This document shows positions 1-62,982 of a DNA stretch of 62,982 nucleotides, one piece after another; the stretch's first letter is position 1; every line of letters starts with the position of its first letter. The stretch is from Methylophilus sp. 14 (GTDB taxonomy: Bacteria > Pseudomonadota > Gammaproteobacteria > Burkholderiales > Methylophilaceae). Under the pieces are notes generated by a model. That model was given only the letters and a program-made list of their open reading frames with translations. It searched no databases and was not told the origin of the DNA. The position numbers and the translations under genes are program-made. The stretch is taken from assembly GCF_015354345.1 (NCBI RefSeq), contig NZ_JADKYS010000009.1, forward strand, positions 1 to 62,982, in the 5' to 3' direction.

Positions 1-50
1 AATCTGACCGCTTCTTGTTTGAATTCCTCAGTGAATCTTTTATTGCTCAT
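1..50 (-). CDS. IS3-family transposase OrfA, N-terminal fragment
   Basis: Only about 16 codons are inside the window. They read MSNKRFTEEFKQEAVR, the usual opening of the helix-turn-helix OrfA protein of IS3-family elements (pattern K-R-F-T-x-E-F-K-x-E-A-V). A clear ribosome binding site (AGGAG) lies 8 bases upstream of the ATG on the minus strand. The rest of OrfA and OrfB would lie to the left. In this family OrfA binds the terminal repeats, and a frameshifted OrfAB product catalyses transposition. Confidence 0.85.
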   Translation of the reverse strand, partial: MSNKRFTEEFKQEAVR

Positions 51-113
51 TTAATACTCCTGTTAACCTCAATTATGAGGCTAAAAAGTATCTAATGCAG
101 CCGGGGCGATTCA
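1..113 (-). mobile_element. IS3-family element, 5' terminal part
   Basis: This is the 5' end of an IS3-family insertion sequence that continues beyond base 1. On the minus strand the element starts with a terminal inverted repeat (TGAATCGCCCCGG, ending at base 113), followed by a leader and the orfA start at base 50. The first 25 bases match 20 of 25 bases of the repeat at 62906-62930, the other end of a related copy. The element lies inside a nuclease-like gene whose stop codon TGA is the first triplet of the IS. The other end and any target duplication lie outside the window. Confidence 0.85.
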
Positions 114-566
114 CTGATATTCATCAACTTTATCTCCGTAAGATGACTCATGCTGGCAAAATCGCTTAAGTGATTCTAATAAGTCCTCAGAACCTAATCG
201 TATTTTGGTATTTTCGCTACTATCAGTTTTCACCTGTATTGCAACATAACGCCCTGATTTCTTTTCCAATAAGAAATCATCGTGATGCTCACACCAGATT
301 GAATTTATGGAGTTATCAATTAAACCCTCTGCAAGTAATATTGCCCCTATGGCCGACTGATATCTAAAGCGATCCTGAGTTTCATCGCCGACATCGCTGG
401 GTGCCATGGCAAAGCCTGAAACCATATTTGGCAAACCAAGAGGAATATTCTCTGAAATAGTAGTTTTATAAACGCTCACTGCATTAACTTCAACTTTGGC
501 GTTTGATGAAATAACTAGCTGCCCTACAGAGTTACTGTTATCTGTATTTTTTTTCGTTGTTGTCAT
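111..566 (-). pseudogene. Cap4/DUF4297-like nuclease domain protein, truncated by IS3
   Basis: A 151-residue reading frame whose last codons meet the IS3 terminal repeat; the TGA stop at 111-113 is the first triplet of the IS. Residues about 62-115 carry FRYQSAIGAILL, then WCEHHDDFLLE and IQVKTD. This resembles the start of the dsDNA nuclease fold of DUF4297/Cap4 proteins (E...D and QVKT, a PD-(D/E)XK-like core). Family members are several hundred residues long and often belong to antiphage modules such as CBASS or DUF4297-HerA. The assignment rests on motif resemblance only. The fragment keeps the core motifs but has lost everything downstream, so it is probably inactive. No partner gene remains on the right side. 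Confidence 0.5.
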
Positions 567-845
567 AAGTTCAGTTCAATTAAGCCTCATAACACTTCAC
601 ACAATAGTTTAAAAAGTAAAAAACAACAAATCTAATTAATCTTCAATGCCTACCTAATAAAACCTCTAAACTTAATTTACAGGTGAAATCATATGCGTTT
701 TATGCAAAAAACCCTTTAAATTGTTGAATTAACTATAAAAAAACCATCTTTACAATCTATACATCCCTAAAGTTCTTTGTTATGGTAACGATATATCACT
801 ATAAATATGGTGTTTAACACCACAAAACTGTCGGGGTGACATTGA

Positions 846-1058
846 ATGATGAATCTTCCAGGAAAGTTTTTGTACACGATTCGCAGTGCGAATGGTGTGC
901 TGGTTGAGAACTTGCAGGTATTCGGCAAAACACGCAGCGAAGCTGATGAAAAAATCCGCCAGATGTATTGGCGTTGCGAGATTATCAGCTGCAATATGGT
1001 TTCTAAAGACTCGAAAGCACGTACACCACATATAAAAATGCAGTGGGTACGCCCCTAA
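846..1058 (+). CDS. small hypothetical protein (70 aa)
   Basis: I do not recognise this protein. It starts MMNLPGKFLYTIRSANG, is basic, and has a helix-forming centre (SEADEKIRQMYWRCEI). There is no signal peptide or membrane segment. A purine-rich GGGGTGA lies 6 bases before the ATG, and a strong rho-independent terminator follows 50 bases after the stop, which supports a real single-gene transcript. The opposite strand is also open over part of this stretch (780-1061), but that frame has poorer composition and no terminator. No related gene lies beside it. Confidence 0.5.
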   Translation: MMNLPGKFLYTIRSANGVLVENLQVFGKTRSEADEKIRQMYWRCEIISCNMVSKDSKARTPHIKMQWVRP

Positions 1059-1105
1059 CATGGCGAGGATAGGCTGGCGTTAAGAACCTGCCTGTAATTG
1101 CGAAC

Positions 1106-1133
1106 TCAAAAGGCGCTTAATGCGCCTTTTTTA
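1106..1133 (+). terminator. rho-independent terminator
   Basis: AAAGGCGC-TTAAT-GCGCCTTTTTT forms a 6-8 bp GC-rich hairpin followed by a T run. It closes the small gene at 846-1058. The A run on its left would also let it act for the leftward antitoxin gene at 1158-1406. Confidence 0.8.
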
Positions 1134-1157
1134 TTGCCTAAGAATAATTATCCAGGA

Positions 1158-1406
1158 TTAATCTAACGTCCCCTCAAATCGGCGGGTGATTTCAGGCTTT
1201 CCCATGGCGTCAAAGTCATCTGGAACCTGAATTTGACCTTTCATAAAACCGATACGGTTGGTAACGAGCTTTTCAGTGATATCTAATTTAATAACTTTAA
1301 CCAGCGGTTTGCCCGCCTTGGCAATAATAAAAGCCTCACCTTTTACAGCCTGATCAATCAATTTGGAAAGCTGTGCTTTTGCTGCACTGATATTGATGAT
1401 TTTCAT
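1158..1406 (-). CDS. Phd/YefM-type antitoxin, orphan
   Basis: An 82-residue protein with the typical antitoxin N-terminus MKIINISAAKAQLSKLIDQA, then GEAFIIAKAGKPLVKVI. This is the Phd/YefM fold that binds the toxin operator DNA. The acidic tail (VPDDFDAMGKPEITRRFEGTLD) resembles VapB antitoxins, which normally precede a PIN toxin. Here the expected toxin gene downstream (left of 1158) is missing: the next 100 bases hold only a terminator and the convergent small gene. It is therefore either a solitary antitoxin that could cross-neutralise another toxin, or a remnant of a lost pair. Confidence 0.8.
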   Translation of the reverse strand: MKIINISAAKAQLSKLIDQAVKGEAFIIAKAGKPLVKVIKLDITEKLVTNRIGFMKGQIQVPDDFDAMGKPEITRRFEGTLD

Positions 1407-1534
1407 AAGGGTTTAGGCAGACAAAATGTGAGTTACTCTAATTTAAAACTCATTAGCGCTTGAGTAAAGCCTTTAATAGCAAGCACGGATCTGCATAAAT
1501 CCAGATACTTGTCGAATAAACCAAATCATCTTAA

Positions 1535-1554
1535 ACTAGTCAGATAACTAGTCA
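1535..1554. promoter_or_regulatory. direct repeats upstream of phd-vapC pair, likely operator
   Basis: ACTAGTCA occurs twice (1535-1542 and 1547-1554), 12 bases apart, just before the antitoxin start at 1578. ACTAGT is itself palindromic. Phd/YefM antitoxins repress their own promoters through such small repeated palindromes, so this is a plausible autoregulatory operator. The ribosome binding site TTGGAGG follows at about 1565. Confidence 0.5.
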
Positions 1555-1577
1555 TTTTAAATTATTGGAGGTGCAAT

Positions 1578-1832
1578 ATGAACAGTTGGCCTGTACAAGA
1601 TGCAAAGTCGCGTTTTAGTGAACTGTTGGACACCTGCTTGAGCGAGGGGCCGCAGGTAGTCACACGGCGCGGGGCAGAAACAGCAGTGTTGGTCCCCATG
1701 GCTGAGTGGAAGCGCTTAAACAATACTGCGCGCCCTTCACTCAAGGCTTTGCTGCTGGGAGAGGATGATCGTATTGACTTGATGATACCTGCACGTGGTA
1801 ACGCGAATCGTCGCGTAGTTTCGCCGTTGTAA
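1578..1832 (+). CDS. Phd/YefM-family antitoxin
   Basis: An 84-residue antitoxin. NSWPVQDAKSRFSELLDTC followed by GPQVVTRRGAETAVLVPMAEWKRL is the Phd/YefM DNA-binding fold; the C-terminal 35 residues would wrap the toxin. It has a good ribosome binding site (GGAGG). The PIN toxin gene starts 8 bases after its stop, so the two are translated from one message. It is expected to neutralise the toxin and to repress the operon through the repeats at 1535-1554. Confidence 0.85.
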   Translation: MNSWPVQDAKSRFSELLDTCLSEGPQVVTRRGAETAVLVPMAEWKRLNNTARPSLKALLLGEDDRIDLMIPARGNANRRVVSPL

Positions 1833-1840
1833 ATTCAAAT

Positions 1841-2248
1841 ATGTATTTACTCGACACAAACATCGTTTCTGAACTGCGCAAACCTCGACCACATGGTGGC
1901 GTTGTTGCCTGGCTAGAAGAAGTTGCAGATGAAGACTTATATCTGAGCGCCGTGACTCTCGGCGAAATTCAAGCAGGTATCGAAATCACCCGTGAACAAG
2001 ATAGCCAGAAAGCAGCAGCCATAGAGGCTTGGGCGGATCAGGTCGCGCTTACTTACAATGTGTTAACGATGGATACAGCGACTTTCAGACTATGGGCAAC
2101 CTTGATGCATCGCCAATCTGACACAGTTTATGAAGATGCCATGATTGCCGCCACGGCGTTGAGACACAAGCTCACTGTGGTGACTCGCAATGTCCGGGAT
2201 TTTGAGCGTTTTGATGTGCCTTTGCTTAATCCGTTTGAAGCATCCTAA
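1841..2248 (+). CDS. PIN-domain ribonuclease toxin (VapC/FitB type)
   Basis: A 135-residue PIN-domain protein. The acidic residues expected for metal-dependent RNA cleavage are present: LLDTN at the N-terminus (Asp5), GEIQAGI in the middle, and YEDAMIAATA with TRNVRDF near the end. The order and length match FitB/VapC toxins paired with Phd-type antitoxins. It lies 8 bases behind the antitoxin at 1578-1832. Members of this family cut tRNA or rRNA when the antitoxin is degraded; the target here cannot be read from sequence. The gene appears intact. Confidence 0.88.
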   Translation: MYLLDTNIVSELRKPRPHGGVVAWLEEVADEDLYLSAVTLGEIQAGIEITREQDSQKAAAIEAWADQVALTYNVLTMDTATFRLWATLMHRQSDTVYEDAMIAATALRHKLTVVTRNVRDFERFDVPLLNPFEAS

Positions 2249-2277
2249 GCCTTTAGCAAAAGCCAATAAACAGGCCT

Positions 2278-2688
2278 TTAGAACAATGACAGGTTGCGAG
2301 CCTGCACGTTATTTTTAACCACTCTTCTACGCAGCAGTTTTTTTACGGGCGTGTCTGCCGTTGGCAGGTCTTCATCAAACAGGGATTGCTGTGCTGGGAA
2401 CATATCGTCTTGCATCTGCGCGGTTTGCAAGTCGAAGCGGAGTTCGCAGTCTAGCCATAAATCGGATTTTGGCACGCAGCAGCATGGGAGAATTTCATCG
2501 GCGGCGATAAAGGCGAGTGGCAGTTCAACGTAATCGACTTCGCCATCGAGCATACGCACGCGGCAGGCACCACAAAAACCGCTCCGGCATTGATACTCTA
2601 CTTCGTGGCCGGTGCGTTCGAGGCCTTCGAGCAGGGTTTCTTGCGGGAGCAGGCTAAAGCGGCTGTGCTGGCTGCGGATGCTAATCAC
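2278..2688 (-). CDS. yfaE: 2Fe-2S ferredoxin of class Ia ribonucleotide reductase (YfaE-like)
   Basis: A plant-type [2Fe-2S] ferredoxin. The cluster cysteines are visible in YQCRSGFCGACRVRML and again in ILPCCCVP. It begins 22 bases after the nrdB stop with a GTG start, the usual place of YfaE, which maintains or rebuilds the diferric-tyrosyl cofactor of NrdB. YfaE proteins are about 84 residues; this one has 136 because of a charged tail of about 50 residues with no cluster motif (acidic LFDEDLPTAD, then basic KKLLRRRVVKNN). The tail is open coding sequence and may mediate docking. It is the last gene of the nrdA-nrdB-ferredoxin operon. Confidence 0.88.
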   Translation of the reverse strand: MISIRSQHSRFSLLPQETLLEGLERTGHEVEYQCRSGFCGACRVRMLDGEVDYVELPLAFIAADEILPCCCVPKSDLWLDCELRFDLQTAQMQDDMFPAQQSLFDEDLPTADTPVKKLLRRRVVKNNVQARNLSLF

Positions 2689-2710
2689 TGGTTTAGATGA
2701 CCACTACTGT

Positions 2711-3844
2711 TTATAACTCAAAGCCGTTCAAATCATCTGCCGAAACTTCAGAATCAATTTGACCAATCAGGTAAGAGCTTAATTCCACCTCTTGCGGCGC
2801 GACTTGCACCGTATCTGAGGCCAGCCAGGTGTTGATCCATGGAATCGGGTTGTTTTTGGCATTGGGGAATGCCGGTGGCAAGCCGACTGAGGCCATACGG
2901 GTGTTGGTGATGTATTCCACGTATTGGCAAAGAATGTCTTTGTTCAAGCCAATCATGGAGCCATCTTTAAACAGGTATTCTGCCCATTCTTTTTCTTGCT
3001 CGGCGGCGGTTTTAAACATCTCAAAACATTCGGTGTGCAACTCGGCGGCGATCTCGGCAAACTCGGGGTCATCTTGCCCGGAGCGCATGATGTTGAGAAT
3101 GTGCTGGGTGCCGGTGAGGTGCAGGGCTTCGTCACGCGCAATCAGGCGGATGATTTTGGCGTTGCCTTCCATCACCTTGCGCTCGGCAAAGGCGAACGAG
3201 CAGGCGAAGCTGACATAAAAGCGGATGGCTTCGAGGATGTTCACGTTCATCAGGCAGCGATACAGCAGCTTTTTGAGCTCGCGCTTGTTGACTGAGATGG
3301 TTTCGCTATTGATGACGTGATCGCCCTCGCCCAGTTGCGAATACAACATGGTTTGATGGATCAGTTCGTCGTAATAATGGGCGATATCCGAGGCACGTGC
3401 GGTGATGTTGTCATTGCGCACGATGTCATCAAAAATGATAGAAGGATCATTGACGATGTTGCGGATGATGTGAGTGTAAGAGCGCGAGTGGATCGTCTCG
3501 GAAAACGCCCAGGTTTCAATCCAGGTTTCCAGCTCGGGCAGTGACACCAATGGCAACAAGGCAACGTTAGGGCTGCGGCCCTGGATGGAATCCAGCAACG
3601 TCTGGTACTTGAGGTTGCTGATGAAAATATGCTTTTCATGCTCAGGCAGGCCCTGGTAGTCAGCACGGTCTTGTGACACATCGACCTCTTCCGGGCGCCA
3701 GAAGAATGACAGTTGTTTCTCGATCAGCTTCTCGAACACCGGATATTTCTGCTGGTCATAGCGCGCCACGTTGACGGGCTGACCGAAGAACATGGGTTCT
3801 TTTAACTGTTCGTTGTCGATTTTGGTAAAGATGCTGTAGGCCAT
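2711..3844 (-). CDS. nrdB: ribonucleoside-diphosphate reductase beta subunit, class Ia
   Basis: The R2 subunit of aerobic ribonucleotide reductase, which houses the diiron-tyrosyl radical that starts reduction of ribonucleotides to deoxyribonucleotides. The 377 residues track E. coli NrdB closely. Iron ligands are visible as Asp85 (TLLDSIQ), Glu116 and His119 ([11 protein letters not shown]), a Glu in [10 protein letters not shown], and Glu/His in [12 protein letters not shown]; the radical Tyr is Tyr123. The C-terminal tail that docks to NrdA is present ([11 protein letters not shown]). It is preceded by AGGAAC. It is separated from nrdA by 210 bases containing a long imperfect palindrome, which could set different levels of the two subunits. 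Confidence 0.97.
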
Positions 3845-3911
3845 AGCCGTGTTCCTAATGTTTAAGTTCTATTCTCAAACTGTTTTTAAAATCTATTCAT
3901 TACCCCACTGC

Positions 3912-4056
3912 AATAAGCGTTTAATCAGTGAGCGAGCGGGATAAAGTGCAAGGCGTCAGGAGCACAGAAACCGGAATGTACATGGAGTACATGAGGATTT
4001 CGAGCACCGCTCAACGTTGCAATTTGCCCGCGCAGCCACTGAGTCAACGCTTATTT
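3912..4056. repeat. long imperfect palindrome in the nrdA-nrdB intergenic region
   Basis: The outer ends AATAAGCGTT (3912-3921) and AACGCTTATT (4045-4054) are perfect inverted copies. Inward, TCAGTG/CACTGA, GCGGG/CCCGC and TGCAA/TTGCA pair again, and the centre is ATGTAC-ATGGA-GTACAT (3976-3992). In total about 65 bases per arm can fold as a long mismatched hairpin. It occupies nearly the whole gap and is transcribed with the operon. It resembles mobile intergenic palindromic repeats seen in proteobacteria, but no second copy is visible in this window. Confidence 0.7.
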
Positions 4057-6334
4057 AAATCTTGCAGGCGCCACTGGCACAACCATCATCTTCCGCCTCA
4101 GTGCCACCTTCTGTCGCACCATCGCGGGTGTTGTGGTAGTACAAGGTTTTGATGCCCAGTTTGTACACTTGCAACAAGTCTTTGAGCAGCTGCTTCATCG
4201 GCACTCGGCCGCCTTCAAAACGCGTCGGGTCGTAGTTGGTGTTGGCAGAAATAGACTGGTCAACAAACTTTTGCATAATGCCCACCAGCTTGAGATAACC
4301 CTCATTGCTAGGCATTTTCCACAGCAACTGGTACTGGTCACGCAGGCGGTCAATCTCTGGCACCACCTGGCGCAAGATACCGTCTTTGGACTGTTTGACA
4401 GACACCAGGCCGCGCGGTGGTTCGATACCATTGGTGGCGTTGGCTATCTGGCTGGACGTCTCGGATGGCATCAATGCTGTCAGCGTAGAGTTACGCAGGC
4501 CATCTTTCTGGATGTCGGCACGCAGGCTTTCCCAGTCCAGCAACAATGGCTCGCTGCAAACGGCGTCGAGGTCTTTTTTGTAGGTATCAATCGGCAAAAT
4601 ACCTTTGGCATACGTGGTTTCGTTAAACGCACCGCATGGACCAAATTCGCGTGATAACTGCACTGAGGCCTTTAGCAGGTAATACTGAATCGCCTCAAAC
4701 GTGCGGTGGGTCAGACCCAAGGCCGCGTCGCTGGTGTAATTGGTGCCATTTTTGGCCAGGTAGTAAGCGTAGTTAATCACACCCACGCCCAAAGAACGGC
4801 GCTTGTTGGTGGCGTTAAGAGCGGCTTTGACCGGGTAATCCTGATATTCCAGCAAGGCATCCAGCGCACGCACCACCAAATCAGCCAGGCCTTCAAGCTC
4901 GTCTAATGACTCTAGCGCGCCCAGGTTAAAGGCAGACAAAGTACACAAGGCGATTTCGCCTTCTTCATCATTGATGTCGTTCAATGGATGGGTCGGCAGT
5001 GCAATTTCCATACACAGGTTGGACTGGCGCACAGGTGCAACGGCCGGGTCAAACGGGCTGTGTGTGTTGCAGTGGTCGACGTTCTGGATGTAGATACGGC
5101 CGGTGCCTGCGCGCTCTTGCATCACCAGCGAGAACAGGTCTACGGCTGGCAAGCTACGCTTGCGGATGCTGTCATCGGCTTCGTATTGCGCATAGAGGCG
5201 CTCGAATTCGTCCTGGTCGGCAAAGAAGGCATCGTACAAGCCTGGTACATCGTGTGGGGAGAACAAGGTGATGTTCTGGCCTTTAATCAGGCGCTGATAC
5301 ATCAGGCGGTTGATCTGCACGCCGTAATCGAGGTGGCGTACACGGTTCTCTTCCACACCACGGTTGTTTTTGAGCACCAGCAGTGACTCAACCTCCAAAT
5401 GCCACAGTGGGTAGAACAAGGTGGCTGCACCACCGCGCACGCCGCCCTGTGAGCAAGACTTCACTGCAGACTGGAACAATTTGTAGAACGGCAGGCAGCC
5501 AGTGTGTTGTGCTTCACCACCACGGATTTCACTGCCTAGGGCGCGGATGCGGCCCGCATTGACGCCGATACCGGCACGCTGTGACACGTATTTCACAATG
5601 GCGCTGGATGTGGCGTTGATGCTATCCAGGCTGTCATCACACTCAATCAGCACGCAGGAGCTGAACTGGCGCGTAGGCGTACGCACACCAGACATGATAG
5701 GTGTAGGCAACGAAATCTTGAAAGTAGACACTGCATCATAGAAGCGCTTGATCAGATCCAGTCTTGTCTGCCCTTTGTAATTGGCAAACAGGCTCATGGC
5801 CACCAGGATGTACAGGAACTGCGGGCTCTCGTAGATTTTCTTGGTAACGCGGTTCTGCACCAGGTATTTACCCTCAAGCTGCTTCACAGCAGCGTAAGAG
5901 AAATTCATATCGCGCCAGTGGTCCAGGTGGCTATTTAACGCATCAAACTCTTCACGGCTGTAATCGCGCAGCAGATGCGGGTCATATTTGCCCAGTTCGG
6001 TCAGCGTCGTTACGTGGTCAAACAAATGTGGCGGCTCAAACTGGCCATAAGCGATTTTGCGTAGGTGAAAAATAGATAAACGCGCAGCCAGGTACTGGTA
6101 GTCAGGCGTTTCTTCAGAAATCAAGTCAGCGGCTGACTTGATGATGGTTTCATGAATGTCGTCAGTACGAATGCCATCGTAAAACTGGATATGGGAGCGC
6201 AACTCTACCTGCGACACCGACACATTATTCAGGCCTTGTGCGGCCCAGTCGATCACGCGGTGAATTTTGTCGAGATTAATCGGTTCCTTGCGACCATCCC
6301 GTTTTGTGGCCTGCATGGATTCGTATTGTGACAT
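4055..6334 (-). CDS. nrdA: ribonucleoside-diphosphate reductase alpha subunit, class Ia
   Basis: The catalytic R1 subunit. I place the start at 6334 (MSQYESMQATKRDG...), giving 759 residues against 761 in E. coli; the frame is open 56 codons further upstream, but that stretch is riboswitch leader. An ATP-cone allosteric domain occupies the first 90 residues. Active-site residues are visible: Cys227 (SSCVLIECDD), Cys441 and Glu443 (NLCMEIALP), Cys464 (IALCTLSAFN), and the C-terminal shuttle cysteines 752 and 757 in CASGACKI. It is first in the nrdA-nrdB-ferredoxin operon and is preceded by a cobalamin riboswitch at 6522-6713. This implies shut-off of the class Ia enzyme when B12 is available. 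Confidence 0.97.
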   Translation of the reverse strand: MSQYESMQATKRDGRKEPINLDKIHRVIDWAAQGLNNVSVSQVELRSHIQFYDGIRTDDIHETIIKSAADLISEETPDYQYLAARLSIFHLRKIAYGQFEPPHLFDHVTTLTELGKYDPHLLRDYSREEFDALNSHLDHWRDMNFSYAAVKQLEGKYLVQNRVTKKIYESPQFLYILVAMSLFANYKGQTRLDLIKRFYDAVSTFKISLPTPIMSGVRTPTRQFSSCVLIECDDSLDSINATSSAIVKYVSQRAGIGVNAGRIRALGSEIRGGEAQHTGCLPFYKLFQSAVKSCSQGGVRGGAATLFYPLWHLEVESLLVLKNNRGVEENRVRHLDYGVQINRLMYQRLIKGQNITLFSPHDVPGLYDAFFADQDEFERLYAQYEADDSIRKRSLPAVDLFSLVMQERAGTGRIYIQNVDHCNTHSPFDPAVAPVRQSNLCMEIALPTHPLNDINDEEGEIALCTLSAFNLGALESLDELEGLADLVVRALDALLEYQDYPVKAALNATNKRRSLGVGVINYAYYLAKNGTNYTSDAALGLTHRTFEAIQYYLLKASVQLSREFGPCGAFNETTYAKGILPIDTYKKDLDAVCSEPLLLDWESLRADIQKDGLRNSTLTALMPSETSSQIANATNGIEPPRGLVSVKQSKDGILRQVVPEIDRLRDQYQLLWKMPSNEGYLKLVGIMQKFVDQSISANTNYDPTRFEGGRVPMKQLLKDLLQVYKLGIKTLYYHNTRDGATEGGTEAEDDGCASGACKI

Positions 6335-6521
6335 TAATGGCTCCCAATCATGGCAGCGAAGGTGGCATGGCACAGGCTTTTCGCAACGCGCATCCCGCCC
6401 CGGGCAAACCCAGGACCGCAGAAAATGCACCCGCTTAAAGGCCAGACGAGCAATCAGCACAAAACTTGGCTCACTGCATCTGCCGAGGACACCCCGCCTC
6501 AAACGTTAACAAGAAAAAACT
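6335..6521 (-). other. nrdA leader, riboswitch expression platform
   Basis: The stretch between aptamer and nrdA contains no separate gene. The nrdA frame is open through it, but translation is expected only from 6334. A T run directly follows the aptamer (AAGTTTTTTCTTG), and GC-rich inverted repeats lie closer to the start codon. Either transcription termination right after the aptamer or sequestration of the GGGAG ribosome binding site at about 6342 could be the output. I cannot decide between them by eye. Confidence 0.5.
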
Positions 6522-6713
6522 TACGGTAGGTCTCCTGGCTCTCAGGTCACCATTATTTGCTTTGCCTTCCCGAATTTATCAGTGGCGTTGTTAACAGCAA
6601 ATAACTCGCTGATCACAGTTGCGGGGGCAGCTCTGGCTTGATGAGGACTGCGCCGTCTTCACGCACCAGATTCCCTTTTAAATACAGAAGAAGACTGTCT
6701 TCTGCATACCGTA
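6522..6713 (-). ncRNA. cobalamin (AdoCbl) riboswitch upstream of nrdA
   Basis: Read leftward, the RNA contains the conserved blocks of the cobalamin aptamer in order: GGGAAUCUGGUGC, GCCAGAGCUGCCCCCGCAAC, UGUGAUC, GCCACUGA, GGGAAGGC, and the B12 box GAGCCAGGAGACCUACCG. The ends pair as P1: TACGGTA from 6713 down to 6707 with TACCGTA from 6528 down to 6522. It points at nrdA, whose start is 188 bases downstream. That leader contains GC-rich hairpins (for example CCTGGGTTTGCCCGGG) that may form the expression platform. In this class, cobalamin binding turns expression off. Confidence 0.93.
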
Positions 6714-6965
6714 TGGATGCGACTATAAAACAATATCTATGGCTTTTCAATTATCAAAAACACAATATATTGATTTATTTACCTTGACAGTGAGCAACTG
6801 ATTGTTTTTATTCAAGAATATTTTTACAACCATACTGCACAACTTCAAGGAGTGATATGCCGTCTCCTATCGTGATAAAAAAGCTATTTTCACGTCGTAA
6901 TCATTAGGACACAGTGGTAACGAATTATGCGACACTAGGCATAACGAATAAAAACCAAATCCGTC

Positions 6966-8234
6966 ATGACTTTTCTCCGTCTATCTACAAGATGCAGGCT
7001 CACCGCCCTCATGTTGGCGGCTGCTAGCCCCGCACATGCCACCAACGGCATCAACCTCATAGGCTTTGGTGCCGAATCAACCCTGATGGGCGGTGCTGAC
7101 GTGGCTGTCGCGCGTGACACCAGCGCACTCAATACCAACCCGGCCGGGCTGACGCAGATCAAAGCACCATTGCTGGATATGTTCGGCTCAGTGCTGCGCA
7201 CCACCGACCTGGTGCACAAAGACCCGCGCAACGAAGAACATGCGTCTAACCGCTATACTTTTCTTGGTGGCGGTGGCTATGCGCGACCATTAGAGAATAC
7301 GGATTGTACGGCAGGCATAGGCTTGTTCGCGCAAGGAGGCGCAGGCGGCGTATTCGACAACTTGCGTACGCCGTTTGGCAATCGCGATGATTTGTCGTCA
7401 CTGTTTGGCATCGCCAAGATTATTCCCGGCATCGGCTGCCAGGTGAATGAAAAGCTGTCATTGGGCGCCAGCCTGAATCTGGTCTATGGCAGCATAGAAC
7501 AGGACTTTTTCTCCAACACCTCTTTCAGCGCCGGCAGCACGAATTTTGCGGGCTATAAACTAGAAGGCGCCTCTGCCATCCGCACCGGCTTCAAGTTAGG
7601 CATGCAATATAAGTTGACCCCGACACTGACACTGGCAGCGGCTTATACAGAAAAGACGGAGCTGCCCATGACGGGCGGTACGCTCGTCGCTGATTACGCC
7701 ACGTTGGGAAAAGTGAAATATGCGAATGCCTCGGTGAAAGGCTTCGCCTTGCCGCGCGAAGTGGCTGTCGGGCTGGCATTCAAACCGACGGACGAATGGT
7801 TGCTGTCATTTAAATTGAACTGGCTCAATTGGGATGATGCGATCAATGACATCAAACTGCGTGCCACCAAGCCCAATAATGCCGCCGCACCTGCTGTATA
7901 CCCTTTCCCAGTGGCAGCCGCCGACTGGAAAGACCAGTGGGTAGTCGCTACCGGCGTGGCATACAAGTGGGATGATAGAACGACACTGTATGCAGGTCAC
8001 AACTACGGCAAAAACCCGATCCCACGTCAGAATTCCAGCCCATTACTGGCAGGCATTCTAGAGCATCACCTCACCTTTGGTGCGGCACGTAAAATTGACC
8101 AGAACTGGCTGATGACAGGCGGCGTGGAATGGATGCTGCCCGTCAGCGTCAAATACAACAGCCGATTGCTTGGCGACTCAGAAATCCGCAACGAGGCGAT
8201 CTTTTTGCACTTTATGCTCAGCCGCCGCTGGTAG
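6966..8234 (+). CDS. FadL/OmpP1/TodX-family outer membrane porin
   Basis: A 422-residue outer membrane beta-barrel. After a signal peptide ending near ASPAHA comes ATNGINLIGFGAESTLMGGADVAVARD and LNTNPAGL. This is the conserved N-terminal hatch of FadL-type channels, which take up long-chain fatty acids or other hydrophobic substrates. The remainder alternates short hydrophobic beta strands, ending in a C-terminal aromatic residue (SRRW) as expected for BAM-dependent insertion. It stands alone on the plus strand between the nrd riboswitch and the convergent PepSY gene, only 15 bases from that gene's end. The substrate cannot be told from sequence. Confidence 0.85.
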   Translation: MTFLRLSTRCRLTALMLAAASPAHATNGINLIGFGAESTLMGGADVAVARDTSALNTNPAGLTQIKAPLLDMFGSVLRTTDLVHKDPRNEEHASNRYTFLGGGGYARPLENTDCTAGIGLFAQGGAGGVFDNLRTPFGNRDDLSSLFGIAKIIPGIGCQVNEKLSLGASLNLVYGSIEQDFFSNTSFSAGSTNFAGYKLEGASAIRTGFKLGMQYKLTPTLTLAAAYTEKTELPMTGGTLVADYATLGKVKYANASVKGFALPREVAVGLAFKPTDEWLLSFKLNWLNWDDAINDIKLRATKPNNAAAPAVYPFPVAAADWKDQWVVATGVAYKWDDRTTLYAGHNYGKNPIPRQNSSPLLAGILEHHLTFGAARKIDQNWLMTGGVEWMLPVSVKYNSRLLGDSEIRNEAIFLHFMLSRRW

Positions 8235-8249
8235 GCTACACAAATATTC

Positions 8250-9494
8250 TTAAATAAGTTCTGCTGCGCGCACTGAAGACTTTCCCCGCTTCTTGACTGC
8301 GCGCTTCCTGCTCCAAATCAGTACACCAGTGACGGAAATAGCCACCAGCGCCACGCCGTTCAAACAGACAAATATCCGGTAAGGCAAACCGAACACCTGC
8401 CCCATATGCAAGGCACCTAACCAGTTACTGAAGGTATTGCCCGCTTCACCCTTGGTCGGCAACCACCACCCTTTCAATTTTCCGGTCTGTACATCGATGA
8501 GGATGGCGGTATTGCCCCTATCCTCGCGCAAATCGGCCGAACTGTGCACTGAATACATATACACGCCGCGCACGCGGTCTAAGCGCAACCTGTCTTCAAA
8601 GTCGATAGTTAAACCATGTACTTGCGAAAACTCCAGCATGGCCTGGCGCGCCATTTGGTGGGCTTCCGGCCAAGGCATGGGTAAACGGATCAGCGGCTGA
8701 TCAAGCTTGGGGACACTGCGCCAAGACAAATCAAATGGCATCACCTTAGTCATAACAGGCAAATACACTTGGTCGCGCAGGTTAAACATGACGCTGGACC
8801 AGGCAAAAATGAGCAACACCGTACACAACCACAAGCCCAATGCACGGTGCAAGTCGAAGTTGATGCGTGTGACGCTGGCTTGCCATTTCACCATCCAAGC
8901 TGGGCGCCAGCGGTGCCAGAACCTGGTTTTAGCGTTCGTCTGCCGCCGAGGCAGCGTCAAAGCAAACGCCACAAAAGTATCTAGCGTCCAGAGCAGCGCG
9001 ACGATACCCATAATGAGGTGGCCGCTTTTGCCAGGCAAGGCCAGCGAATAATGCAACCTGTAGAGGAAGGTAATCAGTGTTTCACGCTGAAAGAGGCTTT
9101 CACCATATTTACGCACGCCCAAGCTGGCCCCGGTTTGCGGGTCGATAAATAGCTGATCAGCTACGGCCTCCGTCGCTCGTGGATCAGCAGGGCTGAGCCG
9201 GAATGCAAGCACGCGTTCCGTCAGTCCAGTCGCCGTCTGCGCATCCGGCAATTTGAACAAGACTTCATCAACCAGGGTATTGGCCGGAGCCTGCTGCTGC
9301 GCACTGGCCTGCAAAGCATAAGGATCCAGCACAGGCTTGTCGGCCTGCCATACCGGCCGAAACAGCTGCGGGTTTAGCCAGGCATCCAGCTCATCTTCAA
9401 ACGCGATGATAGCGCCAGTCAACCCGGAAATGATCAGGAAAGCAGCCATCGCCAGGCCCACCCAGCGATGCCAGAGTACAAGAATGTGTCGCAT
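8250..9494 (-). CDS. PepSY-associated TM helix protein, likely siderophore-linked reductase
   Basis: A 414-residue inner membrane protein with four or so transmembrane segments: residues 8-32, then about 160-185, 215-240 and 370-395. The opening HILVLWHRWVGLAMAAFLIISG is typical of PepSY_TM proteins, and conserved His residues in the helices (LHYSLALPGKSGH, FDLHRALGLW) could bind heme. Such proteins sit beside TonB siderophore receptors and are thought to reduce ferric siderophores. Here it starts 12 bases after the TonB receptor at 9507-11915, so the two form one transcription unit. Function is assigned by family and context. Confidence 0.82.
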   Translation of the reverse strand: MRHILVLWHRWVGLAMAAFLIISGLTGAIIAFEDELDAWLNPQLFRPVWQADKPVLDPYALQASAQQQAPANTLVDEVLFKLPDAQTATGLTERVLAFRLSPADPRATEAVADQLFIDPQTGASLGVRKYGESLFQRETLITFLYRLHYSLALPGKSGHLIMGIVALLWTLDTFVAFALTLPRRQTNAKTRFWHRWRPAWMVKWQASVTRINFDLHRALGLWLCTVLLIFAWSSVMFNLRDQVYLPVMTKVMPFDLSWRSVPKLDQPLIRLPMPWPEAHQMARQAMLEFSQVHGLTIDFEDRLRLDRVRGVYMYSVHSSADLREDRGNTAILIDVQTGKLKGWWLPTKGEAGNTFSNWLGALHMGQVFGLPYRIFVCLNGVALVAISVTGVLIWSRKRAVKKRGKSSVRAAELI

Positions 9495-9506
9495 TAACCG
9501 TATCTG

Positions 9507-11915
9507 TTACCAATGATAATTAAGTTGTGCCATGACGTTTCGGCGGAAGCCCCAGCGGCAACCGTCACCGTAGTAACCGCAGTTGGAAACATATTCCTTA
9601 TCGAACAGGTTGCTGGCATTGACGGCAAACTGCCAACCTTTCCAACCTTCACCGAGTTGGGTCAGGTCATAGCGCACGGCCAGGTCAACGAGGGTATAAG
9701 ACGGCATGCGGATGGTATTGGCATCATCGCCATAGCGGCTGCCGATATAACGCACACCGCCACCCAGCGTCATCCCCTGCAACAAAGCAGTGGGAAAGCG
9801 GTAATCCACCCACATGGAAGCCGTATGGTGTGGCACATGGTTAGGATCTTTGCCTTCAAGGGCAATCCCTTGTGCGTTGCGGTTATTGCTTTTGGTGATC
9901 TCCGGCAGAAGGTAGGTATAGCTGCCAATGACAGACCAGGCATCCCATTGCGTTTTGGCTTCTAGCTCCAGCCCGCGTGAACGCACTTCACCCTGCTGAA
10001 TCTGGAAAGTAGGGTTCTGGATGTCTTGTGTCGTTACGTTTTGCCTGCGCAAATCAAACAATGCTGCGGTATAGAGCGTCTGGCTGTCTTTGGGCTGAAA
10101 GCGTAAGCCCAGCTCATATTGTTTACCTGTTTCCGGCTTGAATGCCGAGCCAGCAAAGGTCGTGCCTATTACTGGCAAAAAGGATTCTGTATAACTCGCA
10201 TAAGGCGAGAAACCATTGTCGGCCAGGTAAACCAGTCCGGCTCGCCAGGTTTCGGCCTCATCCTTTTGGGAAGCAGAGGCCGATGGCGTGCGCAGGTTAT
10301 CAGTCTCCATGCGCGTCCAGTCTTTACGGCCACCCAGCGTCGCTACCCACTTGCCGTCATATTTCACCTGGTCCTGCACATACAGGCCGGTCTGGCGCTG
10401 GCGTTGTTCAATATTGGCACTTTCAAGCAGATTAATCGCTGTTTGCCCATAGACAGGCGCATAAATGTCCAGTGTGCCCGCCAGGGCAAAAGTGCGGCGC
10501 TGGTCATTATTCAGGCGCTGGCTATCAAGCCCGGCAACCATCGTATGCTCAAAGTTACCATGCGACCATTTGGCTTGCACATGGCTGTCAACGACTAAGT
10601 TCTCAACTTCTTCCTCGTTGCCACCCGCCTCGCGGGTAATCGTGCGCTGGTCAGCTTGCAAGGCACGTAAATAGGTAGAAATCGCATCGGTGGCCATGCG
10701 CTGGTAGCGCAGATTTTGGCGGAAGGTGAAAGTCTGGTTAAAGATATGCTCAAACTGGTAGCCCAGGGAGTAACGTTCCTGCTCGTATTTATCGAGGCCG
10801 GGCTCGCCGAGGAAGGTGCTGCTAGACACTTTGCCAAAGCGGCTATTGACCAGCGTGCCGACACGCGGCCATGCCTGGTAGCCTTGGCCGCGGTCATTTT
10901 TCTGGTAATCAGACAGCAAGGTCAATGTTGTGAAATCACTCGGACGCCAGGTCAATGATGGCGCGATGTAAATGCGGTCATCCTTGACATGGTCGATCTG
11001 GGTATCGCTGTCCTGCACCAGCCCGGCGACACGATAAGACCAGGTGCCATCCGCGGTCAGATAGTCACTGAAGTCGGCATTGATCTGCTTGCGGTCGTAT
11101 TGCCCAAGCACTACCCCCACTTCATGCAATGGCTTATCCGTGGGGCGCTTGCTCACCAGATTCACGATACCGCCAGGCGCACCCTGGCCGTAGAGGATGG
11201 AAGAAGGTCCACGCAGGACTTCTACCCGCTCTAGGCCAAACGGCTCAACCACAGTGCCACCCTGGTTACTGAAGGCATAATTGCGCAAGCCATCGCGATA
11301 CTGGTCGCGGCCTATGCTAAAACCGCGCACGCCTATGGTATCTGCACGCGGATCAGGCCCGTTAGACTCTGCAACAATGCCCGCGCTATATCGCAAGGCC
11401 TCACCAACGGACTGCACCGCCTGCATGGTCATCTGGTCGCGTGTCACCACTGATATCGACTGTGGCGCTTCAAGAATATCGCTATCAGTTTTGGTGGCTG
11501 TGATATTGCGTTTGGCCACATAGCCTTTGAGCTTGGCATTGGCACGTTCCTGCTCCGTACGACCAGCCACGCTGACTTCAGGCATCATTTGCGGCTCGGC
11601 ATGGCTCTGCTCAGGCAGGGGCGATACTTTCATCATCGTATAGCCACCGCCTGGCGTCGCTTTCAATTCCAGGCCGCTGCCATGCAATAGCTTGTCCAAT
11701 GCCTGGCGCACGCTGTAATCACCCTTGATTGCGGGCGACTGCTTACGCTCGGTCAACTCCGTGGAGAAAATAATACGCTCCCCTGTTTGATGCGCTAATG
11801 CGTTGAGCGCCTTATCTAGCGGCTGCGAAGGGATATCCAGCTCAACAGCATGGACGGTGATTGAAAGACCAGTCAGCACTAAGGCCAGCAGTAGAGGTTT
11901 ACATGTGTGTGACAT
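9507..11915 (-). CDS. TonB-dependent siderophore receptor with STN signalling domain
   Basis: An 802-residue outer membrane receptor. Residues 1-23 are a signal peptide (ending VHA). Residues about 25-98 are an STN domain (ELDIPSQPLDKALNALAHQTG), which signals to a FecR-type anti-sigma factor. A plug with TATKTDSDILEAPQSISVV, EVLRGPSSILYGQGAPGGIVNLVSKRP follows, then a 22-stranded barrel ending in NYHW. The plug sequence is that of ferric siderophore receptors (FpvA/FhuE type). A PepSY protein follows in the same unit. Upstream lie two FecIR pairs that could control it. Ligand unknown. Confidence 0.9.
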   Translation of the reverse strand: MSHTCKPLLLALVLTGLSITVHAVELDIPSQPLDKALNALAHQTGERIIFSTELTERKQSPAIKGDYSVRQALDKLLHGSGLELKATPGGGYTMMKVSPLPEQSHAEPQMMPEVSVAGRTEQERANAKLKGYVAKRNITATKTDSDILEAPQSISVVTRDQMTMQAVQSVGEALRYSAGIVAESNGPDPRADTIGVRGFSIGRDQYRDGLRNYAFSNQGGTVVEPFGLERVEVLRGPSSILYGQGAPGGIVNLVSKRPTDKPLHEVGVVLGQYDRKQINADFSDYLTADGTWSYRVAGLVQDSDTQIDHVKDDRIYIAPSLTWRPSDFTTLTLLSDYQKNDRGQGYQAWPRVGTLVNSRFGKVSSSTFLGEPGLDKYEQERYSLGYQFEHIFNQTFTFRQNLRYQRMATDAISTYLRALQADQRTITREAGGNEEEVENLVVDSHVQAKWSHGNFEHTMVAGLDSQRLNNDQRRTFALAGTLDIYAPVYGQTAINLLESANIEQRQRQTGLYVQDQVKYDGKWVATLGGRKDWTRMETDNLRTPSASASQKDEAETWRAGLVYLADNGFSPYASYTESFLPVIGTTFAGSAFKPETGKQYELGLRFQPKDSQTLYTAALFDLRRQNVTTQDIQNPTFQIQQGEVRSRGLELEAKTQWDAWSVIGSYTYLLPEITKSNNRNAQGIALEGKDPNHVPHHTASMWVDYRFPTALLQGMTLGGGVRYIGSRYGDDANTIRMPSYTLVDLAVRYDLTQLGEGWKGWQFAVNASNLFDKEYVSNCGYYGDGCRWGFRRNVMAQLNYHW

Positions 11916-12018
11916 CTTTTTCCCAGTGATTTATATACGTTTATACTGGTATGTCGTTTGGTCACGAGTTGATGTTGATGTCTGGGCTAAAAAATTATTC
12001 AACTAAGGTTGCCAAGCA

Positions 12019-12050
12019 CACACTACCTGTCTGGGCTGACTGGTAGTGTG
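12019..12050 (-). terminator. hairpin between the two TonB receptor genes
   Basis: CACACTACC (12019-12027) and GGTAGTGTG (12042-12050) are a perfect 9-bp inverted repeat with a 14-base loop. It lies directly behind the stop of the receptor at 12065-14434 in the direction of transcription. No tight T run follows, so it may be a weak terminator or an mRNA-stabilising hairpin that separates expression of the two receptors. Confidence 0.5.
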
Positions 12051-12064
12051 CATAGTCATATACG

Positions 12065-14434
12065 CTAAATCTCTAATTTGAGCGCCACTCCAAACAAACG
12101 TGGCGCGCCAACATCCAGCACATCACCACTACTATTATTGGTGACGTACTCGCGGTCAAACAGGTTACGCACAAAAGCGTTGAGCGTCGTACGTGGATTT
12201 AAACGATAGGTCGCATTGGCATTCACCAGCACTACGCTGTCGTTGCGTCTGGTTTCTGTGAGCAGATACACGGAAGGGCTGCTATCCTGGTAAACCGTGT
12301 CTACATTGAACAGCCACTGATTGCCTAAGTGATAATTCACACCCAGGTTCACTTTTGTTCTTGGCGCCATAATGAACTGTTTACCGCGCATATTGAGGCC
12401 ATCACTGTTGATAAAGTCCAGATACTCGGTATGGTTGTAGGCGGCACCGGCAATCACTTGCCAGTCACTATTGATCGCATACTCAGCCGAGGCTTCCAGG
12501 CCGCGCATGCGACTTCTGGCGGCGTTGGAAATATATAGCCGATTCAAGCTATCCCGCTGGCGAACCTGCTGGTCTTTCCAATCGGTGTAGTAGACGTTGG
12601 CAAATGTTTTCAGGCCGTATTCTGGCCAGCTACCGCGGTAAGAAAACTCGTAGGTAGTGGTGAATTCCGCGTCATATGGTCGGTGATCGGATGGCACCCG
12701 CATATTAATACCACCGCCACGATAACCGCGTTGCACCACAAAGCCAGTACGCTGGGTAGGCGACCAGATATAGTTAATGCCCGCTTTGGGCAGCAAGGCG
12801 CCAAAAGTTTTTTTGTCATCCGCCTGGCTGACAGGTGAAAGTGAGAAGGTATCCAGCACATAATCTACTTTGGCTTCATTTTTCTCACGGTCATAACGCA
12901 AACCGGCAATGGCCTGCCAATGCGCATCCAAATCCCAGTTCACTTCACCAAAGATCGCTTGGTTACGTATCTGGCTTCTGCCATCCGCCATCAATACCGA
13001 CCCGAATCCCACGACGCCCAAAGTATCATTAAACTTGATTCTCGAAGAGCCATAATAGAAGCCAGCATGTGCTTTCACGGCATCCCCTTGGTATGTGGCG
13101 CGAAACTCCTGGCTAAATAATCTGGTTTGATGGTGGCGATTGGCTTCTTCGCTATCTACGGCGCCCTGATCAAAATCCAGCAAGCTTTGGTAGTTCGCAT
13201 TGGTCCCCGAAGAAATACTGGTTAACGCCCATGACTTATTGAGCTGATGTGTCAGCTTTAGCGTTGCCTCGTTTTGCTGTATAGCATCAAAAGCATCGGT
13301 GTTCTGGTTCAACTTGTAATATTGCGGCTGGTTATTGAGTTGCGTCACGCCATTGCTACCGGCGTGGTAATCGGTGTGCGATAAGGTCAGCAAAGCCTCT
13401 GTGTTATCCCCAGCCAATAACAACAATTTGCCACGTGCATTGATAGAGCGGCGCGGGTCAGCATTGTTATCCAGCACACGGTTTTTAATATAACCATCTT
13501 CATTTTGCACATTCAAGGCAAAGCGGCCTGCCAACACCTCTGGCACTAATACCGCATTGGCGGCAAGCGCCCCACCCTGCTGGTAATAGTTGCCAAGGTT
13601 GCCTTGCAAGGTCAGTGTATTTTTAAACTCGGGATCATTGGTTTGCATAATCACCGCACCCGCCAATGCGTTGCGGCCTTGCACCGTCGATTGCGCACCG
13701 CGGTACACTTCCACCTGTTTCATATCCCAGGTTGAAAGCGGGCTCATGGTCACCATACTGCTGGTTTGCAACGCGCCATCCACAAACACTGACACCGCAT
13801 TGTTGAGCGACAGCGGCCCCTGGTCATCAAAGCCTGTCACCGGCACGCCACGGATGCCCCAGGTTTCATTACGTGACTGCGTATATACACCAGGCGTGCG
13901 CGCCATGATGTCAGATAGCGACTGATCGCCATGGGTACGAATATCCTGGGCGGTAGCGACAGCCACACTAGAGTAAGTTTCACTGAGTTTACGCGTGATT
14001 TTTTCACCCTGCACCGTCACTTCTGGCAAGGTATCCACGGACTCATGAGGGCTGGTCGTGGCTGCAGCAGAACTGCTGACTTTCGCGCTCTTCTTTAACG
14101 AATATTGCTGGCCACCCTTGTCATCCAGCGCAAAATCACTGCCCTTGAGCAAAGTTTCGAATCCCTCATTGACGCTGTAATACCCTTGCAGGCCGTCACT
14201 TTTCAAGTTGGCAACCAATGCGGGGGCAAACGACAGCCGTGTGCCAGTCAATGCAGCAAACTCCGCCAGCACATGACCCAAGGGGCCTGGGGCGAGTTGA
14301 TAACGCTGTTTCTCGGCGACGGCTTTGGGGCTATCCGCCATCACCAGCGACGGGCTGGCCGCCAAGATAAAGCCGCACAAAGCAACACGCAGTGCGCTCT
14401 GCAACGGAGTAAGTTTAAAAACGGAAGAGGTCAT
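12065..14434 (-). CDS. TonB-dependent receptor with STN signalling domain
   Basis: A 789-residue TonB receptor. It has a signal peptide (to about residue 34, VMADS), then an STN domain (YQLAPGPLGHVLAEFAALTGTRLSF, to about residue 108). A plug with PEVTVQGEKITRKLSETYSS and VEVYRGAQSTVQGRNALAGAV follows, then a barrel ending FGVALKLEI. The plug lacks the QSISVV-type siderophore signature of its neighbour, so the ligand may differ. The STN domain makes it the likely partner of the FecR/FecI pair whose last gene ends 105 bases upstream. A short inverted repeat (14463-14488) lies in the promoter gap. Confidence 0.88.
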   Translation of the reverse strand: MTSSVFKLTPLQSALRVALCGFILAASPSLVMADSPKAVAEKQRYQLAPGPLGHVLAEFAALTGTRLSFAPALVANLKSDGLQGYYSVNEGFETLLKGSDFALDDKGGQQYSLKKSAKVSSSAAATTSPHESVDTLPEVTVQGEKITRKLSETYSSVAVATAQDIRTHGDQSLSDIMARTPGVYTQSRNETWGIRGVPVTGFDDQGPLSLNNAVSVFVDGALQTSSMVTMSPLSTWDMKQVEVYRGAQSTVQGRNALAGAVIMQTNDPEFKNTLTLQGNLGNYYQQGGALAANAVLVPEVLAGRFALNVQNEDGYIKNRVLDNNADPRRSINARGKLLLLAGDNTEALLTLSHTDYHAGSNGVTQLNNQPQYYKLNQNTDAFDAIQQNEATLKLTHQLNKSWALTSISSGTNANYQSLLDFDQGAVDSEEANRHHQTRLFSQEFRATYQGDAVKAHAGFYYGSSRIKFNDTLGVVGFGSVLMADGRSQIRNQAIFGEVNWDLDAHWQAIAGLRYDREKNEAKVDYVLDTFSLSPVSQADDKKTFGALLPKAGINYIWSPTQRTGFVVQRGYRGGGINMRVPSDHRPYDAEFTTTYEFSYRGSWPEYGLKTFANVYYTDWKDQQVRQRDSLNRLYISNAARSRMRGLEASAEYAINSDWQVIAGAAYNHTEYLDFINSDGLNMRGKQFIMAPRTKVNLGVNYHLGNQWLFNVDTVYQDSSPSVYLLTETRRNDSVVLVNANATYRLNPRTTLNAFVRNLFDREYVTNNSSGDVLDVGAPRLFGVALKLEI

Positions 14435-14538
14435 TGCCTGAGAGCTTTCTTAAGTATCAATAATGAAATGGCCTGAGAACGGCCTTCATCATGTACACCG
14501 GACGAACGCTAAAAAAGTATCAGGGTAAACAACATTTT

Positions 14539-15525
14539 TTATCCTGCGGCAGATGCAGGTTCAATCATGATCCAGTAGCGGCTAGGCGCGACGACTTTTA
14601 CCGGTAAGGTTTTTTGCAGCAAATCGAGTGCTGCATCGGTATTATTGACAGGAAATGCACCCGACACCGTCATGCGCTGCAGGTCTGGATGGCAGCGAAT
14701 CACACCATGACGGTAGCGCGCCAGCTCTTTGAGCAAATCATTGAGTGGCATGTCCTGCGCCAGCAACATGCCCTGCTGCCAATATCCCACGCGCTGATCA
14801 GCCAGCCGCGTTTGCTCGAAGGCATCGTTGGCAAATGCGCGCTGCTGCCCGGCTTGCACCACGGTGCTTTGACCATTGCGGAGGTCAATCCGGACCGCGC
14901 CCTCAGTGACTGCCAGCGTGGTGCGCTCTGCACTCAACCTGACATTAAAGCGCGTGCCCAATGGCACCAGTTGCCCGTGCGGCGTCGTCACAACCAATGG
15001 GCGCTGATCCTGATGCCCGGTTTCCAGCCAGATTTCCCCCTGGCGCAACATAATCTGGCGCTGGGCGTGATATTGCACATCGACAGCTGAATCCGTATTC
15101 AAGACCAGCCGCGTACCATCGCCCAATTGCAGGTGTTTTTGCTCACCGACAGCCGTCTGGTATTCAGCCTGCAAACGCACCAGTGGTAATGCACGGTAAC
15201 CCAGCCAGGCAGTGGGCAGTAAGATGGCTAGTGTGCCCAACTTTTTCAGCGCGTTGCGACGGGATGCCGGGTCTATACTTGTGAGCACTTGCTTAGCAAA
15301 ATGTTTGTGCGGCACTTGAGCAAAGGTGTGCTGTATTTGCGTCAGGCGTGACCAGGCCGCTGCATGCTGCGGATGGCTAGCCAACCAGTGTTCAAATGCC
15401 CCCAGCGTAGCCGCCGTTGGTTGCTCGGATTGCAGTTTAAGCAGCCAGTCTACTGCTTGCTCCAGTGAGGACTGATCCTGCATGTGTGTGGAATGGGTGC
15501 CGGGCGACATCATAAACTCAAGCAT
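14539..15525 (-). CDS. FecR-family anti-sigma factor
   Basis: A 328-residue FecR-like inner membrane regulator. The N-terminal cytoplasmic part carries the DUF4880-type stretch AVDWLLKLQSEQPTAATLGAFEHWLASHPQHAAAW. One membrane segment follows near residues 94-112 (LGTLAILLPTAWLGY), then the periplasmic FecR domain (TAVGEQKHLQLGDGTRLVLNTDSAVDV) and a C-terminal STN-like region. It overlaps the sigma factor gene by 16 bases (start at 15525 inside the sigma stop region), so translation is coupled. In the family, FecR receives the signal from the STN domain of a loaded TonB receptor and activates its sigma factor. Confidence 0.9.
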   Translation of the reverse strand: MLEFMMSPGTHSTHMQDQSSLEQAVDWLLKLQSEQPTAATLGAFEHWLASHPQHAAAWSRLTQIQHTFAQVPHKHFAKQVLTSIDPASRRNALKKLGTLAILLPTAWLGYRALPLVRLQAEYQTAVGEQKHLQLGDGTRLVLNTDSAVDVQYHAQRQIMLRQGEIWLETGHQDQRPLVVTTPHGQLVPLGTRFNVRLSAERTTLAVTEGAVRIDLRNGQSTVVQAGQQRAFANDAFEQTRLADQRVGYWQQGMLLAQDMPLNDLLKELARYRHGVIRCHPDLQRMTVSGAFPVNNTDAALDLLQKTLPVKVVAPSRYWIMIEPASAAG

Positions 15526-16010
15526 GCCAGGTACGCTTTACGCATATGACGCTTGACGGTAATTAATGATAGGCCGAGCTGGTCGGCAATGTGTTGATAG
15601 GTCAAGCCATCTAATTGCGCCAGCAAAAAAATAGCACGGGTTTGCGCAGGCATGTTCTGTAATAGCCGATCAATCTGCTGTAGCGATTCTAAAATCAAAT
15701 GCTGCTCCTCTACCGAGGGGCACAGGTCTGCTGGCAGTTGCGCCAGCGTTTCATGATAAGCACGCTCGACTTGCTGGTGGCGCCAGTGATCAATCACCAG
15801 CCCTTTGGCAATATGCACCAGCAACGCCCTGGGCTCTGCCGCCAACTGTGCCAGCTTGTCTTTATGCATCACACGCACAAACGTGTCATGCGCAATGTCG
15901 GCGGCATCCCAGCTGTTGCCGGTTTTTTTGCGCAACCAGCCTTGTAGCCAGTCGTGATGCTGGCAATAGACCTCATGCAGTTGCTGCCAACGCACATTTA
16001 GCGAAGCCAT
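15510..16010 (-). CDS. ECF sigma factor, FecI-like
   Basis: An extracytoplasmic-function sigma-70 factor. I choose the ATG at 16010 (MASLNVRWQQL, 166 residues) because GGAGAGGAAGG lies just upstream; the frame extends to a TTG at 16061. Region 2 reads WDAADIAHDTFVRVM, and region 4 reads QTRAIFLLAQLDGLTYQHIADQLGLSLITVKRHMRKA, a clear -35-binding helix-turn-helix. The match to FecI is good throughout. It is the second sigma gene in the block and is followed at once by its own FecR. Target promoter is probably that of one of the TonB receptors downstream. Confidence 0.92.
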   Translation of the reverse strand: MASLNVRWQQLHEVYCQHHDWLQGWLRKKTGNSWDAADIAHDTFVRVMHKDKLAQLAAEPRALLVHIAKGLVIDHWRHQQVERAYHETLAQLPADLCPSVEEQHLILESLQQIDRLLQNMPAQTRAIFLLAQLDGLTYQHIADQLGLSLITVKRHMRKAYLACLSL

Positions 16011-16041
16011 GACACCTTCCTCTCCATGAGCCTGGTCATGG

Positions 16042-16893
16042 TTAACGATGCCTGATCTCAACAGACTGGTCTGCGCGATGCTCTACATGCACAGGTAGTA
16101 TGTCTGGCAACACATCAATCAAGGCATCAATGCCGCGAATGTCATACTCCCCAGACAACGGGTACTGCCCTATGCGCTTATCCTTGATGACAATCTGCCC
16201 AGCACGGTAACGCTGCAACTCTGCTATCACCTCATTCAGAGGCGTGGCATCAAACATCAGCCTGCCCTGCTGCCAGGCTGTCGCAGCCTCTGCCGACACC
16301 TCGCGTGGCAAAGATAAACGTCCCTCGCCGGAACTCACGGTCTGGTTACAAGTCAGGCGCTGGGTCGCCGCAGCGGTCACCACCTCGACCATGCCTTTGA
16401 CCACGGTGACATCTGCCCCCTGAGCCGTGTTGCGCACATTGAAAATGGTACCGATATCGCGGATTTCGGTATGGTAGGCATACACCGTAAACGGGCGCCA
16501 GGCATGCTTCACGCTAAACAAGGCCTCGCCTTGCTGCAGCCTGAGTTGCCGTGAATACACATGCTGCTCTACCACCAGCATGCTATTGGTATTCAGTGTG
16601 ACCTGGCTGCCATCCTTTAAGTCAAAGCTGGCTTGCTGGCCAACGGCTGTTTGCAATGACTCCCGCTGCAAGACAGGATCCATATACCAGCTCATGGCAA
16701 ACAGCAGGCACATGGCCACACCAGCCGCCACTTTCTTCAAACCGCGCTGCCGCTGCGTTTGCTGCCTGGCCTCACGCAAAATCTCTTCGCGTGATGGAAA
16801 ATGCGCACGCAAGGCTTGCGCAAAAGGACTCAAAGAATCTTGCCCAGCCAATGGCGGCGGCGAAGCTATTTTGTTATGAGAAATATGTTTCAT
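16042..16893 (-). CDS. FecR-family anti-sigma factor
   Basis: Its ATG overlaps the stop of the preceding sigma gene as ATGA (16890-16893), with GGGGGA upstream; the frame also opens 5 codons earlier at a GTG, less likely used. The product has 283 residues, with one membrane helix at about residues 52-70 (VAAGVAMCLLFAMSWYM). A periplasmic FecR domain follows (ESLQTAVGQQASFDLKDGSQVTLN, FTVYAYHTEIRDIGTIFNV) and a C-terminal STN-like tail. The cytoplasmic N-terminal DUF4880-type motif seen in the other FecR is reduced here. It forms a pair with the sigma factor at 16890-17372. Confidence 0.88.
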   Translation of the reverse strand: MKHISHNKIASPPPLAGQDSLSPFAQALRAHFPSREEILREARQQTQRQRGLKKVAAGVAMCLLFAMSWYMDPVLQRESLQTAVGQQASFDLKDGSQVTLNTNSMLVVEQHVYSRQLRLQQGEALFSVKHAWRPFTVYAYHTEIRDIGTIFNVRNTAQGADVTVVKGMVEVVTAAATQRLTCNQTVSSGEGRLSLPREVSAEAATAWQQGRLMFDATPLNEVIAELQRYRAGQIVIKDKRIGQYPLSGEYDIRGIDALIDVLPDILPVHVEHRADQSVEIRHR

Positions 16894-17372
16894 GCTGACA
16901 TCCCCCACTGGCGCTGGATATTGGCCATCGCCTTGGTGAAATGCTGGGTGACCATATTGCGGGAAACCCCTAACTCGTCTGCAATCTCCTGCTGTGGCAT
17001 ATCGTGTAGCCTGTGCAGCAGGAATACTTGCCGCTGCCGGGCAGGCAACGCTTCAATAATACGTTTCAGGGCTTCCAGGCGTTGCACAAAATGCAACACG
17101 CGCTCGCCATCCACATGGTGCACATCACTTACCGTCTGTTGCATGGCATGCAGGTGTGATTGCTGTACCTGATACTGGCGGTAGCGGTCTATCGCCCGAT
17201 GGCTGGACAGCTTGCGCAGAAACGCCATCGGGGTATGCACTGGCGTCGTCAATGGCCGTTCCATCAACTCTATACACACGTCATGCACGACATCGCGCGC
17301 AAAATGATGGTCCCCGAAACGACGTTTCACATAATTAATCAGCTCGTCATAGTGATAGACCAAAGCGACCAT
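16890..17372 (-). CDS. ECF sigma factor, FecI-like
   Basis: A sigma-70 family ECF factor. I take the ATG at 17372 (MVALVYHYDELINYVKRRFG, 160 residues); a TTG at 17411 would add 13 residues and neither start has a strong ribosome binding site. Region 2 is DHHFARDVVHDVCIELM. Region 4 is LPARQRQVFLLHRLHDMPQQEIADELGVSRNMVTQHFTKAM. It heads the leftward sigma/anti-sigma/sigma/anti-sigma/receptor series and has a Fur-box-like site about 85 bases upstream (17458-17476). Iron starvation is therefore likely to switch on this first sigma factor, which in turn can drive downstream promoters. Confidence 0.9.
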   Translation of the reverse strand: MVALVYHYDELINYVKRRFGDHHFARDVVHDVCIELMERPLTTPVHTPMAFLRKLSSHRAIDRYRQYQVQQSHLHAMQQTVSDVHHVDGERVLHFVQRLEALKRIIEALPARQRQVFLLHRLHDMPQQEIADELGVSRNMVTQHFTKAMANIQRQWGMSA

Positions 17373-17457
17373 CAGTTTAGAATTTTCAGGATGTTGCAGC
17401 ACGGCAATCAAGGTTCGATGAATATAATCGCTATGTTAACGGTCCGCCCAATAAAAT

Positions 17458-17476
17458 TCAAATGAAAATCATTATC
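17458..17476 (-). promoter_or_regulatory. Fur box
   Basis: On the minus strand GATAATGATTTTCATTTGA matches 14 of 19 bases of the Fur consensus, with the first nine bases identical. It lies upstream of the first FecI-type gene, in an AT-rich promoter gap between that gene and metE. Iron-loaded Fur would repress the sigma factor cascade and receptors from here. Confidence 0.75.
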
Positions 17477-17525
17477 AATTGAGTCAAAAAAAGCAAAGAT
17501 GATTGGCACCGCATCATCCAAAGAA

Positions 17526-17550
17526 AAACGGACACCCGTCAGGTGTCCAT
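17526..17550 (-). terminator. rho-independent terminator of metE
   Basis: GGACACC-TGACG-GGTGTCC followed by GTTTTTC on the minus strand, 32 bases after the metE stop. The arms are perfect over 7 bases (17530-17536 and 17542-17548). Confidence 0.85.
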
Positions 17551-17579
17551 CAAGAGATGCATATAAAAAGCAGGCTTGA

Positions 17580-19868
17580 TCAAGCTGCGCGCAATACCTT
17601 GGCAGCCGCCACCATATTGGTCAATGCTGGCAACACCTCAGCCCACTGCCTGGTTTTCAAGCCGCAATCCGGGTTCACCCACAAACGCTCTGCCGGAATC
17701 CGCTCGGCCGCTTTTTGCATCAACTGCACAATATGTTGCTGCGTCGGAATATTCGGCGAGTGAATATCATATACGCCAGGCCCGATCTCGTTCGGATAGT
17801 TAAAGTCATCAAACGCATCCAGCAGTTCCATATCAGAGCGTGACGTCTCTATCGTAATCACGTCGGCATCCATATCGGCAATCGCGGCAATAATGTCGTT
17901 AAACTCGGAATAACACATGTGGGTATGAATTTGTGTTTCGTCCTGCACACCGTTAGCCGTGATGCGGAAAGATTCCACTGCCCATTGCAGATATTCCTTC
18001 CATTGCGATTTACGCAAAGGCAAGCCCTCACGCAAAGCGGCTTCATCAATCTGGATCACGTGAATGCCTGCTTTTTCCAAATCCAGCACTTCTTCACGAA
18101 TCGCTAATGCCAACTGGTAGCAACTCACCGCACGTGGCTGATCATCGCGAACAAATGACCAGTTGAGTATGGTCACCGGGCCTGTCAACATGCCTTTCAT
18201 CGGTTTGCCAGTGAGGGATTGCGCATACTTGATCCACTCCACCGTCATTGCTTGTGGACGGCTGATATCGCCAAACAGGATAGGCGGTTTAACGCAACGC
18301 GAGCCATAAGACTGCACCCAGCCAAACTGGCTGAAGGCATAGCCATCCAGCTGCTCACCAAAGTATTCCACCATGTCGTTACGCTCGGCTTCACCATGCA
18401 CCAATACATCCAGGCCCAGTGACTCCTGCTCACGCACGCTGCGCTCAATTTCCGTTTTCATGACCTGCTCATAACCCGCCAGGTTCAATGCCCCGGCCTT
18501 GAACTGGCTGCGCGCCTGGCGAATCTCAGCCGTTTGTGGGAAAGAACCGATGGTCGTCGTTGGATACTTGGGCAACTTGAGCAATGCCGCCTGTTTCGCT
18601 GCACGTTGCGCATACGTATTCTGGCGCTGCCCCAGTTGCGGCGTCAGTGTTGCCAGCGCGGCTTTCACCTGCGGATTATGCACACGTTTAGAGGCGCGGC
18701 GGGCGTCAATCGCCACCTGGTTGACTGCCAAGGCTACTTTCACTGCAGCGCGACCGTGATTCAATGCCCTCGCCAACACCTGTAACTCTTCCAGCTTTTG
18801 TTTGGCAAAGGCCAGCCATGACTTCACCTCGGCATCCAGTTTGACTTCGCTGTCGAGATCCACTGGCACATGCAACAACGAGCACGAAGGCGCCAGCCAC
18901 AAGCGATCACCCAAACGTTCGGCAATCGGCTCCAGCCAATCCAGCGTGGCATTCAAATCTGTTTTCCAGATATTGCGGCCGTTAATCACCCCCACAGACA
19001 GCACTTTGTGCGCAGGCAGCATGCTGAGCAAAGGCACGACTTCACTGCGCGCATTAATCGCATCCACATGCAATCCGGCGACGGGCAGATTAGCCGCCAG
19101 GTATTGGTTATCCGCCAACGGGCCAAAATAAGTCGCCAACAGCAATTTGACGCGGCAGCTCTTCAACTGGTGATAAGCCAGGTTAAACGCATGCTGCCAT
19201 TCGGCCGTCAGTTCAGTCACCAAAATCGGCTCGTCAATCTGCACCCATTCCACGCCCTGCGCAGCCAGTGTTTCCAGTAACTCTGTATACACCTGCAACA
19301 ACTGCGGCAGCAACGCCAGGCGATCAGAATCATCTTTGCTTTTGCCTATCGCCAGATAAGTCACCGGGCCGATAATCACCGGCTTGGCTTTCACCTGCTG
19401 CGCTTTCGCTTCAGCCAGTTGTGCCAGCAAACGCGTCGCATCCAGTTTAAATTGCGTCTCCGCCGTAAACTCTGGCACGATGTAGTGGTAGTTGGTATCA
19501 AACCACTTAGTCATCTCCCCCGCCGCCACGCCGCCACAACACTGCGCATGCGCTTCATCAGACTCAGCAGAGCGGCCACGCGCCACACGGAAATAGTTAT
19601 CCAGCGCATCACCATGAAAATCTTGCACGCGCGCTGGCAAGTTACCCAGGGTAAAACTCATGTCCAGCACCTGGTCATAAAATGCAAAATCACCGACTGG
19701 TGTGAAATCCAGGTTAGCTTGCAACGCCCAATTGTCACGGCGCAAATCTTGCCCCACCTGCTTTAATGCATCCAGTGAAGACTGCCCTTTCCAATAAGCC
19801 TCTAAAGCAAATTTCAATTCGCGTTTTGCGCCTATGCGCGGAAATCCCAGATTGTGTATCGTCGCCAT
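17580..19868 (-). CDS. metE: cobalamin-independent methionine synthase
   Basis: Transfers the methyl group of 5-methyltetrahydropteroyl-glutamate to homocysteine to form methionine, in the cytoplasm and without B12. The start is set at 19868 ([19 protein letters not shown]), giving 762 residues; the frame opens 11 codons earlier. Zinc and homocysteine site residues are visible as His650 and Cys652 in HTHMCYSEF and Cys735 in NPDCGLKTR. The metR regulator is divergent, 108 bases away. Unlike nrdA in this window, metE has no cobalamin riboswitch, so its control appears to be by MetR. It ends in a rho-independent terminator at 17526-17550. Confidence 0.97.
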
Positions 19869-19976
19869 GCCAACCTCGTGTGTGCTCGTTAAAGAACACA
19901 CATTCTAGAAAACACAAATCATGAAGTAAAATGGTATTATTTCAACAATCAATTAATTTTATTCATGAATTAAATC

Positions 19977-20861
19977 ATGATAGAACGTATCCATTTGGCA
20001 ATCATCCGCGAGGTCGAGCAACAAGGCTCGTTGACCGCTGCAGCAGAAAAACTATTTCTCACACAATCTGCCCTCAGCCATTCGATCAAAAAACTGGAGC
20101 AGCAACTAGGCACTGATATTTGGCTAAGAGAAGGCCGTAGCTTGCGACTCACACAAGCCGGGCAATACCTGCTGGCAGTCGCCAACCGATTATTACCGCA
20201 ACTATCACTCGCTGAAGAACGCTTAAGACAGTTTGCCCAAGGCGAGCGCGGCACCTTGCGCATTGGTATGGAGTGCCACCCGTGTTACCAATGGCTACTC
20301 AAAGTAGTATCGCCTTATTTAGCCGCCTGGCCGGACGTGGATGTAGACGTCAAACAGAAATTCCAGTTTGGGGGCATCGGTGCCCTCTTCAGCTATGAGA
20401 TCGATATGCTGGTCACCCCAGACCCGCTGTATAAACCAGGCCTGAAATTTGTGCCGGTGTTTGACTACGAACAAGTATTAGTCGTGAGCCGCCAGCACGC
20501 ACTCGCCCAGGCAGAATACGCAAGGCCAGACCAACTGAGCAGCGAAACGCTGATCACCTACCCGGTAGATGTAGACAGACTGGATATCTACAACCAGTTC
20601 TTACAACCCGCAGGCATCAGCCCGCAGGTACACAAACCGATTGAAACCACCGACATCATGCTGCAAATGGTCGCCAGCGGCCGTGGCGTCGCCGCCTTGC
20701 CGCGCTGGCTGGTGGAGGAATATCAAAGCCGTTTTGACGTGGTGCCCGTCAAGCTAGGCAAACAAGGCATTGCCAAACAGATTTATCTTGGCACACGCGA
20801 AACGGATAGAGAGGCAGACTATGTCCATGCGTTTATTGCCCTTTCTCAATCAATAGGCTGA
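19977..20861 (+). CDS. metR: LysR-family regulator MetR
   Basis: A 294-residue LysR-type activator. The N-terminal helix-turn-helix is seen in HLAIIREVEQQGSLTAAAEKLFLTQSALSHSIKKLEQQLG. The ligand domain carries RIGMECHPCYQWL, the signature of MetR proteins that sense homocysteine. It is divergent from metE with a 108-base shared control region. That region holds TTCATGAA at 19962-19969, close to the TGAA/TTCA half sites of MetR operators. Assignment to MetR is firm from the protein and its neighbour. The binding site is only suggestive. Confidence 0.93.
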   Translation: MIERIHLAIIREVEQQGSLTAAAEKLFLTQSALSHSIKKLEQQLGTDIWLREGRSLRLTQAGQYLLAVANRLLPQLSLAEERLRQFAQGERGTLRIGMECHPCYQWLLKVVSPYLAAWPDVDVDVKQKFQFGGIGALFSYEIDMLVTPDPLYKPGLKFVPVFDYEQVLVVSRQHALAQAEYARPDQLSSETLITYPVDVDRLDIYNQFLQPAGISPQVHKPIETTDIMLQMVASGRGVAALPRWLVEEYQSRFDVVPVKLGKQGIAKQIYLGTRETDREADYVHAFIALSQSIG

Positions 20862-20910
20862 ATATTGCAATGACAGTTATCCATTTTTGAGTGTGAGCGG
20901 TGCAAAATAA

Positions 20911-20937
20911 AAAAGCCCATCATCTGATGGGCTTTTA
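20911..20937. terminator. bidirectional rho-independent terminator
   Basis: AAAAGCCCATCA-TC-TGATGGGCTTTT is a perfect hairpin with an A run on the left and a T run on the right. It lies between the convergent metR and PEP-CTERM genes and can serve both. Confidence 0.88.
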
Positions 20938-20956
20938 AAACAGAAAATCACAATCA

Positions 20957-21526
20957 CTATGAGCGACGGCGACGTGCCAAACCTAACACACCCAAACCTG
21001 CAAGCAGGCTAGCACTGGTCAGTGGCTCTGGCACAGGGACATAAGGTGAAAGTGAAGCAGTGACGTCTGGTCCAGTGCCAACTAACTCAAAAGATCCTTT
21101 GTATAGGCCATTGGTAGTATAGGCTGTGACTGTTCCGCCAATGAAATCCAGCGCTGTTGCGCCATAAGCGCCGCTAATTGCTGAGTCGGGATCCCACTTG
21201 AAGCTGAATGATTCAAAGGTGTTGAAACTTGTGAAGTCAAAACCAAATACGGCGCCACTACCAAAGAACACAGCGGTGCCTCCTGCTGGCGCAGTCACAG
21301 AGAATGGCGAGCCATCAATCACCAGATAACTACCATCCGCTGTAATGGTGCTGCTAAAATCAAACACTATTTTAGAAATCTCGTAACTGGATCCGTTAAA
21401 ACCACCAGTTTCAATATTAAAACCGTCGGCTCCAGGCTCAGTGACAAAAATAGATCCCGCAGCAAAAACTTGTGTGCATCCAACTGCCAGGGCCATAGCT
21501 ACCGCAAATTTACTAAAATGTTTCAT
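20957..21526 (-). CDS. PEP-CTERM sorting domain protein
   Basis: An exported protein of 189 residues from the ATG at 21526, which has GGAGGAG upstream. The signal peptide is MKHFSKFAVAMALAVGCTQVFA. The C-terminus has the PEP-CTERM signal: VPEP, a hydrophobic helix (LTSASLLAGLGVLGLA), then RRRRS. This tags proteins for the exosortase/EpsH system that processes surface or exopolysaccharide-associated proteins. The middle (F, S, G, T rich, beta-type) matches no catalytic family I know. No exosortase gene is in the window. About 370 AT-rich bases lie upstream. Confidence 0.85.
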   Translation of the reverse strand: MKHFSKFAVAMALAVGCTQVFAAGSIFVTEPGADGFNIETGGFNGSSYEISKIVFDFSSTITADGSYLVIDGSPFSVTAPAGGTAVFFGSGAVFGFDFTSFNTFESFSFKWDPDSAISGAYGATALDFIGGTVTAYTTNGLYKGSFELVGTGPDVTASLSPYVPVPEPLTSASLLAGLGVLGLARRRRS

Positions 21527-21897
21527 TTGCTCCTCCACTCAATAAAAATACTTAAAGATTAATAAAAAAACACAAAAAACTCGCTATCGCCCCTAAACTA
21601 CTTATTGCAATAATTTTCATTAATATTACTCTTCCGCAATAAAAGAGCAACAGAATATTAACTTGCGTAAAAAAACAAACTTATAAAGCATTGCAGTTGT
21701 TACAAAAATACAAACGACACCTGATATAACTCATTATTTTTTAATTGATTTATATAAATACATATCAGTTTTTTAGCGATATATTGCATACGTTTTTAAT
21801 CAGCAAAAATCCTAAATTTTGTAAAGACAAACGCCAAATCTGCAATATTTTCACACGCGCACATGGCGAACATCACAGGGTCAACCAGATTGACTAT
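21527..21897. other. AT-rich intergenic region without gene
   Basis: About 370 bases between the PEP-CTERM gene and the YidD-like gene. Composition is strongly AT-rich and no open frame with coding character is present. It should hold the promoter of the PEP-CTERM gene. I see no clear sigma-54 motif, hairpin or repeat in it. Confidence 0.6.
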
Positions 21898-22353
21898 TCA
21901 ACTTGAGGACGCATTGATACTGGCATTGCTTTCACATTTTGGGGGCAAATGAATCTCCGCCTCATTCTGCGTGTCTTTTTTGTCTCGAGAAGGCCAATCA
22001 CAACTACATGCATCTGCGCAATTCAGGGCTTCAAACATAGGGCACGATTTCAGATTGGGCATCTTGCACCCTGCGTCGCAAGGGAGGTCAGCGCCGATAT
22101 CACAATCACCCCGTTGTTTCCGGTGTGGCCTCACTTTTGGCGGAGAATAGCGCCGATGAGATACGCCACACAGATACAACCGCTTTCTTAGCACAAGAAA
22201 ACCATCAAAGACGCCATATCGTCGAATTGCGCGAAAACCAAGTACAGAGCAGCTCGCATGCCCAGTGTGATAGCGGTATGCGCAAGAAAAGCCCTTGTAC
22301 GGGGAAATGAAGCGTTGGTAAAACCGGATTGCAAAAAGTGTCAGTGAGTGCAT
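21898..22353 (-). CDS. YidD-like membrane insertion factor with Cys-rich tail
   Basis: Residues 1-75 match the YidD family: LFAIRFYQRFISPYKGFSCAYRYHTGHASCS, then AIRRYGVFDGFLVLRKRLYLC. YidD helps the YidC insertase and is normally 70-90 residues, encoded between rnpA and yidC. This copy lies elsewhere and has 151 residues. The extra half contains eight cysteines (pattern CDIGADLPCDAGC, LKSCPMFEALNCADACSC). It may bind metal or form disulfides. It could be a specialised paralogue rather than the housekeeping factor. The start codon is the only good ATG. Confidence 0.8.
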   Translation of the reverse strand: MHSLTLFAIRFYQRFISPYKGFSCAYRYHTGHASCSVLGFRAIRRYGVFDGFLVLRKRLYLCGVSHRRYSPPKVRPHRKQRGDCDIGADLPCDAGCKMPNLKSCPMFEALNCADACSCDWPSRDKKDTQNEAEIHLPPKCESNASINASSS

Positions 22354-22416
22354 ATCTACACTCTATACCGGAAGAGAAAACATCTGGTAGAAATTAGCTT
22401 TTCGGGGATGATGCAT

Positions 22417-22440
22417 GGCGGCGTACCGCAACCTCACGGA
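22417..22440 (+). repeat. degenerate REP half-element
   Basis: GCGGCGTACCGCA (22419-22431 region) is identical to the left arm of the REP at 26238-26272, but the right arm is lost. It lies between the YidD-like gene and hflX. Confidence 0.45.
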
Positions 22441-22491
22441 TAATGCAACGTCTGCTCAAACTCATGCACCGATCATTATTGGGAGGCTAAA

Positions 22492-23832
22492 TCACTGCAC
22501 CAATGCAACCTGCTCACGCAGGTTGTTAATATCATTAGGCTGGCCGCGCACAGTTAAGAAAGTGCCGTCATCGACTGAGCGCTCCTCCAATACCTGACAA
22601 GTACTATAAATCTTGCCGCGTAACTGTTGTGCTGACCACGGCAAAAAAAGTTCGGCCTCAACCAAGTCTTGCTGAAAAAAGTCGATGATGTGCTGGCGCA
22701 GCCTGGCGACTTCATCCGGGCGTCGAGCGCTCATGACGATGCAATCCGGGTACTTGAGCCGCAATGCCGCTTCACACGCGGCTTGCGCCGCCGCGTCGCC
22801 CACATAGTCAATTTTATTAAACACACGAATACGCGGCACCACATCGGCGTCAATTTCTGCAAGCACTTGATCCGTCACGGCAAGCTGGCGCTCAAACCCT
22901 GGGTCACTGGCATCAATCACATGCAACAGCAAAGCCGCATCCAGGGCTTCGTCCAGCGTAGACTTAAAACTGGCCACCAGGTCATGAGGCAAGTTTTTAA
23001 TAAACCCGACCGTATCACTCACCAATACACGCGGCACGCTTTCTGGATATAGTGCGCGCACGGTGGTATCCAGCGTGGCAAACAATTTATTCGCCACCAG
23101 CACCTCACTGCCTGTGAGCGCCCGCATCAAGGTAGATTTACCAGCATTGGTGTAGCCCACCAGCGCCACATTCGCCAGCGTCTGCCGTTCTTGACGGCGT
23201 GCGCGTTGCGTCCGGCGCTCGCCATCCATGATCACAATTTCTTGTTGCAGCTCGGCAATGCGGTCGCGAATCTTGCGTCTATCCAGCTCAGTGTGCGACT
23301 CGCCTGCCCCGCGACCACCCGCGCCACTACGTTGCCGCCCCTGCGGGCCCGCCAATTTGGCCGCCTCGCGCAACCGTGGCGCCATATAGCCCAAGCGGGC
23401 GATCTCCACCTGCGCACGCGCCGCACGTGAACGCGCATTGCGGTGAAAAATCTCTAGAATCACCATGGTGCGGTCCATCACCTCGCAGCCGACCTCTAAC
23501 TCCAAATTACGCGCCTGCGACGGCGAAATTTCATGATCAACCAGCACCGCCTCAATAGGAGGCAGCGCGCTATTGAATGCCTGCGACTCGCTCTGCTCAG
23601 CCACACTGCGCACATACTCACGAATCTCTTCGCGCTTACCCACTCCAAGATAGCCAGTAATATCAAAGCCCTGACGCTTTTGCACAAAGGTGTGCACCAC
23701 CTTGTAACCCAGTGTTTTAGCCAGTTCGCGCAACTCGTTCAGCGAAGCTTCAAACTCCATATCACTGACCGTTGGCAGTTGAACGGCCGCCACAACGGCG
23801 TGCATCTCAGGCGCTTTTATTTCACTTTGCAT
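22492..23832 (-). CDS. hflX: ribosome-associated GTPase HflX
   Basis: A GTPase that binds the 50S subunit and splits stalled ribosomes, for example after heat stress. The start at 23832 (MQSEIKAPEMHAVV, 446 residues) is chosen over a TTG 16 codons upstream. The N-terminal HflX domain contains GYLGVGKREEI and DHEISPSQARNLE, followed by the glycine-rich linker PQGRQRSGAGGRGAGE. G motifs: GYTNAGKST (G1), DTVGFIKNLPH (G3), NKID (G4), and MSARR for G5. It is not next to hfq as in E. coli. The next gene downstream is the PEP/YidD stretch on the same strand. Confidence 0.94.
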   Translation of the reverse strand: MQSEIKAPEMHAVVAAVQLPTVSDMEFEASLNELRELAKTLGYKVVHTFVQKRQGFDITGYLGVGKREEIREYVRSVAEQSESQAFNSALPPIEAVLVDHEISPSQARNLELEVGCEVMDRTMVILEIFHRNARSRAARAQVEIARLGYMAPRLREAAKLAGPQGRQRSGAGGRGAGESHTELDRRKIRDRIAELQQEIVIMDGERRTQRARRQERQTLANVALVGYTNAGKSTLMRALTGSEVLVANKLFATLDTTVRALYPESVPRVLVSDTVGFIKNLPHDLVASFKSTLDEALDAALLLHVIDASDPGFERQLAVTDQVLAEIDADVVPRIRVFNKIDYVGDAAAQAACEAALRLKYPDCIVMSARRPDEVARLRQHIIDFFQQDLVEAELFLPWSAQQLRGKIYSTCQVLEERSVDDGTFLTVRGQPNDINNLREQVALVQ

Positions 23833-23979
23833 TCGGGGATAAAGTCTCTTGAATTGGGGGAAGGCAGATAGTACCTGCAAAAGAGAAAAGCACCACTATG
23901 TGTGGTGAGATAAATCAGTTGAGTAGTTATGACAGAGTCGTGTAGATAACCAAAGAAGTTAGTGGGGCATGTTTAGAAT

Positions 23980-24010
23980 GCGTAGGGCGGACTCGTTTAC
24001 AGTCCGCCTT
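23980..24010 (-). repeat. REP element, inverted, downstream of RAYT gene
   Basis: GTAGGGC precedes a hairpin with 8-bp perfect arms GGCGGACT/AGTCCGCC and a 7-base loop (23986-24008). Arm length, loop length and the GCGTAGGGCG flank equal those of the REPs on the other side of the RAYT gene (reverse complement), though the stem sequence differs. The pair of inverted REPs thus brackets the transposase. Confidence 0.7.
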
Positions 24011-24019
24011 ATCTCCAGC

Positions 24020-24547
24020 TTAATCTTTATAAGGCAACACACCTTCTATTCCGCCACCCCAATCTGGCTTATAAACACCGTCTTTGACTAGTCGGTGAAA
24101 GGTCGAGTATGGCCAATCCTTTGCTTGTTTAACCAAACCATGCTTCACTGGATTGATATGCACATAATCCATATGGGCCTGATAATCACGATCATCACGT
24201 ATCAAATGCTCCCAATAACGCCTCTGCCAGACGCCTCGCTCACGCCGTTGTTTATGCACATCTGATATCGTCTCGATTTTCGGCAAACCTCTTGAAAATA
24301 GCATCTTGATCAACATCCAGCGTATTGCAAAATTGGCATCATCTTCTGGCAACTCAATCACACAATGCATGTGCTCTGGCAGCACCACCCATCCATGAAT
24401 TTTAAATGGATGGGTTTGCTTGACTTTGGCAATCACCTCTCTCAACAGGCTGATATTCGCAACCAGGCATTGATTATCTTTGCGTTGCAAACAATTCACC
24501 GTAAAAAAATACGTTCCACCTTTATACCAAGCGCGACGATATACCAT
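24020..24547 (-). CDS. REP-associated tyrosine transposase (RAYT)
   Basis: A 175-residue single-strand transposase of the Y1/IS200-like fold. The metal-binding HxH motif is in [11 protein letters not shown] (His59 and His61). The catalytic tyrosine lies in the region [19 protein letters not shown], with [11 protein letters not shown] upstream, both typical of TnpA_REP proteins. RAYTs act on REP sequences and are usually single-copy and not self-mobile. It is bracketed by an inverted REP at 23980-24010 and REPs at 24576, 25429 and 26238, in keeping with a live or recent REP source. The protein looks complete. Confidence 0.92.
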
Positions 24548-24575
24548 GAGTGTGATGGATGACGAGTCATCGTTA

Positions 24576-24602
24576 GGCGTACCGCAAGCGGGTACACCCT
24601 AC
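24576..24602 (+). repeat. REP element upstream of RAYT gene
   Basis: GGCGTACC-GCAAGCG-GGTACACC followed by CTAC: an 8-bp stem with one mismatch and a 7-base loop. It is 29 bases before the RAYT start and inverted relative to the REP at 23980. Confidence 0.75.
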
Positions 24603-24612
24603 CTTTTATGCT

Positions 24613-25101
24613 CTACAGCGTAGGTTGATCAATAAAGACGGCTTTGATTTCTGAAAGGTCAGGGATTGATTTAGCTTGCCAACGCACGACTTTTATTGCC
24701 GCCGCCTCTAATGCTTTATCTTTCTTATTATCCGCAATTTGCCTATCGAGTTTTTGGTGAGTGCTGTCGTCAAGCTCAATCACAGCGACAATAGAAGCGT
24801 CTTTTTTGCAGATGACAAAATCTGCACTCATTCGATTAATACGATTCGACCATGATTGGTAATTGTGGCCTTTCTTAACACCTAAAAATCTGGAAAGTTG
24901 GACTTGAGCCAACACAATATAGTCGGGAAGTGCTTCAACAAGCCGGAAATATAAAATTTGTTCAGGGGCTGATAGAGGCTTTTTTGCATAAAAAGGCCAA
25001 ATATCATGACAACCTGAATTACCTTGAGACTTTACTTTCAGCAATCCAACGATAACGATGATCATCACCAAAACTAACAGTAAAAAGGTAAAACTCATCA
25101 T
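24613..25101 (-). CDS. DUF2726 domain protein with membrane anchor
   Basis: A 162-residue protein with one N-terminal membrane helix (SFTFLLLVLVMIIVIVGLL). A DUF2726-type domain follows: LSAPEQILYFRLVEALPDYIVLAQVQLSRFLGV, then DFVICKKDASIVAVIELDDSTH. This pattern (E...D.. E.D, K) resembles a restriction-endonuclease-like fold found in many DUF2726 proteins, but no function is established. A good ribosome binding site (GGGAGGA) precedes ATGATG. It lies between REP elements and shares the strand with the RAYT gene, without close operon spacing. Confidence 0.75.
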   Translation of the reverse strand: MMSFTFLLLVLVMIIVIVGLLKVKSQGNSGCHDIWPFYAKKPLSAPEQILYFRLVEALPDYIVLAQVQLSRFLGVKKGHNYQSWSNRINRMSADFVICKKDASIVAVIELDDSTHQKLDRQIADNKKDKALEAAAIKVVRWQAKSIPDLSEIKAVFIDQPTL

Positions 25102-25463
25102 TTGTGATTCCTCCCGTTTTAAGCTGCTATCTGTTTAATCATTGCCGTCATTGCTGTTTGGAATTTTTCAGAAAGATTAATTTTGATATTTATTAAAATT
25201 TGTTAATTTCATCGATAATAAAATACAAGCTTAACCACGTCAACAATCGTTTGTGCAAGGCAGACTTACACAATGCACCACAAGAAGGATTCATTAGTCG
25301 AGGGTTAAAGGGCAATGCTTAAAGCGCTGTTTAACGCAGGTGCGCTCAGCAAAAGCAATTCATGTATTAGATTGAACAAGCACAACAGGATGCTCAGGTT
25401 GGAGTAATGATTGATCGTTAATGTGTTCGGCGTACCACAAGCGGGTACGCCCTACGCGGGCTG
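25102..25463. other. intergenic region with REP element
   Basis: About 360 bases between the DUF2726 gene and the toxin gene. Apart from the REP at 25429-25461 I see only AT-rich sequence with no coding frame. It should contain the DUF2726 promoter on the left. Confidence 0.6.
25429..25461 (+). repeat. REP element
   Basis: GGCGTACC-ACAAGCG-GGTACGCC then CTACGCGGGC. An 8-bp perfect stem with a 7-base loop and the conserved right flank. It lies 2 bases before the stop end of the PIN toxin gene, so it may also protect that transcript's 3' end. Confidence 0.8.
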
Positions 25464-25877
25464 TTACGTTTGCTTTTGAAAGCCATTAAAAGGATTTTTG
25501 ATCGCTATATCATCAAGCAGCATCCCATCCTGCATATCCTCAGACAGTAATAAATTTGCGCCTGCTTCAATCGCCGCCGCGCAAATATGTGCATCATAAA
25601 ACGAGAGTTGGTAACGTTTACAAATTTGCACAGCGAGCGCGTGCGTTTTCTCAGTGAGTGGAACAATGTCCAGATTGGCTTTAATGGCGTCTAAAACAGC
25701 CTCAATCTCCACCCAGTCCATTTTTAATTTTTTGTGGCAAATCGAAGTGATTTCATTCAGCACTTGCACACTAATAATGCCTCCTGCGGCGACAATGGAT
25801 TCCGCCTTATCAGCCTTACCTGCGTCGTCAGATAGCAAATATAAAATCACGTTGCTATCAATAAACGGCTTGCTCAC
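25464..25877 (-). CDS. PIN-domain toxin
   Basis: A 137-residue PIN-domain nuclease. FIDSNVILYLLSDD supplies the first Asp, NEITSICHKKL the second acidic residue, and FYDAHICAAAIEAGANLLLSEDMQ the last ones. This order is the metal site of VapC-like RNases. It starts with GTG in a GTGA overlap with the antitoxin stop (25874-25877), so translation is coupled. The partner is an AbrB/MazE-type antitoxin, a common alternative to VapB. A REP lies directly after the gene. Confidence 0.87.
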   Translation of the reverse strand: MSKPFIDSNVILYLLSDDAGKADKAESIVAAGGIISVQVLNEITSICHKKLKMDWVEIEAVLDAIKANLDIVPLTEKTHALAVQICKRYQLSFYDAHICAAAIEAGANLLLSEDMQDGMLLDDIAIKNPFNGFQKQT

Positions 25878-26116
25878 TTTTCGCCATCCCGAAGATTTGC
25901 TTCCAGACGGTCAAAACGAAAGCTATCGGGTAACCGCCCACGCAATGCACGTAAACGCGTCAGCAGCTCTTTTGCATTGGCTTGCTTGCTGACTTCAAAG
26001 CTCCGCTCGCCTGCCACATGCAAATCAATTTCTTCGCCTTCTTTAAGGTCTAGTGCCTGCACAACACTCGCAGGCAACCGCACAGCCAATGAATTACCCC
26101 ATTTTGCTACTTGCAT
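25874..26116 (-). CDS. AbrB/MazE-family antitoxin
   Basis: An 80-residue antitoxin from the ATG at 26116 (MQVAKWGNSLAVRLPASVV), with AAAGGGTG upstream; the frame also has a GTG 3 codons earlier. The swapped-hairpin AbrB DNA-binding fold covers residues 1-45 (WGNSLAVRLP, LKEGEEIDLHV). The C-terminal part (KELLTRLRALRGRLPDSFRFDR) would bind the PIN toxin. Its stop overlaps the toxin start. It is expected to repress the promoter through the palindrome at 26136-26165. Confidence 0.87.
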   Translation of the reverse strand: MQVAKWGNSLAVRLPASVVQALDLKEGEEIDLHVAGERSFEVSKQANAKELLTRLRALRGRLPDSFRFDRLEANLRDGEK

Positions 26117-26135
26117 GGACTTCACCCTTTTACTA

Positions 26136-26165
26136 AATGATATACATTTAAATTAGTATATCATT
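26136..26165. promoter_or_regulatory. palindromic operator upstream of antitoxin
   Basis: AATGATATA (26136-26144) and TATATCATT (26157-26165) are perfect inverted arms separated by 12 bases, 20 bases upstream of the antitoxin ATG. The position and symmetry fit an autoregulatory site of a MazE-like dimer overlapping the promoter. Confidence 0.7.
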
Positions 26166-26237
26166 AAAAGTAATTTAGCTCACACCATGAGTTGTCGAGA
26201 CTGGCCCTATTGATAGGTTTAAGGGCTGATTATCTAT

Positions 26238-26272
26238 GCGGCGTACCGCAAGCGGGTACGCCCTACGCGGGC
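26238..26272 (+). repeat. REP element
   Basis: Starts GCGGCGTACC, loop GCAAGCG, then GGTACGCC and CTACGCGGGC. The 8-bp stem is perfect. This is the most complete copy of the family in this window. Confidence 0.8.
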
Positions 26273-26318
26273 TAAAGGTGGTAACTTGTAAAGTGCGTAC
26301 TTGAGGACGTTAGTCACA

Positions 26319-26342
26319 TTGTGGGCAACTAGTTGCCCACAA
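26319..26342. repeat. 24-bp perfect palindrome
   Basis: The stretch beginning TTGTGGGCAACT is followed at once by its own reverse complement, giving 12-bp arms with no spacer. It lies just downstream of the attC-like end of the ORF at 26351-26986. No T run follows, so it is not a standard terminator; it could be a protein site or a recombination scar. Confidence 0.75.
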
Positions 26343-26401
26343 CCACTTAGCTAAGGGGCGACGCGCTTTTGCGCCGTCCTGCTTGAGCGACGGGTTATGC
26401 C
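26343..26401 (-). other. attC-like recombination site at 3' end of cassette-type ORF
   Basis: On the minus strand the block begins GGCATAAC (an R''-like core, reverse complement of GTTATGCC), continues CGTCGCTCAAGC, then an imperfect stem GGACGGCGC-AAAA-GCGCGTCGCC. The last 16 codons of the ORF run through it. This is the arrangement of integron gene cassettes, where the reading frame ends in attC. The opposite core is poor (CTTAGCTAAGTGGTTGTGG), so the site is degenerate or incomplete. Confidence 0.45.
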
Positions 26402-26986
26402 GCTTTTATAGCTTGGAGGGAAGCTATCTTTCCCAGCAAGCCAAAGAAAAATATCAATTTGCCGAAGCGAGAATTGGCGAAGACCGTAGTGAGTTTGGAA
26501 CTCCTTGATGATTTTGACGAAGCTCTCATAGTGCTTCAAGTCTCCCTTATGGAAAGAATAAAAGTTATCGGCGTGGGCGTAGTGCAACAGCATTTTCTCA
26601 ACGTATGAATCGAAGATTGGAAAACTCTCGGGGAAATGGTGACTGCAATACTTTGAGGCGAAGGAATAAAAATTCCATTTCTTGTCTCGGATTGAAACCA
26701 TAGCTAATTCATTCACCAGCGAAAGGTCGCCATTTTTGAGGCGAGATTCAATGTCCATTTCGCGTATGTGCTTTGCCACCGTGTAGGTGTCAAATATGTT
26801 TGTGCTGTAAAAATCGTTCAGGGCACTGACTTTCAGAAGCACTTGCTCTAGCACATTGTTGGATGGACATAATTCCTTGAAGAGAAGAGCAAGGGACTGC
26901 TCCTGAAGCCGGTAGTTCTCCAAGCCCTCCCATCTCTGCAAATAGGCGGAGAGGTACTCAGGGCTTGGTGATAAAGGCTGTGGCAT
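26351..26986 (-). CDS. hypothetical protein, probable integron-type cassette ORF
   Basis: A 211-residue protein from the ATG at 26986 (MPQPLSPSPEYLSAYLQRWEG). I do not recognise a functional family. It is soluble and helical, with aromatic-rich blocks (KKWNFYSFASKYCSHHFPESFPIFDSYVEKMLLHYAHADNF is the core region, residues about 120-160) and RQIDIFLWLAGK near the end. The tail TRRSSRTAQKRVAP is encoded by the attC-like element and looks like read-through of a cassette recombination site. It lies alone with non-coding DNA on both sides. No integrase is in the window. Confidence 0.65.
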   Translation of the reverse strand: MPQPLSPSPEYLSAYLQRWEGLENYRLQEQSLALLFKELCPSNNVLEQVLLKVSALNDFYSTNIFDTYTVAKHIREMDIESRLKNGDLSLVNELAMVSIRDKKWNFYSFASKYCSHHFPESFPIFDSYVEKMLLHYAHADNFYSFHKGDLKHYESFVKIIKEFQTHYGLRQFSLRQIDIFLWLAGKDSFPPSYKSGITRRSSRTAQKRVAP

Positions 26987-27163
26987 ATGACTCTCAAAAG
27001 GCACAACGTAAAGTAGGCGTTATAAATGACGCTTTATTTTCCTTGATGGGTGCATTTTTGATTGAGATGGAATGAATTTTATTTAACATTTTCAAATGAT
27101 CATTAAATTTCAGTGCATCCTAAAATACAAACTCAAACCCGTCAATCACGTTTTTGTGAAGCT

Positions 27164-28546
27164 TTAGCTCCCGCCTAGCGCCTTATAAAGCCCCACCTGA
27201 TTCTGCAATGCCTGCTGCTGAATCTGCACCAATTGCGACTGTGCATCAAGCACACTGCGCTGCGCATCAAGCAACTCAAGGTAAGTTACGAGACCCTGAT
27301 CTAACTTACGTTGCACCAGTTGCAAACGGCTGCTTTCCAGTTCGCGCAAACGATTTCTAGCGGCGGTTTCTTCGCTAATCACGGTGCGTGTGCTCAGCAC
27401 ATCCATCACGTCTTTAAATGCGGTTTGGATGGTTTTTTCGTAATTGACCACTTCGATACGCTGGCGGGTTTCGGCCAGGTTGAGGTTGGCTTTGTTGCGG
27501 CCGTAGTTAAAAATCGGGATGACCAGTTGCGGGCTGAAGGCCCAGTAGTTGCTGCCGGTGTCTGAGAACAGTTTGGAGAAGTCTGAATTGACCAGGCCGA
27601 CATTGGTGGTGAGTTGCAGGCGCGGGTAAAACGCGGCCCTGGCGGCGCCGATATTGGCATTGGCGGCTTTGAGTTGATGCTCGGCAGCGCGGATATCGGC
27701 GCGTCTGGTCAGCAAGCTTGAAGGTAATCCGGGCGTGACGTCGGCCAGTTTTACATCCTCCAAAGGTTTAATCACAAATGGTGTACGCTGTGATGATTCA
27801 CCTAGCAGTAAATACAAGGCGTTTTGTGTAGTAGCCAGTTGGCGCTGCCATTGTGCTTGTTGCGCCTGCACTTGCTCGACCTGAATTTGCGCCGCTTTCA
27901 CATCCAGCACTTGGTCCAACCCAGCGTCAAAGCGGCGTTGCGTGCGTTGCAAGGTTTGCTGCCTGTCAGCCAGAGTTTGCTGCGTGACTTTGAGCTGCGC
28001 GTGGACTGCAAGCAGATTGACATACTGGGTGGCGATTTCGCTCACCAGTGTGGCCTGGATGGCCTGTCGGTTTTCGGTGACGGCGAGGTATTGCTCCAGC
28101 GCGGCTTGCGTCAAGTTTTTGACGCGACCAAACACGTCTATCTCATAATCGGAGATCCCTACCCCAGCCTTGTACAACTCGGCTTCAAACGCCTGGCTGG
28201 AGCTAAACACCGTTCTATTACGGTCGTAATTCAGGTTGCCTTGTATGGTTGGCAAACGGTCGGCTTTTTGCACGCCATAAGTCGCTTTGGCTTCGTCCAT
28301 GCGTAACACAGCAGTTTTGAGGTCACGGTTATGCTCTAAGCCGACTTGTATCAGTTTTTGTAAATCCGCATCTGCAAAATAGCTTTGCCAAGTCAGTGGT
28401 GGTGCTTCGGTAACAGACTCATTATTTGACTGGCCGGGATAAGTTTCAGGCACAGGCGCAGCTGGCCTAAAATACTCAGGCACCAGCGAGCAGCTGCTCA
28501 TGGCGAATGCCAGTACGAGCATGGCTGAAATACGACTAAATTTCAT
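27164..28546 (-). CDS. RND efflux outer membrane factor (OprM/NodT family)
   Basis: A 460-residue outer membrane channel lipoprotein. The signal peptide ends in the lipobox SSCS (Cys19). Two OEP domains follow, with typical pieces: PPLTWQSYFADADLQKLIQVGLEHNRDLKTA, YEIDVFGRVKNLTQAALEQYLA, SSLLTRRADIRAAEHQLKAANANIGAARAAFYPRLQL, and YLELLDAQRSVLDAQ. Trimers of this family form the exit duct of tripartite pumps. Its start overlaps the end of the RND pump gene by 11 bases, so it is the last gene of the mfp-rnd-omf operon at 27164-32853. Confidence 0.93.
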   Translation of the reverse strand: MKFSRISAMLVLAFAMSSCSLVPEYFRPAAPVPETYPGQSNNESVTEAPPLTWQSYFADADLQKLIQVGLEHNRDLKTAVLRMDEAKATYGVQKADRLPTIQGNLNYDRNRTVFSSSQAFEAELYKAGVGISDYEIDVFGRVKNLTQAALEQYLAVTENRQAIQATLVSEIATQYVNLLAVHAQLKVTQQTLADRQQTLQRTQRRFDAGLDQVLDVKAAQIQVEQVQAQQAQWQRQLATTQNALYLLLGESSQRTPFVIKPLEDVKLADVTPGLPSSLLTRRADIRAAEHQLKAANANIGAARAAFYPRLQLTTNVGLVNSDFSKLFSDTGSNYWAFSPQLVIPIFNYGRNKANLNLAETRQRIEVVNYEKTIQTAFKDVMDVLSTRTVISEETAARNRLRELESSRLQLVQRKLDQGLVTYLELLDAQRSVLDAQSQLVQIQQQALQNQVGLYKALGGS

Positions 28547-31500
28547 GTGACACCCTTTGCTGTGTGGCTGGTTTTTTCATCCAGCGCCCCACCACAATAA
28601 AAAACAACGGTACAAAAAAGATGGCGAGCAAGGTGGCGGCAATAATACCGCCCAGCACGCTGGTGCCGATGGCGACTTGTGCGCCAGAGGCAGCACCGGT
28701 AGAGAATGCCAGCGGAATCACGCCGACACCAAACGCCAGTGAGGTCATCACAATCGGCCGCAAACGCTCTTTGGCTGCCAGCAAGCTGGCTTCCAGCAAC
28801 GGCATGCCTTGCAATACATGTTCACGTGCAAACTCGACAATCAGAATGGCGTTTTTGGCGGATAAACCAATGGTCGCAATCAGGCCAACCTTGAAGTAAA
28901 TATCGTTAGGCAAGCCACGCAAAGTCACGCCCAGCAATGCCCCCAATACGCCCAATGGCACCACCAGCATCACGGCGAATGGTATCGCCCAGCTTTCATA
29001 CAAAGCGGCCAGTACCAGGAACACAATCAAAATCGACAAACCAAACAACATGGCGGCCTGGCTACCTGATTGTTTTTCTTCCAGCGACTGCCCGGCCCAT
29101 TCAAAGCCGATGCCTTTTCCCAGGCCTTGCACCAGTTTTTCGATCTTTTGCATGGCGTCGCCACTGCTATACCCCGGCCCGGCGCCGCCATTGATATTAA
29201 AGGACGGAAAACCGTTGAAGCGCGTGCGTTGCGGTGTGCCCATGGCCCAATCCAGCGTCATGATGGACGACAGCGGGACTAAACTACCATCTGCTGCCTT
29301 GAGGCGGATTTTCTTGATATCTTCCAGCGTCTGCCGTTGTTTGCCATCGGCCTGAATTAACACCCGGCGCACCTGGTTGCCATAGACAAAATCACCAAGG
29401 TAGTTAGAGCCCAACAAGGTCGCCAGTGAGTCGTTGATTTCATCCAGCGAAATGCCCAAGGCATTAGCCTTGCTGCGGTTAAGCTGCATATTCACCACCG
29501 GCGTATCGTACAGCCCGGCAAACAACACATTGGCTAATTCAGGATGCTTGGCCGATTCGGCAATCAGCTGGTCGCGCGCTTTCATTAAGGTCTCGATGCC
29601 CACGCTGGCGCGGTCTACCAGTTTCATGTCAAAGCCGCCCACACTGCCCAGCTCTGGCAATGGCGGCGCATTCATGGCAAAAATACTCAAGTTAGGGCGG
29701 CCATAAAAGTGCTGATTGACGCGGTTTACAATCGCCTGCACTTGCTGTTCAGCCTTGGGCCGCTCTGACCAGTCTTTGAGCGTAATAAACAGCATGCCGC
29801 TATTGGTGCTGGTGCCGTAAAAGCTAAAGCCGCTGACTTCAAAAATAATATCCACCGGCTCGTTCTGCTGGATATAACGGCTCATGTCGCCCAACACGTC
29901 GGCGGTTTCGGCCAGCGTCGCCCCTTGTGGCAAAGACACCATGACCATAAAGTTACCCTGGTCTTCTTCTGGCAAAAACGCACTCGGCAAACGCATAAAC
30001 AGCCAAGCCACCAACGCCACAATCAGGCCAAACACGGCCAGCCAGCGCAACGGCTTGTTGAGCAAACCACCGGTCAAACGCGTGTACCTGTCAGTCATGC
30101 ACTTAAAGCTGCGGTTAAACCAGACAAAGAAACGCGCTTTTGGGCTGGTCTCATGGCGCAACAGTGTGACACACAAGGCAGGCGTGAGTGACAGTGCCAG
30201 AAAGGCCGAAAAGCTGATCGACACGGATAACGCCAGTGAAAACTGACGGTAGATATTACCCACCGCGCCACTAAAAAAGGCCATGGGGATAAACACCGAC
30301 ACCAGCACGGCCGTAATCCCGACCACGGCACCACTGATCTGCGACATGGCCTTGATGGTGGCATCATAGGCAGACAAACCTTCATCGACAATCAGGCGTT
30401 CGACGTTTTCCACCACCACAATCGCGTCATCGACCAGGATACCAATCGCCAGCACGACGCCAAACATGGTCAGCACATTGATGGAATACCCCAACCAGTA
30501 CATCACGGCAAAGGTGCCCATCAAGGCAATCGGCACGACGATGGTCGGAATCAGCGTGGCACGCAGGTTTTGCATAAATAAATACATGACCACGAACACC
30601 AGCAGCACGGCCTCGATGAGTGTTTGAATCACTTTTTTAATCGAGATAGACACAAACGCCGAGGAGTCATAAGACAATTGGAACACCACATTTGGCGGGA
30701 AATAGGGTTGCATTTGCTCCATCGCCACTTTGACGCGTTTGATGGTTTCTACCGCGTTCGAGCCCGGTGACAGCTTGATCGCCATACCTGCTGCATTCTT
30801 GCCATTCACTTTAGAGCTGTAGGTGTAATCGCTACTGCCCATTTCCACCCGTGCCACATCTTTGACCAGCAAGGCCGAGCCATCCGCCTGGCTGCGAATC
30901 GGCACATTGGCAAAGTCTTCTACGGTTTTAAGCGTGGCTTCGGCTTCCAGCGTGACGCTGAGCGGTGCGCCTTCCGGCACGCCGCTGGCGCCTACCTGGC
31001 CTAAGGTCAGGCGCGTATTGTAGCTACGCAAGGCATTAGAGATTTCGGTCACACTGACATTCAGGCCCGCCATTTTCTGTGGATCCGGCCAGATACGCAT
31101 GGCATATTCCGGGCTGAAAGACTGTACTTTACCCACGCCCTGCACACGTTTAAGCGTAGGCATCACTGTGGCTGAGGACAATTCCCCGAGGTCGATCTCG
31201 CTGTAACGGTTATCTTCTGAGGTCAACGACACGATTAACTGAAAACTATCTGCCGATTTTTCGACCAGAATCCCGCTGCGGCGCACAATTTCCGGCAGAC
31301 GCACTTCCACACTTTTAAGGCGGTTTTGCACGTCCACTGCGGCCAGATCGGGATTGGTGCCCTGCCTAAACGTCACACTAATCGAAGCCATGCCCTGGTT
31401 GCTGGTGGCCGACACATACATCAGGCCTGGCATGCCGTTCATTTCGCGCTCGATAATCGAGGTCACGGTTTCTTCAACCACCTTGGCTGATGCGCCAGGG

Positions 31501-31646
31501 TAAGTGGCGGCAATGTTGACCACAGGCGGCGCAATGTCAGGATACTGCGCAATCGGTAATTGTTTGATGGCGATGAGGCCCGCCAGTACAATCAGGATGG
31601 CAATCACCCAGGCAAAAATCGGGCGATCAATAAAAAAACGACTCAT
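28536..31646 (-). CDS. RND multidrug efflux permease (AcrB/MexF type, HAE1)
   Basis: A 1036-residue proton-driven inner membrane pump. It starts [27 protein letters not shown], has the repeated topology of 12 transmembrane helices with two large periplasmic loops, and carries the [16 protein letters not shown] stretch (TM4) with the two Asp residues of the proton relay. [17 protein letters not shown] marks TM10-TM11. Length and motifs fit the drug-exporting HAE1 group. It lies between its membrane fusion protein and its outer membrane factor. The substrate range cannot be read from sequence. Confidence 0.95.
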   Translation of the reverse strand: MSRFFIDRPIFAWVIAILIVLAGLIAIKQLPIAQYPDIAPPVVNIAATYPGASAKVVEETVTSIIEREMNGMPGLMYVSATSNQGMASISVTFRQGTNPDLAAVDVQNRLKSVEVRLPEIVRRSGILVEKSADSFQLIVSLTSEDNRYSEIDLGELSSATVMPTLKRVQGVGKVQSFSPEYAMRIWPDPQKMAGLNVSVTEISNALRSYNTRLTLGQVGASGVPEGAPLSVTLEAEATLKTVEDFANVPIRSQADGSALLVKDVARVEMGSSDYTYSSKVNGKNAAGMAIKLSPGSNAVETIKRVKVAMEQMQPYFPPNVVFQLSYDSSAFVSISIKKVIQTLIEAVLLVFVVMYLFMQNLRATLIPTIVVPIALMGTFAVMYWLGYSINVLTMFGVVLAIGILVDDAIVVVENVERLIVDEGLSAYDATIKAMSQISGAVVGITAVLVSVFIPMAFFSGAVGNIYRQFSLALSVSISFSAFLALSLTPALCVTLLRHETSPKARFFVWFNRSFKCMTDRYTRLTGGLLNKPLRWLAVFGLIVALVAWLFMRLPSAFLPEEDQGNFMVMVSLPQGATLAETADVLGDMSRYIQQNEPVDIIFEVSGFSFYGTSTNSGMLFITLKDWSERPKAEQQVQAIVNRVNQHFYGRPNLSIFAMNAPPLPELGSVGGFDMKLVDRASVGIETLMKARDQLIAESAKHPELANVLFAGLYDTPVVNMQLNRSKANALGISLDEINDSLATLLGSNYLGDFVYGNQVRRVLIQADGKQRQTLEDIKKIRLKAADGSLVPLSSIMTLDWAMGTPQRTRFNGFPSFNINGGAGPGYSSGDAMQKIEKLVQGLGKGIGFEWAGQSLEEKQSGSQAAMLFGLSILIVFLVLAALYESWAIPFAVMLVVPLGVLGALLGVTLRGLPNDIYFKVGLIATIGLSAKNAILIVEFAREHVLQGMPLLEASLLAAKERLRPIVMTSLAFGVGVIPLAFSTGAASGAQVAIGTSVLGGIIAATLLAIFFVPLFFIVVGRWMKKPATQQRVSHEI

Positions 31647-31689
31647 GGCCTGCTTCCCTTAACTTGAGGCTTGTGTGATACCGCATCCC

Positions 31690-32853
31690 TCAAGGCGCGA
31701 CAGCTTTCGTGATATTGTCTTTGGCACTCACCTGCTTGGGCGTCACTTTCACACCCGCGGTTTGCGTGGCAGCATTCGTCACCACCACTTGCTCACCGGG
31801 CTGCAAGCCTTGCTCAATCACCCACTGTTTATCCAGCACGCGGCCAGTTTGTACCTCGCGCGATTCCAGTTCACTTTTAGCATTCACCACCCAAACGCGA
31901 CTTGAGAATTGGTCACGAATCAAAGCATCCCTGGGGATTAAAATCGCATTCGGATTGGTCGCCTGGCGGATTTTCAAGCGCACATAAGCCCCAGGCATCA
32001 GCTCCTGCTGCGGATTCTCAAAAATGGCGCGCATGACGACTGAGTCTGTGGTCTGGTTGACAGACACATCCGAGAAGGACAGTTTGCCGGCGCTTGCGTA
32101 GGTAGATCCATCCGGCAAGAGCAAAGCAATCTCTAATTGGCCATGATTGCCTTTCAACTGGCCGTCACGCAAGGCTTTGCGCAAAGCAAACACTTCAGAA
32201 GAAGACTGCGCAAAATTCACATACACCGGGTTGATTTGCTCGACCGTGGTCATGTGTGTGGCTTCATCTTTACCCACCAGAGCACCTTCGGTCACCAAGG
32301 CGCGACGCGCGACACCATCAATCGGCGCCGTCACATTGGCATACGCCACATCAAGCTTAGCGCGGTTGAGTTTGGCTTGCGCCGCTGCCACTTCGGCTTT
32401 GGCCAATTGTGCCTCGGCTTGCGCCGCACGGTAGTCGCGCTGGCTCACTGATTGGTCACCGACCAGCGCCTGGTAGCGTTGCAACTTGTCATTGGCATTC
32501 ACCAAATTGGCTTCCGTTCTGGCCAACTCGGCATCGGCTTCCAGCTTGCTGGCCTGCAACTGCTCCGGGTTGAGGGCAAACAAAGGCGTGCCCGCCTTCA
32601 CAGTTTGGCCTTCCTGATACAGTCGTTTAGAGACGATACCGGAAACGCGTGCGCGCACCTCGGCAATTCGGAAAGCTTCTACACGGCCGGGCAACTCCAC
32701 CTCAGCCGGGATTTCTGCAGTTTGTACGGTCACGACGTCGACCTCAGGTGCAGTCGTTGCAGCCTGGGTGGATTCTTGCGGCTTGCTGCAAGCAGACAGT
32801 TGCAATAATAAAAGCGCGGCAACAGCGGCCGTGCTGACAGAAAAACGGGACAT
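31690..32853 (-). CDS. RND efflux periplasmic adaptor (membrane fusion protein)
   Basis: A 387-residue AcrA-type lipoprotein. The ATG at 32853 has the better spaced ribosome binding site (GGAAGG); one lies 6 bases upstream. The lipobox is LSACSK. Domains follow the usual order: beta-barrel/lipoyl halves (VELPGRVEAFRIAEVRARVSGIV, LVGDQSVSQRDYRAAQAEAQLAKAEV as the coiled-coil hairpin, APIDGVARRALVTEGALV), then the membrane-proximal part. It is first in a three-gene pump operon and divergent from a TetR regulator across the palindrome at 32901-32932. Confidence 0.93.
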   Translation of the reverse strand: MSRFSVSTAAVAALLLLQLSACSKPQESTQAATTAPEVDVVTVQTAEIPAEVELPGRVEAFRIAEVRARVSGIVSKRLYQEGQTVKAGTPLFALNPEQLQASKLEADAELARTEANLVNANDKLQRYQALVGDQSVSQRDYRAAQAEAQLAKAEVAAAQAKLNRAKLDVAYANVTAPIDGVARRALVTEGALVGKDEATHMTTVEQINPVYVNFAQSSSEVFALRKALRDGQLKGNHGQLEIALLLPDGSTYASAGKLSFSDVSVNQTTDSVVMRAIFENPQQELMPGAYVRLKIRQATNPNAILIPRDALIRDQFSSRVWVVNAKSELESREVQTGRVLDKQWVIEQGLQPGEQVVVTNAATQTAGVKVTPKQVSAKDNITKAVAP

Positions 32854-32900
32854 GAACATGCCTTCCTACTATATGGACATCAATATTCTATCCGCCCTTC

Positions 32901-32932
32901 AATAATTAATCAATCATGACTGATTAATTATT
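32901..32932. promoter_or_regulatory. TetR-type operator in the divergent pump/regulator promoter
   Basis: AATAATTAATCA (32901-32912) and TGATTAATTATT (32921-32932) form a perfect 12-bp inverted repeat with an 8-base spacer. It sits 48 bases before both divergent start codons, exactly where a TetR-family repressor would shut off both genes. Confidence 0.8.
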
Positions 32933-32980
32933 TTTTGGTATCATACGCAAATTGTTTGAGGAATGATAAGCCTAGAGATC

Positions 32981-33583
32981 ATGGCCAGAAAAACCAAGGA
33001 AGATGCGCAAAAAACCCGCGACCAGATTCTGGATGCCGCGGAACACGTGTTTTATCGCAAAGGCTTTACGCTGACCACCATGGCCGACATTGCCGAAGCC
33101 GCCGAGTTGTCACGCGGCGCCGTGTACGGCCACTACAAAGGCAAGCTGGAAGTCGCTACCGCCATGGCGGAACGCGTGATTGAAACTGTCTCCCCGTTCC
33201 AGCTCCAGCCTGCCCTGGCGGCATTAGGCAACCTCAAGCAATATTGCCTGCACGAGATCCGCAGCTATATTGAGCCTAGCTCCATTCAGCGCGTCCTGTT
33301 CTTTTTATATATCGGCATTGATGATTCACCAGAATTGCTGCAATTGCGCTTTGCCTGGGAGAAAAAGCGCATTACGCAAATCGATAGCCTGCTGAAACAG
33401 GCGATTGCGCAAAAAGAACTCTCGGCAGCGGTCGACTTTGATTTAATCAGTTTGTATTGCCAGTCGATTATTGAAGGCGTGTTCAGCATTATCTATTTTG
33501 GCAACCTCAGTGAATCGCAGCGTTGGCAGCGTGCCGAGCAACTGTGTGAGTACGGCCTGCAACGCTTGTCGATGCCACTATAA
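32981..33583 (+). CDS. TetR/AcrR-family repressor of the adjacent pump
   Basis: A 200-residue regulator from the ATG at 32981 (MARKTKEDAQKTRDQILDAA), which aligns with the AcrR start; an ATG 18 bases upstream has poor spacing. The helix-turn-helix is TTMADIAEAAELSRGAVYGHYKGK. The C-terminal ligand domain shows the AcrR/TtgR pattern (QRVLFFLYIGIDDSPELLQLR). It is divergent from the membrane fusion protein of the pump at 27164-32853. It is expected to bind the palindrome at 32901-32932 and to release it when a pump substrate binds. Confidence 0.92.
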   Translation: MARKTKEDAQKTRDQILDAAEHVFYRKGFTLTTMADIAEAAELSRGAVYGHYKGKLEVATAMAERVIETVSPFQLQPALAALGNLKQYCLHEIRSYIEPSSIQRVLFFLYIGIDDSPELLQLRFAWEKKRITQIDSLLKQAIAQKELSAAVDFDLISLYCQSIIEGVFSIIYFGNLSESQRWQRAEQLCEYGLQRLSMPL

Positions 33584-33785
33584 CCGCCATAAATATTGCG
33601 CGCTGTCATTGACGAATGCGCCTGCCTTGCGGCAAGATAAAGGGCAGATACATTGATGACAATAAAATTGTTCAACTTTTTAGCATGAACAAGGTCAGTA
33701 AACACGACGGCGCCGTCTTGCCTGCCCCTGGCGCGTCGTCCGCCATTGGATACACCTGATAACAATAATTTAAGAACACACTGCT

Positions 33786-35483
33786 ATGGACCATAACCTC
33801 TCACTCATTACCACCATTGCTGCCGCATTTGCGCTGGCCCTGGTGTTCGGCCTGATTGCCGAAAAACTCAAATTGCCAGCGCTGATTGGCTATTTGTTTG
33901 CCGGGATTTTAATTGGGCCCTCCACGCCTGGTTTTGTTGCCGATATTGAAATCGCCTCGCAATTATCAGAAATAGGCGTCATGTTGCTGATGTTTGGTGT
34001 CGGCCTGCATTTTTCGATTCAAGACCTGATGTCGGTCAAACGTATCGCCCTGCCAGGCGCACTGGCGCAAATGACGCTGGCCACCCTGCTCGGCATGCTG
34101 GTGGCACACACCTGGGGCTGGAGCATGGGGCACGGCCTGGTATTTGGCCTGTCGCTGTCTTGCGCCAGTACCGTGGTGTTACTCAAAGCGCTCGAATCCA
34201 GGCGCATCCTGGAAAGCATGAACGGCAAAATCGCTGTCGGCTGGCTGGTGGTAGAAGACATGGTGACCGTACTGGTACTGGTGTTGATGCCCGCATTGGC
34301 AGGTGTTCTAGGCGGCCAAGGGGAAGCCACCAATGCCAGCGCCATTTGGGAAACGATCGGTGTGACCTTGCTTGAAATCACCGGCTTTGTGGTGGTGATG
34401 CTGGTGATCGGCAAACGGGTGTTGCCGTGGTTGCTGTGGTATGTGGCAGGCACTGGCTCACGTGAATTATTTACTTTAACAGTTATTGCAGTGGCTATCG
34501 GTGTGGCCTTTTTTGCCTCCTCGCTGTTTCATGTGTCGTTTGCACTGGGCGCCTTTTTCGCGGGCATGATCATGCGTGAATCCGAATACAGTCACCGTGC
34601 GGCTGAAGACTCCCTGCCCTTCCGCGATGCGTTTGCGGTGCTGTTTTTTGTCGCCGTGGGCATGCTGTTTGACCCTAGCATCCTGATCAAGCAACCGGCG
34701 CAGGTATTATCGGTGGTCGCCATTATTATCCTCGGTAAATCGCTGGCTGCGGTCGCCATCGTGCTGGCGCTGCGTTATCCGTTAAACACCGCCCTCACCG
34801 TGGCCGCCAGTCTGGGTCAAATTGGTGAGTTTTCGTTTATTTTGGCTGGGCTCGGCGTTTCGCTCAATCTGTTGTCACAAGACGGCATGAGCCTGGTACT
34901 GGCAGGGGCGCTGATTTCGATTGCCTTGAACCCACTGGTGTTTGCCTCGATTAAACCCCTGACCAACTGGGTGGTGAATACGTCTGATGTCGCACGGCGC
35001 TTGTCATTGCGCATGGACCCGTATGGCGAGTTGCCCATGTCGACCGAGCGCAAGTTCCTGGAAGGCCAAGTAGTGTTGGTGGGCTATGGCCGCGTTGGCA
35101 AGCGGATTGCACAATCCCTCACCGACTCAGCGATCCCGTTTGTGGTGGCCGAGCAAAATCGTGAGCTGGTGGAAAAACTGCGCAAACAAGGCCAGCCAGC
35201 GGTGTCGGGCAATGCTGCCGACCCCATGGTGTTGATACAGGCGCACATTGCCAATGCAGCCATGCTGATTATCGCCACGCCAGACGCCATGGACATCCGT
35301 AAAATTGTCGACATTGCCAAGCAACTGAAACCGGACATTGAAGTGGTGATCCGCACCCATCACGAAGACGAATACCAGCGGCTGCAAAAAGACCTCGGCG
35401 AAGCGGTGTTTTTTGGCGAGGAAGAGCTGGCCAAAGGCATGTCTGCGCACGTCTTGCATCGCTTTGAACGCCACGTGCTTTAG
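33786..35483 (+). CDS. Kef/YbaL-type cation:proton antiporter with TrkA-N domain
   Basis: A 565-residue CPA2 antiporter. About 12 membrane segments cover residues 1-390 (LPALIGYLFAGILIGPSTPG, LMLFGVGLHFS-like region, GWLVVEDMVTVLVLVLMPAL with the ion-path Asp, GQIGEFSFILAGLG). A Rossmann TrkA-N domain follows with GYGRVGKRIAQSL (residues about 430-540), which binds nucleotide and gates transport. No TrkA-C domain is present. The nearest relatives are YbaL proteins. It lies between the two RND operons and has its own terminator at 35499-35532. Its role is potassium or pH homeostasis by family. Confidence 0.9.
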   Translation: MDHNLSLITTIAAAFALALVFGLIAEKLKLPALIGYLFAGILIGPSTPGFVADIEIASQLSEIGVMLLMFGVGLHFSIQDLMSVKRIALPGALAQMTLATLLGMLVAHTWGWSMGHGLVFGLSLSCASTVVLLKALESRRILESMNGKIAVGWLVVEDMVTVLVLVLMPALAGVLGGQGEATNASAIWETIGVTLLEITGFVVVMLVIGKRVLPWLLWYVAGTGSRELFTLTVIAVAIGVAFFASSLFHVSFALGAFFAGMIMRESEYSHRAAEDSLPFRDAFAVLFFVAVGMLFDPSILIKQPAQVLSVVAIIILGKSLAAVAIVLALRYPLNTALTVAASLGQIGEFSFILAGLGVSLNLLSQDGMSLVLAGALISIALNPLVFASIKPLTNWVVNTSDVARRLSLRMDPYGELPMSTERKFLEGQVVLVGYGRVGKRIAQSLTDSAIPFVVAEQNRELVEKLRKQGQPAVSGNAADPMVLIQAHIANAAMLIIATPDAMDIRKIVDIAKQLKPDIEVVIRTHHEDEYQRLQKDLGEAVFFGEEELAKGMSAHVLHRFERHVL

Positions 35484-35498
35484 GCGCATCTCACCCGC

Positions 35499-35532
35499 AA
35501 ATCAGGGCTGCTTTTGCAGCCCTGATTTTTTT
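35499..35532 (+). terminator. rho-independent terminator
   Basis: AAATCAGGGCTG-CTTTTG-CAGCCCTGATTT followed by TTTTT, 15 bases after the antiporter stop. The arms are perfect over 12 bases. Confidence 0.92.
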
Positions 35533-35660
35533 GTCATCCCCCACGATTTAACGCTATGATGTCGTTGTATTGGCAGTCGATACGTATCGTTACATTTACG
35601 CTCAATCAAACGCAATATAATCTTGTCAGACCACAATAACGATATCGATATTGGTAATCT

Positions 35661-36863
35661 ATGAACCCCCACTCCCTTTATGCAAAAAGCAGCATTTTTG
35701 TATTGTGTCTTGCCAGCCTGACCCTGGTTGCCTGCTCATCCGGCCAATCAGACAACAAACCACCCAAAAAAACGCCAGAAGTCGGGGTCATCACCGTACA
35801 ACCAGCCAGCCAGCCGATTGTGGCCGACCTGCCAGGGCGCACCAATCCATTCATGATTTCAGAAGTGCGGCCGCAAGTCGGCGGCATTATCCGCCAGCGT
35901 GCCTTTACTGAAGGTGCACTGGTCAAAGCAGGCCAACTGCTGTACCAAATCGAACCGGCCCCTTACCAGGCCAGCACTCAAAGCGCGGCCGCTGCACTAC
36001 AAAAAACCGAAGCCTCGCTGACCACTCTCAAACTAAAAGCCGACCGTTATAAAGAACTGGTCAAAATCAATGCGATCAGCAAACAGGATAACGATGACGC
36101 GCAAGCGGCATTGCAACAGGGCGAAGCCGACGTGGCTGCTGCCAGGGCGGCGCTGGCTACAGCCAGAATCAACCTCGATTTCACACGCGTGGTTGCGCCC
36201 ATCACTGGTTTTGTCTCGACGTCTACCGTCACGCCTGGTGCGCTGGTTACCGCCAGCCAGGACACAGCGCTCACCACCGTGCAACAACTGGACCCGATTT
36301 ATGTTGATGTCATCCAGTCCAGCAGTGACTTGCTTAAACTCAAACGTGATATAGCCAGCGGCAAGCTGAGCAGCACGTCGCAAAAAGAAATTCCGGTACG
36401 CGTGGTGCTGGAAGACGGTTCCACCTATGCGCATGCCGGAAAACTCAAATTCAACGGCATCAGCGTCAACACCACCTCGGGCGCGGTCACCCTGCGCGCA
36501 GTGGTGCCTAACCCGGAAGGCATCTTGCTGCCTGGCATGTATGTGCACGCCCTGATTGATGTCGCCGAAGAAAAAGCCGCCATCCTGGTGCCGCAACGTG
36601 CGGTGACCAGAAATACGCGCGGTGAACCCACGGTGCTACTGGTGGACAACACACAAAAAGTCATCCAGCAAACCCTGGAAACCAGTGGCGCACAAGGTGA
36701 CAACTGGCGTGTCACAAGTGGCTTGCAGGCAGGTGACCGCGTGATTATGGATGGTGTGCAAGGCATTAGTGTGGGCAGCGAAGTGAAGGCCGTGCCGTTT
36801 GCCGCGACCAGCCGTACAGATACGACTGCAGCACAACCGGCTACCGTGAACCCTGCCCGCTAA
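35661..36863 (+). CDS. RND efflux periplasmic adaptor (AcrA/MexA type)
   Basis: A 400-residue membrane fusion lipoprotein; the lipobox is LVACSS. Typical blocks: DLPGRTNPFMISEVRPQVGGIIRQRAF (lipoyl), LVKINAISKQDNDDAQAALQQGEADV (coiled-coil hairpin), RVVAPITGFVSTSTVTPGALV (second lipoyl half), and GSTYAHAGKLKFNGISVN (beta barrel). The order and length match AcrA and MexA. The pump gene follows after 18 bases, so this is the first gene of the second tripartite system (35661-41487). No regulator gene is attached to this operon; the nearest is the TetR at 32981. Confidence 0.93.
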   Translation: MNPHSLYAKSSIFVLCLASLTLVACSSGQSDNKPPKKTPEVGVITVQPASQPIVADLPGRTNPFMISEVRPQVGGIIRQRAFTEGALVKAGQLLYQIEPAPYQASTQSAAAALQKTEASLTTLKLKADRYKELVKINAISKQDNDDAQAALQQGEADVAAARAALATARINLDFTRVVAPITGFVSTSTVTPGALVTASQDTALTTVQQLDPIYVDVIQSSSDLLKLKRDIASGKLSSTSQKEIPVRVVLEDGSTYAHAGKLKFNGISVNTTSGAVTLRAVVPNPEGILLPGMYVHALIDVAEEKAAILVPQRAVTRNTRGEPTVLLVDNTQKVIQQTLETSGAQGDNWRVTSGLQAGDRVIMDGVQGISVGSEVKAVPFAATSRTDTTAAQPATVNPAR

Positions 36864-36881
36864 CCAGAAGAGAATTTAATT

Positions 36882-39800
36882 ATGGCGTCCTTTTTTATTC
36901 AGCGCCCTATTTTTGCCTGGGTGATTGCCATTGTCATTATGCTGGCAGGGATAGGCGCCATTGAGTGGCTCCCGCTCGAGCAATATCCGGATATCGCGCC
37001 ACCACGCGTGTCTATCAGCGCTAACTATACGGGCGCCGCGGCCGACACCATTGAAAACTCAGTGACACAAGTGATTGAGCAGTACATGAAGGGCATTGAT
37101 AACCTGACCTATATGTCGGCCAGCAGTACGTCTTCAGGCACAGCCAATATCAGCCTCACTTTTGATGCGGGCACTAACCCCGATGTGGCACAGATGCAGG
37201 TGCAAAATAAACTGCAACAGGCCATGCCCAGGCTGCCGCAGATCGTACAAAGCCAGGGCGTCACGGTGGCCAAAACCGGCATCGACTTCCTGATGATGAT
37301 TTCTTTGATGTCCGATAGCCCGACGGTGCGTGCGATCGACATTGGCGACTATATCTCCAGCAACCTGATTGACCAGATCAGCCGCCTGGATGGCGTCGGC
37401 GATGTGCAGGCGCTGAGCTCAGGCTACGCCATGCGCATTTGGCTGGATCCGGCCAAGCTGCAAAAATACGCGCTGATCCCTGCGGATATTTCTGCCGCCA
37501 TCCAGGCGCAAAATACCGAAGTCTCCTCTGGCCAGCTAGGCGCGCTGCCCGCAATCAAAGGGCAAGGCCTCAATGCGCCAATTACCGCGCGCAGCAAGCT
37601 GCAAACCGTAGCACAATTCAACCAGATTATCGTCAAGTCCGGCACAGACGGCTATGTAGTGCATTTGTCAGACGTGGCCCGCGTTGAACTAGGCGCCGAG
37701 AGTTACACGCCGGTGGCTAACCTCAACGGTAAAACCTCGGCAGCGTTTGGCGTCAAACTCGCCTCTGGCGCCAATGCCCTGGCCACCGCACAGGCTGTGA
37801 AAGACAAACTGGCGGCGCTGGAACCGTATTTCCCGCCCGAGTTAAAGCTCAGCATTCACATCCCTTACGACACGACACCGTTTGTACGTATTTCGATCAA
37901 AGAAGTGGTGAAATCACTGGTCGAAGCCATTCTATTGGTTGTCATCATCATGTATGTGTTTTTGCAAAACCTGCGTGCGACACTGATTCCGGCGATTGCG
38001 GTGCCAGTGGTGCTACTCGGCACGTTTGGCGTATTGGCAGCATTTGGCTTTTCGATTAACACGCTGACCATGTTTGGCCTGGTGCTGGCGATTGGCCTGC
38101 TAGTGGATGATGCGATTGTGGTGGTAGAAAACGTCGAGCGCGTCATGCGTGAGGAAGGTTTGAGCCCGAAAGAAGCGACGCGTAAATCCATGGGCGAAAT
38201 CACCAGTGCCCTGGTCGGCATTTCACTGGTGTTGTCTGCCGTGTTCATCCCCATGGCGTTTTTTGGTGGCGCCACCGGTGTGATTTATCGCCAGTTCTCC
38301 ATCACCATTGTGTCGGCCATGTTGCTATCTGTGCTGGTTGCGCTGACATTGACCCCTGCCTTGTGTGCGACCATGCTCACGCCATCCAACCATCACCATG
38401 CAGCGACAGGTGGCCTGTTCGGCTGGTTTTTCCGATGGTTTAACCCGGCGTTTGAGGCCTTTGCCAATAGCTACCAGGCAGTGGTTGAAAAAATCCTGCG
38501 TAAAAAACTATTCACCATGGTGATATATGCAGGCATTCTTGCCTTGCTGGCTTTCCTGTTCCTGCGCTTACCCAGTTCCTTCCTGCCCACCGAAGACCAG
38601 GGCATCCTCATGGCGCAGATTCAACTGCCGGTAGGTGCAACCGATAGCAGGATGCAGCGGGTACTGCGTCAAATCGAGCACTACCTGGACAGTCAGGAAG
38701 CCGTCATTGATGAATATTTGACTATTGCCGGCCTGGGCCAAGGTGGGGGTGGCAGCCAGAACACCGGCCGTGCCTTTATCCGGCTCAAGGATTGGGAGCT
38801 GCGTGGTGAAGGCGAGGATGCTGCTTCACTGGCAGACAAAATGACCAAGGCCTTGTCCAAAATCCGCGATGCCAAACTGTTTGTGAATCAGCCCTCCCCC
38901 GTGCGCGGCCTCGGCCAAGGGTCCGGCTTTACGTTAGAACTCAAGGACGTCGGCGGGCTGGGACATCAAGCACTGATGGACGCCAGAAACCAGTTTATTC
39001 AGTTGGCTGCAGATAATCCCAAACTGAACCGCGTGCGGCCGAGCGGGCTGGATGATACGCCGATGTTCAGGCTCAATATTGATGACCAGAAAACCGGCAT
39101 TTACAACCTGACTACCGCCAACATCAATACCACCCTATCTATCGCCATGGGCGGCACTTATGTGAATGACTTTATCAACAAGGGCCGCGTCAAAAAAGTC
39201 TATTTGCAGGGCGATGCGCCTTACCGCATGCAACCCGAGGATATCGATCGCTGGTATGTGCGCAACAGCACCAACGACATGGTGCCCTTCTCTGCGTTTT
39301 CCAATACGCGCTGGGTTTCTGGCTCACCGTTGCTCGAACGCTATAACGGTATTTCTTCGGTTGAAATCGTCGGCGAAGCGGCCAAAGGCACCAGCACTGG
39401 CGAAGCCATGCGCATTGCTGAAAGCATTATCAAGCAATTACCGGCAGGCATCGGCTATGAGTGGAGTGCGCAGTCCTACCAGGAGCGACTCTCAGGCTCA
39501 CAAGCCCCCTTGCTGTATGCCGTCTCAGTGGTATTTGTGTTCTTGTGCCTGGCGGCCTTATATGAAAGCTGGGCGGTGCCGTTTTCGGTGATTATGGTGG
39601 TGCCGCTGGGTATTTTGGGCGCCGTGCTGGCCACCAGTTTACGCGGCATGACGGCTGACGTGTATTTCCAGGTCGGTCTGTTGACCACCATAGGCCTGTC
39701 AGCCAAAAACGCGATTCTGATTGTCGAATTTGCCAAGCATTTGCAAGAGCGTGGCCAACCGTTGCTAACGGCCACGCTGGAAGCCGTGAAACTACGTTTG

Positions 39801-40028
39801 CGGCCGATACTCATGACCTCGCTTGCCTTTATCTTTGGCGTCTTGCCACTGGCATTCAGTCATGGCGCCGGTGCCGTCAGTCGCCAGGCCATCGGCACCG
39901 GCGTGCTTGGCGGCATGTTAACCGCCACGTTTCTTGGCGTCTTTTTTGTGCCACTGTTTTACGTGCTGATACGCTCATTGTTCCCTTATCGCGCAGAGGC
40001 CGCCCAGACCAATACGGCCCATGACTAA
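36882..40028 (+). CDS. RND multidrug efflux permease (AcrB type, HAE1)
   Basis: A 1048-residue pump, the size of AcrB/MexB. It starts [20 protein letters not shown]. The TM4 relay segment is [21 protein letters not shown], and TM10 carries [17 protein letters not shown]. The porter domain contains the AcrB-like [12 protein letters not shown] and [11 protein letters not shown]. It is closer to AcrB/MexB than the pump at 28536-31646 (for example [12 protein letters not shown]-type repeat with an AcrB-like N-terminal loop). It is the second gene of the operon and overlaps the start region of the outer membrane factor gene. Export of lipophilic drugs or solvents is the usual role. Confidence 0.95.
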
Positions 40029-40032
40029 TCCT

Positions 40033-41487
40033 ATGAAAACATCGCATACTCACAAATTGGCCGGATTACTGGCACTCACACTCAGCCTGAGTAGCTGTAT
40101 AGACCTGGCCCCATTTTATACACGCCCTGCCGCGCCCGTCCCGGCCACGCTTGGCAACGCAGCCAGCGATCCAAAAGCGTTTACAGATTTGCCATGGCAG
40201 TCGTATATCAGCGATGAAAAGTTACGCCAGGTGATTGCGCTGGCGCTCACAAACAACCGTGACCTGCAAGTCGCCGCGCTGACCATAGAGCGATCACGCG
40301 CACTGTATCAGGTGCAACGCGCTGACCTGTTCCCGACGGTGGCCGCCAGCGTGACCGAGACGGCCTCTAAAGGCATGGCCAGCGCCGCCAACAACACCGC
40401 AGGCAATACCGCGGGGGCAGCCACTGGCGCGGCGGGTAGCAGTAACAGCAGCGGCAATATTTCACATATTTACCGTGCGACTGTCGGCTTTAGCGCTTAT
40501 GAGCTCGACCTGTTTGGCCGCATACGCAACCTCAACCAGCAAGCCTTGCAGACGTTTTATGCCAATGAAGAGAATCGGCGCAGTACGCAAATCAGCCTGA
40601 TTGCCGAAGTCGCCACCGCCTGGCTGACCCTGGCAGCTGACCAAAAACGCCTCGCCATCGCCGAGCAGACCCTGCAAAGCCAGCAAGCCACTTACGACAT
40701 CAATCAGAAAATGTTTGATCTCGGTGTTGCCAACGCGCTGACGTTAAAGCAGTTGCAAACCAGTGTCGACAGCGCACGCGTCGCGGTGGCTACCTACAAA
40801 ATGCAGATCAAGCAAGACATGAACGCGCTTAACTTGCTGGCAGGCGCTATCGTGCCTGAAAAGTGGCTGCCTGAAGCAACACTCTCCAGCGTGGTGCTGG
40901 CCATGCCGTTGCCTGGCGGCGTCAGCTCAGAGATCTTGCAACAACGGCCAGATGTGCGCGCGGCAGAACACTTGCTGGAAGGCGCCAATGCGAATATCGG
41001 CGCCCTGCGCGCAGCCTTTTTCCCCACCATCAGTTTAACCACCACCGTCGGCTCGGCCAGCACGGAGTTATCGGGCCTATTTGCTAAAAATTCTGGCATC
41101 TGGACCTTTGTACCGCAAATCAGCCTGCCGCTGTTTAACGCAGGCCGCAACCGCGCCAACCTGACCTCGGCAGAAAAAAATCGTGATATTTTGCTCGCGC
41201 AATACGAAAAAACCGTGCAAACTGCGTTCCGCGAAGTGGCGGATGTATTGGCACAACGTGAAGGCCTGCAATCACAACTCGATGCCCAGCAATCCCTCAC
41301 GGCTGCCGCCAATGCAGCGTTCCAGCTGGCGGATGTCCGTTTTAAAAATGGTGTCGACAGTTACCTGGTCGTGCTGGATGCACAACGCACCCACTATACC
41401 GCCGAGCAATCGCTGGTGACGCTGCAATTAAACGATGCGACTAGCCAATTGACCTTGTACAAGGTGATGGGCGGCGGTTGGCATTGA
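40033..41487 (+). CDS. RND efflux outer membrane factor (OprM family)
   Basis: An outer membrane channel lipoprotein with lipobox LSSCID; I take the ATG at 40033 (MKTSHTHKLAGLL, 484 residues), though an ATG 4 codons earlier is inside the pump gene. The OEP repeats are seen in LRQVIALALTNNRDLQVAAL, YELDLFGRIRNLNQQALQTFYA, LQQRPDVRAAEHLLEGANANIGALRAAFFPTISL and YLVVLDAQRTHYTAEQ. An unusual Ala/Thr/Gly/Ser-rich insert (about residues 120-140, AGNTAGAATGAAGSSNSSG) lies in the first repeat. It completes the second RND system. Confidence 0.92.
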   Translation: MKTSHTHKLAGLLALTLSLSSCIDLAPFYTRPAAPVPATLGNAASDPKAFTDLPWQSYISDEKLRQVIALALTNNRDLQVAALTIERSRALYQVQRADLFPTVAASVTETASKGMASAANNTAGNTAGAATGAAGSSNSSGNISHIYRATVGFSAYELDLFGRIRNLNQQALQTFYANEENRRSTQISLIAEVATAWLTLAADQKRLAIAEQTLQSQQATYDINQKMFDLGVANALTLKQLQTSVDSARVAVATYKMQIKQDMNALNLLAGAIVPEKWLPEATLSSVVLAMPLPGGVSSEILQQRPDVRAAEHLLEGANANIGALRAAFFPTISLTTTVGSASTELSGLFAKNSGIWTFVPQISLPLFNAGRNRANLTSAEKNRDILLAQYEKTVQTAFREVADVLAQREGLQSQLDAQQSLTAAANAAFQLADVRFKNGVDSYLVVLDAQRTHYTAEQSLVTLQLNDATSQLTLYKVMGGGWH

Positions 41488-41614
41488 CAGGCAGCGTCGG
41501 TACATCGTCATTTTTAACAGGCAATATCGATTTATTGCCGCTCATACCATCAACCTCTGCAACAATATAAAGACCGCCATCAAGTCGCGCACACTTCTTG
41601 CTTGATGCCCAGTG

Positions 41615-42883
41615 ATGAACACAGAAATTTCCCCCGCCCAAACCATTACCTTGGCCAAAATCAGACACATCGAGGAGCTGGAGCGACTCGACAGCTGTAT
41701 CGCATTTGTCGAAAAAATTGGCCAATTGATCCATTCGATACAAACCGAACGCGGTGCCAGCTGTTTGTATATCGCCTCTCACGGCAAGCGCTTTGCGCCA
41801 GAACGCGCTGAGATCATTACGCAAAATCAGGCCATGGAAGCCAGCTTCAGGGCGGCACTACAACAGCACCTGGATAAAAATACACTGGCAGATGCCAAGC
41901 AGCTCACGCTCACCTCGTGGATATTGCTCGGCCTCGATCAGATGGTCTCTTTGCGCCATCAAATCACCTTGCAAAAAATCTCTTTTGCCGACTGCATTGA
42001 ATCGTTTAACCGCTTGATCGGCAGCCTGATTGCATTGATTTTCGAGATCACAGACAGCTCGGTCAATAGCAAAATTGCCACCTGTCTGCTGACGCTGTAC
42101 AACCTGATTCAGGGCAAGGAATTCGCCGGACAAGAGCGGGCCGTGGGCGCCTATATGTTTGGCTCAGGCAACCTGCAACTGGCGCATCAGCACAAGCTGT
42201 TTGAGCTGATTGCGCAGCAAGACCGGCATTTTGAATTATTCTGCCAGTTTGGCAGTGAAGAGGTCGGTGGCGCGTGGGCGGCCTTGCAATCCACCCACTG
42301 GCATCAGCAACACCAGCAATATCGTGCCAAACTGAGTAGCGCTAAAGACCAGCAGGCACTCAGCCCAAACAGTGCAGACATCTGGTTTGAGTTGTGCAGC
42401 CAGCGCTTGAGCGCGATGTGGCAGATTCAATGCCAGTTGGTTCAAACCATGCATGAGTTACTGGCCGGGCTGGCAAACAAAGCCAAGCAAGACTTTGCGC
42501 AAACACGGCAATATCTGGAGGAGATTCAGGCCACGCCTAACGCAGCGCTCAATAGCACCTTTTTCAACCTGGCCATCCCGGTTGAAAACGCGCTGAATTT
42601 TCAGGCGCATGATACCTCGCAGGCCTACCCCATGGCTTCCATGATTACACTGCTGCAACAGCAGTCGCGGCAGATTGCCGAGATGGAGAGTGAGTTATCC
42701 GACACTAAAAAAGCGCTGGCTGAACGCAAGCTGATAGAGCGCGCCAAAGGGTTGCTGATGAGCACGCGCGGGTTGAGTGAGATGGAAGCATTTAAAGCCA
42801 TGCGCAGCATCGCCATGGAGCAAAATCGCAAGATCATTGATGTGGCGGAGAACATCCTCGCGCATCACGCACACCCGGGCTAA
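41615..42883 (+). CDS. nasR: NIT-ANTAR nitrate-responsive antiterminator NasR
   Basis: A 422-residue RNA-binding regulator. Residues about 20-300 form the NIT domain, a helical nitrate sensor (QTERGASCLYI and the following helices). The C-terminal 60 residues are an ANTAR domain (KLIERAKGLLMSTRGLSEMEAFKAMRSIAMEQNRKIIDVAENIL). In Klebsiella, NasR binds nitrate or nitrite and lets RNA polymerase pass a leader terminator ahead of the nas operon. Here the nrtA leader 250 bases downstream and the nirB leader 9 kb downstream both carry matching hairpin and terminator pairs. The start is GTG at 41612 or ATG at 41615; I prefer ATG. Confidence 0.93.
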   Translation: MNTEISPAQTITLAKIRHIEELERLDSCIAFVEKIGQLIHSIQTERGASCLYIASHGKRFAPERAEIITQNQAMEASFRAALQQHLDKNTLADAKQLTLTSWILLGLDQMVSLRHQITLQKISFADCIESFNRLIGSLIALIFEITDSSVNSKIATCLLTLYNLIQGKEFAGQERAVGAYMFGSGNLQLAHQHKLFELIAQQDRHFELFCQFGSEEVGGAWAALQSTHWHQQHQQYRAKLSSAKDQQALSPNSADIWFELCSQRLSAMWQIQCQLVQTMHELLAGLANKAKQDFAQTRQYLEEIQATPNAALNSTFFNLAIPVENALNFQAHDTSQAYPMASMITLLQQQSRQIAEMESELSDTKKALAERKLIERAKGLLMSTRGLSEMEAFKAMRSIAMEQNRKIIDVAENILAHHAHPG

Positions 42884-42906
42884 GCGCCCGTCAAATTGGT
42901 GCATCC

Positions 42907-42921
42907 GCACACGTATGGTGC
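42907..42921. promoter_or_regulatory. NtrC-type enhancer site upstream of nrtA
   Basis: GCAC-ACGTAT-GGTGC resembles the NtrC consensus GCACCAACATGGTGC; 11 of 15 positions agree, including both half sites. Two more inverted GGTGC/GCAC pairs flank it (GTGCATCCGCAC at 42899-42910 and GGTGCGGACAGCACC at 42917-42931). The cluster is about 90 bases upstream of the sigma-54 promoter, the usual enhancer distance. The overlap of pairs makes the exact registers uncertain. Confidence 0.6.
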
Positions 42922-43009
42922 GGACAGCACCGCTCCAAAAAGGTTGTACAAAAAGACAACCCGCTAAAAAAATCATTATAGAACAACCACTTAAAAATAG
43001 CCCTCTAGC

Positions 43010-43025
43010 TGGCACGGCAATTGCT
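43010..43025 (+). promoter_or_regulatory. sigma-54 promoter of the nrtA operon
   Basis: TGGCACGGCAATTGCT: the -24 GG and -12 GC elements are spaced as required and the sequence matches the sigma-54 consensus at nearly every position. Transcription would begin near 43036, giving a leader of about 195 bases that contains the ANTAR hairpin and terminator. Confidence 0.85.
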
Positions 43026-43107
43026 AATCTGGCTTGAGGCTTCAGCTAACGGTGGTTGAAAACCTCATGTGATACCAGCCGCTTAAATAGCGCGGCCGGG
43101 CAGTAAA

Positions 43108-43196
43108 CAAGTCTGATGACTTGCGTAGTACAAGGACAAAGGCGTCCTGAGTGTAGACAAAAAACAGTCTGCATTCAGGACGCCTTTTTGTTTTTT
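43108..43196 (+). promoter_or_regulatory. NasR (ANTAR) antitermination leader before nrtA
   Basis: P1 is CAAGTC-TGAT-GACTTG (43108-43123). P2 is AGGAC-AAAGGC-GTCCT (43133-43148), a 5-bp stem with a hexaloop carrying the A1 and G4 that ANTAR proteins recognise. The right arm of P2 overlaps the left arm of a strong terminator: GGCGTCCTGA...GTAGAC (43141-43158) pairs with 43167-43184, followed by TTTTTGTTTTTT. The two folds exclude one another. P1 is a weaker match to the published motif (tetraloop rather than hexaloop). Confidence 0.8.
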
Positions 43197-43230
43197 ATTT
43201 TCCGATTGATTAGATGATTAAGGAGCAGCA

Positions 43231-44550
43231 ATGAGCAGTTCTGACAACAATAATGTGACGGCCACCGCCAATGAAACCGTCACCAGCGCAGTTTCAACAA
43301 CCGAGCAAGTTAACCTGCAACGCCGCCACTTTTTCATGCACACCATGGCCGGTGCATTTGGCGCGGCAGCCATGATGAATATGGTGCCTTCTGCCATTCG
43401 CAGTCAGGCCTGGGCTGCCGGTTCAGATGCGCCTGAAATCACTGAAGTGAAAGTCGGCTTTATCCCGCTGACGGACTGTGCGCCGATTATCGTCGCCGCA
43501 CAAATGGGCTTCGATAAAAAATACGGCATCAAAATTGTGCCGTCCAAAGAGGCCTCATGGGCAGGCGTGCGTGACAAACTTGCCAATGGTGAGTTACATG
43601 CTGCACACGTATTGTACGGCTTGATTTACGGCGTACAACTGGGCATTGGCGGTCAGCAAAAAGACATGAATATTTTGATGGCTCTCAACAACAATGGCCA
43701 GGGCATCACACTGGCTAACCAGTTGAAAGAAAAAGGCGTGACTAGCGGTGCAACGCTCAAACGTCTGCTCGATAACGAGAACCGCGACTTTACCTTTGCA
43801 CAAACCTTCCCTACCGGCACGCACGCCATGTGGTTGTATTACTGGCTGGCCAGCTATGGCATCAACCCGATGCAAGATGTGAAAACCATTGTGGTGCCGC
43901 CACCGCAAATGGTCGCCAACATGCGTATCGGCAATATGGATGGTTATTGCGTGGGCGAGCCGTGGAATGCACGTGCCATCTACGACAAAGTCGGCTTTAC
44001 TGTGGCGACCACACAGGATATCTGGACCGATCATCCGGAAAAAGTATTGGGCACCACCGCTGAGTTTGCGGCAAAAAATCCGAATACCACGCTGGCATTA
44101 ACTAAAGCGATTTTAGAGGCTTGCCGCTATATTGATGCGACGAAAAACCGCCCTGAAGTGGCCAAACTGATTGCAGGCAAAGCCTATGTGAATGCGCCTG
44201 AAGAAGTCATTGAAGGCCGTTTTCTCGGCCATTACGACAATGGTATCGGCAAAAAATGGGAAGACCCTAACTACATGAAGTTCTTCAACGACGGCAAGGT
44301 CAACTTCCCTTACCTGTCTGATGGCATGTGGTTCCTGACGCAGCACAAACGCTGGGGGTTGCTGAAGTCTGACCCTGACTACCTGGGCATCGCGAAAAAG
44401 GTCAACCGTATCGACATTTATACCGAAGCAGCCAAATCGCTGGGCATTGCGGTGCCAGACGCGATGCGTAGCAGCAAACTGATGGATGGCGTGGTGTGGG
44501 ATGGGAAAGACCCGAAAGCCTATGCCAACAGCTTCAAGGTGAAAGCCTAA
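43231..44550 (+). CDS. nrtA: nitrate ABC transporter substrate-binding protein (NrtA-like)
   Basis: A 439-residue periplasmic binding protein. Its long N-terminus (residues 1-60) ends in a Tat signal: NLQRRHFFMHTMAGAFGAAAMM, cleaved near AWA. The mature part carries VKVGFIPLTDCAPIIVAAQMGFDKKYGI and the NrtA/CmpA features GVRDKLANGELHAAHVLYGLIYG and FPTGTHAMWLYYWL. This family binds nitrate or bicarbonate; the nas context supports nitrate. The start has AAGGAG upstream. The permease gene follows after 18 bases. Confidence 0.93.
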   Translation: MSSSDNNNVTATANETVTSAVSTTEQVNLQRRHFFMHTMAGAFGAAAMMNMVPSAIRSQAWAAGSDAPEITEVKVGFIPLTDCAPIIVAAQMGFDKKYGIKIVPSKEASWAGVRDKLANGELHAAHVLYGLIYGVQLGIGGQQKDMNILMALNNNGQGITLANQLKEKGVTSGATLKRLLDNENRDFTFAQTFPTGTHAMWLYYWLASYGINPMQDVKTIVVPPPQMVANMRIGNMDGYCVGEPWNARAIYDKVGFTVATTQDIWTDHPEKVLGTTAEFAAKNPNTTLALTKAILEACRYIDATKNRPEVAKLIAGKAYVNAPEEVIEGRFLGHYDNGIGKKWEDPNYMKFFNDGKVNFPYLSDGMWFLTQHKRWGLLKSDPDYLGIAKKVNRIDIYTEAAKSLGIAVPDAMRSSKLMDGVVWDGKDPKAYANSFKVKA

Positions 44551-44568
44551 CTTTTAAGGAGAATCACC

Positions 44569-45495
44569 ATGAGTGTCGTCAGTTTTAGCAAAGAAAAAAT
44601 CATGCGAACAAGCGAAGCGGCTGTGAAAGCAGCCCCTGCGCAACCGGTTGTTGCTGTGGTTACCCCTCTCTCAACCACAGCGACAGCAGCCGCCCCGCTT
44701 TTGCAGAAGCGGGGAGCATGGGCGGCAAGAGCCAAACGCGCATTTGAATGGCTGTTGCCGCCTGTGACTGGCCTGCTGATATTTGCCGCCATCTGGGCCA
44801 CGGTGTCTGCCCTGACACAAGGCTTGCCTGGCCCGGTAAAAACCTGGCAATCGGCCGTCGAACTGTTTAGCGACCCGTTTTACATCAACAACCCGAATGA
44901 CATGGGCATCGGCTGGAACATCCTCAACTCGCTCAAACGCGTGGCGACCGGCTTTGGGCTGGCGGCGATTGTCGGCATCCCGATGGGCTTTGTGATTGGC
45001 CGCTACGCTTTTATGTCCCGCATGGCGGCGCCGATTATCAGCTTGCTTAAGCCAGTCTCACCACTGGCCTGGCTGCCGATTGGCCTGCTGGTGTTCAAAG
45101 CCGCCAACCCGGCAGCGATCTGGGTGATCTTTATTACCGCCGTCTGGCCGATGATTATCAACACCGCCGTCGGCGTCAGCAAAGTGCCGCAAGACTATAT
45201 GAACGTGGCCAAAGTGCTCAATTTATCCGAATGGAAAGTGGTCACCAAAATTCTGCTGCCTTATGTCATGCCTTACATGATGACCGGGGTGCGCCTGTCG
45301 ATTGGCGCGGCCTGGCTAGTAATTGTGGCGGCAGAAATGCTGACTGGCGGCCTGGGCATCGGCTTCTGGGTATGGGATGAGTGGAACAACCTCAATGTAG
45401 AACACATCATCATCGCCATTTTTATTGTCGGCATTGTTGGCTTGTTGCTTGAACAGTTGCTGGTGCTGGTCGCAAAACGCTATAGCTACGAATAA
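44569..45495 (+). CDS. nrtB: nitrate ABC transporter permease (NrtB-like)
   Basis: A 308-residue inner membrane permease of the BPD_transp_1 family, starting behind AAGGAG. After a cytoplasmic N-terminus rich in Ala and Pro, about six transmembrane helices run from residue 65 to the end (LLIFAAIWATVSAL, GFGLAAIVGIPMGFVIG, and others). The coupling helix motif EAA...G is seen as KVLNLSEWKVVTKILLPYVMPYMMTGVRLSIG. The C-terminus IVGLLLEQLLVLVAKRYSYE is typical of nitrate permeases. It acts with the NrtA-like protein and the ATPase on either side. Confidence 0.93.
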   Translation: MSVVSFSKEKIMRTSEAAVKAAPAQPVVAVVTPLSTTATAAAPLLQKRGAWAARAKRAFEWLLPPVTGLLIFAAIWATVSALTQGLPGPVKTWQSAVELFSDPFYINNPNDMGIGWNILNSLKRVATGFGLAAIVGIPMGFVIGRYAFMSRMAAPIISLLKPVSPLAWLPIGLLVFKAANPAAIWVIFITAVWPMIINTAVGVSKVPQDYMNVAKVLNLSEWKVVTKILLPYVMPYMMTGVRLSIGAAWLVIVAAEMLTGGLGIGFWVWDEWNNLNVEHIIIAIFIVGIVGLLLEQLLVLVAKRYSYE

Positions 45496-45516
45496 CCGGA
45501 AACAGGAGACTTGATT

Positions 45517-46326
45517 ATGACGACCCCTACGATGCAAGACCGTTATGTGCTGATTGAAAACGTCAATATGACGTTTCAGACCAAAAAAGGCAGTTTTCAG
45601 GCCCTGAAAGACATCAACCTGAATATCCGCGAAGGCGAATTTATTTCCATCATCGGCCACTCTGGCTGTGGCAAATCTACCGTGCTCAACCTGATTGCCG
45701 GTTTGCTGCAACCGAGTGAAGGCTACCTGTTTTGTGCTGGTCGTGAAATCTCTAAACCCGGCCCTGAGCGCGCCGTGGTCTTTCAAAATCACTCACTGCT
45801 GCCATGGCTCACTTGTTTTGAAAACGTTTACCTGGCAGTAGAGCGCGTGTTTGGCGACAAAGAAGGCGCATCACAACTGGCTGAGCGCACGCGTGATGCG
45901 CTGGAACTGGTGGGTTTAAGCCATGCGATGGAAAAACGCCCGAACGAGATTTCTGGCGGCATGAAACAACGCGTTGGCATTGCCCGCGCACTGGCCATGG
46001 AACCTAAAGTGCTGTTACTGGACGAGCCGTTTGGCGCACTAGACGCCCTCACCCGCGCTAGCTTGCAAGACGAACTGATGGGCATTATGGCGCGCTCTGG
46101 TTGCACCGCTGTCATGGTCACGCACGATGTGGATGAGGCCGTATTACTATCAGACCGCATTGTCATGATGACTAACGGCCCGGCAGCCACGATTGGTGAA
46201 ATTCTGGAAGTGGATTTACCACGCCCGCGCAAACGCCTGGAGCTGGTAGAAGACCCGGCTTACACGCATCTGCGTAGCGAAGTATTGAAGTTTTTGTATG
46301 AGCGCCACGCCAAAAAGGCAGCATAA
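45517..46326 (+). CDS. nrtD: nitrate ABC transporter ATP-binding protein
   Basis: A 269-residue ATPase from the ATG at 45517 (CAGGAG upstream); TTG at 45511 is less likely. Walker A is GHSGCGKST, the signature is ISGGMKQRVGIARAL, Walker B is VLLLDEPFGALD, and the switch His is in VTHDVDEA. It is the ABC subunit of the nitrate uptake system together with the two genes upstream. It lacks the C-terminal NrtA-like regulatory domain of NrtC, so it corresponds to NrtD or NasD. Confidence 0.92.
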   Translation: MTTPTMQDRYVLIENVNMTFQTKKGSFQALKDINLNIREGEFISIIGHSGCGKSTVLNLIAGLLQPSEGYLFCAGREISKPGPERAVVFQNHSLLPWLTCFENVYLAVERVFGDKEGASQLAERTRDALELVGLSHAMEKRPNEISGGMKQRVGIARALAMEPKVLLLDEPFGALDALTRASLQDELMGIMARSGCTAVMVTHDVDEAVLLSDRIVMMTNGPAATIGEILEVDLPRPRKRLELVEDPAYTHLRSEVLKFLYERHAKKAA

Positions 46327-46337
46327 ACATAAAAGTA

Positions 46338-46365
46338 GTGCTGACGGGCGGTCACCCGCCAGCAC
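46338..46365 (+). other. hairpin between transporter and porin genes
   Basis: GTGCTG-A-CGGG-CGGTCA-CCCG-C-CAGCAC forms a strong stem with one internal mismatch. There is no T run, so it is more likely an mRNA-stabilising or processing hairpin than a terminator. It could raise transporter mRNA over porin mRNA. Confidence 0.55.
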
Positions 46366-46416
46366 CGCATACCTCATCGAAGTATGGTTACCCCACATTG
46401 CATAAAGGAGCAACAC

Positions 46417-47886
46417 ATGAACGCTAACTCACACCCACGCTTGCGTCAAGTTTCAGTCGCGATTTTACTGGCAGCGTTAAGCATGCAAGCCATGGCGGAG
46501 GAAGAAGCCCTGCCTGAATATACCTTCATGGATGCCATTAAAACCGGTAAAAACATGACCAGTTTCAGGTTGCGTTACGAGAATGTAGACCAGGATGGTT
46601 TGCAGCCACCGACCATGCCAAATGGCACGGCTAACCCAACCGCAACGAAAGAACTGAAAGATGCCAACGCATTGACGATGCGCAGCCTGATTGGCTGGCA
46701 AACTGCGCCCTACCATAACTTCAGCTTTGCGGCCCAGTTAATTAACGTGTCCAAACTGGCAGACAACTTTAACGATAGTACCAACAGCACGCTGACCAAT
46801 AGTGTTTCCAACCAGGCACGTAACATCGAATACGCGAAGGTAGTTGACCCTGACTACACCGGTCTTAACCAGTTATTTGTAGAATGGACAGGCATTAAAA
46901 ACACCCGTGTACGTGCAGGCCGCCAGCAAGTCAACCTGGATAACGTGCGCTTTATCGGCGACATTGCTTTCCGCCAGGTCATGCAAGTGTTTGATGGTGT
47001 GTCGATTTTTAATAAAACCATCCCTGACACTGAAATCTTTGTTGCCCACTTTGAGAGCCTGGAGCAAATCACGGCAAAACACCGCTCAGATGGCGCCTTG
47101 GATATTGTCAATGCTCGCTACCGTATTTCACCTACCGAGTTCTTGGTGGGTTATGCCTACCTGGATGGGTTTCAAGATTTAGGCATGGGCCGTGCCTGGT
47201 TTGGTAATGGCACCACCGCAGCGGCGATTGCTGCTGGCAAAGGCGGTGCAGCTAACCAGAATGCAGACCAGGGCAACAAGATTGTTGGTTTGCGCCTGGA
47301 TGGCACACATCCATTCACCCCTAACTACCGTGCACACTACACAGCTGAATATGCCAAACAGACAGATTACAGCAATGGTGACACCCGTATTGACGCGCAC
47401 TATTACAAAGTCGGCGGCGGTTTTGGCATTGATAACTTCAACATGCGCGTTGACCAGGAGTTGTTATCCAGCAACAACGGCAAATATGCTTTCCAGACCC
47501 CACTGGGTACCAACCACCTGTTCCAGGGCTGGGTAGACAAGTTTTTGGCCACGCCACTTGAAGGCATTAAAGATACCTTTGTGACCGCCACTTACCGCTA
47601 TGGCGACTTGTTGTTCTTTGCTGACTATCACTTGATTGACTCTGACGAAGACTTCCACACTGTCGGTGGCGGCACCAGCAGTAAAGGCTCCCGTTACGGT
47701 AAAGAATGGAATGCTGCCGTGACCTGGAATGTAGATAAAAACTGGATGACCAAGCTGGAGTATGGCCGCTTTACGGAAGGCGACCGTTATGCGCTCACAG
47801 CTAACGTCCCAGATAACGTCGCAGGTAACCGTGGCCGTGTGCGCGACACCGAAAAATTATGGCTGACTGCCATGTATACGTTTTAA
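46417..47886 (+). CDS. outer membrane porin (alginate export/nitrate-locus type)
   Basis: A 489-residue outer membrane protein from the ATG at 46417, which has AAAGGAG upstream. The signal peptide ends ALSMQAMAEE. The mature protein consists of alternating beta strands, with an opening FRLRYENVDQDG and middle VEWTGIKNTRVRAGRQQVNLDNVRF, as in the alginate-export family porins. The C-terminal LWLTAMYTF has the aromatic ending for barrel insertion. Its place inside the nitrate operon suggests a nitrate-permeable pore, which is inference only. Confidence 0.85.
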   Translation: MNANSHPRLRQVSVAILLAALSMQAMAEEEALPEYTFMDAIKTGKNMTSFRLRYENVDQDGLQPPTMPNGTANPTATKELKDANALTMRSLIGWQTAPYHNFSFAAQLINVSKLADNFNDSTNSTLTNSVSNQARNIEYAKVVDPDYTGLNQLFVEWTGIKNTRVRAGRQQVNLDNVRFIGDIAFRQVMQVFDGVSIFNKTIPDTEIFVAHFESLEQITAKHRSDGALDIVNARYRISPTEFLVGYAYLDGFQDLGMGRAWFGNGTTAAAIAAGKGGAANQNADQGNKIVGLRLDGTHPFTPNYRAHYTAEYAKQTDYSNGDTRIDAHYYKVGGGFGIDNFNMRVDQELLSSNNGKYAFQTPLGTNHLFQGWVDKFLATPLEGIKDTFVTATYRYGDLLFFADYHLIDSDEDFHTVGGGTSSKGSRYGKEWNAAVTWNVDKNWMTKLEYGRFTEGDRYALTANVPDNVAGNRGRVRDTEKLWLTAMYTF

Positions 47887-47904
47887 CACGATAAGGAATT
47901 GCCT

Positions 47905-48690
47905 ATGACTTCAGCCGCAAAAGTTTATTTAGTCGGAGCTGGCCCAGGTGACCCGGACCTCATTACGCTCAAAGCCATCAAGGCCTTGCAGCAAGCTGAG
48001 GTAGTGCTGGTCGATGACCTGGTCAACCCGGCCCTGCTCGCACATTGCCCGCAGGCACGCATTGTGCCAGTCGGCAAGCGCGGCGGCTGCAAGTCTACCC
48101 CGCAGCACTTTATCAACCGCATGCTGGTGGCGCTGGCCGAGCAAGGGCAACAAGTGGTGCGCCTCAAGGGCGGCGATCCGTTTGTGTTTGGCCGTGGCGG
48201 CGAAGAAATGCTGGCCTTGCGTGCAGCGAATGTGCCTTATGAGATTATTCCCGGCATGACCAGTGGCATCGCCGCCTGTGCCAGCATGGAGGTGCCTGTG
48301 ACCCACAGAGGGTTGAACCATGGCGTCACCTTTGTCACTGGCCATACGCAGGATGGCGGTCCATTGCCTTGGCAAGCGCTGGTCGCGTCGAATACCACGC
48401 TGGTGATTTATATGGGCTTGCAACACTTGCCTGAGATTTCACGCGCACTGATAGAGGCAGGGATGTCAGCAGACATGCCCTGTATGGTGGTCGAAAACGG
48501 GACACGTGATGATCAACGCTCAGTCATCTCCTCAATACAGGCCATGCCTTATGAAGCCCATCGAGAAGAGATAAAAAGTCCGGCCATTATTGTCGTCGGC
48601 GAAGTGGTGACATTAGCCAAGCGCACTGAACAAGCGCCAGATTGGCAACACTCGCTGCAATCCTGGTTGAATCAGGCCCATGCAGCTTAA
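47905..48690 (+). CDS. cobA: uroporphyrinogen-III C-methyltransferase (SUMT)
   Basis: Methylates uroporphyrinogen III at C2 and C7 to precorrin-2, the first step to siroheme. The ATG at 47905 (MTSAAKVYLVGAGPGDP, 261 residues) has AAGGAA just upstream; a TTG 6 bases earlier is in frame. Motifs: VYLVGAGPGDPDLIT, VRLKGGDPFVFGRGGEE, EIIPGMTSGIAACA, and IYMG, in the usual order of SAM-binding tetrapyrrole methylases. It has no CysG oxidase/ferrochelatase part, so other genes must complete siroheme. Siroheme is the cofactor of NirB in this same region. Confidence 0.92.
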   Translation: MTSAAKVYLVGAGPGDPDLITLKAIKALQQAEVVLVDDLVNPALLAHCPQARIVPVGKRGGCKSTPQHFINRMLVALAEQGQQVVRLKGGDPFVFGRGGEEMLALRAANVPYEIIPGMTSGIAACASMEVPVTHRGLNHGVTFVTGHTQDGGPLPWQALVASNTTLVIYMGLQHLPEISRALIEAGMSADMPCMVVENGTRDDQRSVISSIQAMPYEAHREEIKSPAIIVVGEVVTLAKRTEQAPDWQHSLQSWLNQAHAA

Positions 48691-48768
48691 ATTTACAGCG
48701 TGCCTTGATGCATATTTAATGGTCAGCACACGCACAACAACCTCTTACATAGATTACCGGAGCAACAG

Positions 48769-49980
48769 ATGAAAAAGAGTTTTTGGGAGGTAGGCCACAA
48801 GCCTACGCTATTTTCAGCGTTCTTTTATTTTGACCTGAGTTTTATGGTCTGGGTCATGCTCGGCCCACTCGCAGTGCAAATTGCCAGTGACCTGCAATTA
48901 AACCCGGCGCAAAAGGGCCTGATGGTTGCAACCCCGGTGCTGACAGGCGCCTTGTTACGTATTGTCATGGGCGTACTCGTTGATCAGCTTAAACCTAAAA
49001 AAGCGGGCATGATTGGCCAGGTGATCGTGCTGGCGGCCTTGCTGACGGCGTGGTTGCATGGCATACAGACGTATCAGCAAGCCTTGTTGCTTGGGGTGTT
49101 TTTGGGCTTTGCCGGTGCAGCGTTTGCCGTGGCCTTGCCACTGGCCTCCCGCTGGTATCCACCTGAGCATCAAGGTACCGCCTTGGGTATTGCAGGTGCA
49201 GGCAACTCAGGGACCGCGCTGGCGGCTTTATTCGCCCCGGGCCTGGCCGTGGCGTTTGGCTGGAACAATGTATTTGGACTGGCCCTGATCCCGCTGTTGC
49301 TGGCATTGATTGTCTATACTGCGCTGGCAAAAGATGCGCCAGATACCCCGGCGCCTAAATCGTTGTCGCAATATCTGTCCGTGCTCAAAGACAAAGACGC
49401 CTGGTGGTTTATGCTGTTTTACAGTGTGACGTTTGGTGGCTTTGTTGGCATGGCTTCTTCGCTGACCATTTACTTCCATGACCAGTATGGCCTGGACCCT
49501 GTGCATGCGGGTTATTTCACCGCCGCCTGTGTGTTTGCCGGTTCACTGGTGCGGCCATTTGGTGGTTTGCTGGCAGACCGTATCGGCGGCATCCGCACGC
49601 TGAGCGCGATGTATATTCTGGCTGCCGCCTTTCTGTTTATCCTGAGTTTGGGGATGGATAGCCAGGCAGCAGGTCTGTGCGTCGTCGTCTTGGCCATGGC
49701 TTCGCTTGGCATGGGCAATGGTGCTGTGTTTCAATTAGTGCCACAACGTTTCCGTAAAGAAATTGGCGTGATGACTGGGTTGGTCGGCATGGCAGGTGGC
49801 ATCGGTGGTTTTTACCTGGCCTCCAGCCTGGGTTACTCCAAACAACTCACCGGCAGCTACCAGCTTGGCTTAACCATCTTTGCCGGGTTGGCCATCCTGG
49901 CTTTCATCGGCCTGGCGGGTGTTAAAAACCGTTGGCGGACCACTTGGGGTGCCGCCAGTGTCACGGCGGCCAAGGTATAA
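48769..49980 (+). CDS. nitrate/nitrite MFS transporter (NarK/NasA type)
   Basis: A 403-residue major facilitator with 12 membrane helices. Signatures of the nitrate/nitrite porter group are present: FYFDLSFMVWVMLGPL, the two Gly-rich nitrate motifs (GAGNSGTALAALFAPG and GMGNGAVFQLVPQRF), and LLADRIGG. The start has CGGAG upstream. A second, independent nitrate uptake route beside the ABC transporter is usual in assimilatory clusters. It is followed after 33 bases by the phosphatase-kinase gene, likely in one operon. Confidence 0.92.
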   Translation: MKKSFWEVGHKPTLFSAFFYFDLSFMVWVMLGPLAVQIASDLQLNPAQKGLMVATPVLTGALLRIVMGVLVDQLKPKKAGMIGQVIVLAALLTAWLHGIQTYQQALLLGVFLGFAGAAFAVALPLASRWYPPEHQGTALGIAGAGNSGTALAALFAPGLAVAFGWNNVFGLALIPLLLALIVYTALAKDAPDTPAPKSLSQYLSVLKDKDAWWFMLFYSVTFGGFVGMASSLTIYFHDQYGLDPVHAGYFTAACVFAGSLVRPFGGLLADRIGGIRTLSAMYILAAAFLFILSLGMDSQAAGLCVVVLAMASLGMGNGAVFQLVPQRFRKEIGVMTGLVGMAGGIGGFYLASSLGYSKQLTGSYQLGLTIFAGLAILAFIGLAGVKNRWRTTWGAASVTAAKV

Positions 49981-50013
49981 CCACACTAACCATTGAAGTA
50001 AGATCACGCACAG

Positions 50014-51702
50014 ATGACCCTGGTATTTACAGTAGGTGAAAGCAGTTTGACCGGTCCGCGGCCACGTAATGAAGACTACGTGACTGCGGTGACACCGGCT
50101 GCTTCCCAGCTGGCCATCAAAGGCGCACTGATGCTGGTTGCCGATGGCGTCAGCGGCGGTGCTGGCGGCGCAGAAGCGGCTGAAATGACGGCAAGAACCG
50201 TCTCGGCTGACTACTACGCCACGCCTGACACCTGGACCATACAACATGCGTTGGACAAAGTGGTTCAGGCGGCTAATCAATGGGTGTTATCTCACGCACG
50301 CAAGCACAGCCAGATGGCGGGCATGGCGACGACTTTATCCATGCTGGTGTTACGCGGCCAGCGGTATGTACTGGCACATGTGGGGGATACGCGTATTTAT
50401 CGTCTGCGCGAACAATGCCTGGAGCAGCTCACGACTGACCATGTCTGGGACAGGCCAGACATGCGCCATGTCCTCAAACGGGCCATAGGTCTGGACGACC
50501 AATTAACGGTGGATTATGCCGAAGGACTGCTGCAACCCGGCGATGTCTATGTGATTGTTAGCGATGGCGTATGGTCAGCATTGGGCAATGCCGAAATTCA
50601 CAAAGCATTGATGCTCTACCGCACACCGCAAATGGTGGCCGAACACCTGACGCAGTTGGCGATAGACAAAGGTAGCCCCGATAATGCCTCTGCCGTGGTG
50701 GTGAGTATCGAAAGCATCGGCCAAGATCATCTGACCGATATGCTGGCAGACGCACACCACTTGCCGCTACCAGCCAAGCTGACGGTTGGCAGTCAAATCA
50801 ATGGATTTACGGTCACCAAAATCATCCATGATTCCCGTGTCAGCATCCTGTATCAGGTCAAAAACACGGCCGGGCAATTATTTGTATTAAAAACCCTGCA
50901 ACCTGCCCGTGCCGATGATACAGAAAGCTGTGAAGCCTTACTAAATGAAGAGTGGCTGGCGAAGCGCGTCGTGTCGCAATGTGTGCCGCAAATCCTGCCA
51001 CTCACCAGAGAGCAACGCACTTATCTTTACTACGTGATGACCTGGCATGAAGGCGCGACCTTGCAGCAACGGCTGGATGCCGGACACCACTTTACAATGA
51101 ACGGTGTGGCCAATATCGGCCAGGACTTACTGCGCGGGCTCAGCATGTTGCACCGCCTCAATATCGTGCACCGCGATATCAAGCCCGCCAATATTCATAT
51201 TGGCAGTGATAATCGCCTGCGTATTCTCGATCTCGGCGTCGCGCTCAACCCTACCCTGCCCATGCCTGAGCAAATGGAAAATCCAGGCACCCCCAGTTTT
51301 ATGTCCCCCGAGTTATTTGATGGCCAAGTCGCTGACAGGCAAGCGGACATTTACGCAGCGGGCGTCACCATGTACCACTTGCTGACGCGTAAATATCCCT
51401 ATGGCGAAGTAGAACCCTTCCAGTCACCACGCTTTGGCGAACCCATCCGACCCAGCCGTTACCGACCAGAGATTCCAGCCTGGCTAGAAAACATTATTCT
51501 GAAGGCGATTGCCAGAAAATCAGCCGACCGTTTTGAAACTGCAGAAGAAATGTTGCTGGCACTAGAACATGGCGAATTAAAGTCGATAGCGATTCCACGC
51601 ACGCCGCTGATTGCGCGCGCCCGCTTGGTGAAATGGCAATGGCTGGCGGTGTGCTCATTGCTGATCAATCTGCTGCTGGTGTATTTGCTGTTTATCTCCT
51701 AA
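50014..51702 (+). CDS. PP2C-type phosphatase/Ser-Thr kinase fusion protein
   Basis: A 562-residue bifunctional signalling protein. Residues 1-245 are a PP2C phosphatase: RPRNEDYVTAV, LMLVADGVSGGAGGAEAA, LAHVGDTRIYRL and IVSDGVWSAL supply the metal-binding Asp residues. Residues about 270-520 are a protein kinase: VLKTLQPA (ATP-binding Lys), HRDIKPANIH (catalytic loop), DLGVA (in place of DFG) and PELFDGQVADRQADIYAAG. One membrane helix ends the protein (WLAVCSLLINLLLVYLLFIS). Such fusions occur in nitrate assimilation loci of proteobacteria, but their substrate is not established. Confidence 0.9.
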   Translation: MTLVFTVGESSLTGPRPRNEDYVTAVTPAASQLAIKGALMLVADGVSGGAGGAEAAEMTARTVSADYYATPDTWTIQHALDKVVQAANQWVLSHARKHSQMAGMATTLSMLVLRGQRYVLAHVGDTRIYRLREQCLEQLTTDHVWDRPDMRHVLKRAIGLDDQLTVDYAEGLLQPGDVYVIVSDGVWSALGNAEIHKALMLYRTPQMVAEHLTQLAIDKGSPDNASAVVVSIESIGQDHLTDMLADAHHLPLPAKLTVGSQINGFTVTKIIHDSRVSILYQVKNTAGQLFVLKTLQPARADDTESCEALLNEEWLAKRVVSQCVPQILPLTREQRTYLYYVMTWHEGATLQQRLDAGHHFTMNGVANIGQDLLRGLSMLHRLNIVHRDIKPANIHIGSDNRLRILDLGVALNPTLPMPEQMENPGTPSFMSPELFDGQVADRQADIYAAGVTMYHLLTRKYPYGEVEPFQSPRFGEPIRPSRYRPEIPAWLENIILKAIARKSADRFETAEEMLLALEHGELKSIAIPRTPLIARARLVKWQWLAVCSLLINLLLVYLLFIS

Positions 51703-51924
51703 TTTGCCTAGACGGCTGGCTTGTTCAGCCCAGGCAACCCCGATGCCTCCCGCAAAGATCAATTCTGGTGCAATCCCTTTAATTTGCATCATTAGCGTGC
51801 ACACGCCATTCCCAGAGGCCGCTGCTTACACCCCATAATGATGCACCCTTTTACCTGTTGAGCACATTTAAAACCTATACAGATCAATTAGTTAAAACAC
51901 TCAACACCCCTCCAAAGCTCAGAT

Positions 51925-51940
51925 TGGCATATCAATTGCT
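51925..51940 (+). promoter_or_regulatory. sigma-54 promoter of the nirB operon
   Basis: TGGCATATCAATTGCT has the -24 GG and -12 GC pairs at correct spacing and ends in the same CAATTGCT as the nrtA promoter at 43010-43025. Transcription would start near 51951. Confidence 0.82.
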
Positions 51941-51987
51941 TTTCAAGCAATAAATCCTCTTCATTGAAGATGAGTATTTTTTTAAAA

Positions 51988-52096
51988 AGGGATGCTGGCA
52001 GTCAGTCATCCCTGAATGGACAACGGCGTCCATAGCTTATCCGCAGCGTTGCATCAGGCATCCGCGGCATTGGCTATGGACGCCTTTTTTCGTTTT
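51988..52096 (+). promoter_or_regulatory. NasR (ANTAR) antitermination leader before nirB
   Basis: P1 is AGGGATG...CATCCCT (51988-52013). P2 is TGGAC-AACGGC-GTCCA (52017-52032) with the A1 and G4 bases in its hexaloop. The left arm of the terminator, GGCGTCCATAGC (52025-52036), overlaps the right part of P2 and pairs with GCTATGGACGCC (52073-52084), followed by TTTTTTCGTTTTT. The design equals that of the leader at 43108-43196, while the terminator stems differ in sequence. Both are therefore expected to respond to one NasR. Confidence 0.83.
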
Positions 52097-52183
52097 TAGG
52101 CCTGGTAAACACTTAGGTAAATCGCAAGACATGTTTATGGCAACACAACGACCACGCGCATGCTTGCCCATGATAGGAAACAC

Positions 52184-54751
52184 ATGATGAATCAACTTAC
52201 CCGCATCGTCATCGTCGGCAACGGCATGGTAGGACATTATTTTATGCAGGAGCTGGTCAAGCGCCATCCTGATCTGCACGCGGCGCGGCTGCAAGTGACG
52301 GTATTGGGCGAAGAGCCACGGCCTGCCTATGACCGCGTGCACCTTTCCAGCTTTTTCTCCGGCAGCACCGCTGAGGATTTATCTTTAGTCGAACCCGGTT
52401 TTTATGACCGCCCTGGCCTGGAATTGCGCCTCAACGCCCGCGTCAGCCAGATTGACCGTCACCAGCATACCGTCACCCTGACAGACAACACCGTCCTGCC
52501 ATACGACAAGCTGGTACTGGCCACCGGCTCTTTCCCATTCGTGCCTTCTGTCGCTGGCCGTGATCGCGAAAACTGCTTTGTCTATCGCACCATTGAAGAC
52601 CTGGAAGCAATGACCGCCGCAGGCAAAACGGCTAAAAGCGGTGTCGTGGTCGGCGGCGGCCTGTTGGGCCTGGAGTGTGCCAAAGCCTTGAAAGACATGG
52701 GCCTGGACACCCACGTGGTGGAATTTGCACCACGCCTGATGGCGGTGCAAGTCGACGAAGCGGGCGGCAAAGTACTGCGCAGCAAAATTGAAGAGCTAGG
52801 CGTACACGTGCACACCAGCCGCAACACCACAGCGATTGTGGATGGTGCGACGGCACGCCACCGCATGGTGTTTTTTGATGACACCTGGCTGGAAACCGAC
52901 ATGATCGTGTTCTCTGCCGGGATCCGCCCACGCGACGAACTGGCACGCGAATCTGGCCTGGCTATCGGCGCCCGTGGCGGCATCGCCATTGATGTTTTCT
53001 CCCGTTCCAGTGACCACGACATTTATGCCATCGGCGAATGCGCCAGCTGGCATGACGAAATGTATGGCCTGGTTGCCCCAGGGTATGACATGGCGCGTAC
53101 CGCCTGTGCGCACTTGTCAGGTGAAACCACGGCCACCTTCCAAGGTGCGGACATGAGCACCAAACTCAAACTGATGGGCGTAGACGTGGCCAGCGTGGGC
53201 GATGCGCATGGCAAAACCCATGGTTGCCGCAGCTATCAGTACACGGATGAAGTACGCAATATCTACAAAAAAATCGTCGTCAGCGAGGATGGCAAAAAGC
53301 TGCTGGGCGCGGTGCTGATTGGAAATGCTGATGAATACGGTACCTTGCAGCAGATGACCGTCAATGCGATGGCGCTGCCGGAAAATCCTGAGTTTCTGAT
53401 TCTGCCAGCCAGCGATGGCAAGGAAAAACCAGGCCTGGGCGTGGATGCCTTGCCTGACGCCGCGGTGCTGTGTTCTTGTAACAACGTCAGCAAAGGCGCG
53501 ATTGGTGAAGCCGTGGCGGCGGGCAATTGCAGCATAGGCGCCATCAAGTCCTGCACCAAAGCGGGGACGGCCTGCGGTGGCTGCGTACCATTGGTGACGC
53601 AAGTGATGAAGGCCGAGATGGTGAAACTGGGCATGACCGTCAACAACCACCTGTGCGAACACTTCCCATATTCGCGCCAGGAGCTTTACCACCTGGTGCG
53701 CGTAGAGCAAATCCGCACGTTTGACGAACTATTGGAAAAACACGGTAAAGGCCTGGGCTGCGACATTTGCAAACCGACCGCCGCCAGTATCCTCGCGTCG
53801 GTCTGGAACGACTTTATCCTCAAAAAAGACCTGGCTTCGCTGCAAGATTCCAACGACTACTTTTTGGGCAATATCCAGAAAGATGGCAGCTACTCCGTCG
53901 TGCCGCGTATGCCGGGAGGCGAAGTGACGCCGGATGGCCTGATCGCCATCGGCCAGATCGCCAAGAAATACAATTTGTACACCAAAGTCACCGGCGGCGC
54001 CCGTGTCGATATGTTCGGTGCCCGCGTTGAGCAATTGCCGAATATTTGGGAAGAGCTGATCGCCGCTGGCTTTGAGTCTGGCCATGCTTATGGCAAATCA
54101 CTGCGCACGGTCAAAAGCTGCGTCGGTTCTACCTGGTGCCGTTATGGCGTCGACGATAGTGTCGGCCTCGCCGTGCAATTGGAGAACCGTTACAAAGGCC
54201 TGCGTGCCCCGCACAAAATCAAGTTTGGCGTCTCTGGGTGTACGCGTGAATGTGCCGAAGCCCAAGGCAAAGATGTCGGTTTGATCGCCACTGAAAATGG
54301 CTGGAACCTGTATGTCTGCGGTAACGGCGGCATGAAACCACGCCACGCCGAGCTGATTGCCAGCGACCTAACCAAAGAAGAAGCGATCCGCATGATAGAC
54401 CGCTTCCTGATGTTCTACATCCGCACTGCCGACCGCCTGCAACGCACCAGCACCTGGCGCGACAATATGGAAGGTGGCCTCGACTACCTGCGCGACGTGG
54501 TGATTCATGACTCGCTGGGCCTGGGCGCCGAGCTGGAAGCTCAGATGCAACACGTGGTCGACCACTATCAGGATGAATGGAAAACCGCCGTCAACGATCC
54601 TGAAGTGCGCAAACGCTTCCGTAGCTTTGTGAACAGCAAAGCAGAAGACAGCAACATCGTCTTCGTGAACGAACGCGAACAGATACGCCCGGCCACGGTA
54701 GAAGAAAAGAAACAAGCGAAGGTCATCCCTATCCTCGCCACCACAGAGTAA
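52184..54751 (+). CDS. nirB: assimilatory nitrite reductase large subunit (NAD(P)H)
   Basis: Reduces nitrite to ammonium in the cytoplasm. Of two ATGs, 52184 is chosen (855 residues; AGGAAAC upstream). An N-terminal FAD/NAD(P)H domain (IVIVGNGMVGHYFMQEL, VVVGGGLLGLECAKAL) is followed by a BFD-type [2Fe-2S] part (CSCNNVSKGAIGEAV, SCTKAGTACGGC). The siroheme/[4Fe-4S] domain follows (KSCVGSTWCRYG, FGVSGCTRECAEAQG, NGGMKPRHAEL). All cluster cysteines are visible. nirD follows after 15 bases. The siroheme branch is supplied in part by the methyltransferase at 47905. Confidence 0.97.
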   Translation: MMNQLTRIVIVGNGMVGHYFMQELVKRHPDLHAARLQVTVLGEEPRPAYDRVHLSSFFSGSTAEDLSLVEPGFYDRPGLELRLNARVSQIDRHQHTVTLTDNTVLPYDKLVLATGSFPFVPSVAGRDRENCFVYRTIEDLEAMTAAGKTAKSGVVVGGGLLGLECAKALKDMGLDTHVVEFAPRLMAVQVDEAGGKVLRSKIEELGVHVHTSRNTTAIVDGATARHRMVFFDDTWLETDMIVFSAGIRPRDELARESGLAIGARGGIAIDVFSRSSDHDIYAIGECASWHDEMYGLVAPGYDMARTACAHLSGETTATFQGADMSTKLKLMGVDVASVGDAHGKTHGCRSYQYTDEVRNIYKKIVVSEDGKKLLGAVLIGNADEYGTLQQMTVNAMALPENPEFLILPASDGKEKPGLGVDALPDAAVLCSCNNVSKGAIGEAVAAGNCSIGAIKSCTKAGTACGGCVPLVTQVMKAEMVKLGMTVNNHLCEHFPYSRQELYHLVRVEQIRTFDELLEKHGKGLGCDICKPTAASILASVWNDFILKKDLASLQDSNDYFLGNIQKDGSYSVVPRMPGGEVTPDGLIAIGQIAKKYNLYTKVTGGARVDMFGARVEQLPNIWEELIAAGFESGHAYGKSLRTVKSCVGSTWCRYGVDDSVGLAVQLENRYKGLRAPHKIKFGVSGCTRECAEAQGKDVGLIATENGWNLYVCGNGGMKPRHAELIASDLTKEEAIRMIDRFLMFYIRTADRLQRTSTWRDNMEGGLDYLRDVVIHDSLGLGAELEAQMQHVVDHYQDEWKTAVNDPEVRKRFRSFVNSKAEDSNIVFVNEREQIRPATVEEKKQAKVIPILATTE

Positions 54752-54766
54752 TCAACGGAGTCAGTC

Positions 54767-55150
54767 ATGAGTCAAGTTCAACAAGCCGTCGCATTGGATG
54801 CGGCAATGAATCAAAGCGCAAGCCAGTTTGGCGTCTGGCACACGGTGTGTGCCCTCGAAGACATCTGGCCGAATATGGGCGTCTGCGCCCTGGTTGAAGG
54901 TCGTCAGATTGCGATTTTCCGCCTGCAGGACAACCAGCTCTACGCTTTGGATAACTATGATCCGCACAGCGACGCCAACGTGCTGTCGCGCGGCATCGTC
55001 GGTGACTTAGGTGGCGAACGGGTGGTCGCCTCGCCTATCTACAAGCATCACTACCAGTTGCGCACGGGGATTTGTGTAGAGGATGCCAGCATCAGCCTCA
55101 AGACTTACCCGGTAGAACTGCGCGACGATACGGTGTGGGTGCAGGTTTAG
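54767..55150 (+). CDS. nirD: nitrite reductase small subunit
   Basis: A 127-residue Rieske-fold protein that accompanies NirB. The NirD pattern is clear: WHTVCALEDIWPNMGVCALVEGRQIAIFRLQDNQLYALDNYDPHS, then IYKHHYQLRTGICVEDASISLKTYPVEL. As in most NirD proteins the Rieske cluster ligands are largely missing (no Cys-x-His pair), so it plays a structural role. It begins 15 bases after nirB and 18 bases before the nitrate reductase gene. Confidence 0.95.
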   Translation: MSQVQQAVALDAAMNQSASQFGVWHTVCALEDIWPNMGVCALVEGRQIAIFRLQDNQLYALDNYDPHSDANVLSRGIVGDLGGERVVASPIYKHHYQLRTGICVEDASISLKTYPVELRDDTVWVQV

Positions 55151-55168
55151 TCAGGGGTAACAAGCATC

Positions 55169-58100
55169 ATGGTGACACAGGTTAAATCAGTCTGCCCTTA
55201 TTGCGGTGTCGGTTGCGGCATTGTGATGGAAGTAGAACACCAGAAGGTGATCAAGGTGTATGGCGACAAGCAGCACCCGACCAACTTTGGACGCCTGTGT
55301 ACCAAAGGCAATACGTGTATCCAGGCCATCGCCGACTCCGGACGTTTGGAATACGCCTACGTGCGCCCGGCGCGCGGGCAAGAGTCGGTGCGTACCGGGC
55401 TGGATGCCGCCATCAAGGAAACCGCCCGCCGCCTGCGCGCCATTTTGGACCAACATGGGCCGGATGCGATTGCGCTGTATGTGTCTGGCCAGATGTCGAT
55501 AGAGTCGCAGTACCTCGCCAACAAACTGGTGAAAGGCTATCTCGGCAGCAACAATATTGAATCCAACTCACGCCTGTGCATGGCTAGCGCAGGCAGTGGC
55601 TACAAACTATCGCTGGGTGCAGATGGCCCACCGGGCTCCTACGAAGACTTTGACCAGACTGACCTGTTCTTTGTCATTGGCGCCAATATGGCCGATTGCC
55701 ACCCTATCCTGTTCCTGCGCATGATGGATAGAGTCAAGGCCGGGGCCAAGTTAATCGTCGTCGACCCACGCCGCAATACCACGGCCGATAAAGCCAACCT
55801 GTTTATGCAGATCAAGCCAGGCACAGACTTGGCCCTGCTCAATGGTCTGTTGCACCTGCTGGTAAAAAACGGCCATACCGATACTGCATTTATTGCCGAA
55901 TTTACCGAAGGCTGGGAGGACATGTCGGACTTTCTGGAAGACTATCCCCCAGCAAAAGTGGCGGACATCACAGGCTTAAATGAGGCGGATATTCGCCAAG
56001 CAGCCGAGTGGATAGGCACCAGCAAAAACTGGATCAGTTGCTGGACCATGGGCCTGAATCAAAGCACACATGGCACTTGGAACACCAATGCCATTTGCAA
56101 CCTGCATCTGGCCACAGGTGCGATTTGCCGCCCAGGTAGCGGCCCGTTTTCACTGACCGGACAACCCAATGCCATGGGCGGCCGTGAAATGGGCTATATG
56201 GGCCCAGGCTTACCAGGCCAGCGCTCTGTGCTGGTCGAACAAGACCGCCAATTTATTGAGCAATTATGGCAGGTGCCGGAAGGCACCCTGCATACGCGCC
56301 TGGGTGGCGGCACGGTCGCCATGTTTGAACAGATGATGGCAGGCAAGATCAAAGCGTGCTGGGTGATTTGCACCAACCCGGTCGCCAGCATGGCAAACCG
56401 TAAAAATGTGATTGCAGGGCTAGAAAAAGCCGAACTGGTGATTGCGCAGGATGCGTTTTTAGATACCGAAACCAATCGCTATGCCGACATTTTGCTCCCG
56501 GGCGCCCTATGGGCCGAGGCAGAAGGCGTGATGATTAACTCCGAACGCAATATGACGCTGATGCAGCATGCGGTGAATCCGCCGGGCGAGGCGATGACAG
56601 ACTGGCAGATCATTGCAAAAGTCGCTTGCGAGATGGGCTTTAGCGAGGGCTTCAGCTATACCTCTGCCGCCGAAGTATTTGAAGAAATCACCCGCGCCTC
56701 TAACCTGAACACCGGCTACGACATCCGTGGCGTCAGCCATGACAAGTTGCGCCAGCAACCCCTGCAATGGCCATGTGCGCCAGACAACACTGAAGATCGG
56801 CACCCGATTCGCTACCTTAACGACGGCATCAGCCAGAAGCTGACCATTCGTGAAGATGGCAGCCAACCGCGCATTGCGTTTGCCACCGCCAGCGGCAAAG
56901 GCGTGTTTTTTGCCCGCCCGCATATGGATCCGGCCGAACTGCCTGACCCGGACTACCCGTTTGTGCTCAATACCGGCCGTCTGCAACACCAATGGCACAC
57001 CCTGACCAAAACCGGCAAGATTGCCACATTAAACAAACTCAACCCTGGCCCTTTTGTAGAGCTGCACCCTGAAGATGCTGCTGCGTTGGGCATACAAGAT
57101 AAAGACCAGGTCGAGATTCGCTCGCGGCGTGGCCGCGCCGTATTACCTGCCGTGGTGACCGACCGCGTGCGCGCGGGCAATTGTTTTACGCCCTTTCACT
57201 GGAACGATGTCTTCGGCGACGACCTCACCATTAATGCCGTCACCAGTGATGCCATAGACCCCATTTCGCAACAACCCGAATTCAAATTCTGCGCCGTCGC
57301 CATGACACGCGTCGCGCCCGCGCAGCGCCCCGCTAGCCAGGCAGACGATGCGCACATCACCGTCACCAGCACAGGTGACTCGACAAAGAATAACAAGGAA
57401 CTCAATATGAAAGATATCGACGCTTTAGCCAGGTTGCTGGGGCTAGATAAGCAACCGGAAATCATCCTGGATGCGCAGGAACAACTTTACCTGCAAGGCT
57501 TTGTCACCGGCTTGCGTACCGAAGAATCGCGCCAGTTAGGTGGCGTGCCCACGCTGCCAGAAAACGCACCACTGGCTCCGGCCAAGCATGTATTGATTAA
57601 CGGAATTCTGGCTGGTTTGTTTGCACGTAGCTGGCTACCAGAGGGCGCTAACCTGCCTGCAGGCTTGCCAGATTTTTCGACCACGCAAACAAGTGCCACC
57701 GCCACAGTCACGATTCTTTGGGCCTCACAGACAGGCAATGCCGAAGGCTTTGCCGAAAAATGTGCCGAGCATATCAAAGCCAGCGGCCTCAAGGCTGTCG
57801 TCAAAACGATGGACAGCATCAATCTGGCAGACCTGGCCATGACCAGCCAAGTGCTTCTGCTTGCCAGCACCTTTGGCGATGGCGATCCGCCTGATAATGC
57901 TAATCAGTTTTGGACTGCGCTACAGGCAGACAATGCGCCAAATCTGCAAAATACGCAGTTTTCTGTACTGGCCTTTGGCGACTCCAACTACGATCAATTC
58001 TGCGGCTTTGGCCGTAAACTGGATGCACGGCTCGAAGCGCTGGGTGCACAACGCCTGAGCGATCGTATGGACTGTGAGCCGGACTTTGAGCAACCCGCAA

Positions 58101-59335
58101 ACGAATGGCTGAGCAAAGTGATGACGGCCTTAGCCAATAGTGCCGCCAGCGTAGCGCAACCCGCCATGGCACTGGCAGGCGATGTGGATGAAGCTGCAGC
58201 AGAAACTGCCACGGCAACGCCTTCTGGCTATACCCGCCAGCACCCGCTCAACGCGCCATTAGTCATTAACCAACGCCTCAATGCCAACGGCGCAGAGAGA
58301 GAAATACGCCAGTTTGGCTTTGACCTCACCAATAGTGGCTTCAGCTATGAAGCGGGCGATGCACTCGGCGTCTGGCCTATCAACTGCCCCGAACTCGTAG
58401 GCGACATGCTGAATGCGCTCAAACTCTCACCTTCCACCATGGTGACTGTCAAAGATCACGGCGACATCGCTTTAGTCGATGCACTATCGCATCACTATGA
58501 GATTGCCCGCATCACGCCTGACCTGCTCAAATTTGTGCAAACACGCAGTGCCAGCAGCACGCTTGCCAGTTTGATGGCCGACGAAAAAACCCTCAAAGAC
58601 TGGCTATGGGGTAAACAAATCATCGACGTATTACAAACATACCCAATCAAAGTCGAGGCAAGCGAATGGCTGGCAGTATTAAAACGCCTGCAACCGCGCC
58701 TTTACTCCATTTCGTCCAGCCCGAAAACGCATCCTAACCAGGTGCACCTGACTGTTTCCACCGTGCGTTACGGTAAAGACAACGCGCGTGGCGGCGTTTG
58801 CTCCACTTTTATGGCCGACCGCGCAGGTGATATCAGTGTGCCTATCTTCCTGCAACGCTCAGCACATTTCCGCCCACCAAAAAATCCGGATTCACCGCTG
58901 ATTATGGTGGGCCCAGGTACAGGCATTGCGCCATTTATCGCCTTTTTACAAGAGCGCCAGGCCACCGCAGCGCCAGGTAAAAACTGGCTGTTCTTTGGCG
59001 AGCAACACGCCGCCACCGACTTTTACTACCGCGAAGAATTAGAGACACTACAACAAGAGGGCGTATTAACCCGCTTAGACACGGCCTTCTCACGCGACCA
59101 GGCTGAGAAGATTTATGTACAACACCGCATGCTGGAACAAGGCGAACAGCTATGGCAATGGTTACAGCAAGGCGCCCATTTCTGCGTGTGTGGTGACGCC
59201 AACCGTATGGCTAAAGATGTGGATGCAGCCTTGAAAAACATTATTCAAATTCACGGCAAAATGACGGCAGAAGCAGCGGCTGACTATGTCGCCAAGATGG
59301 CGCAGGAAAAGCGCTATGTACGGGACGTTTACTAA
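55169..59335 (+). CDS. nasA: assimilatory nitrate reductase fused to CysJ-like flavoprotein
   Basis: A 1388-residue fusion. Residues 1-715 are a NapA/NasA-type molybdopterin nitrate reductase: Cys9, Cys12, Cys16 and Cys44 (CPYCGVGCGIV, GRLCTKGN) bind [4Fe-4S] and Cys137 (RLCMASAGSGY) is the probable Mo ligand. From Met747 the protein looks like a sulfite-reductase-type flavoprotein: flavodoxin (ILWASQTGNAEGFAEK, STFGDGDPPDNA, about 846-990), FAD domain (RLYSISSSPKTHP) and NADPH domain ending KRYVRDVY. It would take electrons from NADPH and reduce nitrate to nitrite for NirBD. AAGGAA lies 8 bases before the internal ATG at 57407. Confidence 0.95.
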   Translation: MVTQVKSVCPYCGVGCGIVMEVEHQKVIKVYGDKQHPTNFGRLCTKGNTCIQAIADSGRLEYAYVRPARGQESVRTGLDAAIKETARRLRAILDQHGPDAIALYVSGQMSIESQYLANKLVKGYLGSNNIESNSRLCMASAGSGYKLSLGADGPPGSYEDFDQTDLFFVIGANMADCHPILFLRMMDRVKAGAKLIVVDPRRNTTADKANLFMQIKPGTDLALLNGLLHLLVKNGHTDTAFIAEFTEGWEDMSDFLEDYPPAKVADITGLNEADIRQAAEWIGTSKNWISCWTMGLNQSTHGTWNTNAICNLHLATGAICRPGSGPFSLTGQPNAMGGREMGYMGPGLPGQRSVLVEQDRQFIEQLWQVPEGTLHTRLGGGTVAMFEQMMAGKIKACWVICTNPVASMANRKNVIAGLEKAELVIAQDAFLDTETNRYADILLPGALWAEAEGVMINSERNMTLMQHAVNPPGEAMTDWQIIAKVACEMGFSEGFSYTSAAEVFEEITRASNLNTGYDIRGVSHDKLRQQPLQWPCAPDNTEDRHPIRYLNDGISQKLTIREDGSQPRIAFATASGKGVFFARPHMDPAELPDPDYPFVLNTGRLQHQWHTLTKTGKIATLNKLNPGPFVELHPEDAAALGIQDKDQVEIRSRRGRAVLPAVVTDRVRAGNCFTPFHWNDVFGDDLTINAVTSDAIDPISQQPEFKFCAVAMTRVAPAQRPASQADDAHITVTSTGDSTKNNKELNMKDIDALARLLGLDKQPEIILDAQEQLYLQGFVTGLRTEESRQLGGVPTLPENAPLAPAKHVLINGILAGLFARSWLPEGANLPAGLPDFSTTQTSATATVTILWASQTGNAEGFAEKCAEHIKASGLKAVVKTMDSINLADLAMTSQVLLLASTFGDGDPPDNANQFWTALQADNAPNLQNTQFSVLAFGDSNYDQFCGFGRKLDARLEALGAQRLSDRMDCEPDFEQPANEWLSKVMTALANSAASVAQPAMALAGDVDEAAAETATATPSGYTRQHPLNAPLVINQRLNANGAEREIRQFGFDLTNSGFSYEAGDALGVWPINCPELVGDMLNALKLSPSTMVTVKDHGDIALVDALSHHYEIARITPDLLKFVQTRSASSTLASLMADEKTLKDWLWGKQIIDVLQTYPIKVEASEWLAVLKRLQPRLYSISSSPKTHPNQVHLTVSTVRYGKDNARGGVCSTFMADRAGDISVPIFLQRSAHFRPPKNPDSPLIMVGPGTGIAPFIAFLQERQATAAPGKNWLFFGEQHAATDFYYREELETLQQEGVLTRLDTAFSRDQAEKIYVQHRMLEQGEQLWQWLQQGAHFCVCGDANRMAKDVDAALKNIIQIHGKMTAEAAADYVAKMAQEKRYVRDVY

Positions 59336-59361
59336 AGAATATGTGCAGCGGGAAGAACATC

Positions 59362-59454
59362 ATGTTGATGAAAAACAAAAACCTCAGAAATTATGCTGTG
59401 TCTGAAGAGGCTCTGATTAGCACGGTCGACGAGGGTATAAATAATTTTGTGTAA
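59362..59454 (+). pseudogene. possible 5' fragment of a gene cut by IS256 element
   Basis: A 30-codon frame beginning MLMKNKNLRNYAVSEEALIS after GGGAAG. Its last 7 codons and stop lie in the left terminal repeat of the IS256-family element (which starts at 59431). It could be the truncated start of a gene once present behind the nitrate reductase. I do not recognise the family, and chance cannot be excluded. Confidence 0.35.
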
Positions 59455-60760
59455 ACGGTCATTTTGCAGGAAACTGCGCACGTACTTTTGGAGTAGAAAT
59501 GACCGTATCAAAAGCTCTCCCCAAGGATCTGATTGATGGATTGTTGGCGAATTATAAAAAGCCCGAAGATTTAATTGGCGAGAATGGACTGCTCAAGCAG
59601 TTAACCAAAGCACTGGTTGAACGGGCGCTTGAAGCAGAGATGGCCGAACACCTAGGCCACGATAAAAATGAGCCGGTAAAGAATGCGACTGGTAACACCC
59701 GTAATGGTAAAAGCCGCAAGACCCTCAAAGGGGACTTTGGCGAACTGCCTATTGAGATTCCTCGAGACCGCGCAGGCAGCTTCGAGCCACAACTGATCCC
59801 GAAACATCAGACCCGCTGGACAGGCTTTGATGACAAGATCATCTCGCTATACGCCAGAGGCATGACAGTACGTGAGATTCAACAGCACTTGTCCGAGATG
59901 TACGGCACAGAGATTTCACCGACATTAATCTCCAATGTCACTGATGCAGTGATTGACGAGGTTAAGCTGTGGCAATCTCGCCCCCTCGACAGCATTTATC
60001 CTATCGTCTATCTGGATTGCATCCACGTCAAAGTCAGAGATGCAGGCAGTGTGCGTGCTAAAGCGGTATACCTTGCCATCGGCGTTAATATGGAAGGTCA
60101 CAAGGAAGTCATGGGCTTATGGATCGCCCAGACCGAAGGGGCCAAGTTCTGGCTGGCCGTAGTCACCGAACTCAAGAACCGTGGCGTACAAGACATCTTC
60201 ATTGCCTGTGTGGATGGATTAAAGGGTTTCCCGGAAGCGATTGAAACTGTCTATCCGCAAGCCACGGTGCAGATTTGCATCGTACACATGGTGCGCAACA
60301 GCCTGAACTATGTGGGCTGGAACAAGCGTAAAGAAGTGGCGGCTGACCTCAAGCTGATTTACAGCTCTGCCACACTAGCTGAGGCTGAAATGGCACTGCT
60401 GGACTTTGAGCATCAGTGGGGTGAAGCTTATCCATTAATCGCCAAATCCTGGCGCAACAACTGGCAGCGCATCATCCCATTATTTGACTATCCGCCTGAG
60501 ATCAGGCGCGTGATTTACACCACTAATGCCATTGAGTCTGTGAATATGAGCCTACGAAAGATCACCAAGAATCGTGGTTCGTTTCCGAATGATGAATCAC
60601 TGATTAAGCTGTTCTATCTGGCCTTGCAGAACATCAGTGAGAAGTGGTCTATGCCACTGAGAGATTGGAAACCTGCACTAAACAGGTTTACCATACAGTT
60701 CGAGGAAAGAATGCCTCGGCAGTAATCAACCGCCGTTTACACAAAATTCAGGACACCCTC
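59431..60760 (+). mobile_element. IS256-family insertion sequence, 1330 bp
   Basis: The ends are 28-bp imperfect inverted repeats: 59431-59458 and 60733-60760 share GAGGGT and then ATTTTGTGTAAACGG, 23 of 28 positions. One transposase gene fills the inside. Flanks (CGGTCGAC before, TCGTGCCG after) show no direct duplication of 8-9 bases, which this family normally makes. This suggests a later deletion or recombination on one side. It truncates the sensor gene on its right. Confidence 0.93.
59499..60725 (+). CDS. IS256-family transposase
   Basis: A full-length 408-residue DDE transposase. The Mutator/IS256 signatures are present: EHLGHDKNE, GNTRNGKSRKTLKGDFGEL, YLDCIHVKVRD (first Asp), ACVDGLKGFPEAI (second Asp), the C/H motif VHMVRNSLNYV, and TTNAIESVNMSLRK (Glu). 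Length and motif order are as expected, so the element is probably still active. The gene starts 68 bases inside the left repeat and ends 8 bases before the right repeat. Confidence 0.96.
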   Translation: MTVSKALPKDLIDGLLANYKKPEDLIGENGLLKQLTKALVERALEAEMAEHLGHDKNEPVKNATGNTRNGKSRKTLKGDFGELPIEIPRDRAGSFEPQLIPKHQTRWTGFDDKIISLYARGMTVREIQQHLSEMYGTEISPTLISNVTDAVIDEVKLWQSRPLDSIYPIVYLDCIHVKVRDAGSVRAKAVYLAIGVNMEGHKEVMGLWIAQTEGAKFWLAVVTELKNRGVQDIFIACVDGLKGFPEAIETVYPQATVQICIVHMVRNSLNYVGWNKRKEVAADLKLIYSSATLAEAEMALLDFEHQWGEAYPLIAKSWRNNWQRIIPLFDYPPEIRRVIYTTNAIESVNMSLRKITKNRGSFPNDESLIKLFYLALQNISEKWSMPLRDWKPALNRFTIQFEERMPRQ

Positions 60761-62450
60761 TCGTGCCGATAATATGCTCAGCATCCACACTGAGCATTTC
60801 TGCATAGCTGCGATTTGCGAAAATCACTTTATTTGTACTAAGAGACAAAATACGTACGGCTATCGGGCTAATTTCTAATAGCTTACGCATTCGTGTCGCG
60901 TTCTCACGCAAGCTCTCTTCTACAAGTTTTTCTCTGCGAATATCTCTAAAAATAACGACACTACCGATGATGTCGTTATCATTTCGCAATGGCGCAGCAT
61001 TGATTGCAACCGGTAAAACAATTTTGTCTTTGGTGATAAATACTTCATCATCGGAGCTGATTGATTTGCCAGTGATCATGGAGCGTCTCACGATACATTC
61101 TTCATAAGGCAAAGTGCTGCCATCGACACGCAGATGATGCGTTATTTCATGCATGCTTTTGCCGTACAACTCATTCAGCTTCCATCCAAGAATCTTTTCT
61201 GCTTCAGGATTCATGAAGATTAACAAGCCATTCTTGTCTAAGGCATAGACCGCTTCACGCATAGCGTCAGTGATACTTGAAATGAATTGCTGTTTTTCAT
61301 TTAATGAAGACTGATTTTCTTTTCTTTCCGTGATATCCCGGGTCACCTTAGAGAAGCCATCTAGACTACCGTCCGGCGCATAGATTGGCCGAATAAGGAC
61401 GCTTGCATAAAACATGGATCCATTTTTTCTGACGCGCAAGCCTTCATCTTCAAACTTACCCGTATCCAGTGCCTCCTGAAGAATACGATTTGTCCTGCCT
61501 GAAGCTATATCATCGGCCGGATAGAACAATGAAAAATGTTTACCAATAATCTCACTGGCTGAATATCCTTTGATGCGCTGAGCGCCCATATTCCAGGTCC
61601 TGATATAGCCCCGTTTATCCAGTCTGATAATTGCATAATCCGCAATTGTTTCAACCAAAGAGTGCAACTCCATCTCGCTGGCTTGAAAGTCATAAATATT
61701 TTTCTTCAGGGAATAAATGTAGGCGATTAAAAGTGACAGAACTTGAATCGCTAATACATTGATGACGATTTGCTTCAGCTCATTTTTGTAAATCGAAAAT
61801 GCACCGCCTTCTAAAATGCCGCCCTTCACAAAGTAAGTAGCAACGACTGCGGTGTAATGGAGCGTTAATACAGCGAATCCAATCATTAAGCTGGGAATGA
61901 AAAGATTCGCTATCTTGGCACTGTCAAACTTGATGCTACATTTCAACGAAAAATATGAAAACAGCAATACGAGTGTGATCGCTGCTGCAAAGATGAGGGG
62001 GGAGTAATAAATGTTGCCTTCGATTCTCATTGCGGACATGCCAATCGAATGCATACTCGCAATGCCCAGTCCCAGCGCTAAGGTATTCGAGAATAGTGTT
62101 TTTTTGCTAACGTCTTTTAGTTGGGAAAAAGTCAAAAATGTCCAACTGGCCAATATCACTGGAATGATGGAAATAAAGGTGAGAATTTGCTCGTAATTTA
62201 CTGAGCACGGTAGCTTTAATGCTACCAAGCCGATAAAGTGTGTCGCCCAAATGCCAATGCCCATGGTAACAGCGGCCAGCAATGTCAGAAAAAATCGAGA
62301 GGTTTTATTAGTATGCGAGCCTATGTTTTGCATGACCGCAAGCGCAGGAAATGTCGAAAACAAGGCAAAGAAAATCGAAAGCAATACGAGAGAGAAATCA
62401 TATTTGCCTTGAAAAAGCAGTGCTAGTGCAGGAGTGCTAGTCAGAAACAT
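60726..62450 (-). pseudogene. MHYT-PAS sensor protein, 3' end cut by IS256 element
   Basis: A membrane sensor of 574 residues from the ATG at 62450. Residues about 1-240 form a seven-helix MHYT domain, with THFIGL, SMHSIGMSAMRI and TLHYTAVVATYF as the repeated M-H-Y-T motifs. Three PAS domains follow (residues about 265-390, 395-510, 520 on), the first with YIRTWNMGAQRIKGYSASEIIGKHFSLFYP. The last codons (RGCPEFCVNGG) come from the IS terminal repeat; the break is at 60760/60761. The missing output domain (GGDEF, EAL or histidine kinase) is not found on the other side of the IS. Confidence 0.88.
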
Positions 62451-62905
62451 TAAAACCAACGATCCTCAATAAATATTGCTACGTTAATTATTGATTTCAA
62501 ATATGCAAAATATCGGCAATTGATGCAGTCTCATAGCACTATAGGTACATATGCCGTCCATCAAAGCTGCTACCATCAAATAGCAAAGCTACTTAGAGGA
62601 ATATATTTGCTTATAAAAAGGCAACATACGTTTAGGGCAAAAGCTGCAGCCATACCCATAATACAAACAGGGAATTGTATTCCTCTCCTTAAATTTGACT
62701 AGACGAGTGCGTCTATTTTTAGTTACAGCATTTGTCCTACAAGCGTTGGGGAATAAATACCTGCCTATCATCACCTTGCAAATTGAGCCAAGATTTAGAG
62801 GCATATGATTCTCATCAAAGCGTTTATTTAAATTAGCGCTTATATTATGAGCCGTCAATTTAATATCATTATTAGTCGATATAAGTTTTACCGTATGACA
62901 AACCT
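62451..62905. other. AT-rich intergenic region without gene
   Basis: About 455 bases between the sensor gene and the right IS3 end. It probably contains the sensor promoter. Frames here (for example 62589-62858) have no ribosome binding site or coding character that I can support. I see no RNA gene or repeat. Confidence 0.55.
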
Positions 62906-62982
62906 TGAATCGACCCGGCTAGCCTAGATATTTTCGAGCCTCTCGAAATACCGCCGTTCAAACTCTGCGGGAGCGAGTTGAT
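62906..62982 (-). mobile_element. IS3-family element, 3' terminal part
   Basis: The terminal inverted repeat TGAATCGACCCGGCT begins at 62906 and agrees with the repeat at the left window end in 20 of the first 25 positions. It is followed by the end of orfB. The rest of the element lies beyond the window. It has the same orientation as the copy at 1-113, so the two are direct copies flanking about 62.8 kb. Confidence 0.85.
62924..62982 (-). CDS. IS3-family transposase OrfB, C-terminal fragment
   Basis: The minus strand reads QLAPAEFERRYFERLENI and a TAG stop at 62924. This is the usual C-terminus of IS3-family OrfB (S/A-P-A-E-F-E-R-R-Y-F-E-R-L). The integrase core with its DDE residues would be to the right, outside the window. 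Confidence 0.85.
   Translation of the reverse strand, partial: QLAPAEFERRYFERLENI

What the first reader, a model, noticed from the sequence alone, without database searches (positions are those of the whole stretch)
6522..6713. Cobalamin riboswitch controls the class Ia ribonucleotide reductase operon
The aptamer has all conserved blocks, including the B12 box and a closing P1 stem, and points at nrdA. A B12 riboswitch on a B12-independent RNR makes sense only if the cell also has a B12-dependent (class II, NrdJ) RNR, so the window predicts a second RNR elsewhere. Such control is known for nrdAB in Streptomyces; in this betaproteobacterial setting it is at least uncommon.
Basis: partly seen in the sequence, partly recalled or inferred. 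Interest (0 to 1): 0.75.

Follow-up and report, generated by a model that had tools for sequence, protein, structure and literature searches.

The report
B12 riboswitch on backup ribonucleotide reductase
In this methanol-eating Methylophilus bacterium, an RNA switch that senses vitamin B12 sits in front of the genes for a B12-free DNA-building-block enzyme, so the cell probably makes that backup enzyme only when its B12-needing version cannot work.

Summary
A complete cobalamin riboswitch aptamer lies at 6508-6728 on the minus strand (RF00174, 109.4 bits, E 1.6e-26), in the leader of nrdA-nrdB-yfaE (class Ia RNR). In a sample of 120 Methylophilaceae genomes, 45 of the 46 printed class I nrdA rows carry this riboswitch. 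The exception, G043, shows no NrdJ and keeps only a decayed leader: promoter region and ribosome-binding site conserved, aptamer eroded. Two dissimilar nrdA types share the riboswitch and the P13 hairpin, which suggests that nrdA was exchanged under a resident riboswitch; the tree test does not prove this (p-AU 0.111). In a sample of the order, 1 of 30 outside-family genomes with both RNR classes has it. B12 repression of class I RNR is known elsewhere, so this is a new member of a known kind. No expression was measured; the ribosome-site switch is weakly supported in this species.

The parts
6508..6728 (-). Cobalamin riboswitch aptamer (RF00174), complete
   Evidence: cmscan 109.4 bits, E 1.6e-26; same bit score in the whole-genome search
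6621..6626 (-). L5 loop, CCCCGC, complementary to L13
   Evidence: sequence; found in 18 of 18 type B leaders
6529..6539 (-). B12 box GCCAGGAGACC
   Evidence: sequence, cmscan alignment
6482..6504 (-). P13/L13 hairpin GUUUGAGGCGGGGUGUCCUCGGC; loop GCGGGG can kiss L5
   Evidence: found in 18 of 18 type B leaders, with small variants in G016, G053, G093 and G010, and in 15 of 15 type A leaders aligned (12 further type A leaders were not aligned)
6340..6357 (-). Predicted SD hairpin: anti-SD GCUGCC (6357-6352) with SD GGGAGC (6345-6340), one G.G mismatch
   Evidence: sequence; SD at least 3 of 5 bases paired in the local MFE in 33 of 33 leaders, little better than shuffles
6722..6750 (-). Sigma-70-like promoter TTGAAA-17-TATAGT just upstream of the aptamer
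   Evidence: scan, 10 of 12 matches; 3 promoter-like sites in 6250-6850 against 0.8 expected; TATAGT invariant in the 18 aligned type B leaders
6760..6775 (-). NrdR-like box AATCAATATATTGTGT; a weaker second box (11 of 16) 30 bp downstream
   Evidence: 2 mismatches to a consensus typed from recall; one palindromic place, counted twice, against 1.89 expected by chance; a box of 11-14 of 16 in each of 33 leaders, no shuffled control; NrdR encoded in the genome
4055..6334 (-). nrdA, class Ia RNR alpha subunit, 759 aa
   Evidence: NF006578, 1506.5 bits, cut-off 813
2711..3844 (-). nrdB, class Ia RNR beta subunit
   Evidence: NF006576, 731.6 bits, cut-off 346
2278..2688 (-). yfaE-like ferredoxin (class I RNR maintenance)
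   Evidence: NF007985, 99.4 bits, cut-off 75
17586..19850 (-). metE, B12-independent methionine synthase, same strand, about 11 kb upstream of nrdA; directly next to nrdA's riboswitch in several relatives; no riboswitch of its own
   Evidence: TIGR01371, 1106 bits; only one RF00174 hit in the window; gene order

Best explanation
A repressing cobalamin (adenosylcobalamin-class) riboswitch that makes the class Ia RNR (nrdAB-yfaE) a fallback. With cobamide present, the aptamer binds it, L5 (CCCCGC) pairs with L13 (GCGGGG), P13 is held closed, the anti-SD downstream stays free to pair with the SD, and nrdA is translated little; the cell relies on the B12-dependent NrdJ. Without cobamide, P13 is not held, its GAGGCGGGG strand can pair with the C-rich anti-SD region, the SD opens and NrdAB is made. 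Transcription from the leader promoter may also be repressed by NrdR. Shown by sequence: aptamer, operon, NrdJ, L5-L13 complementarity, conservation, and decay of the aptamer where NrdJ is absent. Inferred: ligand binding, sign of control, NrdR binding. Least certain step: how P13 is coupled to nrdA expression in this species.
For: RF00174 109.4 bits; class Ia nrdAB-yfaE downstream, NrdJ elsewhere; BtuB-like receptors, then CobA/BtuR, CobB, BluB and CobU over their cut-offs, behind the only other riboswitch; no CobJ/CbiH match over cut-off, so cobamide supply is likely external; 45 of 46 printed class I nrdA rows in the family sample carry the switch; the exception has no NrdJ and keeps 55 of 58 invariant positions 5' of the aptamer and 26 of 29 around the SD, but 37 of 90 in the aptamer and 15 of 22 in P13, while each of four relatives, left out in turn, keeps 90 of 93 to 90 of 116 aptamer positions; P13/L13 in both nrdA types; SD more exposed in the unbound than in the bound fold in 16 of 18 type B leaders, mean 0.29 against 0.19; P13 to anti-SD pairing better than shuffled in 9 of 18 type B leaders; no intrinsic terminator found. 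The same coupling (kissing loop, P13, RBS hairpin) is described for E. coli btuB and env8HyCbl in passages of PMC10653944.
Against: No expression or binding data. In the window itself the P13 to anti-SD pairing is no better than shuffled (p 0.77) or than the leader's own spacer (17 of 84 stretches pair as well or better), the SD hairpin has a G.G mismatch, and SD exposure barely differs (0.24 against 0.21). In type A leaders only 1 of 15 reaches p 0.05. SD hairpins are only slightly more stable than shuffles (mean z -0.40 in B, -1.44 in A). In the order sample 29 of 30 outside-family genomes with both RNR classes do without such a switch, so having NrdJ does not by itself call for it.
Confidence: 0.85

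Rival explanations
1. Same riboswitch and same logic, but the output is transcription termination (Rho-dependent or at a non-canonical terminator) rather than ribosome-site occlusion.
For: The leader is long (about 380 nt from the inferred start) and P13 lies 113-172 nt upstream of the SD with a variable spacer; the window's own SD switch is weakly supported. In P. acnes much nrdAB transcription appears to end before the gene (passages of PMC3848588), and the Streptomyces nrdABS riboswitch is said to regulate transcription (passages of PMC4991794).
Against: No intrinsic-terminator-like site in 6250-6850. GGGAG is invariant in the 18 aligned type B leaders and, by eye, the stretch just before it is more alike than the spacer.
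Confidence: 0.3
2. The aptamer is a relic: B12 no longer controls nrdAB in this strain.
For: Weak expression-platform support in the window; a relic of this kind does exist in G043.
Against: The aptamer scores 109.4 bits, third highest of the 18 type B aptamers, with intact L5, B12 box and L13; nrdJ is an open frame over its family cut-off. The G043 relic shows that the element decays visibly once it is not needed.
Confidence: 0.07
3. The switch activates nrdAB when cobamide is bound.
For: An activating corrinoid riboswitch is reported for A. halodurans cobT (passages of PMC10653944).
Against: The controlled genes encode a B12-independent isozyme of an enzyme present in the same genome; the known cases of that kind are read as repressing (passages of PMC3848588, PMC545781, PMC4991794).
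Confidence: 0.04

Closest known systems
Streptomyces coelicolor nrdABS cobalamin riboswitch (Borovok et al. 2006, not read; described in passages of PMC4991794)
   Same: B12 riboswitch in front of a class Ia RNR operon in an organism with class II NrdJ
   Different: Actinobacterium; third gene nrdS instead of yfaE; said to act on transcription; cobalamin synthesis genes named there
Propionibacterium acnes nrdAB and nrdDG cobalamin riboswitches (PMC3848588; passages seen)
   Same: Cobalamin riboswitch plus nrd-box at the nrdAB promoter, with a cobalamin-dependent NrdJ
   Different: Actinobacterium; early termination seen in RNA-seq; a single nrd-box reported at nrdAB; riboswitch also on nrdDG
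Delta-proteobacterial nrdDG B12 elements (PMC545781; passages seen)
   Same: B12-independent RNR preceded by a B12 element where NrdJ is present
   Different: Class III RNR, another lineage
E. coli btuB and env8HyCbl translational cobalamin riboswitches (described in passages of PMC10653944)
   Same: L5-L13 kissing loop that holds P13 and favours an RBS hairpin
   Different: Other genes; here P13 lies about 160 nt from the SD

Membership tests
Cobalamin riboswitch (RF00174) | Covariance-model score over the gathering cut-off, full length | tested here: met
   109.4 bits against 31.5, positions 1-189 of 189
Cobalamin riboswitch (RF00174) | B12 box, L5 and closing P1 | tested here: met
   6539-6529, 6626-6621, 6713-6709 with 6526-6522
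Cobalamin riboswitch (RF00174) | L13 complementary to L5 in the expression platform | tested here: met
   GCGGGG in P13 at 6497-6492; same in 18 of 18 type B and 15 of 15 type A leaders aligned
Cobalamin riboswitch (RF00174) | Binds a cobamide and changes expression | not testable with these tools
   needs binding or reporter assay
B12-repressed B12-independent RNR isozyme | Class I RNR directly downstream on the same strand | tested here: met
   NF006578, NF006576, NF007985 over cut-off
B12-repressed B12-independent RNR isozyme | B12-dependent class II RNR in the same genome | tested here: met
   TIGR02504 571 bits at C3
Translational (SD-occluding) cobalamin riboswitch | Mutually exclusive P13/anti-SD and anti-SD/SD pairing | tested here: inconclusive
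   9 of 18 type B, 1 of 15 type A leaders at p 0.05 or less; window p 0.77
Transcription-terminating cobalamin riboswitch | Intrinsic terminator in the leader | tested here: not met
   0 terminator-like sites in 6250-6850; Rho-dependent ends not testable here
NrdR regulon member | Two NrdR boxes about three helix turns apart at the promoter, and an NrdR in the genome | tested here: inconclusive
   box 1 scores 14 of 16, box 2 only 11 of 16 at 30 bp (no control); one palindromic place in the window against 1.89 matches by chance; NrdR present

The most novel reading that the evidence does not exclude
The riboswitch outlives the gene it controls. At a locus metR-metE-riboswitch-nrdAB that, from its presence in G159 of another family, may be older than the Methylophilaceae, the original nrdA (about 950 aa) was exchanged more than once for an enteric-type nrdA (759 aa) from a lineage whose examined relatives lack the switch, and the resident riboswitch with its P13 was kept; where NrdJ was then lost, the aptamer decayed within a genus. 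The switch would thus be a property of the chromosomal site and of the cell's B12 economy, not of the gene.
Probability: 0.45. Interest if true: 0.55.

Novelty: new member of a known kind. Interest (0 to 1): 0.4.

Why it matters
It shows a B12 riboswitch on class I RNR as a near-fixed trait of a family of methylotrophs, in a genome that seems to depend on outside cobamide, and gives a natural knock-out (G043) that makes the proposed logic, switch kept only while NrdJ is there, directly testable. It also offers a case for asking whether a riboswitch can be inherited with a locus while its gene is replaced. The mechanism itself is already known from other bacteria.

Tried and rejected
Riboswitch carried in together with the enteric-type nrdA: of the 77 loci outside Methylophilaceae (L010-L086), 20 were given to cmscan and none has a cobalamin hit: L010, L011, L013, L017, L023, L024, L036, L046 and L012, L014, L015, L016, L019, L020, L025, L026, L031, L035, L041, L047. 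The other 57 were not searched. Of 16 such genomes searched for PF02867, 6 (L011, L012, L014, L019, L023, L035) show a second, class II-like large subunit by match pattern only, and all 6 loci lack the switch.

Riboswitch copied from the btuB one: 32 of 39 other aptamers of the family form a separate group (0.997 in FastTree) that holds the window genome's and G057's btuB-side aptamers; gene context was looked at only for those two. Against a clean split: the other 7 (one each from G081, G040, G071, G062, G010, G030, G053; target genes not examined) fall on the nrdA side, next to the nrdA aptamer of G001. The usual btuB-side P13 has another sequence.

One origin of type B aptamers: the tree puts them in three places and 0% of 200 bootstrap trees join them, but the AU test does not reject one clade (p 0.111). 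G010 was left out of both aptamer trees because of its insertion. So gene exchange under a resident switch stays a suggestion. Side evidence: G016's type B NrdA, from the start I chose, begins MDDTTVNTPRQL before HYESMQ; 15 of 15 type A proteins aligned start MDD, the other 17 of 18 type B ones M[S/T][Q/K].

Gene order against a fixed locus: of 10 genomes looked at, metR-like, metE and nrdAB are adjacent in 7 (G048, G059, G053, G043, G016, G011, G159); not in G110 or G001 within the stretch fetched, and in the window metE is about 11 kb off. 'metR' is my label for a LysR-like ORF; G159's is only 32.5% like G053's.

A second riboswitch or terminator in the leader, or a riboswitch on metE: none found.

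Scripts: the first pattern for other aptamers matched none of 28 loci and was widened (one locus, L110, still unmatched).

The class I/II split follows the PF02867 pattern and was checked with TIGR02504. NrdJ over cut-off is printed for 44 of the 45 with a riboswitch; G064 (74% complete) has only a contig-edge fragment. G051, with a second unprinted match, and fragments in G028 and G039 were not counted; G115's 1018-aa class II row was left out of the class I rows. G010's nrdA riboswitch fell in the unprinted tail and was added. Family and order riboswitch scans use stricter Infernal filters. The G043 comparison used 4 of the 5 other g11 genomes with the switch (G010 left out).

Papers: 10 searches. 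'Methylophilus' with riboswitch and ribonucleotide reductase: 0 papers. 'Methylophilaceae' with cobalamin riboswitch: 1, whose passages report one upstream of btuB in an OM43 host (PMC9004378). 'Methylotenera' with riboswitch: 2; PMC12530212 passages concern Methylophaga, PMC3493377 seen in the listing only. Passages also seen in PMC2864759 (Cupriavidus with NrdAB and NrdJ; riboswitch noted at the cob operon), PMC4465626, PMC2211319, PMC3766115, PMC9110341, PMC5962746 (P. aeruginosa nrd genes: B12 effect independent of a B12 riboswitch) and PMC6538847. Rodionov et al. 2003 is not held; that it describes B12 elements on nrdAB is recalled.

Full report
What is there. cmscan finds one RNA family over its cut-off in the 62,982-base window: a full-length cobalamin riboswitch at 6728-6508 on the minus strand, 109.4 bits, E 1.6e-26. 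Downstream on the same strand lie nrdA (4055-6334), nrdB (2711-3844) and a yfaE-like ferredoxin (2278-2688), all over the curated NCBIfam cut-offs for class Ia RNR parts. The nearest named NrdA is that of Methylophilus methylotrophus, 97% identical, so the window is taken to be from Methylophilus.

The predicted partners. The genome (15 contigs, 99.98% complete) has two RNR large subunits over cut-off, NrdA and a class II NrdJ (TIGR02504, 571.1 bits). NrdJ lies on another contig, with one ORF (kdotransferase-like) between it and metH. The genome has two cobalamin riboswitches: this one, and one at C1:73228-73439 before two BtuB-like receptors (best family TIGR01779, 466.5 and 415.2 bits, under its cut-off of 599.7), then CobA/BtuR, CobB, BluB and CobU over their cut-offs and a substrate-binding protein with a sub-cut-off BtuF match. 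CobJ/CbiH has no match over cut-off (best 51.3 bits against 246.35), so making the corrin ring de novo is unlikely. metE is in the window. The cell therefore has both members of two isozyme pairs, MetE/MetH and NrdAB/NrdJ.

Leader anatomy. A sigma-70-like promoter, TTGAAA-17-TATAGT at 6750-6722, would start RNA at the foot of P1. An NrdR-like box (6775-6760) lies upstream; its partner 30 bp on is weak (11 of 16), and one such place in the window is within chance. Boxes of 11-14 of 16 are found in all 33 leaders scored, without a shuffled control; NrdR is encoded. A similar box lies upstream of nrdJ, again within chance for the stretch searched. About 20 nt after the aptamer is a hairpin, GUUUGAGGCGGGGUGUCCUCGGC, nearly unchanged in 18 of 18 type B leaders and 15 of 15 type A leaders aligned (12 of the 27 type A leaders were not aligned). 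Its loop GCGGGG is complementary to L5 CCCCGC, the L5-L13 kissing loop described for this class (passages of PMC10653944). No intrinsic terminator is found. The SD sits in a predicted local hairpin in 33 of 33 leaders, only slightly better than shuffles. Pairing of P13 with the anti-SD beats shuffles in 9 of 18 type B and 1 of 15 type A leaders; in the window it does not (p 0.77). Constrained folding exposes the SD more in the unbound state in 16 of 18 type B leaders (mean 0.29 against 0.19), in the window 0.24 against 0.21. So the sensor and its P13 are well supported; the last step to nrdA is a model.

Family survey. In a sample of 120 Methylophilaceae genomes I paired the printed class I nrdA rows with the printed riboswitch rows: 27 of 27 of the 950-aa type (A) and 17 of 19 of the 760-aa type (B, ours) have a riboswitch upstream on the same strand within 3 kb; G010 was then confirmed at 61.3 bits, giving 18 of 19 and 45 of 46 in all. 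NrdJ over cut-off is printed for 44 of those 45; G064 has a fragment. The exception, G043, is 99% complete and shows no NrdJ (only its own NrdA answers, 7.6e-49). Its leader gives no cobalamin match even at E 10. Against four relatives it keeps 55 of 58 invariant positions 5' of the aptamer and 26 of 29 around the SD, but 37 of 90 in the aptamer and 15 of 22 in P13, with L13 changed to GCAAGG. As a control, each relative left out in turn keeps 90 of 94, 90 of 93, 90 of 106 and 90 of 116 aptamer positions, where G043 keeps 39, 37, 41 and 47. It is one genome, so the link between loss of NrdJ and decay of the switch rests on one event. G057 has NrdJ but no class I nrdA, and its one riboswitch precedes a BtuB-like receptor.

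Outside the family. In a sample of 60 genomes of the order (58 outside the family), 30 outside-family genomes have both a class I row and a separate NrdJ over cut-off; 1 of them, G159, has the riboswitch on nrdA.

Two nrdA types, one switch. The type B NrdA rows of Methylophilaceae in the tree (10 rows) form one group (SH-aLRT 99, quick search) near Comamonas, Alcaligenaceae and Neisseriaceae rows; type A is a longer protein with a different family score (about 630 against 450 bits). Yet metR-like, metE, riboswitch and nrdAB are adjacent with type A (G048, G059, G011, and G159 outside the family) and type B (G053, G016; G043 with the decayed switch), 7 of 10 genomes looked at; not in G110 and G001, and in the window an ECF sigma factor, FecR and TonB-receptor genes lie between metE and nrdA. 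The aptamers of both nrdA types lie on one side of the tree, apart from 32 of 39 other aptamers; 7 others, of unexamined targets, fall on the nrdA side. Among nrdA aptamers type B lies in three places, one (G016) with type A of g18 at 99/97; but one clade is not rejected (p-AU 0.111). G016's type B protein begins with a type A-like MDD start. I take exchange of nrdA under a resident riboswitch as the more likely history, not as shown.

Comparison with what is known. B12 riboswitches on class I nrdAB are known in Streptomyces (passages of PMC4991794) and P. acnes, there also with a nrd-box (passages of PMC3848588), and on nrdDG in delta-proteobacteria (passages of PMC545781). In the held library my searches found no report for Methylophilaceae nrdA; subscription papers are mostly not held. 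The element is a new member of a known kind. What is worth keeping is the conservation across the family, the natural loss in G043, and the possible swap of genes under one switch.

Noticed in passing
   Followed up: partly
G014 (family sample, g15): A 99% complete genome with a cobalamin riboswitch but no PF02867 or TIGR02504 match at all.
   Followed up: no
G115:C1:1576067-1577749: A same-genus genome with a nearly identical nrdA aptamer has a second class II RNR (1018-aa frame, 604.9 bits), unlike the family's usual NrdJ.
   Followed up: no
L184 6838-7935 (G043): metE next to the decayed leader is only 366 aa, about half length.
   Followed up: no
window 9507-16061: ECF sigma factor, FecR and two TonB-receptor genes lie between metE and nrdA and split the order seen in 7 of 10 genomes looked at.
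   Followed up: partly
L005 10677-15325: Three integrase-family ORFs in a row directly downstream of nrdJ, an apparent integrated element next to nrdJ.
   Followed up: partly
L005 8172-8187: NrdR-like box (1 mismatch on one strand) 56 nt before the first listed start of the nrdJ ORF; one palindromic place against 0.96 matches by chance.
   Followed up: no
L087, L088, L090, L091, L092, L101, L201: Seven other aptamers with an nrdA-like L5 flank group with the nrdA aptamers; their target genes were not examined.
   Followed up: no
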